This document shows, in pieces, positions 1 to 36,883 of a DNA stretch of 36,883 nucleotides; positions within the stretch are counted from its first letter, which is position 1, and each line of letters begins with the position of its first letter. The DNA lies in contig JAJDHV010000008.1 of assembly GCA_030266365.1 (NCBI GenBank), forward strand, positions 1-36,883. The letters are read 5' to 3'. The translations under genes and the position numbers were made by a program. The notes under the pieces were generated by a model. It was not told where the DNA came from. It was given only the letters and a program-made list of their open reading frames with translations, and made no database searches. This DNA comes from Synergistaceae bacterium OttesenSCG-928-I11. GTDB taxonomy: Bacteria; Synergistota; Synergistia; Synergistales; Synergistaceae.

Positions 1-364
1 CGTCCGGGGCGAGGTAGGCGGCGGAGTAGGCGGTGGCCGTTGCGCCGATGTCGCCGCGTTTGGCGTCGACCATGACGACGTAGTCGAGCTTGTGGGCGAT
101 CTCGATGGTCTGCTCCATGCAGCGGATGCCCTCGCTACCCAGGAGCTCGTAGTAGGCGGACTGGATTTTCACGGCGGGGATGACGTCGCGGAGCCCTTCC
201 ATCAGCGCCTTGTTGTAGGCGAGAATCGCGCCTGCGCGGCCGGATTCGGCGATGTGGCGCTTGGCGAACGCTTCGGGGAGATAGTCGACTTTGGTGTCGA
301 GTCCCATGACGCTCGGGTTGTTCATCTCACGGATTGCGCGGATCAGTCGGTCGATTTGCGTCAT
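1..364 (-). CDS. pyrF: Orotidine 5'-phosphate decarboxylase (N-terminal part, cut by window edge)
   Basis: Decarboxylates OMP to UMP, the last step of de novo pyrimidine synthesis in the cytoplasm. Only the first 121 codons are inside the window; the frame is open to base 2. The translation starts MTQIDRLIRAI, then has MGLDTKVDYLP and, near residues 97-105, VMVDAKRGDIG, the Asp-x-Lys-x-x-Asp active-site signature of the OMP decarboxylase family. The spacing and the YYELLGSEG segment fit the longer subfamily-2 enzymes rather than the 230-residue type. The start ATG (362-364) lies within 5 bases of the pyrC stop codon, so it is translationally coupled as the last visible gene of the pyr operon. 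Identification is firm; the C-terminus cannot be judged. Confidence 0.93.
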   Translation of the reverse strand, partial: MTQIDRLIRAIREMNNPSVMGLDTKVDYLPEAFAKRHIAESGRAGAILAYNKALMEGLRDVIPAVKIQSAYYELLGSEGIRCMEQTIEIAHKLDYVVMVDAKRGDIGATATAYSAAYLAPD

Positions 365-365
365 G

Positions 366-1655
<1,290 letters not shown>

Positions 1656-1673
1656 TTTCGTTCGCTCCTTCCC

Positions 1674-2609
1674 CTACAGTCCAGCCGCCTCGGGCTTGCG
1701 TCGCGTCAGCATGAAGAGCAGCGCCATGCGCACCGCGACGCCGTTCGTGACCTGCTCGTCGATGGTCGATTGCGGGCAGTCCGCGACGGCGCTCGAGATT
1801 TCGAGCCCGCGGTTGATCGGGCCGGGGTGCATGACGAGCGCGTCCTTTTTCGCCATCGCGATCCGCTCCTCCGTGAGGCCGAAGTATTTGTGGTACTCGG
1901 CGACGGAGGGGAAGAGGCCTTTCTTCTGACGCTCGAGTTGGATGCGAAGACCCATCACGACGTCCGCGCCCTTGACGGCGTCGTCAACGCGGTCCGTGAC
2001 CTCGATGCCGAGCCGTTCCAGCCCGGGCTGGAGCAGGGTGTCGGGGCCTGCGACGACGACCGACGCGCCCATTTTGGTGAGGCCGTAGATGTTCGAGCGC
2101 GCGACGCGGCTGTGGCGGACGTCGCCGACGATGGCGACGCGGAGGCCCTTTAAGCCGCCCTTCTTCTCGCGCATGGTAAACATGTCGAGCAGCGCCTGCG
2201 TCGGGTGCTCGTTCGTGCCGTCGCCCGCGTTGATGACGGACGCCTTGACGTTTTTCGCCATCAGGTGCGGCGCGCCGGTCATCGGGTGGCGGAGGACGAG
2301 GACGTCCGTGCCCATAACGTCGAGGGTGCGCGCGGTGTCGATCAACGTCTCGCCCTTCGCGACGCTCGAGGTGGAGGCGGACATGTTGGCGGCGACGCCG
2401 GACATGTACTTCGACGCGAGTTCGAACGAGAGGCGCGTGCGCGTGCTGTTCTCGTAGAAGACGGTGAGGATCGACTTGCCCTGGAGGTGCGGCGTTTTTT
2501 TATTGTTGCTCGTGACGACCGTCTTCATCAGCTCGGCCGTGTTCAGGATCTCGTGAATTTCCTCCGGTGTGATGTCCCGCATGCCCAGAAGGTCTTTGTT
2601 CTTCAGCAT
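1674..2609 (-). CDS. pyrB: Aspartate carbamoyltransferase catalytic chain
   Basis: Condenses carbamoyl phosphate with aspartate to give N-carbamoyl-aspartate, the committed step of pyrimidine synthesis. The 311-residue protein has the carbamoyl-phosphate loop [15 protein letters not shown] (residues 51-65), the [11 protein letters not shown] motif (135-145) and the C-terminal HPGPINRG motif, all diagnostic of the family and distinct from ornithine carbamoyltransferase. No regulatory chain gene (pyrI) is next to it, as in Bacillus-type operons where PyrR controls expression instead. It begins 6 bases after the pyrR stop codon, with its ribosome-binding site inside the end of pyrR. Confidence 0.96.
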
Positions 2610-2615
2610 GGTCTT

Positions 2616-3164
2616 CTACTCCCCCTCGCTCGCGTCCAGAAGGACGACTTCGTTCGTCTCGTCGAACGGCGCAATGCGCACTGCGACAAGCTCGGCATGC
2701 GACGTCGGTACGTTCTTGCCGACGTAGTCCGCGCGGATCGGCAGCTCGCGATGCCCGCGGTCGACCAGGACCGCGAGCTGGATGGTGCGGGCGCGCCCGA
2801 CCTCCATGATCGCGTCCATCGCGGCGCGCGTCGTGCGGCCGGTGTAGAGGACGTCGTCGACGAGGATGATGTCACGCTCGGTGATGTTGAAGGGAATGTC
2901 CGTCCCGTTCAGGACGGGGTGTGCCGAGAGCATCGAGAGGTCGTCGCGGTAGAACGTGATGTCGAGCGTGCCGACCGGGATGGTCGCGTTCTCGACGGAG
3001 CCGATGTGATCCGCCAGAATTTTCGCGATGGGGACGCCGCGCCGTTGGATGCCGATGATGACGACGTTCTCCGTCCCCTTGTTGCGCTCGATGATCTCGT
3101 GCGAGATGCGGTGCAGCGCTCGCGTCATCGCAGCGTCGTCCATGATGTGCGCCTTTTCCTTCAC
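2616..3164 (-). CDS. pyrR: Bifunctional pyr operon attenuator / uracil phosphoribosyltransferase
   Basis: PyrR binds pyr leader RNA when UMP/UTP is high and promotes premature termination; many homologues also make UMP from uracil and PRPP. The 182-residue frame carries the PRPP-binding motif DIILVDDVLYTGRTTRAA, and VLVDRGHRELPIRADYVGKNVPT near the C-terminus, both typical of PyrR. The frame stays open upstream, but a GTG start at 3162-3164 is chosen because it lies 8 bases after GGAG in AAAAGGAGTGG and gives the usual family length (about 180). Upstream on the same strand are its own promoter, an exact PyrR-site match and a terminator, so it is likely autoregulated. First gene of pyrR-pyrB-pyrC-pyrF. 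Confidence 0.95.
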   Translation of the reverse strand: MKEKAHIMDDAAMTRALHRISHEIIERNKGTENVVIIGIQRRGVPIAKILADHIGSVENATIPVGTLDITFYRDDLSMLSAHPVLNGTDIPFNITERDIILVDDVLYTGRTTRAAMDAIMEVGRARTIQLAVLVDRGHRELPIRADYVGKNVPTSHAELVAVRIAPFDETNEVVLLDASEGE

Positions 3165-3238
3165 ATGAACCACTCCTTTTGTGTTCTTTTTGCTGTGAGA
3201 TCGGGCGTCCGGAGCGAAGGGGCGCGTGGTGAACATAG

Positions 3239-3273
3239 AAAAAAGCCCCGCCGTCCGAAGACGACAGGGCTTT
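3239..3273 (-). terminator. pyr leader attenuator terminator
   Basis: On the minus strand a 14-bp stem (two G-U pairs) is capped by a UUCG tetraloop and runs into six U residues. The arms are 3260-3273 and 3242-3255, the loop 3256-3259. It lies about 75 bases upstream of the pyrR start and downstream of the PyrR-binding sequence, the expected position of the regulated terminator in PyrR attenuation. Confidence 0.85.
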
Positions 3274-3322
3274 GCACGTTCTCCCGTCGGCAGGGCAAAA
3301 CCACACCCTGCGTCGCCTTCCC

Positions 3323-3336
3323 AGCCTCGCCGGACT
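3323..3336 (-). promoter_or_regulatory. PyrR-binding loop in pyr leader RNA
   Basis: The minus-strand sequence AGTCCGGCGAGGCT fits the known PyrR RNA consensus ARUCCNGNGAGGYU at every position. CCAG/CTGG pairing closes it into a hairpin. Downstream, GCAGGG and CCCTGC (within 3291-3315) can pair as part of an alternative structure. PyrR binding should favour the terminator at 3239-3273. Only one such site is seen in this leader. Confidence 0.8.
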
Positions 3337-3366
3337 GGATTAAAGGACGCTTTTTTAGCTGCGGGC

Positions 3367-3395
3367 ATCGTAACACCGAGTCGTTTTTTTGTCTA
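3367..3395 (-). promoter_or_regulatory. Predicted sigma-70-type promoter of the pyr operon
   Basis: Minus strand: TAGACA (3390-3395) as -35, a 17-base spacer, then TACGAT (3367-3372) as -10. This starts transcription near 3360 and gives a leader of about 195 nt containing the PyrR site and terminator. The match is moderate (5/6 and 4/6), but position and spacing fit. Confidence 0.5.
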
Positions 3396-3547
3396 TGGGA
3401 TTTGCGCGAAAAAAATTCGCGTAATTCGCGTCGACGAACCTCCGAGGGGTTATGCGCAGTTACGCCGGTTTGTTCATGCAGAGGCGGGCATCGTAAATTT
3501 TTTCGAGAAGAAAAATTAAAAAGAAAAACGCAATCCCTGATCGACGA

Positions 3548-3576
3548 TTGACAAGAGCGATCCGTAATGCTTTGAT
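3548..3576 (+). promoter_or_regulatory. Predicted promoter of the DUF454-catalase operon
   Basis: A perfect TTGACA (3548-3553), a 17-base spacer and TTTGAT (3571-3576). Transcription would begin near 3583, which argues against upstream translation starts for the next gene and for the TTG at 3620. The 3400-3547 stretch between this and the divergent pyr promoter holds no gene I can support, only AT-rich sequence and short inverted repeats such as CGCGAA/TTCGCG near 3407-3423. Confidence 0.5.
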
Positions 3577-3619
3577 GATCACATGGGTTTCAATAAAATC
3601 AACCGTTAGGGTGCGTTGT

Positions 3620-4000
3620 TTGAGCGTAAAGTCCGTTTTGGCGGTCGTGTTGGGCTTTGTTTTTTTAGGTATCGGTGCGGTCGGTGCGTTTCTTCCCATT
3701 CTGCCGACGACGCCGTTCGTTCTGCTCGCCGCCGTTTGTTTCTCCGGCACGCCGCGGTTGCGCGAGAAGATCATGCGGATCGGTTTTTTTCGGGAGCACC
3801 TGGAAAATTACGAGAAGAGAATCGGTCTTCCGAAGCGCACGGTCGTCGCAAGCCTGGTTTTTTTGTGGGGCATGATGCTGATCTCCATGCTGCGGATTCG
3901 CAAATCGTGGGTGATTGCACTGCTCGTCGTTATAGGTATTGGCGTGACCGTCCATATCCTCTGGATGGCGAAGCCGAAAAGAGAAGCGTCCGGGAAATGA
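3620..4000 (+). CDS. DUF454 (YbaN-like) inner-membrane protein
   Basis: A small membrane protein of the DUF454/YbaN family; the molecular function is not established. The family hallmark GAFLPILPTTPFVLLAAVCF lies close to the N-terminus, followed by the FREHLENYEKRIGLPKRT cytoplasmic segment and two further hydrophobic segments. A TTG start at 3620 is chosen: AGGGTG lies 6 bases upstream, the protein is then 126 residues, as usual for DUF454, and the predicted promoter would make an ATG at 3575 untranscribed. A GTG at 3611 or the ATG at 3575 are alternatives. The stop overlaps the next start as ATGA, so it is co-translated with the following membrane protein. Confidence 0.85.
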   Translation: MSVKSVLAVVLGFVFLGIGAVGAFLPILPTTPFVLLAAVCFSGTPRLREKIMRIGFFREHLENYEKRIGLPKRTVVASLVFLWGMMLISMLRIRKSWVIALLVVIGIGVTVHILWMAKPKREASGK

Positions 4001-4647
4001 AGCGCGTATTCGGGCTCTTTGAAGCGGCATTCGATGCGCTGTACCTGATCGTCGCGTTCGGCATCGGTTTTTTCCTTTTATTTGCCGAAGCGCGCAGCCC
4101 GGTTCGCCTGCTTGCGGGCGTCGCGGCGCTGGTTCTCGGAATTGGGGATCTGTTCCATCTCGTTCCACGCATGGCGGTGATCGTCGCGCGCAGGGAGGAA
4201 ATTTTTCGTTCCCACCTTGGTAGGGGCAAGCAGATTGCCTCGATCACGATGACGGTCTTTTACCTTCTGCTGTGGCAGATTTTACGGTACGTAGTTCGTT
4301 CGGACGGTTACGAGTTTTGGGATTTTGCGATTTATTTTCTGGCGATGGTCCGGATTGCGCTCTGCCTGCTCCCCCAGAATCGATGGCGCGACCGATATCC
4401 TCCGGTTGCGTGGGGTGTATGGCGAAACATCCCCTTTTTCATGCTGGGGATCGCGGTTGCGTGGCGCTTCTATCTCGTTCGGAACGCCGTGCCCGCCCTG
4501 CGGCCGATGTGGCTCGCAATCGTGCTGAGCTTCGCCTGCTATCTGCCGGTGGTGCTTTGGTCGAACCGGAATCCGAAAATCGGGATGCTGATGTTCCCCA
4601 AGACCTGCGCCTATCTGTGGATGCTTGCGATGTTTCTGTTTCTCTGA
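3997..4647 (+). CDS. Multi-spanning membrane protein of unknown function
   Basis: I do not recognise a named family. The 216 residues are strongly hydrophobic, with about seven predicted membrane segments (roughly 10-30, 36-55, 80-98, 108-126, 142-160, 168-188 and 198-216). Charged or polar landmarks are GDLFHLVPRM near 50-59 and an Arg/Asp-rich loop at 128-134. The ATG overlaps the DUF454 stop by the ATGA arrangement, and DUF4491 follows after 12 bases, so the three form one translational unit. No signal peptide or catalytic motif is evident. The internal HxVPR motif in a membrane segment might be functional, but no role can be assigned. Confidence 0.75.
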   Translation: MKRVFGLFEAAFDALYLIVAFGIGFFLLFAEARSPVRLLAGVAALVLGIGDLFHLVPRMAVIVARREEIFRSHLGRGKQIASITMTVFYLLLWQILRYVVRSDGYEFWDFAIYFLAMVRIALCLLPQNRWRDRYPPVAWGVWRNIPFFMLGIAVAWRFYLVRNAVPALRPMWLAIVLSFACYLPVVLWSNRNPKIGMLMFPKTCAYLWMLAMFLFL

Positions 4648-4659
4648 GGAGGATTTTGC

Positions 4660-5001
4660 ATGGTCTGGACCGGACTCGTCATCGGCGCGGTTTCCTTTTT
4701 GATCATCGGGATCTTTCACCCGATCGTCATCAAGTGCGAATATTATTTTTCCGCCCGGGTCTGGCCCGTCTTTCTCATCGGCGGCCTGTTTGCCTGTCTG
4801 CTCTCGATGTTTGTACGGCAGACGATTCTCTCGGCAATCCTCGGCGTCCTCGGTTTTACGATGCTGTGGAGCATCGGCGAATTGAAGCATCAGGAGGAGC
4901 GGGTCAGAAAAGGCTGGTTTCCCGCCAATCCAAAACGCACCAACCGCAGTGGTCCTTCCCATGAACCTGCAACAGACGACGAATCGACGAAAGGAGCTTG
5001 A
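4660..5001 (+). CDS. DUF4491 family membrane protein
   Basis: A 113-residue protein with three hydrophobic segments and the family-typical [16 protein letters not shown] segment near residues 15-30, and a cytoplasmic tail with [16 protein letters not shown]. The function of DUF4491 is unknown. The start ATG has a strong GAGGAGG ribosome-binding site 7 bases upstream. The stop (4999-5001) sits 2 bases before the catalase ATG, and the catalase ribosome-binding site lies inside this gene's last codons, so the two are coupled. The polar C-terminal 25 residues extend past the conserved part. Confidence 0.88.
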
Positions 5002-5003
5002 CG

Positions 5004-6515
5004 ATGGAGAATATGGACAAGTACAAGAAGCTCACCAACGAGGTCGGCGCTCCCGTTCCGGACAACGAGAACTCGATCACGGCCGGCCCCCGCGGTCCCG
5101 TTGTGATGCAGGACGTGTGGCTGATGGAGAAGATGGCCCACTTCAACCGCGAGGTCATCCCCGAGCGCCGCATGCACGCGAAGGGTTGGGGCGCGTACGG
5201 CAAGTTCACCGTCACCCACGACATCTCGAAATATACGAAGGCGAAGGTTCTGCAACCCGGCGCGGAGACGGAGGTCTTCATCCGATTTTCCACCGTGGCG
5301 GGCGAGCGCGGAGCGGCGGACTGCGAGCGCGACATCCGCGGCGTCGCCGTCAAGTTCTATACGGAGGAGGGCAACTGGGACCTGGTCGGCAACAACACAC
5401 CCACTTTCTTCATTCGCGACGTACATAATTTTTCCGACCTGAACCGCGCGGTCAAACGCGACCCCCGCACCGGCCGCCGCTCCGCGCAGAACAACTGGGA
5501 TTTCTGGACGATGCTGCCGGAGTGTTTCCACCAGATCACAGTCGTGATGAGCGATCGCGGCATCCCGGCCTCCTTCCGCAACATGCACTTTTTCGGCGAG
5601 CACACCTTCTCGTTCTATAACGCGAAGAACGAGCGCGTCTGGTGCAAATTTCACTTCAAGACGCAGCAGGGCATCGAGAACCTCTCCAACGAAGAGGCGG
5701 CGAAGATCAACGGGCAGGACAGGGAGTACCACGGCAAAGACCTGTACGAGGCGATCGAGCGCGGCGACTTCCCGAAATGGACCGCGTATGTGCAGATCAT
5801 GACGGAGGAGCAGGCGAAGAACCATTACGAAAATCCCTTCGACATCACGAAAATCTGGCGGCACGCGGAGTACCCCCTGATCGAGGTCGGCGTGCTGGAG
5901 CTCAACCGCAACCCGGAAAATTATTTCGCCGAGGTGGAGCAGTCGGCGTTCACGCCCGCCCACGTCGTGCCGGGCATCGGTTTCAGTCCCGACCGATTCT
6001 TGCAAGGTAGGCTGTTCTCCTACGGCGACGCGCAACGTTACCGCCTGGGCGTCAACCACAACCAGATTCCCGTCAACCGCGCAAAGTGCGACGTCAGCGA
6101 ATACCACCGCGACGGCGCGATGCGCGTCGACGGCAATTATGGCGGCGCCCCGGCCTACACCCCGAACAGTTACGGCGTCTGGAGCGCCCAGCCCGATGTG
6201 ATGGAACCGCCTCTGGACCTGGAGGGTGCGATGTACCATTACGATCCCAAGGACGACCCCACGGACGACTGCTTCCGCGCCGGGGGCGACCTCTGGCGCG
6301 TACTGACCGAGGACAAGCGCCAAATTCTGATCGAAAACACGGCGAACGATATCGCGCCGGTGACGGAGAACATCAAGTATCGCCACGCCGCCCACTGCTA
6401 TCTTGCCGACGAGGAATACGGAACGCGCTTCGCCGAGGCGGCAGGGTTGGATATGGGCAAGGTAAAGGAGCTTGCGAAGCTGGACCATGCGGGCCTGATT
6501 CAGGCGACGACCTAA
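5004..6515 (+). CDS. katA: Monofunctional heme catalase
   Basis: Disproportionates hydrogen peroxide to water and oxygen in the cytoplasm. The 503 residues match small-subunit catalases. Active-site His58 lies in [12 protein letters not shown], Asn131 in [13 protein letters not shown], and the proximal heme ligand Tyr340 in [18 protein letters not shown] 6 bases upstream is in frame, but the ATG at 5004 is preferred because AAGGAG ends 7 bases before it. It is the last gene of the DUF454-membrane protein-DUF4491 operon. In an otherwise anaerobe-like gene set it suggests oxygen-stress tolerance and a need for heme, which must be made or imported elsewhere. The symbol is given by family. Confidence 0.95.
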
Positions 6516-6531
6516 CAATTCATTGTCGCTA

Positions 6532-6560
6532 TTGTGCAAACAATGGCGCAATGCTATACT
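6532..6560 (+). promoter_or_regulatory. Predicted promoter of the cobalamin riboswitch transcript
   Basis: TTGTGC (6532-6537), a 17-base spacer and TATACT (6555-6560), placing the start near 6567, just before the riboswitch. The -10 box is good (5/6), the -35 weak. An ATTGT-gcaa-ACAAT inverted repeat overlaps the -35 and could be a protein site. Confidence 0.45.
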
Positions 6561-6575
6561 CGGAGGACAACAGCA

Positions 6576-6735
6576 TAGCGAAAACGTTTCGATGTACGGG
6601 AATCCGGTGTGAAGCCGGAGCGGCCCCGCCACTGTAATCCGGACGAAACCGCGATAGATCACTGCTCGAACGAGCGGGAAGATGCGGGAGTAGGATGAAG
6701 GAGAGTCAGGAGACCGGTCGGAATGTGTTTGTCTT
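6576..6735 (+). promoter_or_regulatory. Cobalamin riboswitch
   Basis: An adenosylcobalamin/B12-sensing RNA. Diagnostic pieces occur in order: GGGAATCCGGTGTGAAGCCGG, AGCGGCCCCGCCACTGTAA with the B12 box GCCACTG (6628-6634), then GAGTCAGGAGACCGGTC (6703-6719). The ends are approximate. It is followed by an intrinsic terminator at 6795-6826, so it could act by attenuation. The next gene, more than 270 bases on and past a second terminator, is a DUF3084 protein with no known link to B12. No B12 transport, synthesis or B12-dependent gene is adjacent. Confidence 0.92.
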
Positions 6736-6794
6736 GATTGTGCGCGGGCGCAATGAGTAGAATGCATGTGATTGATACAGTGCAGATTTGCTTG

Positions 6795-6826
6795 AGGAGA
6801 ACCGCGTGAGCGGTTCTCCTTTTTTT
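6795..6826 (+). terminator. Intrinsic terminator of the cobalamin riboswitch
   Basis: AGGAGAACCGC pairs perfectly with GCGGTTCTCCT around a GTGA tetraloop, and seven U residues follow. It lies about 60 bases after the aptamer, the usual place for an expression-platform terminator. Confidence 0.88.
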
Positions 6827-6889
6827 GTTGCACTCGAAGTGGAAGTCTATGAAGGGCGCGATATAGACGAGTACCAACTGTTTCTCTCA

Positions 6890-6927
6890 ATACGGCGACC
6901 GCTCTCCTCGGTCGCCGTATGTTTTTT
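6890..6927 (+). terminator. Second intrinsic terminator downstream of the riboswitch
   Basis: A perfect 12-bp stem, ATACGGCGACCG with CGGTCGCCGTAT, a 7-base loop, then G and six U residues. It lies only 63 bases after the first terminator. The spacer between them holds small hairpins (CACT/AGTG and GTCTAT/ATAGAC) but no supported ORF. From here to 7009 I see only AT-rich leader sequence and the GGGAGG ribosome-binding site at 6995-7000. Confidence 0.85.
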
Positions 6928-7009
6928 GAAAGATGAACGGAACAGCGCGTGCGAATCTCTTTTTCTCATGATACAGTTATATAGACGATTCATTGGGAGG
7001 TGACGTGCG

Positions 7010-8035
7010 CTGGTCAACCTGTCGGAGTTCAACTGGCAGCTCATCCTGCTCATCGCTGCGATCAGTGCCGTTGTGTCGTACGTCGGAGACGTTCTCGGCA
7101 TGAAGATCGGCAAAAAAAGAATCTCGATCTTCGGCCTTCGGCCGAAATATACCTCGACGATCATTACGATCGCCACGGGCTTGGCTGTCGCCGTTCTGAC
7201 GCTCATGGTCGCTTCCTACACGTCCGAGCGGGTTCGTCACGCCTTTTTCGGCGTCAACTATCTCGACCGCCAGATCTCGCAGTTGACGACGGACGTTCGC
7301 GATCGGCAATATCAGCTGGACGAGATGGAGCTCGAGGTCTACAGTGCGCGAGAGGAGCTCGAGCGACTCACCGCCGAGGCGACGGAGCTGAAAAAAGGGC
7401 TTGCGGAGATGAAGGAGGGTCGCGTCATCGCCTTCCAGGGTGAATTGCTGGCACAGACGTCTGTGGAGGGAGATGCGAATCGCCAGGGGATCGACAACGC
7501 CATTTCTCGACTTGTGCAGATCGCGGAGGAAAAATTGTCCCTCAAGGACAACCCCACCGCACCCCCCAACCCCGCGACCGAGGTCGTCGTGACGCAGGAA
7601 GAGCGGGAGAAGGTCGAACGCGAACTTCTGGCCTCGGACACGCGCAAGGTGTTGCGGCTTTCTGCGCCGAGCAACATCGTGTTCGGTCAGACCGTGGAGG
7701 GTGTTTTGCAGATTTTCGACAGCAGGCTGGTCTATGAGAAAGACGCGTTGCTCTTGACGCACACGGTCGATGCACCGCTTTCATCTGAGAACGCGGCGGA
7801 TTTGCTGTACGCGCTCCTGAAACAGATCAACCGGATGGCGGTCCGAAACGGCGTGTTGCCCGACCCAATCTCCGGCACGGTCGGCAACCTCGACTCGATG
7901 GAGTTTTACGACGCCGTGGACAGGATCGGCGAGGGCGACGGCGAGAAGAAAATCGACCTGTTTGCGGCGACGGATATCTATACCGAAGGGCCGGTCAACA
8001 TCCGAGTGGAGGTCACCGTGCCCGACGGCAAGTAA
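7010..8035 (+). CDS. DUF3084 membrane-anchored coiled-coil protein
   Basis: Matches the DUF3084 pattern: an N-terminal membrane segment, VGDVLGMKIGKKRISIFGLRPK, a second membrane segment (about 50-70), a coiled coil (about 85-150) and a C-terminal beta-rich domain with QTVEGVLQIFDSRLVYEKDALL and GPVNIRVEV. The function is unknown. The first hydrophobic segment is coded upstream of the first in-frame ATG/GTG/TTG (GTG at 7073); between the in-frame TGA at 7001 and 7073 only CTG codons can serve. CTG at 7010, 9 bases after GGGAGG, gives 341 residues and keeps the membrane segment. A start at 7073 would remove most of it. The family is fairly certain; the start is not. Confidence 0.8.
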   Translation: MVNLSEFNWQLILLIAAISAVVSYVGDVLGMKIGKKRISIFGLRPKYTSTIITIATGLAVAVLTLMVASYTSERVRHAFFGVNYLDRQISQLTTDVRDRQYQLDEMELEVYSAREELERLTAEATELKKGLAEMKEGRVIAFQGELLAQTSVEGDANRQGIDNAISRLVQIAEEKLSLKDNPTAPPNPATEVVVTQEEREKVERELLASDTRKVLRLSAPSNIVFGQTVEGVLQIFDSRLVYEKDALLLTHTVDAPLSSENAADLLYALLKQINRMAVRNGVLPDPISGTVGNLDSMEFYDAVDRIGEGDGEKKIDLFAATDIYTEGPVNIRVEVTVPDGK

Positions 8036-8064
8036 CGAAAAAAATTTCGAAGGTGGTGTGCGTC

Positions 8065-8343
8065 ATGTTGATTGTTGGGTGTCAAACGTGCGGCGAAGCG
8101 AAAATTCTGGCAGGAACGCCCGATCGGGACGGCGTGGCGCGTGTGAAGTGGACCTGTTCCAAGTGCGGAACGGGGCAGGTGCTGCAACTCGAAATGGCGG
8201 TCGACGCGCGAAACGGCGACTTGCGGAAAATATTGGGCGGGCTTGCGCTGAGCGAGCCTCGAAACGCGGGCGAGCAGAATGCCGCGGACGGGTTGCCGGA
8301 GGAAACGATCGACCTGCCGCGCAATGCGTTTTCGCCTTTGTAG
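8065..8343 (+). CDS. Small zinc-ribbon-like protein, function unknown
   Basis: I do not recognise a named family. The 92 residues begin MLIVGCQTCGEAKIL and have two Cys-x-x-Cys knuckles (GCQTCG near 5-10 and TCSKCG near 31-36), the spacing of a rubredoxin-like zinc ribbon. The remainder is acidic and probably flexible. GTG codons at 8053 and 8056 are in frame, but the ATG at 8065 with AGGTGG 8 bases upstream is the better start. It lies 29 bases after the DUF3084 gene and 13 bases before the acetyltransferase gene, so all three are likely co-transcribed. It could be a nucleic-acid- or protein-binding accessory; nothing in the sequence decides this. Confidence 0.65.
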   Translation: MLIVGCQTCGEAKILAGTPDRDGVARVKWTCSKCGTGQVLQLEMAVDARNGDLRKILGGLALSEPRNAGEQNAADGLPEETIDLPRNAFSPL

Positions 8344-8356
8344 GAGTTTGGGGTAA

Positions 8357-8788
8357 ATGCCGCAGGTCGAATCCGGCGATTATCTCTTTTACGACAGCAA
8401 GCTCGCCGTGCTTCCGGCGGAGCTTCAGGAGCTGTATCGCTTCACGCACTGGGGGAGGAGCCGCACGCTCGACCAGATCGCGCGTATGCTGCAAGGTTCC
8501 GACCTCTGCTTTTCCGTGCGCTGCAAGGGGCACCTCGTGGCGTTCTGCCGAATGCTGACGGATTTCGTCTTTCGCGGGTCGATCTGGGATATCCTCGTTC
8601 ACCCCGATCACCAGGGCAAGGGGCTCGGTTCCAGAATGATGAACTACGCCCTGTCGCATCCCGCGGTGAAGGACATCCCGATCATCACGAGCTATTCGAG
8701 CGACCTCGTCACGTTTCTCAGACGCCACGGCTTCGAGGATACGGACGGCCTTATGGTGCTGCAGCGCGTGCCGATCGAGTATTCGTAG
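8357..8788 (+). CDS. GNAT family N-acetyltransferase
   Basis: A 143-residue single-domain acetyl-CoA-dependent acetyltransferase. Motif A is clear: WDILVHPDHQGKGLGSRMM (about 80-98), where the Q/R-x-x-G-x-G/A pyrophosphate loop is QGKGLG. The preceding strand LVAFCRMLTDF and the C-terminal FLRRHGFEDTDGLMVLQR also fit the fold. The substrate cannot be told. The start ATG follows TAGGAG with a somewhat long spacing of 11 bases, and GGGG lies closer. It probably belongs to the DUF3084-zinc ribbon operon; metK follows after 81 bases. Confidence 0.85.
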   Translation: MPQVESGDYLFYDSKLAVLPAELQELYRFTHWGRSRTLDQIARMLQGSDLCFSVRCKGHLVAFCRMLTDFVFRGSIWDILVHPDHQGKGLGSRMMNYALSHPAVKDIPIITSYSSDLVTFLRRHGFEDTDGLMVLQRVPIEYS

Positions 8789-8869
8789 CGCGCATTTGCA
8801 TTCGAGGGCGATGCGTGAGAAAATGACGATCAAACGACCCAAGAGGTCGAATTTATGGAGGTGTGTTCG

Positions 8870-10078
8870 ATGAGCAAAGAGCGGTACCTGATCACTTCGG
8901 AATCAGTGACGGAAGGGCACCCAGACAAACTCGCGGACCAGATCTCCGATGGCGTTCTTGACGCGATACTCGAGCAGGAGCCCATGGGACGTGTTGCGTG
9001 CGAAACGCTTGTCAGCACGGGTCTGGTAGTCATCACCGGCGAAATTACGACCGGCGTGTACGTCGATATCCCCAAAATCGCACGCACGACGATCAAGGAC
9101 GTCGGATACACGAGGGCGAAGTACGGTTTCGACGGCGACACCTGCGCCGTCATCACCGCGATCGACGAGCAATCGCCCGACATCGCCCGCGGCGTCGACC
9201 GCGCGATGGAAGTCCGCGAGTGTGACATGGACGACGACGCGATCGACAAGGTCGGCGCGGGTGACCAGGGGATGATGATCGGATACGCGTGCAACGAGAC
9301 GCCCGAGCTTATGCCGATGCCGATGGCGCTGGCACACAAGCTGTCGCGCAAACTCGCGCAGATTCGCAAGGATCTCGTCCTGCCGTATCTCCGCCCCGAC
9401 GGAAAGTCACAGGTCACGCTCGAGTATGAAGGACTGAAGCCGGTTCGCGTCGATACCGTAGTCATCAGCACGCAGCACCATCCCGCCGTCGACGAGTCCC
9501 AAATCGAGGCGGATATCACCGAGCACGTGATTCGCCCGATCATCCCGGAGAGCATGCTGGACGGCAAACCGAAAATCTATGTCAACCCGACGGGGCGTTT
9601 CGTCCTCGGCGGACCGCAGGCGGACTCCGGCCTCACCGGCCGCAAGATCATCGTCGACACGTACGGCGGCGTCGTGCCGCACGGCGGCGGCGCGTTCTCC
9701 GGCAAAGACCCGACGAAGGTCGACCGTTCGGCGGCCTATATGACCCGTTACGCTGCGAAGAACGTCGTCGCGGCGGGGATCGCGGAGCGCTGCCAGATTC
9801 AGGTCGCGTACGCGATCGGTGTGGCGAACCCCGTTTCGATTATGGTCGAAACCTACGGCACAGGCAAGATCGCCGATCACAAGATCACCGAGCTCGTGCG
9901 CAAGCACTTTGACTTCCGTCCCGCTGCGATCATTCGCGACCTCGACCTGCGCAAACCGCAGTATCGTCGCATTGCCGCGTACGGTCACATGGGTCGTACG
10001 GACCTCGATCCGATGCCGAAGTGGGAGAGCACCGACCGGGCGGACGCCATGCGTGCCGACGCGGAGGGAATGGCCTAG
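8870..10078 (+). CDS. metK: S-adenosylmethionine synthetase
   Basis: Makes S-adenosylmethionine from ATP and methionine, the methyl donor for cellular methylation and for the radical SAM and FkbM proteins at the right of this window. The 402 residues show [20 protein letters not shown] at the N-terminus, [12 protein letters not shown], the ATP-loop hexapeptide GAGDQG and the phosphate-binding [19 protein letters not shown]. An in-frame ATG 15 bases upstream overlaps the ribosome-binding site GGAGGTG, so the ATG at 8870 is chosen. No SAM riboswitch is visible in the 81 bases upstream, only a small hairpin CGACC/GGTCG. A terminator overlapping the next gene's start follows. Confidence 0.97.
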
Positions 10079-10119
10079 CCTCGTTTCGTGGCGCACATAT
10101 GCGTTTAGCAAAAATATTT

Positions 10120-10168
10120 CTGCCGGAGGCGTGAGATGTCTTTTCATCTTTCCTCCGGCAGTTTTTTT
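10120..10168 (+). terminator. metK terminator overlapping the comF start
   Basis: CTGCCGGAGG (10120-10129) pairs perfectly with CCTCCGGCAG (10152-10161), followed by seven U residues. The inner part AGATG/CATCT also pairs. The stem contains the CGGAGG ribosome-binding site and the ATG (10136-10138) of the annotated comF start, so the same hairpin ends metK transcripts and would block translation of comF from that ATG. Confidence 0.85.
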
Positions 10169-10807
10169 ATATTTGCGCGGAGCCTGCTGCATGTGTTGTG
10201 GCCGGCCTCGTGTCCGGTATGTGGCAAACTCGGCGAATCGATTTGCGCTTCATGCCTTGACGGATTGGCTCAAATGCCGATTTCCGTCTGTCTGGAGTGC
10301 GGTACCGGCGAGCCTTGCGCGTTGCATCCGAACGGGCCGTATTGCCGTGCCGTTTCACGCTATGACGCGGTCAACCGGCACGTCGTGCACGCGATGAAAT
10401 ACAGAAACGCGCGACGCGTCGCGACGATGATGGGGCAGCGAATTGCCCGGTCGATTGCGCCGCCGGACGCGGATTGCCTTGTACCGGTACCGTTGCACAA
10501 GGGCAGCGAGCGGGATTATAATCAGGCATGTCTCATCGCTCAGGGAGCGGGGGAAGTCTGGGGTATTCCCGTGCGACAGGTGCTTGCGTGGCACGGAAAC
10601 GTTTCGAGGCAGGCGCGCGCGGGTGGAGCGGAGGAGCGTTTTCTCCCGAAAGATGCTATAATCGTGTCGGGAAACTTGTCGGGTTGCCGGCGGGCTTGCT
10701 TGGTAGACGACGTACGCACGACGGGAAACACACTTTGCGCGGCGCGCGTTGCACTCGAAAGAGAGGGGTGCGGGGTGGCCGGCGCAGTGGTGTGGAGTAT
10801 GAGTTGA
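10136..10807 (+). CDS. comF: ComF family phosphoribosyltransferase-like protein
   Basis: ComF proteins (ComFC/GntX) have a zinc-finger N-terminus and a phosphoribosyltransferase fold; Bacillus ComFC is needed for DNA uptake in competence, but many non-competent bacteria keep the gene. Here CPVCGK and CASC (about 27-42) form the zinc finger, HAMKYRNARR lies mid-protein, and CLVDDVRTTGNTLCAA (about 188-203) is the PRPP loop. Length 223 is normal. The ATG at 10136 and its ribosome-binding site lie inside the metK terminator stem; a GTG at 10193, which would begin VLWPASCPVCG, is an alternative giving a shorter N-terminus. Its position before the TIGR03826 gene and flgM matches the Bacillus comF-flagellar arrangement. 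Confidence 0.88.
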   Translation: MSFHLSSGSFFIFARSLLHVLWPASCPVCGKLGESICASCLDGLAQMPISVCLECGTGEPCALHPNGPYCRAVSRYDAVNRHVVHAMKYRNARRVATMMGQRIARSIAPPDADCLVPVPLHKGSERDYNQACLIAQGAGEVWGIPVRQVLAWHGNVSRQARAGGAEERFLPKDAIIVSGNLSGCRRACLVDDVRTTGNTLCAARVALEREGCGVAGAVVWSMS

Positions 10808-10845
10808 TGTGCCGGCACGACATCCGACGTATGGGGGTATGAAAA

Positions 10846-11157
10846 GTGAAATTCGATATCGCAAAGTGCGGAATGTGCGGAAAGGCGTTTATCGGTGTGG
10901 CGGGTTTGCGAAATGTCTGTGAAAATTGTCGGGACGAGGAGCAAGCGCTCTACAAGAAATTGCGTAAATTTATTCGGGACAACCCCGGCCAGAAACTTAC
11001 GATCGAGGACGCCGTTTCCCTGCTGAATGTCGACGAGCGCAAAATCCACCATCTCGTCGACAGTGGACTGGTGCAGCTCGTCAAGAGCAAAAAATTTCTC
11101 GAGCTCTTCGACGAAACGTACGGTAATCCTTCACGTTCGAAAGAAGATTTTCGTTGA
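10846..11157 (+). CDS. TIGR03826/YvyF-like flagellar operon regulatory protein
   Basis: Resembles Bacillus YvyF (TIGR03826), found between comFC and flgM. The 103 residues contain a zinc-ribbon pair, CGMCGKAF at 8-15 and CENC near 25-28, a charged helix, then a helix-turn-helix-like segment IEDAVSLLNVDERKIHHLVDSG. The exact molecular role is unclear; the domain pair suggests a DNA-binding or regulator-binding protein in late flagellar expression. The start is GTG at 10846 with GGGGG about 8 bases before it, 38 bases after comF. It ends 73 bases before flgM, and the gap contains a sigma-28 promoter. Confidence 0.82.
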   Translation: MKFDIAKCGMCGKAFIGVAGLRNVCENCRDEEQALYKKLRKFIRDNPGQKLTIEDAVSLLNVDERKIHHLVDSGLVQLVKSKKFLELFDETYGNPSRSKEDFR

Positions 11158-11162
11158 CGCTA

Positions 11163-11189
11163 TAAAGCTGTCACGCGATCGTCCGATAA
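11163..11189 (+). promoter_or_regulatory. Sigma-28 (SigD/FliA) promoter of flgM
   Basis: TAAA (11163-11166), 15 bases, then TCCGATAA (11182-11189). The sigma-28 consensus is TAAA-N15-GCCGATAA/T, so one base of twelve differs. It lies 41 bases upstream of flgM, where Bacillus-type flgM genes also have a SigD promoter. Confidence 0.75.
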
Positions 11190-11230
11190 TAGGTGTAATG
11201 AGAAGTACCGCCCACGAGAGGTGATTGTAA

Positions 11231-11524
11231 ATGATCGACAAAATCAATGAAGTACAGGGCGCAGCACATGTGAACGGTGTCAAATCCAAGAGATGGGGCT
11301 TGCAGGGAGCGGAGGAAGCCGCGCTTGTGCAGGATGGCCTCGCGGTAAGCCCGTTCGCGCGCGAGATGGCGAACATCTCGGCGGAGATGGCCAAGGTCCC
11401 CGAAGTTCGGGAGGATAAGGTTCGCGACCTCAAACGCCAGATCGAGGAGGGGACATACAACCCTGACCTGAACGCGCTTGCGGCGAGACTCGTCTGGGCT
11501 GGAATCAACAGAATCGAAGACTGA
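11231..11524 (+). CDS. flgM: Anti-sigma-28 factor FlgM
   Basis: FlgM holds sigma-28 inactive until the hook is complete and FlgM is exported, then late genes are switched on. The 97-residue protein has a polar, probably disordered N-terminal half and the C-terminal sigma-binding part VREDKVRDLKRQIEEGTYNPDLNALAARLV (about 57-86), where KVxxLKxxIxxGTY is the family signature. The start ATG follows GAGAGGTGA. It is driven by its own sigma-28 promoter (negative feedback), and its stop overlaps the flgN start as TGATG. Position and motif make this secure. Confidence 0.93.
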   Translation: MIDKINEVQGAAHVNGVKSKRWGLQGAEEAALVQDGLAVSPFAREMANISAEMAKVPEVREDKVRDLKRQIEEGTYNPDLNALAARLVWAGINRIED

Positions 11525-12003
11525 TGTCGGAGTCGGTTCTCCTTCTGGGAAACACCCTGAAAAAACAGAATGAGATTCTGACGGAACTGCTGGACATCAT
11601 ACTCAAACAGAGGGATGCGCTGAAGGAAGGTCGTCACGCAGATCTGCAAACGCTGATGTCAGAGTTGCGCCATGTTTCGGTGCGTTGCCAGGCTATCGAG
11701 ACCAAACGCGCCCGCACGGCGGAAGAGCTGGCGGGTGCGCTTGGCTGTGAGCCAACCGTCTCCGAAATCCTGCGCGCGTTGCCCGAGGGCTCGGAAGAAA
11801 GCGCGGAGGGCCGCTCTTTGATCGAAGAGGAGTCGAAAAAACTCATCCAGATCGTTCAGCGCCTCAAGATCGAGATGTCGCTGATTTCTCGTCTGATGGA
11901 CGAGGCGAAATCGCTGAACGAGATGTTGATCTCCGAATGGCAGAAGCTGAGCCTGAAGGCGATTGGCGGCGCGGCACTGGGCACGTTCGACGCGAAAATC
12001 TGA
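11524..12003 (+). CDS. flgN: FlgN family flagellar export chaperone
   Basis: FlgN chaperones FlgK and FlgL to the flagellar export gate. The 159-residue protein is almost entirely helical with long heptad stretches, matching FlgN: LLGNTLKKQNEILTELLDIILKQRDALKEG at the N-terminus and a C-terminal amphipathic helix IEMSLISRLMDEAKSLNEMLISEW. Sequence conservation in this family is low, so the call rests on helix pattern, length and gene position between flgM and flgK. The ATG overlaps the flgM stop by one base. With two FlgK paralogues and a giant FlgL downstream, this single chaperone may serve all three. Confidence 0.85.
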   Translation: MSESVLLLGNTLKKQNEILTELLDIILKQRDALKEGRHADLQTLMSELRHVSVRCQAIETKRARTAEELAGALGCEPTVSEILRALPEGSEESAEGRSLIEEESKKLIQIVQRLKIEMSLISRLMDEAKSLNEMLISEWQKLSLKAIGGAALGTFDAKI

Positions 12004-12042
12004 GTAGACTGCGAAAACGCGACAAAAGTCGCCGTTCCCCCC

Positions 12043-12070
12043 GAAAGTTTTATACAGGCAGAGCCGATAT
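12043..12070 (+). promoter_or_regulatory. Sigma-28 promoter upstream of flgK
   Basis: GAAAGTTT (12043-12050), 12 bases, GCCGATAT (12063-12070). The -10 is a perfect SigD consensus, and the -35 differs from TAAAGTTT at one base. Transcription should start near 12076-12078, inside the following terminator hairpin. Confidence 0.72.
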
Positions 12071-12071
12071 T

Positions 12072-12106
12072 AACCAAGGAAGAGCATTTTCTTCCTTGGT
12101 TTTTTT
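12072..12106 (+). terminator. Intrinsic terminator between flgN and flgK, overlapping the sigma-28 start site
   Basis: AACCAAGGAAGA (12072-12083) pairs perfectly with TCTTCCTTGGTT (12090-12101), loop GCATTT, followed by a U run to 12106. It ends transcripts coming from flgM-flgN. Because it begins one base after the sigma-28 -10 box, RNA started there lacks the first part of the stem. Confidence 0.85.
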
Positions 12107-12161
12107 CATGCCTTTTTTCGGCTTTTAAACGCTCCAGGGGAAACTTCGGGAGGGATTTTGA

Positions 12162-14945
12162 ATGGTCAGTACGTATCACGGGATCGAGACGGGGCGCAGG
12201 GCGATCACCTATTTCCGAAAGAGTATGGAGGTTGCGGGGACCAACACAAGCAAGGCGAACACGGAGGGCTACTCGCGGCAGGTTGTCAATAAAACGGCGT
12301 CCGCTGCCCTTTCGACATCTACGAATTACAGCATGCTGGGCACCGGGGTCGACATCACGTCGATCGAGCGCATGCGGGACCAATTTCTCGACGCGCGAAA
12401 GCGCCGGGCGACGGTGGACCAGACCTATTGGCAGACGATGGCCACGGGCATGGAACGCGTCGATTCTTTTATTGTAGGAACGAACGACATCGGCGTGAAC
12501 AATCTGCTGGATAATTTTTGGACGGCCATACAGGATGTGCATATAAATCCAAACAATGGTGCCATCCGCGGATTTTTCCTCGACGAGGCGGACACCCTCG
12601 TGCAGTTCGCCTACAACCTGTCGGCGACCTACAACTCCTACCGCGACGAACTCAACAACGACATCAGTGCGATGGTCCAGGAGGCGAACGGTCTCATCGA
12701 CCAGATCGCGCTCCTGAACAAGGGGATCACACAGCTCGTCCTGAGCGGCGCGGAACCGAACGAGCTGCTCGATAAACGCGACCTGCTCGTCGATCAACTC
12801 TGTACGCTGACCGGTGCGACGGCGACGACGAGCGTGGATGAGCGAGACAATGCGTTCAAGGTGATGATCGGCGGCAGGATCGTCGTCCAGGGCACAAATG
12901 TACGCCACCTCATGCTCGTCGAAAACGAGGCCAACAAAGGATATTACGACATTCAGATCGAGTACAACCAGTACGACATCACGAGCAACCCCGACGCCGT
13001 CGGCGTCATTCTCGAACAGCGCGCGGACGATCAGCGCATGATCGACGGCTCCTGCACGATGGATGCGCTCCACGAGATCGAGGTCGTTCGTACGGCCGAC
13101 GAACTGTACTGGACGGTCGGCTATGGGCTCGCCCAGTCGGAGGGCGGTGAGCGGATGGACGGCTTCGGCTCCGCGGACACCCCTTTGGGCATCGAAGGCT
13201 CGTTCGCCCTCCAGGTCGGTTCTGCTGGCGTGCGAGCGTACAGCGAAGTCTTCGGCAAAACGCCGCCGGGCCCCGGCATCGTACTCGGCGAACCCGGACC
13301 GGGCGAACCGACATCCTACTCCTTCCGCGTCTCCGCCGGCGATTTTGAGACGACGCTGACGGTCGAGTGGAAAACAGTGGAGATCGACGATCCGAATGAC
13401 CCCAATATCCCCCCAGGAAAAATAAATGTAGATAGATGGGTCGTATCGGATAACGCCGTTCCTCCTTCTGTAACTCCGTTTTCTTCAGCGACCGAGAATC
13501 TTACGGTGGACGAGATCGTGGGTTACTTCAATGAGAATTATCCGGACTCCGGTGTTGTGGCGAAGAACGACGGAAACGCCCTCGTCTTCGAGAGCGCGGA
13601 TCGCCAGATTGTCTCCGTTACCGACATCAACGGTTCGCTGATGCAGTCCTGCGGTCTTGCGAACGACAATCCCATCGTCAAGATCGAAGTGACGAAGGAC
13701 GACACGCTCCAGACGATCGCGAACAAGATCAACAACGCATACATGTTCGACAAGATCGTGGCGATCGAGGGAGAGGGCGACGAAGCAACGACCGAGCGCC
13801 TGCTGTTCTATGAAACGGTCCCCGCCGACACGGCGCCGAGCTCGCCCGAGGAGTGGATGCACGCCTCCGTCGAGGTCGACGCGAACGGCAATCCCTACCT
13901 CTGCCTCACGAGCAACGTCGCGGGTGAGGCGAACCGGATCAACGTCATGTCTGGTTCCGTCTGCGGCGACAGTGTCAACGATATGACGGTCGCGCGCCTG
14001 TTGGGTTTGGTCGAAGCCGTGACCGACGAGAATGGGAACAAAGTCCAGTCCGACGTCACGAGCTATATTCAACTCGATCGGGCGAACGACGAGATCATCA
14101 CGCGATACACGCAGGGCGGCGACGTTTTTGTCGATGATGCGTACGTCATCCTGGACGGCAAAGAATATCTCTCCTCGGCCAACGAGTTCAAGAACGCGCG
14201 CCAGATTGCGGTCATCGGCGAGGCGAAGGCGGACACGATGGAAGAGTTTTCGCCAGGCATCCGGGTTGTCCTGAACGGCGTCGGGACGAGCGAAATCATC
14301 GTCCGCCACCACCTGACGGAGGGCACAATTTTTTCGTATGTCAAGTTGCGCGACGACATCCTCTTGTCGCACACCGACGTCTTCGACGAAATGATGTACG
14401 AGCTTGCGACGCAGTTCAACGCCATCCACTACGCGGGATACGGAACGGGCGACTACAAGAATGTCTCGGGCATGGCGTTTTTCGAAGCCATATCCAACCA
14501 GTACGGTGCGTTCAGCAAGTTGAAGATCGACGACGAAATCATTTCGGACGACGGTTTCAACCACGAGCGTCTCGCCGCGATGAGTGGGGACGGAAAAGGT
14601 TCCGCGCTGGGAACGGGAGACGGCAGCAACGCGCTCGCGATCGCACAGCTCAAGCAGGCGAAATTGTTCATGAGCGGCACCGCCGATTTCAACGGTCTGT
14701 ACACGGATTTCGTGGCGGTGTACGGCTCGTTCGGGCAGCGCTCTGAGATCATGCTCAGCAATCAAAATTATATTGTCGAGCAGATCGAGATCCAGCGGCA
14801 GCAGATCATGGGTGTCAACGCCGATGAAGAAATGCTGACACTGGTCGAGATGAATCAGAATTTTAACTACGCATCGCAGTACATTTCGACATTGATGCAG
14901 GTGATCGACCAGATCATCAGCGGCCTCGGCCGAGTGGGAATATGA
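12162..14945 (+). CDS. flgK: Flagellar hook-associated protein 1 (FlgK), first paralogue
   Basis: FlgK forms the hook-filament junction with FlgL. At 927 residues it is longer than typical FlgK (about 450-650). The N-terminal helix region is recognisable but divergent: VAGTNTSKANTEGYSRQVVN replaces the usual GHNIANANT-GYSRQ. The middle carries an extra region with an IN-like module, KIEVTKDDTLQTIANKINNAYM (about 506-527). The C-terminus is canonical: GVNADEEMLTLVEMNQNFNYASQYISTLMQVIDQIISGLGR. The start ATG has GGGAGGG 8 bases upstream. A second, more canonical flgK follows after 23 bases. The fold is clear; whether it is the main FlgK or a specialised junction subunit is not. Confidence 0.9.
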   Translation: MVSTYHGIETGRRAITYFRKSMEVAGTNTSKANTEGYSRQVVNKTASAALSTSTNYSMLGTGVDITSIERMRDQFLDARKRRATVDQTYWQTMATGMERVDSFIVGTNDIGVNNLLDNFWTAIQDVHINPNNGAIRGFFLDEADTLVQFAYNLSATYNSYRDELNNDISAMVQEANGLIDQIALLNKGITQLVLSGAEPNELLDKRDLLVDQLCTLTGATATTSVDERDNAFKVMIGGRIVVQGTNVRHLMLVENEANKGYYDIQIEYNQYDITSNPDAVGVILEQRADDQRMIDGSCTMDALHEIEVVRTADELYWTVGYGLAQSEGGERMDGFGSADTPLGIEGSFALQVGSAGVRAYSEVFGKTPPGPGIVLGEPGPGEPTSYSFRVSAGDFETTLTVEWKTVEIDDPNDPNIPPGKINVDRWVVSDNAVPPSVTPFSSATENLTVDEIVGYFNENYPDSGVVAKNDGNALVFESADRQIVSVTDINGSLMQSCGLANDNPIVKIEVTKDDTLQTIANKINNAYMFDKIVAIEGEGDEATTERLLFYETVPADTAPSSPEEWMHASVEVDANGNPYLCLTSNVAGEANRINVMSGSVCGDSVNDMTVARLLGLVEAVTDENGNKVQSDVTSYIQLDRANDEIITRYTQGGDVFVDDAYVILDGKEYLSSANEFKNARQIAVIGEAKADTMEEFSPGIRVVLNGVGTSEIIVRHHLTEGTIFSYVKLRDDILLSHTDVFDEMMYELATQFNAIHYAGYGTGDYKNVSGMAFFEAISNQYGAFSKLKIDDEIISDDGFNHERLAAMSGDGKGSALGTGDGSNALAIAQLKQAKLFMSGTADFNGLYTDFVAVYGSFGQRSEIMLSNQNYIVEQIEIQRQQIMGVNADEEMLTLVEMNQNFNYASQYISTLMQVIDQIISGLGRVGI

Positions 14946-14968
14946 ACCCGATTTGGGGGGTATAGACG

Positions 14969-17737
14969 ATGAGCAATCTCTTCGCAGGCTTATCCAGCGG
15001 CAACACGTCTCTTCTCTATTATAGGCGGGGCATCGAAACGGCCGGACACAACATCGCGAACGCCTCGACGGACGGTTATTCGAGACAGCGCGTCAATGTG
15101 ACCGAGAACCCGTCGCTTTCGGTTGGAAACGGTATTTCGCTCGGACAGGGGGTCTCAATCGATTCCATCACGCGCGTGCGCAACGAATTTCTCGACGCGC
15201 AGTTCCGTGCACAACTCCCGACGCTTGGCTATTGGGAGACGAGAGTCAGCGCCATCGACACGCTCGAATACTATTCGGGGCAGGTTGCCGCAAACAATCT
15301 GGGGACGACGATCGACGCCTTCTGGACGAAGCTCCAGGACGTCAGCGGGTACCCGAACACGTCGGTGTATCGACAGACGCTTTACAACAGCGCACAAACG
15401 ATGGTTTCGTCGCTGCTGGACATACGGACGCAGTACGATGCCTATCGCAACGACATCAACGAGCAGATATACAACATGGTTGAGGAGGCCAACTACCTCA
15501 TCGACGAAATCGCGCTCATCTGCAACGACATTTACGAGGCGCAGGCCAAGGGTGAAAATCCAAACGATCTTCTGGACAAGCGCGACCAGATGGCGGACCG
15601 CCTCTGCAAGCTGACGGGCGCAACGGTCAGCAGCCCCGCGCTCGACGAGGCAGACGGGGATTACAAGATCGACCTGCATGGCAAGTATCTCGTCCAGGGC
15701 GGTGCGGAGTTCAACTGCAAGGGAACGGCGATCAAGAACACGCGCCACCTCGTCCTAGTCCCGATGGTCGGCAACAACAGCTATTACGACGTGCAGGTCG
15801 AGTACGACCAGTTCGATCACAGCAGCGATTACGGTGTTGCGTCAGTGATCATGGAGCGCCAGGCCGTCATGCCCTCCTGTGTCAACCCGAAGGACGCACA
15901 CGAATTGTTTGTCGAGCGCCTCGCGAACGGCAAGACATGGCAGGTCGGCGGAGCGACCGGTGCGCTTGAGGGTGGGGAACGGCTCGACACAATCTACAAC
16001 AAGAACCAGGCCCTGGGTTTGAACGGTTCTTTCTCCCTGCAAGTCGGCACCGTCGGTGTGCAGGCGGCGAGCAATTCATACGCAACGACGGACCCTGCAA
16101 CGAACGGTATCGTTTTGGGCGAGCCAGCCGGCAGCGATCCTACCGTCTATGAATTTCGTATTGCTGCGGGTGAATTCGAGAGCACGGTGAAAGTCGAATA
16201 TAAAGAGGATCCAAATGCTGCGGGAACATATAAGTGGTTCATTACGACTGACGGGGATAATGAAACGGAATTGGGTAAGAGTGCCGGCAAAGATCTCACC
16301 GTCGACGAACTCCAACAGGCGTTGAACGCCTATCCGCAGTTGAAAACGACATACGACGCGTCGGCGCAGCGCTTCACGATCGAAGCGGCGAACACGGAGG
16401 AGATGCGCGGTCACCTCCTCTCGATCACGGATACGCGCGGCACGCTTGCGTCGGACCTCGGCATTGCGAACAAAAACCCCGCCGTCGAGATTACGGTTAC
16501 GGAAGAGGACACGCTCACGACCATCGCGAACAAGATCAATGCGGCATACATGAGCGACCTCGTCTCCGGCGACGACGCGGCATACGCCACCAACCCGCCG
16601 GGAACCGCGCCATCGAGCCCCGAGGAGTGGCTGCACGCGAATATCATCACCGAGCCGAACGGGTCGATGTACATCGCGCTGACGAGCAACGTGTCGGGCG
16701 AGGCAAACCGGGTCAACGTTCTGCCGGGCAGCGTGTGCGGGGCGAACGGCGATTTTTCCATCGCGCGTCTGCTGGGCTTCACGAACGCGGGCAGCGACTC
16801 GACGAGCTATATGCAGCTCAATACCGACCCCGCCGCGAGCACGACGATCACAAAAGGGGACGTGTATGTCGACGACGCTTACTTTATCTACAACGGCGTG
16901 CATTATCTTTCGGAGAGCAACAGCTTCGCCGAGGCGCGGGCCTTCAAAACGACCAACTCGCAGGGAACTGTCCTTCAGTGGAACAACCCGGCGGCGGACG
17001 TTCTGGGGGATTTCGCCAAGGGGGTGCGCCTAAACCTGAACGGCGTCAACCACTTTTACGATGCTGCGGGCTCACTATCGGGCAACGAGGCGACGATAAT
17101 AACCGTAAGCTCGCACCTGAAAACCGGCTCGATCTACGCGATGCTCGAAAGCCGGGACGATATGATCCTCGGCCTGGAGGATTACCTCGACCGCCTCGCG
17201 TACGAGATGGTTACCGAGGTCAACGCCATACACTACGCCAGCCACGGAAACGGCGACAACAAGGACTTGACGGGCACGGCTTTTTTCAAAGAAGTCACGT
17301 CGCTGTACGGTGCATCGAGGGCGATCCGTGTCAACGCGGCGTTTGAAAAGGACACCAGCCTTATCGCCGCAGCCTCCGATGACGGAACGGGACACACGAA
17401 GGGCGAGGGCGACGGGAGTCGCGCGTTGATGATGGCCCAACTGAAGACGTCCAAGGTGTTCAACTCCGGAACGGACGACTTCAACACATATTTCCTCAGT
17501 TTCGTCGCCGACTATGGCTCGCAGGGTTACGAGGCGAACTATATGCTCGAGGCGCAGCAGGCCATTAACGATCAGATCGCGAAAGAGCGGGATTCGGTGA
17601 TGGGGGTCAGCACGGACGAAGAGATGATCGACATCATCAAATTCCAACAGGGGATCGGTGCCATCTCCCGCTACATGACGGCGCTGGACGACATGCTGGA
17701 CCGGATCATCAACGGTATGGGCCGCGCGGGAATATAG
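14969..17737 (+). CDS. flgK: Flagellar hook-associated protein 1 (FlgK), second paralogue
   Basis: A second FlgK of 922 residues, similar in architecture to the one before it. The N-terminus keeps the canonical motif GIETAGHNIANASTDGYSRQRVN, so this is the better match to ordinary FlgK. The central expansion again has an IN-like module, EITVTEEDTLTTIANKINAAYM (about 508-529), and SSPEEWLHANI, which parallels SSPEEWMHASV in the first copy, showing that the expansion arose before duplication. The C-terminus GVSTDEEMIDIIKFQQGIGAISRYMTALDDMLDRIINGMGR is typical. It lies 23 bases after the first flgK and 44 bases before flgL. Confidence 0.93.
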   Translation: MSNLFAGLSSGNTSLLYYRRGIETAGHNIANASTDGYSRQRVNVTENPSLSVGNGISLGQGVSIDSITRVRNEFLDAQFRAQLPTLGYWETRVSAIDTLEYYSGQVAANNLGTTIDAFWTKLQDVSGYPNTSVYRQTLYNSAQTMVSSLLDIRTQYDAYRNDINEQIYNMVEEANYLIDEIALICNDIYEAQAKGENPNDLLDKRDQMADRLCKLTGATVSSPALDEADGDYKIDLHGKYLVQGGAEFNCKGTAIKNTRHLVLVPMVGNNSYYDVQVEYDQFDHSSDYGVASVIMERQAVMPSCVNPKDAHELFVERLANGKTWQVGGATGALEGGERLDTIYNKNQALGLNGSFSLQVGTVGVQAASNSYATTDPATNGIVLGEPAGSDPTVYEFRIAAGEFESTVKVEYKEDPNAAGTYKWFITTDGDNETELGKSAGKDLTVDELQQALNAYPQLKTTYDASAQRFTIEAANTEEMRGHLLSITDTRGTLASDLGIANKNPAVEITVTEEDTLTTIANKINAAYMSDLVSGDDAAYATNPPGTAPSSPEEWLHANIITEPNGSMYIALTSNVSGEANRVNVLPGSVCGANGDFSIARLLGFTNAGSDSTSYMQLNTDPAASTTITKGDVYVDDAYFIYNGVHYLSESNSFAEARAFKTTNSQGTVLQWNNPAADVLGDFAKGVRLNLNGVNHFYDAAGSLSGNEATIITVSSHLKTGSIYAMLESRDDMILGLEDYLDRLAYEMVTEVNAIHYASHGNGDNKDLTGTAFFKEVTSLYGASRAIRVNAAFEKDTSLIAAASDDGTGHTKGEGDGSRALMMAQLKTSKVFNSGTDDFNTYFLSFVADYGSQGYEANYMLEAQQAINDQIAKERDSVMGVSTDEEMIDIIKFQQGIGAISRYMTALDDMLDRIINGMGRAGI

Positions 17738-17781
17738 CGAGCATATAAATGAACAAGAATAAATCGAGGCGGTGATGGTCG

Positions 17782-20700
17782 ATGTCATATAGAGTTACGA
17801 ACAGCATGATGCAGAGCCTTTTGCTCAACGATATGCACACGAATCTGAATAAATTGCTCGACGTGCAGCAGCAATTGTCGACGCAGAGAAAGTATCAATC
17901 TGCCTCGGACAATCCCAACGCGGTCACGAAGGGCATGAACCTCGAGACGATGATGACCGAGACCGAGCAATATATCAAAAACCTTGAGGATGCGGTTGCA
18001 TGGCTCAAGTTCACGGACAGCGCGTTGGGCGATATGAACGATGTCTTCCAGCGCATGAGGGAGCTCGCCATTTACGCCGGTGACGGTATTCTCGAAGGTG
18101 TGGACCATACTGCCATCGCAGCCGAGTTGACGGAGCTCAGAAAAGAGTTGATGAGTTACGCCAACTCGACGATCGCTGGCGAATATTTGTTCGCGGGCCT
18201 CAAAACCGGCACAACGCCATTCACAGTGGGGCCGGGCGGGGAAATTCTGTACAACGGAAACGACTATTCCGTGAAGTGGGAGTTCGCGCGCAGCGAAGTG
18301 GGTAAAGTTTCCATCACTGGCAGCGAGCTCTTCCCGAAGGATGAAATCACAAATAGCCTGAAGGGCATTGAACTTCCGCTGGATTTCGAGTGGACCGGGC
18401 GCAACGAAATCCTCGAGTTCAAGGTCGGCTGGCAGACGGTGAAGGTTCGCATTCCCGAAAAATGGGAGGACGAGCTCAAAAACGGACTCGCCGATCCCAC
18501 CGATTACAACAGATATCGCGATCCCGGAGAGTTGGAAGGGTATTCCCTCAAGGAGATCGCGGATCTCATCAACAACAGCACGGAGATGGGTGACGTCAGT
18601 AAACTGCTTAAAGCAGAAGTGGTGACGGACACTGACAGAAACGTTCAATATCTCGTGATCAAAAGCCACACCGGTGAGGCGGTCCGCCTGACGAGTTGGA
18701 CGGAGACCGACCCCGTCGCAATCCCGCAGGGCATCAAGGGCGCGGCGTACGGACCGGCAAACCGCAAGGCAGACAACGACGGTATGGTGACCGTCCGCTT
18801 CGACGACGGTTTTACGTTCGATGTCGAGGTCAAAAAGGGCGAGTCTTTGGAGGACATCGCGAAAAAACTTGCGAGCCTGCCCGAGGGGCGCGCGTGGTCG
18901 GCGTACAAAAGCGACGGCACGAACGCTTGGATCGACATCGTGTCGAGAAACGAGAGTGGATTTTTTTACCTCGACACGACAGGTGGCGCGACGGCGTTGT
19001 TTGCGCCGGAGATCGCCACTACGCAGTCCGGCAAACAGGAGGGTAAACAGGTTTTCGAGAGCAAAAAATTCGATGATTTCGTCTCTCTTTCGGACGGCAG
19101 CCTCACGATAAGACGCGGTAACGAGACCTATTCGATCGACATCCCTATTGGGTCCGATCTCGACGACATTTATGACATATTGGTCCCGGGTGCTCCAGAC
19201 CCCAATGTTTTGCCCGCCGATATGACCGTTTCAGTTACGCCGGATGGTTCGTTGAAAATCGAGTCGGCAAACCCTAATGACGTATTTGAAGTCACCGCGA
19301 CAGGCGGTCTCGTTCCACTACTGTCGGATGGCGTCTCCGTAAGTTCGTCCGTTACACCTGATACAAACGGCGATTATACGCTGACCACATCCAAGGTTTC
19401 CGACGAAACGTCGATTTCAGGCAACGGGCTCATGTACATTGAGCATGACGGCAAAAAATACGAGGTGCCAGTTGCGGCAGGCAATGATTTGAACGCGGTG
19501 GCCACGGCAATACAAACTGTCTTTACTGCGAAGGGTATCGACGGATCCGTTGAGGTCGTCGAAACGCCCGACGACGATGGAAATATGCTGCAATCCCTAA
19601 AAATACGCACGAAGTCGCCGATCGTCCTGAGCGGATTCGGCTCCGGCGCATCCGTCATCGGCAGCCACAGTCTCGGCAGCAAGGAGATCGATACGAACAC
19701 GGACCACACGCACATCGGTTTTGCCGCGTTCATGGGCATGGAGACGACCGTCAAGAGTACCGAAGTGGCGCTTGACGCGATATGGGATACAACGACAGTC
19801 GACCCCACAAATCCAGCGAGTGGGCCATTGCATATCAAATTTGTCGGTGCAAACAACAGAGGCGAGATTTATATCGAGGACAACGCCGAACTGACGATTG
19901 AGCAGCTTGCAGAACGAATTAACAGTGTCTGCGGCACATGGTTGCAGGCGGTGGTCGAGACGGACGAGCCGGACGGAACCGACCCGTTGGTCGATCCGCT
20001 GAGCAACAGCGGCGACAACAAGGAGGAAGCGAGCAAACGCCTCGTCCTCCGCACGATCGACGGTGAACCGTTCGCCATTTACGATGGTCCCGGCAGTTCA
20101 TACGCCCAGATGCTCGGTATCAACACGGCGTTGATGGGTGAATCGTCGCAGGCAGGCGGGGTGGTGACATATCCCAAAGCCGGCACGGACAGTTTCTTCG
20201 ATGAAAATATGCCCGCCATACTGGAAGTGACGGTGGGCGAGCGGACATATGAGGTCAAAGTCTGCAAGACCTTTTGCGGCGACGCCGAAAAAGTCGCCGC
20301 CGCCATCGTTCGGCAGGTCAACGAGCAATACGGCGGTACGCTGCTTGCATGGGACGGCAACGACGTAAAGAACACCTCCAATCCGGGGACATTCTCGCTC
20401 TATGCCGTCACCGGCGAACCGTTGCGCGTGATCGACGCTAGCTACGGCGACCCGAGATTTTCGGAATATACCGGTGGCGTTGCCATACAACTCGGTATTG
20501 CGGCGGGAATCACCAGTGCCGCAAACACACATGACGACACGAAGGATGACTTTGGTCCGGGCACAATACGTATCAACACGCCCGGCCATACAGTCGATGT
20601 GCCAGTGCTTGACGACGACACGCTGCAGGATATTGCTGCCCGCATTCGCGATTATGCTGGAAGCTGGCTCGACGTTTCTTTTTACGACACGAATGTGGAT

Positions 20701-21570
20701 ACCGATGGTGGAAAAGTCCAAATTTCCCTGGCGGCAAAAGACGGTTCGGCCCTTTCGATCATCGACGTTACGGGCGATGTTGCATCCACATTGGAGATCG
20801 ACACAGGACTGAAGGGTACGGCAGATTTGAATACGTTCCCGACATTCGACGAGGATGCGACGTTGACGATCACGGTCAACGGCACGCCACACACGATTGA
20901 TCTGGTCGACAACGAGACGAACCCGCCGACGCAAATTGTCCAGAGCGTCGAAGACCTGGCTGAAATTATTAATACGCGCTTTCAGGGGCAGGACATCCGC
21001 GCAGAGGTTATTGACGACGGAAGTGGAAAAAAATATTTGAGCCTCTGGTCTCCAAAAGGATATACGTTTGCCGTCGGTGGCGAAGGCGAAGCTGACGATG
21101 GCGCTGGTGGTACAATCCCAATTGCTGAAGCGTTGGGATTTGCGGTCGGTAATGATCAAAGCAGGGGATATGCTCCGAACGCTTCGCCATATAACCAGCA
21201 GGTCACCCATCGCACGGGCAACAACCAGAAAGAGACAGACTTCTTCGGAGTGCTGGACAATCTGATCGACTGCGTCGAAGGCGGTCACGTCGATGGAATT
21301 ACGGACACGATGATCGAACAACTCGACAATTGGATGAATACACTGTTAAAATGTAGGGCACAGGTCGGCGCGTTGACCAGCAGATATTCCACGTCGATCG
21401 ACCGCATGACGTCGAACAACACGAACTATACCGACCTGCATACGAAGACGGTTGGCGTCGACATGGCGGAAGTGATTACGGACTATGAGATGGCGTCGAG
21501 CATATACGAAGCGAGCCTTGCCGCCCTTGCGCGCATCATGCAGCCGACGCTGCTGGACTTCCTGCGCTAG
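17782..21570 (+). CDS. flgL: Giant flagellar hook-associated protein 3 (FlgL) with repeated IN-like modules
   Basis: FlgL joins the FlgK ring to the filament. Ordinary FlgL has about 300 residues; this one has 1262. The ends are canonical: MSYRVTNSMMQSLLLNDMHT with QLSTQRKYQSASDNPNAVTK (about 31-50), and a C-terminus with MAEVITDYEMASSIYEASLAALARIMQPTLLDFL. Between them lie about eight related modules of 65-100 residues (roughly 205-305, 335-400, 440-500, 535-620, 690-780, 815-890, 925-1000, 1025-1110). Each has a short beta strand pair, then a helix such as TLQDIAARIRDYAGSWLDV or SVEDLAEIINTRFQGQDI, then a strand pair ending near a small-residue turn. This is the pattern of the flagellin IN (hook-insertion) motif. 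The insert probably forms a large surface domain. Confidence 0.92.
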   Translation: MSYRVTNSMMQSLLLNDMHTNLNKLLDVQQQLSTQRKYQSASDNPNAVTKGMNLETMMTETEQYIKNLEDAVAWLKFTDSALGDMNDVFQRMRELAIYAGDGILEGVDHTAIAAELTELRKELMSYANSTIAGEYLFAGLKTGTTPFTVGPGGEILYNGNDYSVKWEFARSEVGKVSITGSELFPKDEITNSLKGIELPLDFEWTGRNEILEFKVGWQTVKVRIPEKWEDELKNGLADPTDYNRYRDPGELEGYSLKEIADLINNSTEMGDVSKLLKAEVVTDTDRNVQYLVIKSHTGEAVRLTSWTETDPVAIPQGIKGAAYGPANRKADNDGMVTVRFDDGFTFDVEVKKGESLEDIAKKLASLPEGRAWSAYKSDGTNAWIDIVSRNESGFFYLDTTGGATALFAPEIATTQSGKQEGKQVFESKKFDDFVSLSDGSLTIRRGNETYSIDIPIGSDLDDIYDILVPGAPDPNVLPADMTVSVTPDGSLKIESANPNDVFEVTATGGLVPLLSDGVSVSSSVTPDTNGDYTLTTSKVSDETSISGNGLMYIEHDGKKYEVPVAAGNDLNAVATAIQTVFTAKGIDGSVEVVETPDDDGNMLQSLKIRTKSPIVLSGFGSGASVIGSHSLGSKEIDTNTDHTHIGFAAFMGMETTVKSTEVALDAIWDTTTVDPTNPASGPLHIKFVGANNRGEIYIEDNAELTIEQLAERINSVCGTWLQAVVETDEPDGTDPLVDPLSNSGDNKEEASKRLVLRTIDGEPFAIYDGPGSSYAQMLGINTALMGESSQAGGVVTYPKAGTDSFFDENMPAILEVTVGERTYEVKVCKTFCGDAEKVAAAIVRQVNEQYGGTLLAWDGNDVKNTSNPGTFSLYAVTGEPLRVIDASYGDPRFSEYTGGVAIQLGIAAGITSAANTHDDTKDDFGPGTIRINTPGHTVDVPVLDDDTLQDIAARIRDYAGSWLDVSFYDTNVDTDGGKVQISLAAKDGSALSIIDVTGDVASTLEIDTGLKGTADLNTFPTFDEDATLTITVNGTPHTIDLVDNETNPPTQIVQSVEDLAEIINTRFQGQDIRAEVIDDGSGKKYLSLWSPKGYTFAVGGEGEADDGAGGTIPIAEALGFAVGNDQSRGYAPNASPYNQQVTHRTGNNQKETDFFGVLDNLIDCVEGGHVDGITDTMIEQLDNWMNTLLKCRAQVGALTSRYSTSIDRMTSNNTNYTDLHTKTVGVDMAEVITDYEMASSIYEASLAALARIMQPTLLDFLR

Positions 21571-21594
21571 AAATCGTTTTCGAGGAGGAGCATA

Positions 21595-22077
21595 ATGATC
21601 AAACTGACTTCCACACGATTTGGAGAACTGGAAGTAGAAGATGAGGACGTGATCCATTTTCCCGTCGGGATTCCGGGGTTCGAGGATAAACACAAATGGA
21701 TTCTCGTCGGAGATGAAGACAACGCCATCATGTGGCTGCACAGCGCCGACGACGGTTCTCTCGCACTGCCGGTCACGACGCCGGAAGCTGTGAAGAGCGA
21801 CTATAACGCGAAAATTCCGCGCGAGTCGCTCGAACAGATCGGCGAGATGAACATGAAAGACGTCATCCTCCTGATCGTGGTTGCGATACCGCCGGGTCGT
21901 CCGTGGGACATGACCGCGAACCTCCGCGCGCCCATACTGGTCAACATGGCGTCGCGAATCGCGACCCAGGCGATCGCGTTGAACGAGGATTATGACTTCC
22001 GCTACACGGTGCTTGACGAACAGACGAGGGAGACCATGAAGGCGCAGGCCACGATGGCTGCCGAAAAGGCGGAATAA
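21595..22077 (+). CDS. fliW: Flagellar assembly factor FliW
   Basis: FliW binds free flagellin and, when released, binds CsrA and stops CsrA from repressing flagellin translation. The 160-residue protein has the family's opening pattern FGELEVEDEDVIHFPVGIPGFED (about 10-32), the strand MWLHSADDGSLALPV, and DMTANLRAPILVNMASRIATQAI (about 103-125), all typical of FliW. The start ATG follows GAGGAGGAG. It sits 24 bases after flgL and 2 bases before csrA, so the antagonist and its target are coupled. The C-terminal 15 residues are polar and extend past the usual end. Confidence 0.96.
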   Translation: MIKLTSTRFGELEVEDEDVIHFPVGIPGFEDKHKWILVGDEDNAIMWLHSADDGSLALPVTTPEAVKSDYNAKIPRESLEQIGEMNMKDVILLIVVAIPPGRPWDMTANLRAPILVNMASRIATQAIALNEDYDFRYTVLDEQTRETMKAQATMAAEKAE

Positions 22078-22079
22078 CC

Positions 22080-22367
22080 ATGCTGGTGTTGAGCAGAAAA
22101 CCCGGAGAAGCCCTCCGAGTCGGCGATGACGTCGAAATCACCATCGTCGAAGTAAAAGGGGACATGGTACGCATCGGAATCGAGGCGCCCAGGAACGTGC
22201 AGGTATGGCGCAAGGAACTCTGGGAGGCCATCGTGGCGGAAAACAAGAAGGCAGCCGAAGAAGCCGCACTGGCAGCCATCGTAACCCCGCCTACCATCCC
22301 CGCCGCCCAGACGCCCGTGAAACTGTCCGGCCTTCTGGCGAAGAAGAAAAAGAAAGAAGAAAAATAG
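22080..22367 (+). CDS. csrA: Carbon storage regulator CsrA with a C-terminal lysine-rich extension
   Basis: An RNA-binding dimer that blocks translation by binding GGA in hairpin loops, often over the ribosome-binding site. MLVLSRKPGEALRVGDDVEI and VKGDMVRIGIEAPRNVQVWRKEL contain the two RNA-contact regions: Leu4/Arg6 at the start and the Arg of VWRKE, equivalent to Arg44 of E. coli. The usual His before that Arg is Trp. At 95 residues it exceeds the common 60-75; the extra 30 or so are Ala/Pro-rich and end in KKKKKEEK. The start lies 2 bases after fliW. Likely targets are the flagellin and flaG leaders downstream, which carry matching hairpins. Confidence 0.95.
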   Translation: MLVLSRKPGEALRVGDDVEITIVEVKGDMVRIGIEAPRNVQVWRKELWEAIVAENKKAAEEAALAAIVTPPTIPAAQTPVKLSGLLAKKKKKEEK

Positions 22368-22373
22368 CATATT

Positions 22374-22388
22374 TCGGGAATATCCCGA
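22374..22388. other. Short perfect inverted repeat between csrA and maf
   Basis: TCGGGA-ATA-TCCCGA lies directly after the csrA stop and 22 bases before the next start codon. No U run follows, so it is not a clear terminator. It may be an mRNA processing or stability hairpin, or a protein site. Confidence 0.35.
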
Positions 22389-22410
22389 GATTTCGAAGGG
22401 AACGACATAG

Positions 22411-25296
22411 ATGGCAAAAGAACTGGTAAAGGCCCCCGAAAGCCTCTCCGTGTGGATGAGCAACATGAGAGAACTCTACAAGAGGCAGCCGCAACTGGGC
22501 GCGGTTTTGCACGATTACGTAGAAAGGCACGGACATGAGTTCGAGCATTTCGAGAACAAAACCCCATCCGGAACATGGATCGAGTGCCTCTCGGACGAGC
22601 CGTTTTTCCAAACCGATGAGGAGCCGAAGGTCGATTGGGATAAAAAATCCCGCGACGTCCCCATCTTCTTCCAATATGGCATCGGCACGCCGCCTTACCT
22701 GTTCAAAGTAATTCGGAGCCTTCCTGCCGAGGCGCTTTCGCTTGTTGTTGTCGAACCGAACATCGAGTTGTTGGCGTACGTTTTGCACATGACACACGTG
22801 TACAAAGCAATGCCTCTGGGGGCGTCTCTTACCTTTTATGCTTTGCCGAAGGAGGTGCCGCCGCATTTTGAAATGTTGAGTGAAAAAACAGGCGACGAAG
22901 ATTTGCCTTTAAATATTTTGGCGAGAATTCTCAGGGAAGAGGCGTTGGACGCTGGGCTCAACGTCTATGGCCTCTTTACGGCCTTTATGTCCAGGACCTC
23001 CACGCACCCCGGAGAAGAGAATGCTTTCCAGGACGACCTCCTGGCAATGGCGAAGGACGTACGAGAGTGGCTCGTCCTTAAACTTAACTACCTTGGCAAC
23101 AGTTCGCACGATACGATGTTGGGCCTCAGGCAAATGGCGCTGATGTCCCCGTGGATCAGCTATGGCTACCAGTATGAATCCATATTGAAAGAATTTGCCG
23201 GCAAGCCGTTTGTTGTCGTTTCGGCTGGGCCGTCGCTGGAAAAGAATTACGAGTTGTTGCGGGACATTCAGGACAAGTGTGTGATTTTGGCGAACGACGC
23301 CACGCTGAAAAAATTGCTCTCTGCCGGCATAATGCCTCATATCGTCTGTGCCCTTGAGAGGGGGATGCCGACGTATGACATTTTTTTCAAAAACACAGTC
23401 AGAGATTATGCCGACGAATGCACAAAAATATTGTTGATCAGTCAGGCCGTCTGCACTCCGAAAATTTTTGGCACATGGCCGGGACCGAAGATAATAATCG
23501 GAAAATCCGAAATACCGGTGGACAAATGGTTTATTAACGGGACATTGCATGGCACACTAATCCCCTCCGGTTCCTCCGTTGCCCATATGTGTTTCGGCGT
23601 AGCCGCTACGATGGGCGCTTCTTCCATAGCACTTATCGGACAAGATCTCGCATTCGGTGGAGGTGTGGGCACTTGGACGACACATGCATACGGTGTTTTT
23701 GCCGAAAAACCTACAGCCGCCGGACAAGATAAGGAAATGAATGAAGAGACAGGAAAAAAAGAATTAAGCGAAGAGCAAAAACAGTACTATTTAAGCAAAG
23801 GTCATTACTTCGTTCGTGGTCTCCTCGGTGGCGAGGTCTTGACGACGGAGCTGTGGCTTTCGTTTCTTCGGATGTTTGAGTCGCGCATCAATATGACCAG
23901 TGCGCCGGTTTATGACTGTACCGAGGGAGGTGCCCTCATAAAAGGCACCATCGTGAAGCCATTCGGTGAATACATCTCGGAAAAAGTCGCGATACAGGAT
24001 GCACTTAAAATGTCGCCTGCCACTCTCGCGGTTGAAAAAGGTGTCGTCGCCGATAAAAAAGGAAAGTACGATTTTCTCCGGCCTTTTTTCGAAAAGGCGT
24101 ACAAAGATTTGGACACGGCTGCCGATCTCATCCTCAAAATAATGAAGAGCCTCGACGATGTCTCGGCAGCAGCTATTTTGCCCCAAAAAAGAGTGCAGCA
24201 TGCGGCGGAGACCGCGAAACTTCTGGATAAACTCAACAGCCTAAACCCGATGTTCGCATTTATCGCCCAGAGTTATCTGTATTTGTCGACGCCGGAAATC
24301 GCCGTCACCCGTTTCCTTGACAACGTTGAAACTGTCGAACGCTGGGTAAAAACTCACAAGGAGATTGTCGAGGGGCACGTTGCCGTCGCAAGATTTATAA
24401 AAATATGGTTGAGCTATGCTGACAAGGCTATGGAGTATTATCTGGACAAGGATTTGCCGCTCCAGCCTCTTGAGCCGGAAGAATCCTATGGCGAATTCGA
24501 GAGGGTATGCGAAACTCTTGGGGATGGGCACGATCAGGTTGCGCTCAGGTACGAGATGGACAAACTGTTTGCGTTTGTCGATATGCAACAGGCGTGTTGG
24601 CCGCCGGCCGCCCTTTGGCGGAGCGCGATGTTCCTGTTGCAGGAGAGCCGTTCACAGGAAGCTGGAATATTGATGGCATCTGCGGCAGTGTCCTTTGAAG
24701 ATACGGAGATGCCGACGGACGAAATTTATTCGTTCATGAAGGATTACGCAAGGGTGTTAATCACTCCCGACCTTTGTCATCTGCCGAATTACGAGTATGC
24801 AAAAACACTTCTTGAAAACGCAGAAGAGTTGTGCGGCAGTGACGAAGAGATAGAGGACCTCAAAACCGAATTGCGTGAAAAACAAAGATCCTATTTGGTC
24901 GATATCAGCCTCTTGTCGACGCCGTATCGCAAGCAGTACGTCAATGCTTGGTATGCTGCCAGGAAGGAGGCGGACGAGGCTTTGTCGCGCAGGGACCCGA
25001 TGGCGGCCATGAGAATTATCTGGGACGCGTTGTGCGCTTACGGCGAGTATCTCCCTGGGATTGCCGCCCCGTATCTGCACTGGCTTGTCTCGAATATGGA
25101 AAAATTTTTCGGCGCAGAAGACGAGCGTTATACGCCTGTGATCGACGGACTGCTGGACGAGATGGTCTCTAGGCCCGATGTGTTGAGAAGTGTGCCCATA
25201 CCGTATACATACGCTTTTATGGCAGCGCTCGCCAAGCACGGCGCCGATATCAAACTCTCCCAGCCGGAAAAAGAGGGTGTCCCGAGCGAATCGTAA
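22411..25296 (+). CDS. Motility accessory factor (Maf, DUF115) flagellin glycosyltransferase
   Basis: Maf proteins attach nonulosonic acids such as pseudaminic or legionaminic acid to flagellin before export. The central DUF115/MAF domain shows FVVVSAGPSLEKNYELL (about 270-286), where SAGPSL is the family signature, then VILANDATLKKLLSAGIMPHIVCALERG, and GSSVAHMCFGVAATMGASSIALIGQDLAF (about 390-418), the nucleotide-binding side of the domain. The N-terminal region VFFQYGIGTPPYLFKVIRS-like (about 85-103) also fits. At 961 residues it is at the long end; the C-terminal 350 residues are helical and of unknown role. It follows csrA and precedes the flagellin genes, and the pse-type genes at the window's right end could supply its sugar. 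Confidence 0.88.
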   Translation: MAKELVKAPESLSVWMSNMRELYKRQPQLGAVLHDYVERHGHEFEHFENKTPSGTWIECLSDEPFFQTDEEPKVDWDKKSRDVPIFFQYGIGTPPYLFKVIRSLPAEALSLVVVEPNIELLAYVLHMTHVYKAMPLGASLTFYALPKEVPPHFEMLSEKTGDEDLPLNILARILREEALDAGLNVYGLFTAFMSRTSTHPGEENAFQDDLLAMAKDVREWLVLKLNYLGNSSHDTMLGLRQMALMSPWISYGYQYESILKEFAGKPFVVVSAGPSLEKNYELLRDIQDKCVILANDATLKKLLSAGIMPHIVCALERGMPTYDIFFKNTVRDYADECTKILLISQAVCTPKIFGTWPGPKIIIGKSEIPVDKWFINGTLHGTLIPSGSSVAHMCFGVAATMGASSIALIGQDLAFGGGVGTWTTHAYGVFAEKPTAAGQDKEMNEETGKKELSEEQKQYYLSKGHYFVRGLLGGEVLTTELWLSFLRMFESRINMTSAPVYDCTEGGALIKGTIVKPFGEYISEKVAIQDALKMSPATLAVEKGVVADKKGKYDFLRPFFEKAYKDLDTAADLILKIMKSLDDVSAAAILPQKRVQHAAETAKLLDKLNSLNPMFAFIAQSYLYLSTPEIAVTRFLDNVETVERWVKTHKEIVEGHVAVARFIKIWLSYADKAMEYYLDKDLPLQPLEPEESYGEFERVCETLGDGHDQVALRYEMDKLFAFVDMQQACWPPAALWRSAMFLLQESRSQEAGILMASAAVSFEDTEMPTDEIYSFMKDYARVLITPDLCHLPNYEYAKTLLENAEELCGSDEEIEDLKTELREKQRSYLVDISLLSTPYRKQYVNAWYAARKEADEALSRRDPMAAMRIIWDALCAYGEYLPGIAAPYLHWLVSNMEKFFGAEDERYTPVIDGLLDEMVSRPDVLRSVPIPYTYAFMAALAKHGADIKLSQPEKEGVPSES

Positions 25297-25326
25297 ATGT
25301 TGCAATCGAAATTTGAGTTTTGGCAC

Positions 25327-25354
25327 TTGACAAAAATATTTTCCGGTGTATTCT
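25327..25354 (+). promoter_or_regulatory. Predicted promoter of the first flagellin gene
   Basis: A perfect TTGACA (25327-25332), a 16-base spacer and TATTCT (25349-25354). This gives an untranslated leader of about 130 bases containing two CsrA-like hairpins. No sigma-28 consensus is seen here, unusual for a late flagellin gene. Confidence 0.5.
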
Positions 25355-25436
25355 ACATATCAAATTAAGATTCGAGGGAGGTGTGCGACGAGCGTTAACG
25401 GCGTAGAGGAATAAAGAAATCACAAAAATCTGTTAG

Positions 25437-25452
25437 CAGGCAAGGATGCCTG
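25437..25452 (+). promoter_or_regulatory. Predicted upstream CsrA-binding hairpin in flagellin 1 leader
   Basis: CAGGC-AAGGAT-GCCTG: a perfect 5-bp stem with GGA in a hexaloop. GCAAGGATGC is close to the CsrA consensus RUACARGGAUGU. It lies 15 bases upstream of a second hairpin that covers the ribosome-binding site, like the two-site arrangement of the Bacillus hag leader. Confidence 0.65.
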
Positions 25453-25467
25453 AAATACTCTGTCCAA

Positions 25468-25485
25468 CACAACAAGGAGGTTGTG
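25468..25485 (+). promoter_or_regulatory. Predicted CsrA-binding hairpin over the flagellin 1 ribosome-binding site
   Basis: CACAAC-AAGGAG-GTTGTG: a perfect 6-bp stem presenting the Shine-Dalgarno AAGGAG itself as the hexaloop, ending 4 bases before the ATG. Bound CsrA would directly prevent ribosome entry. Confidence 0.7.
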
Positions 25486-25489
25486 AATT

Positions 25490-27847
25490 ATGAGAATCAA
25501 CACCAATATCCCCGCACTGCAATCCTACAATGCACTTACCTTGACCAACAATGCACTCCAGAAGTCCATCAACCGCCTTTCGACCGGCCTGCGCATCAAC
25601 AGTGCCGCCGACGACGCCGCCGGGCTCGCCATCTCCGAGAAGATGCGCGCGCAGTACCGCGGTCTTGACCAGGCTGTGAACAACTCTCAGGACGGCATCT
25701 CGATGATTCAGACGGCGGAGGGTGCCTTGAACGAGACGCACTCCATCCTTCAGCGTATGCGCGAGCTGTCCGTACAGGCGGCGAACGACACGCTGACGCA
25801 GGAAGACCGCAGCTACATCCAGCTCGAGGTCGACCAGCTCAAGGAGGAGATCACCCGTATCTCCAACACGACGCAGTTCAACAAAAAGCAGCTGCTCGAT
25901 GGTTCTGCCGCTGCGGTGTGGTCCTCTGACAACCTCGAGACGAAGGCGATCATCAACGGCGGTCTTCGCGAGATCGACCAGTTCGGCCAGAAGAAGGCGG
26001 TCGAGGGCAACTTTAAGATCACGATCAAGGCGTCGCCCGGCGAAGCCGAGGTACAGAAGTCCGATATCTTCAAGATCAAGCACAAGAACGTCATCATGGA
26101 CGTCCTTGTGAACAAGGAACAGGGCGTCGAGAAGGTTCGCGTCGACAACCTGCCGGCCGGTACATATAATATCAAGGTATTCTCTTCGGCCGGTGCGCTC
26201 TCAGCGGCTGCGGCAGTTGGTTTCACTAGCGCAGCTGGCATTGTGGCGACTTATGGAGACATTGTTAAAGGTGCGTTCAAAATGAGTGGCATCAATACAT
26301 TGTCAGCCAGTCACAATATGAGCTACCTCTTTGAAGTCGCGAGCGTCAACACGGCGGCGAATCAGGTTGTGTTCAATGTCCGTGCCATGGGTGTAGATGC
26401 GAAGGGCAATGCTCTAACGTTTAACGGAGGCCAGATTACCGTTGGCACAGCAGGGGCCAAAGATGGCGACTATAAAGCAATAGGGCTCAATCTCGCACAA
26501 TCTGCGATATCTCTTAGCAATGCGAAAGCGACTGCTTTTTCCGTCGGTTCCAAGCTCGTCATCTCCCACGTCGCGACGAATGCTGATAAAGGTTTGACGG
26601 TGAGCGGTACCATAAACACAGACTGGGAGGGTGCGTGGAGTACTGGCAACGCTACTCTCAAGAACGCCTACGGTGTGAATGTAGCGGATGTTCAAAACAA
26701 AGAGGTTCACTTCAAACAGTTCTATCTGAACACGGCTAATGGCACCGTCCACGAGGGCGACATCGTAGTCACCTTCAACACTTCGTTTGCCGCTACCAGT
26801 AAGGGTGGAGTGGCCTCCTTCGAAGCAGCTTACATCGGTCAGGTAGCGAAGGGCGACGTACAGCTCCGCGACCTTGACAAGTTCTGGGACGCGAACGGCA
26901 AGTTCATGCTGGACGACCCCAAGACGCTGTCGATCGTTCAGGGCGACGGCAAGAAGACGAACGTGACACTGTACTCGACGGACACGCTCGACGATGTACG
27001 CAAAAAGCTGAACGATGCAGTCGCTGTCGGTCTTGGTCAGGGTAAGTACGCGAGCAACAACATCGACAACTTTGTGTCGTTCGTTGAAGACTCAGTGCCG
27101 AACAGCCCGGAAGCAGTAGAGGGAACGTTCGTCATCCGCAGCCTGATCCCTGGTGCAAACGGCAAGCTCAGCCTTTCCGGCGACGAGGACATCATCAAGG
27201 CGTTCAGCCTGAACGTGATCCAGGAGGCGAGGGAGAGCCAGTTCGAAGTCTCGATCGTCGACGCCCACTCGGGCAACGTCGTCGCCACCGACGCCAAGGT
27301 GACCGGCAACACGCTCGTTGGCGTGCTCCACGAGAATGTCGACGTGAAGTTCGACTCGATGGCGAACATTGACGTGACTTGGGACAAAGACAGCGGTCGC
27401 TTCTTGCTGAAGCAGTCGACGGATGTCTACGAGACGATCCTTCACCTTGCGGATAACACGACGGTGTTCCAGATCGGGGCCAACGAAGGCGAGGACATGG
27501 GGATCAACATCGGCAACATGTCCGCGGAGGCACTCGGCGTGCACAACTTGATCGTGACGGACCGCGAGTCTGCTGCCCGGAGCATCACAGTCATCGACGG
27601 CGCGATCAACAAAGTGTCGTTGCAGCGTGCGAAACTCGGTGCATACCAGAACCGTTTGGAGCACACGATCAACAACCTGACGACGGCATCGACGAACATG
27701 AAGTCGTCCGAGAGCCGCATTCGCGACGCCGACATGGCGAAAGAGATGATGAACTTCACGAAGCTCAACATCCTGAGCCAGGCCGGCAACTCGATGCTCG
27801 CACAGGCCAACCAGCTGCCGCAGAACATCCTGAGCCTGCTCCGCTGA
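25490..27847 (+). CDS. Flagellin, first copy
   Basis: Filament subunit exported through the flagellar type III system. The conserved N-terminal D0/D1 domain is clear ([49 protein letters not shown]), as is the C-terminal D1/D0 domain ([59 protein letters not shown]). Between lies a 500-residue variable domain with a module resembling IN motifs ([18 protein letters not shown], then [13 protein letters not shown]). Total 785 residues, far above the 275-500 common in flagellins. From codon 77 to the stop it appears identical at DNA level to the next flagellin gene; only four residues differ overall. Many codons end in C or G, suggesting high expression. The symbol is left empty because fliC and hag are both used. 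Confidence 0.96.
25718..27845 (+). repeat. 2.1-kb direct repeat, copy A (flagellin 1)
   Basis: This 2128-base stretch reads identically, as far as I compared it by eye, to 28450-30577 (offset 2732). It begins sharply at codon 77 and ends at the first base of the stop codon (TGA here, TAA in copy B). The preceding 228 coding bases differ at about 30 positions, and the leaders are unrelated outside the ribosome-binding hairpin. Confidence 0.9.
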
Positions 27848-27886
27848 GGTAATAGTGGTTAACAAAACCAACCAATGTGGTTTGAA

Positions 27887-27924
27887 AAATCGGGAGGGAG
27901 GGGAAGAGCCCTCTCTCCCGATTT
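27887..27924 (+). terminator. Terminator-like hairpin after flagellin 1
   Basis: A 16-bp stem (one G-U pair) of 27887-27902 with 27909-27924, loop GAAGAG. The 3' arm ends in ATTT and is followed by AACTTAAA, so the U run is weak. It should separate flagellin 1 and flagellin 2 transcripts, perhaps incompletely. Confidence 0.6.
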
Positions 27925-28102
27925 AACTTAAATGACGTTGTGATGGAAACGGGCGCGTATTTTTGCGCCCATGAGACGTTGGACCTTGACAACTGAAACA
28001 AACATCAAACTACCAATTGTCAATTCAATACTCCCTGTGGCACTACAGTTGATGCGCTCATGTTTATGTAAATTGTGAAAATTTGTGAAGGAGGCGATGC
28101 GC

Positions 28103-28116
28103 TGGCAAGGAAGCCG
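28103..28116 (+). promoter_or_regulatory. Possible upstream CsrA hairpin in flagellin 2 leader
   Basis: TGGC-AAGGAA-GCCG: three GC pairs plus a U-G pair closing a hexaloop that contains GGA. It lies 83 bases upstream of the hairpin over the ribosome-binding site. Weaker than the flagellin 1 sites, but the same hexaloop layout. Confidence 0.4.
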
Positions 28117-28199
28117 ATAGGAAAATATAACCGTTGCTGAACCTTCCTCCACGGGTTCCGGGAGCATGGAAGTTTCTCGGACGACATCATTAAGCACAA

Positions 28200-28217
28200 C
28201 ACAACAGGGAGGTTGTG
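28200..28217 (+). promoter_or_regulatory. Predicted CsrA-binding hairpin over the flagellin 2 ribosome-binding site
   Basis: CACAAC-AGGGAG-GTTGTG, the same 6-bp stem as before flagellin 1 with one loop base changed (AGGGAG for AAGGAG), again ending 4 bases before the ATG. The rest of the two leaders is unrelated, so this hairpin appears selected. Confidence 0.7.
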
Positions 28218-28221
28218 AACA

Positions 28222-30579
28222 ATGCGTATCAACACCAATATTCCAGCGCTACAGTCTTACAACGCACTCACCGCGACCAACAGCGCACTTCAGAAGTCCA
28301 TCAACCGTCTCTCGACCGGCCTGCGTATCAACAGCGCCGCCGACGACGCTGCCGGGCTCGCCATCTCCGAGAAGATGCGCGCGCAGTACCGCGGCCTCGA
28401 CCAGGCCATCAGCAACTCTCAGGATGGCATCTCGATGATCCAGACTGCCGAGGGTGCCTTGAACGAGACGCACTCCATCCTTCAGCGTATGCGCGAGCTG
28501 TCCGTACAGGCGGCGAACGACACGCTGACGCAGGAAGACCGCAGCTACATCCAGCTCGAGGTCGACCAGCTCAAGGAGGAGATCACCCGTATCTCCAACA
28601 CGACGCAGTTCAACAAAAAGCAGCTGCTCGATGGTTCTGCCGCTGCGGTGTGGTCCTCTGACAACCTCGAGACGAAGGCGATCATCAACGGCGGTCTTCG
28701 CGAGATCGACCAGTTCGGCCAGAAGAAGGCGGTCGAGGGCAACTTTAAGATCACGATCAAGGCGTCGCCCGGCGAAGCCGAGGTACAGAAGTCCGATATC
28801 TTCAAGATCAAGCACAAGAACGTCATCATGGACGTCCTTGTGAACAAGGAACAGGGCGTCGAGAAGGTTCGCGTCGACAACCTGCCGGCCGGTACATATA
28901 ATATCAAGGTATTCTCTTCGGCCGGTGCGCTCTCAGCGGCTGCGGCAGTTGGTTTCACTAGCGCAGCTGGCATTGTGGCGACTTATGGAGACATTGTTAA
29001 AGGTGCGTTCAAAATGAGTGGCATCAATACATTGTCAGCCAGTCACAATATGAGCTACCTCTTTGAAGTCGCGAGCGTCAACACGGCGGCGAATCAGGTT
29101 GTGTTCAATGTCCGTGCCATGGGTGTAGATGCGAAGGGCAATGCTCTAACGTTTAACGGAGGCCAGATTACCGTTGGCACAGCAGGGGCCAAAGATGGCG
29201 ACTATAAAGCAATAGGGCTCAATCTCGCACAATCTGCGATATCTCTTAGCAATGCGAAAGCGACTGCTTTTTCCGTCGGTTCCAAGCTCGTCATCTCCCA
29301 CGTCGCGACGAATGCTGATAAAGGTTTGACGGTGAGCGGTACCATAAACACAGACTGGGAGGGTGCGTGGAGTACTGGCAACGCTACTCTCAAGAACGCC
29401 TACGGTGTGAATGTAGCGGATGTTCAAAACAAAGAGGTTCACTTCAAACAGTTCTATCTGAACACGGCTAATGGCACCGTCCACGAGGGCGACATCGTAG
29501 TCACCTTCAACACTTCGTTTGCCGCTACCAGTAAGGGTGGAGTGGCCTCCTTCGAAGCAGCTTACATCGGTCAGGTAGCGAAGGGCGACGTACAGCTCCG
29601 CGACCTTGACAAGTTCTGGGACGCGAACGGCAAGTTCATGCTGGACGACCCCAAGACGCTGTCGATCGTTCAGGGCGACGGCAAGAAGACGAACGTGACA
29701 CTGTACTCGACGGACACGCTCGACGATGTACGCAAAAAGCTGAACGATGCAGTCGCTGTCGGTCTTGGTCAGGGTAAGTACGCGAGCAACAACATCGACA
29801 ACTTTGTGTCGTTCGTTGAAGACTCAGTGCCGAACAGCCCGGAAGCAGTAGAGGGAACGTTCGTCATCCGCAGCCTGATCCCTGGTGCAAACGGCAAGCT
29901 CAGCCTTTCCGGCGACGAGGACATCATCAAGGCGTTCAGCCTGAACGTGATCCAGGAGGCGAGGGAGAGCCAGTTCGAAGTCTCGATCGTCGACGCCCAC
30001 TCGGGCAACGTCGTCGCCACCGACGCCAAGGTGACCGGCAACACGCTCGTTGGCGTGCTCCACGAGAATGTCGACGTGAAGTTCGACTCGATGGCGAACA
30101 TTGACGTGACTTGGGACAAAGACAGCGGTCGCTTCTTGCTGAAGCAGTCGACGGATGTCTACGAGACGATCCTTCACCTTGCGGATAACACGACGGTGTT
30201 CCAGATCGGGGCCAACGAAGGCGAGGACATGGGGATCAACATCGGCAACATGTCCGCGGAGGCACTCGGCGTGCACAACTTGATCGTGACGGACCGCGAG
30301 TCTGCTGCCCGGAGCATCACAGTCATCGACGGCGCGATCAACAAAGTGTCGTTGCAGCGTGCGAAACTCGGTGCATACCAGAACCGTTTGGAGCACACGA
30401 TCAACAACCTGACGACGGCATCGACGAACATGAAGTCGTCCGAGAGCCGCATTCGCGACGCCGACATGGCGAAAGAGATGATGAACTTCACGAAGCTCAA
30501 CATCCTGAGCCAGGCCGGCAACTCGATGCTCGCACAGGCCAACCAGCTGCCGCAGAACATCCTGAGCCTGCTCCGCTAA
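28222..30579 (+). CDS. Flagellin, second copy
   Basis: A 785-residue flagellin that differs from the first copy at only four residues, all in the first 70 (for example Ala18 for Leu and Ser21 for Asn). The D0/D1 ends and the large central domain are as described for copy one. The DNA is apparently identical from codon 77 onward, while the first 76 codons carry about 30 mostly synonymous changes. That pattern fits gene conversion of an older duplicate better than a fresh tandem duplication. The start ATG follows AGGGAGG within a CsrA-type hairpin. No terminator separates it from flaG, so the two are probably co-transcribed. Confidence 0.96.
28450..30577 (+). repeat. 2.1-kb direct repeat, copy B (flagellin 2)
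   Basis: Second copy of the 2128-base tract at 25718-27845. Such a repeat can recombine, deleting one flagellin gene and the leader between (2732 bases), and can be collapsed by short-read assembly. Confidence 0.9.
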
Positions 30580-30588
30580 ATAAGCGTC

Positions 30589-30645
30589 GATCGAATCTTG
30601 TTTACATGGAAGTCTCGTATTACACGGAAGTAATTTGATTCGATC
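30589..30645 (+). promoter_or_regulatory. Structured leader between flagellin 2 and flaG with tandem GGA motifs
   Basis: An outer 9-bp inverted repeat, GATCGAATC (30589-30597) and GATTCGATC (30637-30645), encloses two near-identical 12-mers, TTACATGGAAGT (30602-30613) and TTACACGGAAGT (30620-30631). The second forms ATTAC-ACGGAA-GTAAT with GGA in a hexaloop. Both 12-mers match the CsrA consensus RUACARGGAUGU at about nine positions. The structure ends about 15 bases before the flaG ribosome-binding site. Confidence 0.55.
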
Positions 30646-30673
30646 AAACCTTCTCTGCAAGGTGGTGATCCAG

Positions 30674-31033
30674 TTGAAGGTAGCGGAAACAAACGCGTTT
30701 ACGCCAAAAGATCAATCGGCCCTGGTCGATGCAGTTCGTTTGGCGGTATCGACTGGCAACAGGGACGCAACCGCTTCGCCGACGACAAAGGACACCGCTC
30801 CTTTTGATAAGGATCGATTAAAAGAAGCGCTTAAAGCGGCGGATAGACTGTCTGAATACTCTAATCGCAGACTTAAGTTCGAGTATCAGAAGGAGGCCGA
30901 TGTTTTTCAGGTGTCCGTGGTCGACGGCGAGGATGGGAAAGAGGTGATACGCAAGATACCACCGGACGGTATCCTGCGTATGATCGAAAACCTCAAAAAA
31001 TTCGCCGGCGTCAGTCTCGATACAAAAGCGTAG
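30674..31033 (+). CDS. flaG: FlaG family flagellar protein
   Basis: FlaG proteins influence filament length or filament-cap assembly and usually lie beside flagellin or fliD. The C-terminal domain is characteristic: RRLKFEYQKEADVFQVSVVDGEDGKEVIRKIPP followed by ILRMIENLKKFAGV, where the D-x-x-T/K-G-E-V-I-R-K-I-P-P pattern is the FlaG signature. The N-terminal half is polar and low in complexity. The frame is open from 30635, but TTG at 30674 is chosen because AAGGTGG lies about 8 bases upstream, giving 119 residues; GTG at 30665 is possible. It is followed by a strong terminator. No fliD is in the window. Confidence 0.9.
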   Translation: MKVAETNAFTPKDQSALVDAVRLAVSTGNRDATASPTTKDTAPFDKDRLKEALKAADRLSEYSNRRLKFEYQKEADVFQVSVVDGEDGKEVIRKIPPDGILRMIENLKKFAGVSLDTKA

Positions 31034-31041
31034 CAACAGGA

Positions 31042-31077
31042 AAAGAGGGTCTCTCTTCGGAGGGGCCCTCTTTTTTT
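31042..31077 (+). terminator. Intrinsic terminator after flaG
   Basis: A 14-bp stem (31042-31055 with 31060-31073, two G-U pairs) capped by a UUCG tetraloop, with a U run through 31077. Same design as the pyr leader terminator. It ends the flagellin 2-flaG transcript. Confidence 0.88.
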
Positions 31078-31111
31078 GTGCAAAAAATTGCTCAATGAAT
31101 GATAAAAGCTA

Positions 31112-31139
31112 TCAAGAGGGCATCCAAAGGCGACGATAA
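31112..31139 (+). promoter_or_regulatory. Weak candidate sigma-28 promoter of flagellin 3
   Basis: TCAA (31112-31115), 16 bases, GACGATAA (31132-31139). The -10 differs from GCCGATAA at one base, the -35 at one of four, and the spacer is one base long. It lies 150 bases upstream of the start codon, leaving a long leader. Confidence 0.3.
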
Positions 31140-31270
31140 TAATTTTGATGGAACACGGTACGCTTGCATTGGATGTCGCGCTGCATGGATGCGTGTGCGT
31201 ATTTTGGTGCAGCTTACCTGTCGATTATTTTACCCGTCCCGTTTTGCTCGAGCGCGGGCGGGTGAGAGAC

Positions 31271-31282
31271 TACAGGGAGGTA
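31271..31282 (+). promoter_or_regulatory. Possible CsrA site over the flagellin 3 ribosome-binding site
   Basis: TAC-AGGGAG-GTA: the loop sequence matches that of flagellin 2 and UACAGGGAG fits the CsrA consensus, but the stem is only 3 bp. It ends 7 bases before the ATG. Confidence 0.4.
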
Positions 31283-31289
31283 CTTGCAC

Positions 31290-33737
31290 ATGCGTATTTT
31301 GCAGAACATACCGGCGCTTCAAAGTTACAATGCGCTGACCAAGACGAATGAGGCGTTGTCAAAATCGATCAACAGGCTTTCGACAGGTCTGCGGATCAAC
31401 AGTGCGGCGGATGATGCCGCAGGGCTTGCGATTTCGGAGAAGATGCGCTCGCAGATTCGAGGGCTCAACCAGGCAACGCGTAATGCCCAGGACGGTATCT
31501 CAATGATTCAGACGGCGGAGGGCGCGCTTTCGGAAACGCACTCAATGCTCCAACGTATGAGGGAATTGGCTGTGCAAGCCGCCAACGATACGTTGACACA
31601 AGAGGACCGCAGTTATATCCAAGCTGAAATCGACCAGTTAAAAGAAGAGATCACGCGCATCTCGACGACGACGCAGTTCAACAAGAAACAACTGCTCGAC
31701 GGTTCCGGTGGCGCGCTTTGGTCGACGGACAATCTGGCAACCAAGGTTATTGTGAATGGCGGCTTACGTGAGATAGACCAGTTTGGGCAGAAGTCGGCGC
31801 GCGAAGGTAACTTCAAGATCACGATTGACTCTATACCGGGGCAATCACAGACGCAAAAGACGGACATTTTCAAGATCAAGCACCCTAATGTCATCATGAA
31901 TGTCACTTTGAATAAAGGCGCTGGTTTTGAAAGCGTCAGGGTCGATAATCTCCCGGCCGGAAATTATAACGTGATTGCCGGAACCGCGGTTGCCGCAGAC
32001 GGTGTGGTTCATGCCGCATATTTTGCCAAAGCCGGACAGATCATAACCGCGGCGGCTGGTTTGACTGTGACTGCATCGAGCGCAGATCTAGTCGCCGAAC
32101 TTCTGGACATCGATTGGACTGAAATGGGCATTACCGACAATCAGAGCATCCTGATGGAAGTTGTGTCGGTCAACACGGCCGCCGGAGCAGAGAGCGTATC
32201 CTTCCGTTTGCAGATTAAGAGCCTTTCTGTTGATGGAACGCTCAACTCCTATAACGACTCGAATTTTCTAGTGACACAAAACGGTATTTCTGGAAAGAAA
32301 GAAGAATTGGGTTGGGACGTATCGGACGCGACGGCTTTCGCTCTTAAAGATGTGGCGAAAATTGGTCTGTTTACGGCAGGCGACAAAATTGTTTTCAACT
32401 ACGCGGCGGAATCCAACCGTGCTGGAACTTTTTCCGCCACCGTCGCGATAACTGTATCCGGCAAGGTTAACACGGTCTGGCCCGAGGGTTGGACGAAGAC
32501 TGTGAGCGCTGGGGGGCTTAAAGCTCCTGCTACCTACGAATCCACCTTCAATGTTGCAGCGTCCGCGGTTCGCGGCGGCGAGATTCACTTCAAACAGTTC
32601 TATTTGAACACACAGAACGGAACGCATTATGAAGGCAGCACGGTGATTACCTTCAACACGGCATTTGCCGCGCCCTCTGGCGGAACGACAATCGTTGGCA
32701 CGACATTCGAAGCCGCTTATATCGGGCAGGTTGCCAAAAAGGATGTTCAGTTGCGAGACCTTGATAAGTTCTGGGACCCCAATGGAAAGTTTTTGCTGGA
32801 CGAGGCGAAACAACTTTCAATTATACAGGGAGACGGGACGAAGGCGACGTTTACGATCTACTCGACAGATACATTGGAAGATGTGCGCAAAAAACTCAAC
32901 GACACAATTGCCCTCGGCCTCGGTCAAGGAAAATATTCCCCCGAAAGCATCAACAATTTTGTGTCGTTTGTTGAAGACCCGGTGCCGAACGGACCTGAGT
33001 CCGTGCAGGGGACGTTTATCATACGCAGTTTGGTTCCCGGCTCGGACGGCGCTTTGTCGTTCTCGGGAGACGAGGATATTATCAGGTCGTTGTCATTGAA
33101 TGTAATACAAGAATCAAAAGAGAGTCAGTTCAGGGTGTCGGTTTACGACGCGCATACAGGAGCTACGGTAGCAACCAACGTCAAGATCAGCGGCAATACG
33201 CTGTATGGAGTGGTCGCACCCAACATCGATGTGACCTTCGATCCAATGGCCGACATTAGGGCAACTTGGAATCCAAGGACACTGGGATTTGATTTGATCA
33301 GCATGCCGGAGGAGTACAGCACGATCGTTCACTTGTCCGACAACTCGACGATCTTCCAGATTGGCGCGAACCAGAGCGAGGACATGAGCATCGATATCGG
33401 TGACATGGGTGCATACGCCTTGGGTATTCACAACATCAACGTCTCTGACAGGGAATCTGCAGCCCGCGCGCTCGGCAAGATCGACAACGCAGTTGGTCTT
33501 GTTTCGAAACAGAGGGCAAAGCTCGGCGCATATCAGAACAGGTTAGAGCACACCATCAGTAACCTGACGACGGCCGCTACCAACACAACGGCAGCCGAGA
33601 GCCGAATCCGCGATGCTGATATGGCGAAGGAAATGATGGAGTTCACGAAGCTCAACATCCTGAGTCAGGCTGGCAATTCGATGCTCGCGCAGGCCAACCA
33701 GTTGCCACAGAATGTGATGGCCCTGCTCAGAGGGTAA
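31290..33737 (+). CDS. Flagellin, diverged third copy
   Basis: An 815-residue flagellin with the same plan as the two before it: [36 protein letters not shown] and [13 protein letters not shown] at the N-terminus, [21 protein letters not shown] and [16 protein letters not shown] at the C-terminus. The central domain has clearly diverged and is about 30 residues longer, although [20 protein letters not shown] and the IN-like [23 protein letters not shown] remain. Codons are less biased than in copies 1 and 2, suggesting lower expression. An in-frame TTG lies 6 bases upstream, but the ATG at 31290 aligns with the other flagellins and has AGGGAGG 9 bases before it. It could be a minor or position-specific filament subunit. 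Confidence 0.95.
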
Positions 33738-33766
33738 ATTTCTGATAAAGATATTACCTGGAATCG

Positions 33767-33808
33767 AAGAAGACTGGGGAACGATTCAATCGGCTCCCCA
33801 GTCTTCTT
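33767..33808 (+). terminator. Terminator-like hairpin after flagellin 3
   Basis: AAGAAGACTGGGGA pairs perfectly with TCCCCAGTCTTCTT (14 bp) around a 14-base loop. Only ATC follows instead of a U run, so termination may be weak. It marks the boundary between the flagellin genes and the AT-rich modification cassette. Confidence 0.6.
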
Positions 33809-33856
33809 ATCAAGAATAACGCACGGAGTTAATAAATTTTAGGGGGCCTATTTTTT

Positions 33857-35053
33857 ATGGATAAGCCGATAATTTTTTACGGTGCGGGAAGCTCTGCAAA
33901 AGAGGTTTTAGAACAGTGTTTTTCTAAAAATATCGTGCCTGTTTGTTTTACTGACTCCGATAAGCGTAAACATAATAGTTCATTTGAAGCAGTTGGAGGA
34001 AGTTTTGAAATACTGCCTCTTAATGATGCATTAGAACGGTGGCCGGATGCCGATGTGTTGATCTCGACCAACCCCGTTTGGTATGCTGAAGTTCGCGAAT
34101 TATTACTCTCAAATGGATTATCAGAAGAGCGGGTGCGTTTCCCTGATTCGCTTAAATTTTTTGTCGGTATCCCAAAGCACTGTCCTGAAATTGGGCATTT
34201 TTTTGTGCTGGATGGCTTGGGTTATAAAACCTGTTGCGGGCCATATATCAGAAATTGTGCGAGTACGGGAAATTTGGAGGAAGACATTGCGCAATATTAC
34301 GAGTTTTGTGAGCAGTTGAGAGATGCGTTGAACGAGGGTAAACTGACAAGCTGTGCGGATTGTTCGATGCTTCGCGATGGTCGTTCGGAAGAGCCTTTAA
34401 AGATTGAGAGGGTTAATTTATCAACTGGACTCCCGGGCGGAGATCGTTGTAACGCGCGCTGTTGCTATTGCACCTATGGAGAGTCCCTTGGTGCACATGC
34501 CAGAGAAGATAATCTCTTGGAAATCGTTCGGAAATTAACGGCGCAGCCGGATATGGATTATTTATATTATGCATCCGGTGAACTCAGTATTTCTCCATAT
34601 AGAGATGAAATCCTGAAGATGTGGAAAGAAAAGGGCTGGGCAGGGCAAATTGACACCAATGCATTTTTGTATTGCGATGGCATAACGACGTTGTTGCGTG
34701 ATAGACGCGTTCGCGCGGAAATCAGCTTGGATGCCGGGACGCCAGAAACATTTACAAAGGTGAAAGGCGTCGATTGTCTGGGGAGGGTTATGAGAAACAT
34801 CAAACGATATGCTGAGGCAGGAGAGGTTTGGCTTAAATATATTATTCTGGAGGGTATCAACGACAACGATACTGATATAGATGGATTTGTGACAATCGCG
34901 AAAAAAATGTATGTTCGTCATATTGTTATTAGCAGAGACCGCAGAGTTATGTATGCGCCGATGACGGACAACGAAAGTTCGGCATTCGCACGTTTGGTTA
35001 ACCAATGTCAAACTGCGAGGTTGCCTTATTCTTTTTCGAACGGAGAAATCTGA
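33857..35053 (+). CDS. Radical SAM protein with N-terminal Rossmann-like domain
   Basis: The 398 residues combine two parts. Residues 1-95 begin IIFYGAGSSAKEVLEQ, a glycine-rich GAGxxA loop of a Rossmann-type fold, and are clearly homologous to the N-terminus of the next gene product. Residues about 185-370 form a radical SAM domain: Cys198, Cys202 and Cys205 in GDRCNARCCYCTYGE give the Cx3Cx2C cluster motif, followed by ASGELSISPYRDEILKMW, ISLDAGTPETFTKVKG and YIILEGINDND typical of the barrel. Extra cysteines precede it (Cys126, 127, 134, 166, 169) and might bind another Fe-S cluster. The substrate is unknown; context suggests a sugar or flagellin modification. The gene is AT-rich compared with its left neighbours. 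Confidence 0.85.
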   Translation: MDKPIIFYGAGSSAKEVLEQCFSKNIVPVCFTDSDKRKHNSSFEAVGGSFEILPLNDALERWPDADVLISTNPVWYAEVRELLLSNGLSEERVRFPDSLKFFVGIPKHCPEIGHFFVLDGLGYKTCCGPYIRNCASTGNLEEDIAQYYEFCEQLRDALNEGKLTSCADCSMLRDGRSEEPLKIERVNLSTGLPGGDRCNARCCYCTYGESLGAHAREDNLLEIVRKLTAQPDMDYLYYASGELSISPYRDEILKMWKEKGWAGQIDTNAFLYCDGITTLLRDRRVRAEISLDAGTPETFTKVKGVDCLGRVMRNIKRYAEAGEVWLKYIILEGINDNDTDIDGFVTIAKKMYVRHIVISRDRRVMYAPMTDNESSAFARLVNQCQTARLPYSFSNGEI

Positions 35054-35054
35054 C

Positions 35055-36239
35055 GTGAAAAAACAATTTATTTTTTATGGTGCCGGTTCTTACGCGAAGA
35101 GTGTCATTGATAGCCATATCGCGATGGATATTGTGCCGGCTTGTTTTGCGGATAAGGATGAGAAAAAACATCATACCAAAATAAAAACGCAAAACGGCAG
35201 CGAATATGAAATTCTTCCACTTCGCGAGGCAATTACGCGCTTCCCTGATTTTGTGTTGATTGTCATGGTTGAGCCGTCTTTGTTTGCCGGTGTCTGCTAC
35301 GACCTGATTGAAAATGCTGGAATTATGCCGGAGCTCATCGGGCCACCGCTATTTTACAACCAGCCTGCTTTTCGCGGATCCTCCAACAATTTCTCCGAGC
35401 TACAAAATAAACTTGCAGATAGCGCAGTCAAAAAAATAGAAATTTTTCAAGATTGCACGGATATTACTGTTGATGCTTTGGGTGACAACCAAATTTTTAA
35501 AATGCGCATGGATGATATTGGTGGGTCTACGATGGGTATTTTGGAGGAAAAACAGTGCGAAGCAGACGAAATGCGCATGCAGCATCGAATTCTGTCCATG
35601 TTTTCTAGAGATTCTATAATTTTTGATGTAGGCGCAAATGTTGGCCTTTATTCACTTTGTTATAAAACATGGTTTCCTGAAATGACTGTTTATGCTTTTG
35701 AACCGTTACCATTGACTTATAGCTTTCTGAAAGAGAACCTTGCCCTGAATAAAATGGATGGTGTGGTTGCCAACAATTTTGGCTTTTTTGACGAGGAAAA
35801 AAGAGTGGAATTCCACTTTTATAGATACACCTCTGGTGCTTCGTCGATTCAAAACATAAGGAAGCTTGGGGAGTCTGCATTTGAAAAAGTCGAATGCAGT
35901 GTTACGACATTGGATTCTTACGTAGACAAGAAAAACGCGCACGTAGATTTTATAAAATGCGACGTAGAGGGTTCGGAGCTTTACGTATATAAGGGCGGAA
36001 TTCAAACGCTAAAAAGAGACAAGCCGGTTGTTTTTTCCGAGATAGTTCACTCCGCAGCTTTTGGATACAGCCACAATGATGTTGTCTCGTTGTTTAAAGA
36101 TTTGGGCTATGTATGCCACGTTATAGAGAATGATCGCCTGAAAGCGATAGAAACAATCACAGAGGACGAGCGCGCGACAAATTTTATCTTTATACATAGC
36201 TCGAAACTTGAAATGTTTGAAAGTATCATCTGCGATTGA
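35055..36239 (+). CDS. FkbM family methyltransferase with N-terminal Rossmann-like domain
   Basis: The 394-residue protein has the same N-terminal domain as the gene before it (FIFYGAGSYAKSVID at 5-19, VPACFADKDEKKH at 27-39, YEILPL at 51-56), then a SAM-dependent methyltransferase domain of the FkbM type: IIFDVGANVGLYSLCY (about 188-203) is the SAM loop, VYAFEPLPLTYSFLKENLALN follows, and HVDFIKCDVEGSELYVYKGG (about 294-313) is the FkbM signature. FkbM enzymes O-methylate sugars or small molecules. The start is GTG, 1 base after the previous stop, with GGAG 9 bases upstream, so the two genes are coupled. A role in O-methylating the flagellin glycan is inferred from context. Confidence 0.87.
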   Translation: MKKQFIFYGAGSYAKSVIDSHIAMDIVPACFADKDEKKHHTKIKTQNGSEYEILPLREAITRFPDFVLIVMVEPSLFAGVCYDLIENAGIMPELIGPPLFYNQPAFRGSSNNFSELQNKLADSAVKKIEIFQDCTDITVDALGDNQIFKMRMDDIGGSTMGILEEKQCEADEMRMQHRILSMFSRDSIIFDVGANVGLYSLCYKTWFPEMTVYAFEPLPLTYSFLKENLALNKMDGVVANNFGFFDEEKRVEFHFYRYTSGASSIQNIRKLGESAFEKVECSVTTLDSYVDKKNAHVDFIKCDVEGSELYVYKGGIQTLKRDKPVVFSEIVHSAAFGYSHNDVVSLFKDLGYVCHVIENDRLKAIETITEDERATNFIFIHSSKLEMFESIICD

Positions 36240-36243
36240 CTTT

Positions 36244-36883
36244 ATGTCATATAAGTATTTGCCGTATGGGCGGCAACACGTCGACGATGAAGATATCAAG
36301 GCCGTAATAGAAGTTCTTCAAGGCGATTGGCTCACAATGGGGCCCGCGGTAGAGCGTTTTGAAAAAACAGTGGCCGATTACTTGAACGTGCCTCATGCGG
36401 TTGCTTTTTCCAGCGGAACGGCTGCGTTGCACGCCGCCATGCATGTTGCGGGAGTGAGAGAAGGCAATTCTGTCGTTGTGTCGCCGATGACCTTCGTCGC
36501 TACGGCTAACTCTGTGCTATATTGCGTGGGGATTACGCTGCTAGCCGATATTTCACCGGATACGCTGAATCTTTCAGCCTAAGCGACAAGAACGATGATT
36601 GAATCGTCGAAAATGCCGGTGAAGGTGATTGCACCAGTCAGTTATGCAGGTTTTCCTGTCGACATAACCTCTTACAGAGAAATTGTTGGCTCTAAAGACA
36701 TTTTGATTATCGAAGACGCCAGCCACGCCCTGGGTGCTGTACGTAATGGTCGGTATGTCGGCGAGGAAGCGGATATGACAATTTTCAGCTTTCACCCTGT
36801 AAAGCACATTACGACCGCCGAGGGCGGGATGGTCGTCACCGCCTCCGATGACTTCGCCGCCCACCTGAGGCGCTTCCGTTCGC
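36244..36883 (+). pseudogene. pseC: PseC-type aminotransferase interrupted by an in-frame stop (right end cut off)
   Basis: PseC is the PLP-dependent transaminase that makes UDP-4-amino-4,6-dideoxy-N-acetyl-altrosamine, second step of pseudaminic acid synthesis. YLPYGRQHVDDEDIKAVIEV, GDWLTMGPAVERFEK and AFSSGTAALHAAMHVAG match PseC well. The frame then meets TAA at 36580-36582 (after DISPDTLNLSA), yet the same frame continues with excellent homology: IAPVSYAGFPVDI, LIIEDASHALGA and FSFHPVKHITTAEGG, which contains the PLP lysine. No frameshift is needed; one base change (for example GAA to TAA) explains it. The first fragment alone lacks the PLP lysine and cannot be active. A nonsense mutation or a sequencing error are both possible. 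It follows the methyltransferase gene by 4 bases; a clear ribosome-binding site is not seen. Confidence 0.82.

Follow-up and report, generated by a model that had tools for sequence, protein, structure and literature searches.

A PglD_N-like N-terminal module shared by adjoining radical SAM and FkbM methyltransferase genes at a flagellin glycosylation locus of a Synergistaceae bacterium

The gene pair and its shared module

We analyzed a 36,883-nucleotide stretch of DNA from Synergistaceae bacterium OttesenSCG-928-I11 (contig JAJDHV010000008.1), further referred to as the window. Close to its end, two genes of the forward strand are separated by a single base (35054). The first (33857..35053, ATG start, TGA stop) encodes a radical SAM (RSAM) protein of 398 aa, composed of an N-terminal module, a twitch-like domain and a radical SAM barrel. 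The second (35055..36239, GTG start) encodes an FkbM methyltransferase of 394 aa which also begins with the module. The C-terminal part of the RSAM protein matched PF04055 Radical_SAM (E 4e-12, 46.9 bits against a cut-off of 29.5); the core covers residues 195-338 (34439..34870, +) and contains the CxxxCxxC motif at 198-205. The C-terminal part of the FkbM protein matched PF05050 (E 4e-19, 69.9 bits against a cut-off of 22.7; residues 191-353, 35625..36113, +), and the protein also matched TIGR01444 (E 6e-30, 104.5 bits against a cut-off of 37.7).

The module occupies residues 1-101 of the RSAM protein (33857..34159, +) and residues 1-98 of the FkbM protein (35055..35348, +). We compared both N-termini with BLASTP and found 39 of 98 residues identical (40%) and 61 of 98 similar (77 bits, E 7e-20), in an alignment which runs one to one from residue 1 over approximately 98 residues. 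The local score of the module was 186, while 2000 shuffles gave a mean of 24 (sd 4.2, maximum 46). Outside the module there was no similarity (score 38 vs shuffled mean of 33). The motifs which had led the preliminary description to propose two adjoining genes with one common N-terminal module were found as quoted (IIFYGAGSSAKEV / FIFYGAGSYAKSV, VPVCFTDSDKRKH / VPACFADKDEKKH, and EILPL in both proteins), and the proposal is confirmed by the alignment, the coordinates of the reading frames and the one-base gap. Since the codon-aligned DNA of both modules is only 51% identical, the sharing is old and a recent duplication of the module is ruled out.

Further, we modelled both proteins with AlphaFold2. 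The RSAM model, based on an alignment of 19 sequences, had a mean pLDDT of 87.9, and the FkbM model had a pLDDT of 71.5 overall and about 88 across the module. The predicted strands (E) and helices (H) of the RSAM N-terminus were E5-8, H12-22, E30-32, E42-45, E48-53, H55-61, E66-69 and H73-85, and those of the FkbM N-terminus were E4-8, H12-23, E28-32, E41-44, E50-54, H56-62, E66-70 and H74-86, that is, in identical order. Differing folds would have spoken against the shared Rossmann-like module proposed earlier, and the predicted folds agree; as RSAM modules were included in the alignment for the FkbM model, these predictions cannot be counted as independent.

Flagellin genes and the probable continuation of the locus

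Upstream of the gene pair, on the same strand, lie a gene of an MptE-like / PseD-Maf-like flagellin modification protein (22411..25296; PF01973, E 2e-38; NF050051, E 1e-38, below the cut-off), three flagellin genes (25490-27847, 28222-30579 and 31284-33737) and a FlaG-like gene (30671-31033). Of the 2358 positions of the first two flagellin genes, 2327 are the same in both. All but one of the 31 differences fall within the initial 228 bases, and the remaining one lies at the end. This pattern suggests that the gene body was duplicated recently or underwent gene conversion.

Downstream of the pair we found the 5' part of a pseC-like aminotransferase gene (36259..36882, +), which contains an in-frame TAA (36580-36582) and ends with the contig. 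It spans positions 2-212 of the PseC profile, and another contig of the same genome, C80, starts (C80:3-413) at positions 241-379 of the same profile. Because the profile is split in this way, the two contigs are probably adjacent. An intact PseC, scoring above the curated cut-off, is encoded on a further contig of this genome (C103), and the copy in the window is a pseudogene or an assembly error.

After the pseC fragment, C80 encodes PseB, a cytidylyltransferase, RfbF, RfbG, RfbH, an acetolactate-synthase-like TPP enzyme, NeuB and NeuC. It also carries two module-bearing FkbM-like proteins (the second protein identified by Pfam, the first read from its sequence), GT2, a GT-D protein with the module, a second NeuB/PseI and PseG-like genes. 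The pair therefore appears to head a flagellin glycosylation island, in which flagellins are followed by sugar-nucleotide genes, the latter being connected through the join deduced from the split pseC. The flagellin-glycan context, as originally described, was thus upheld by the flagellins and PseC and, via this probable join, by the sugar genes of C80. On C80 (L152, L144) the Pse/NulO gene set lies beside RfbF, RfbG, RfbH and the TPP enzyme, a combination which, we presume, could lead to a branched, yersiniose-like CDP-dideoxysugar.

The flagellin glycosylation islands of Geobacillus and Enterobacteriaceae likewise contain flagellin-linked sugar loci with FkbM genes, and those of Enterobacteriaceae also contain PseC/DegT aminotransferases and NeuD (PMC5109656, PMC4875605). 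The word "radical" is absent from the main texts of both surveys, and we therefore take neither of them to describe a radical SAM gene. We also searched the literature for radical SAM enzymes in connection with FkbM and the glycosylation of flagellin, and for such enzymes in loci of pseudaminic acid, and found nothing relevant.

Relatives, fusion partners and origin of the module

The module is a member of the PglD_N / CoA_binding-like Rossmann superfamily, which is already known and occurs in NDP-sugar acetyltransferases (PglD, VioB), FlaA1-type dehydratases and Rex. Both window modules matched PF17836 PglD_N under its gathering cut-off of 23.4 bits (RSAM protein 13.7 bits, or 17.3 bits and E 0.0073 for its N-terminus alone; FkbM protein 20.7 bits). 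Given these scores, they are filed as PglD_N-like and not as members of PF17836. A profile of 17 modules matched the solved structures 3NKL (E 5e-8), Rex (2VT2, E 7e-6; 5ZZ5, E 3e-5) and VioB (E 6e-5), which amounts to profile-level homology to the superfamily.

The profile of module-bearing FkbM proteins matched 2PY6 almost end to end (E 1e-39), and also VioB (7TXP), perosamine N-acetyltransferase and, weakly, PglD (3BSS). Foldseek likewise ranked 2PY6 first for the window FkbM model. This protein of Methylobacillus flagellatus, for which we found no assigned substrate, has the same two-domain layout, FkbM and a Rossmann-like module, so the layout of the FkbM protein is already known from a crystal structure. 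The module subgroup differs, as the window FkbM protein has a module of the RSAM type.

The N-domain of PglD, NeuD and VioB (PF17836, TIGR03570) has the beta-alpha-beta arrangement, the glycine loop and the Asp after strand 2 which are also seen in the window modules, and the matches to these models were weak but consistent, under the curated cut-offs. In contrast to those enzymes, the window proteins have no hexapeptide acetyltransferase domain. The first Asp (D33, end of strand 2) and the loop glycines (GxG) are retained. According to our own alignment, the nucleotide-contacting Ser of PglD and its uracil-contacting second Asp appear to be replaced (Gly11, Ser34/Lys34), and both RSAM proteins of genome G187 have lost the glycine loop; the predicted nucleotide binding may therefore be weak, altered or absent. 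In an acetyltransferase of this kind the N-domain serves as a UDP-binding platform (PMC8040287). The most likely role of the module is indeed nucleotide-sugar binding, suggested in the preliminary description, since it is the N-domains of VioB, perosamine N-acetyltransferase and PglD that make up its solved relatives.

We also searched for the module on other enzymes, a check which had been recommended at the outset. The module profile matched 71 of 188 Synergistota genomes (E <= 1e-5), and in glycan loci the module is joined to twelve or more types of enzyme. Its partners, as identified by Pfam, were FkbM, TylF, GT2 (with a C-terminal module), MptE-like proteins, aldo/keto reductase, B12-type RSAM, RSAM-SPASM, WbsX, GT1, hexapeptide transferase, LicD, GT-D and a citrate-lyase-ligase-like protein. 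Stand-alone modules as well as FlaA1-like and Rex-like proteins were identified from sequence. These promiscuous fusions rule out a module private to the RSAM-FkbM pair. Because the layout is so common in glycan loci, sharing of the module alone is no proof of a two-enzyme unit or of docking, and the earlier idea that it marks a two-step RSAM and FkbM unit, or a docking pair, is not supported in that form.

The modules of the window were sisters in both trees which we obtained (support 99/94 with 32 modules, 99/93 with 65 modules). The sister pair was nested in the RSAM modules of genomes G021, G135 and G187 (support 97/91 and 99/92), and the FkbM modules of G135, of the same genome as the window and of other genomes were placed elsewhere in both trees. 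A single clade of FkbM modules was rejected (AU test, p = 0.012 for three modules, p = 2e-9 for four), as was a position of the window FkbM module outside the RSAM-type group (p = 0.015), so its inheritance within the FkbM family is ruled out. With sister modules nested among those of the RSAM type and apart from other FkbM modules, it is probable that an RSAM-type module was transferred into the neighbouring FkbM gene; the donor was presumably the RSAM gene next to it. Within the phylum, the catalytic domain of the window FkbM protein is closest (38-42% identity) to module-less proteins of about 230-236 aa from G123, G126 and G143. The module of the GT-D protein on C80 fell into the same larger RSAM-type subgroup with weaker support, and a tree which leaves it out of this subgroup was not rejected (p = 0.31).

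The module could instead be a docking or oligomerisation domain, by which the RSAM and FkbM proteins would form homo- and hetero-oligomers and pass an intermediate within one complex. Such an arrangement would fit genes lying one base apart and window modules which are each other's closest match among all sequences found, and the GT-D protein would be a third candidate from the same genome, given the weak support for its place in the subgroup. However, the domain is a nucleotide platform in solved relatives, and the module is usually present as one copy, on an enzyme of unrelated type which has no matching partner. Moreover, in G135 the RSAM and FkbM genes are adjacent, yet their modules come from different subgroups. 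We consider docking improbable. Still somewhat less probable is a Rex-like role, in which the module would bind a dinucleotide, such as NAD(H), and would serve the two enzymes as a sensor of a redox or regulatory kind. The ligand of the Rex relatives is NAD(H), not sugars; Rex structures were among the best profile matches, and D33 and the GxG loop would suit this function. Yet the window pair lacks the third Gly of the dinucleotide motif, and the module is fused to glycan enzymes encoded in glycan loci, rather than to regulators or redox enzymes.

The radical SAM enzyme and the proposed role of the pair

Between its module and its barrel, the RSAM protein contains a predicted N-terminal auxiliary-cluster (twitch-like) domain (residues 109-169; 34181..34363, +). 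Its five cysteines (C109, C126, C127, C166, C169), as well as those of the CxxxCxxC motif (C198, C202, C205), were invariant in 19 homologues from Synergistales, Bacillota, Desulfovibrio, Gastranaerophilales and one phage contig. In the model, a hairpin (115-124) and a helix (140-159) are set among the five cysteines, and C166xxC169 follows the helix. The elements of a twitch domain are ordered as Cys, hairpin, Cys, helix and two Cys (PMC6231123), and the RSAM protein has the corresponding four cysteines around its hairpin and helix. The SPASM/twitch enzymes (BtrN, SkfB, SuiB, MoaA) likewise join a barrel to a Cys-flanked hairpin, helix and CxxC. In those enzymes the auxiliary domain comes after the barrel, whereas in the window protein it comes before, and the auxiliary cysteines were N-terminal to CxxxCxxC in all 19 sequences. 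This domain order (module, predicted twitch-like domain, barrel) is an uncurated type.

The short name of NCBIfam NF033640 (twitch domain-containing radical SAM protein), N_Twi_rSAM, implies that the twitch is N-terminal, as predicted for the window protein. This model gave only weak matches: 6 of the 19 RSAM homologues were found at E up to 10, the best E value being 0.0036, and homologue L026 scored 16.4 bits against a cut-off of 170. All scores were far under the cut-offs, which rules out assignment of the protein to NF033640, MoaA or any NCBIfam equivalog. PHROGs contained no family for it. A single-sequence search of named genomes gave no exact relatives; an alignment query was successful.

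About half of the 19 homologues lack the Rossmann module. As such module-less homologues exist, the module is an add-on of this RSAM family and is not needed for the core reaction. The best structural matches of the RSAM model were SuiB, SkfB, PFL activating enzyme, NifB, DesII and BlsE; the last two we take to be sugar enzymes. The peptide maturases SuiB and SkfB at the top of these matches, and the flagellin genes immediately upstream, would suit an RSAM enzyme which acts on the flagellin protein or another peptide and is next to FkbM incidentally, but its homologues are also found in polysaccharide loci where no flagellin gene was visible (G021, L043, L046) and, together with NeuB, in a glycan locus of a phage (L089). 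In passing, we noticed neither a RiPP recognition element nor a precursor peptide. We regard a peptide target as quite unlikely.

A methyltransferase gene adjoins the module-RSAM gene in three loci, namely the window, G135 (TylF-like and FkbM) and L043, and no methyltransferase flanks the module-RSAM genes of G187 and L046. In L043 (Defluviitaleaceae, 8300-10207) one protein directly after the module-RSAM gene combines Methyltransf_24 and TylF with the module between them. NeuB genes are found near the RSAM homologues of G135 and of L089. The latter, an IMG/VR phage contig (849-6520), has a module-less homologue among NeuB, GT2 with a C-terminal module, SDR and NAD-dependent epimerase. In G187 (L057, contig C40, 3688-6174, - strand) two RSAM genes lie in tandem, their modules without the glycine loop, and, judging from sequence, they adjoin an SLH-type gene and a sortase-like gene. 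In L046, a Clostridiales MAG, the likely start codon of the module-RSAM gene is not in the reading frame of that gene (around 6970-7010), which might reflect an assembly error.

We consider it fairly probable that a promiscuous nucleotide-sugar-binding module stands in front of two enzymes which tailor the flagellin glycan. The module would hold an activated sugar by its nucleotide, or bring the enzyme to that sugar, and the catalytic half would do the chemistry. For FkbM this would be O-methylation. The RSAM barrel with its auxiliary Fe-S domain would take hydrogen from the sugar, leading to oxidation, epimerisation or deoxygenation. Both modifications would precede transfer of the sugar to flagellin. 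In this lineage the FkbM module would derive from an RSAM-type module, presumably that of the neighbouring gene, and such a gain fits selection for recognition of a similar ligand by both enzymes. The best reading is that RSAM and FkbM may recognise a similar nucleotide sugar, perhaps one of cytidine. RfbFGH (CDP-sugar) genes adjoin the FkbM relative of G123, the only one of the three nearest relatives whose neighbours were named. Their presence there and on C80 suggests that the window FkbM may methylate a CDP-derived deoxysugar.

A bolder version seems rather unlikely to us, though less so than the alternatives above. According to it, RSAM-type modules would be a tag for one activated sugar (e.g. 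CDP- or CMP-linked), RSAM, FkbM and the GT-D of C80 would act in sequence, the RSAM protein would be the first known radical enzyme to tailor a flagellin glycan, and transfer of modules between neighbouring genes would be a route of recruitment.

In summary, the pair most likely tailors the flagellar sugar coat, rather than forming an unheard-of machine. We found no description of radical chemistry in flagellin or capsule-like glycan pathways in the literature searched, and these results point to an uncharacterised RSAM family (module, N-terminal auxiliary cluster, barrel) in such pathways. If the proposed role is true, it would provide a testable rule for unannotated glycan loci, in which modules of the same subgroup would indicate the same activated sugar, and it would be an instance in which a domain passed from one enzyme of a pathway to another.
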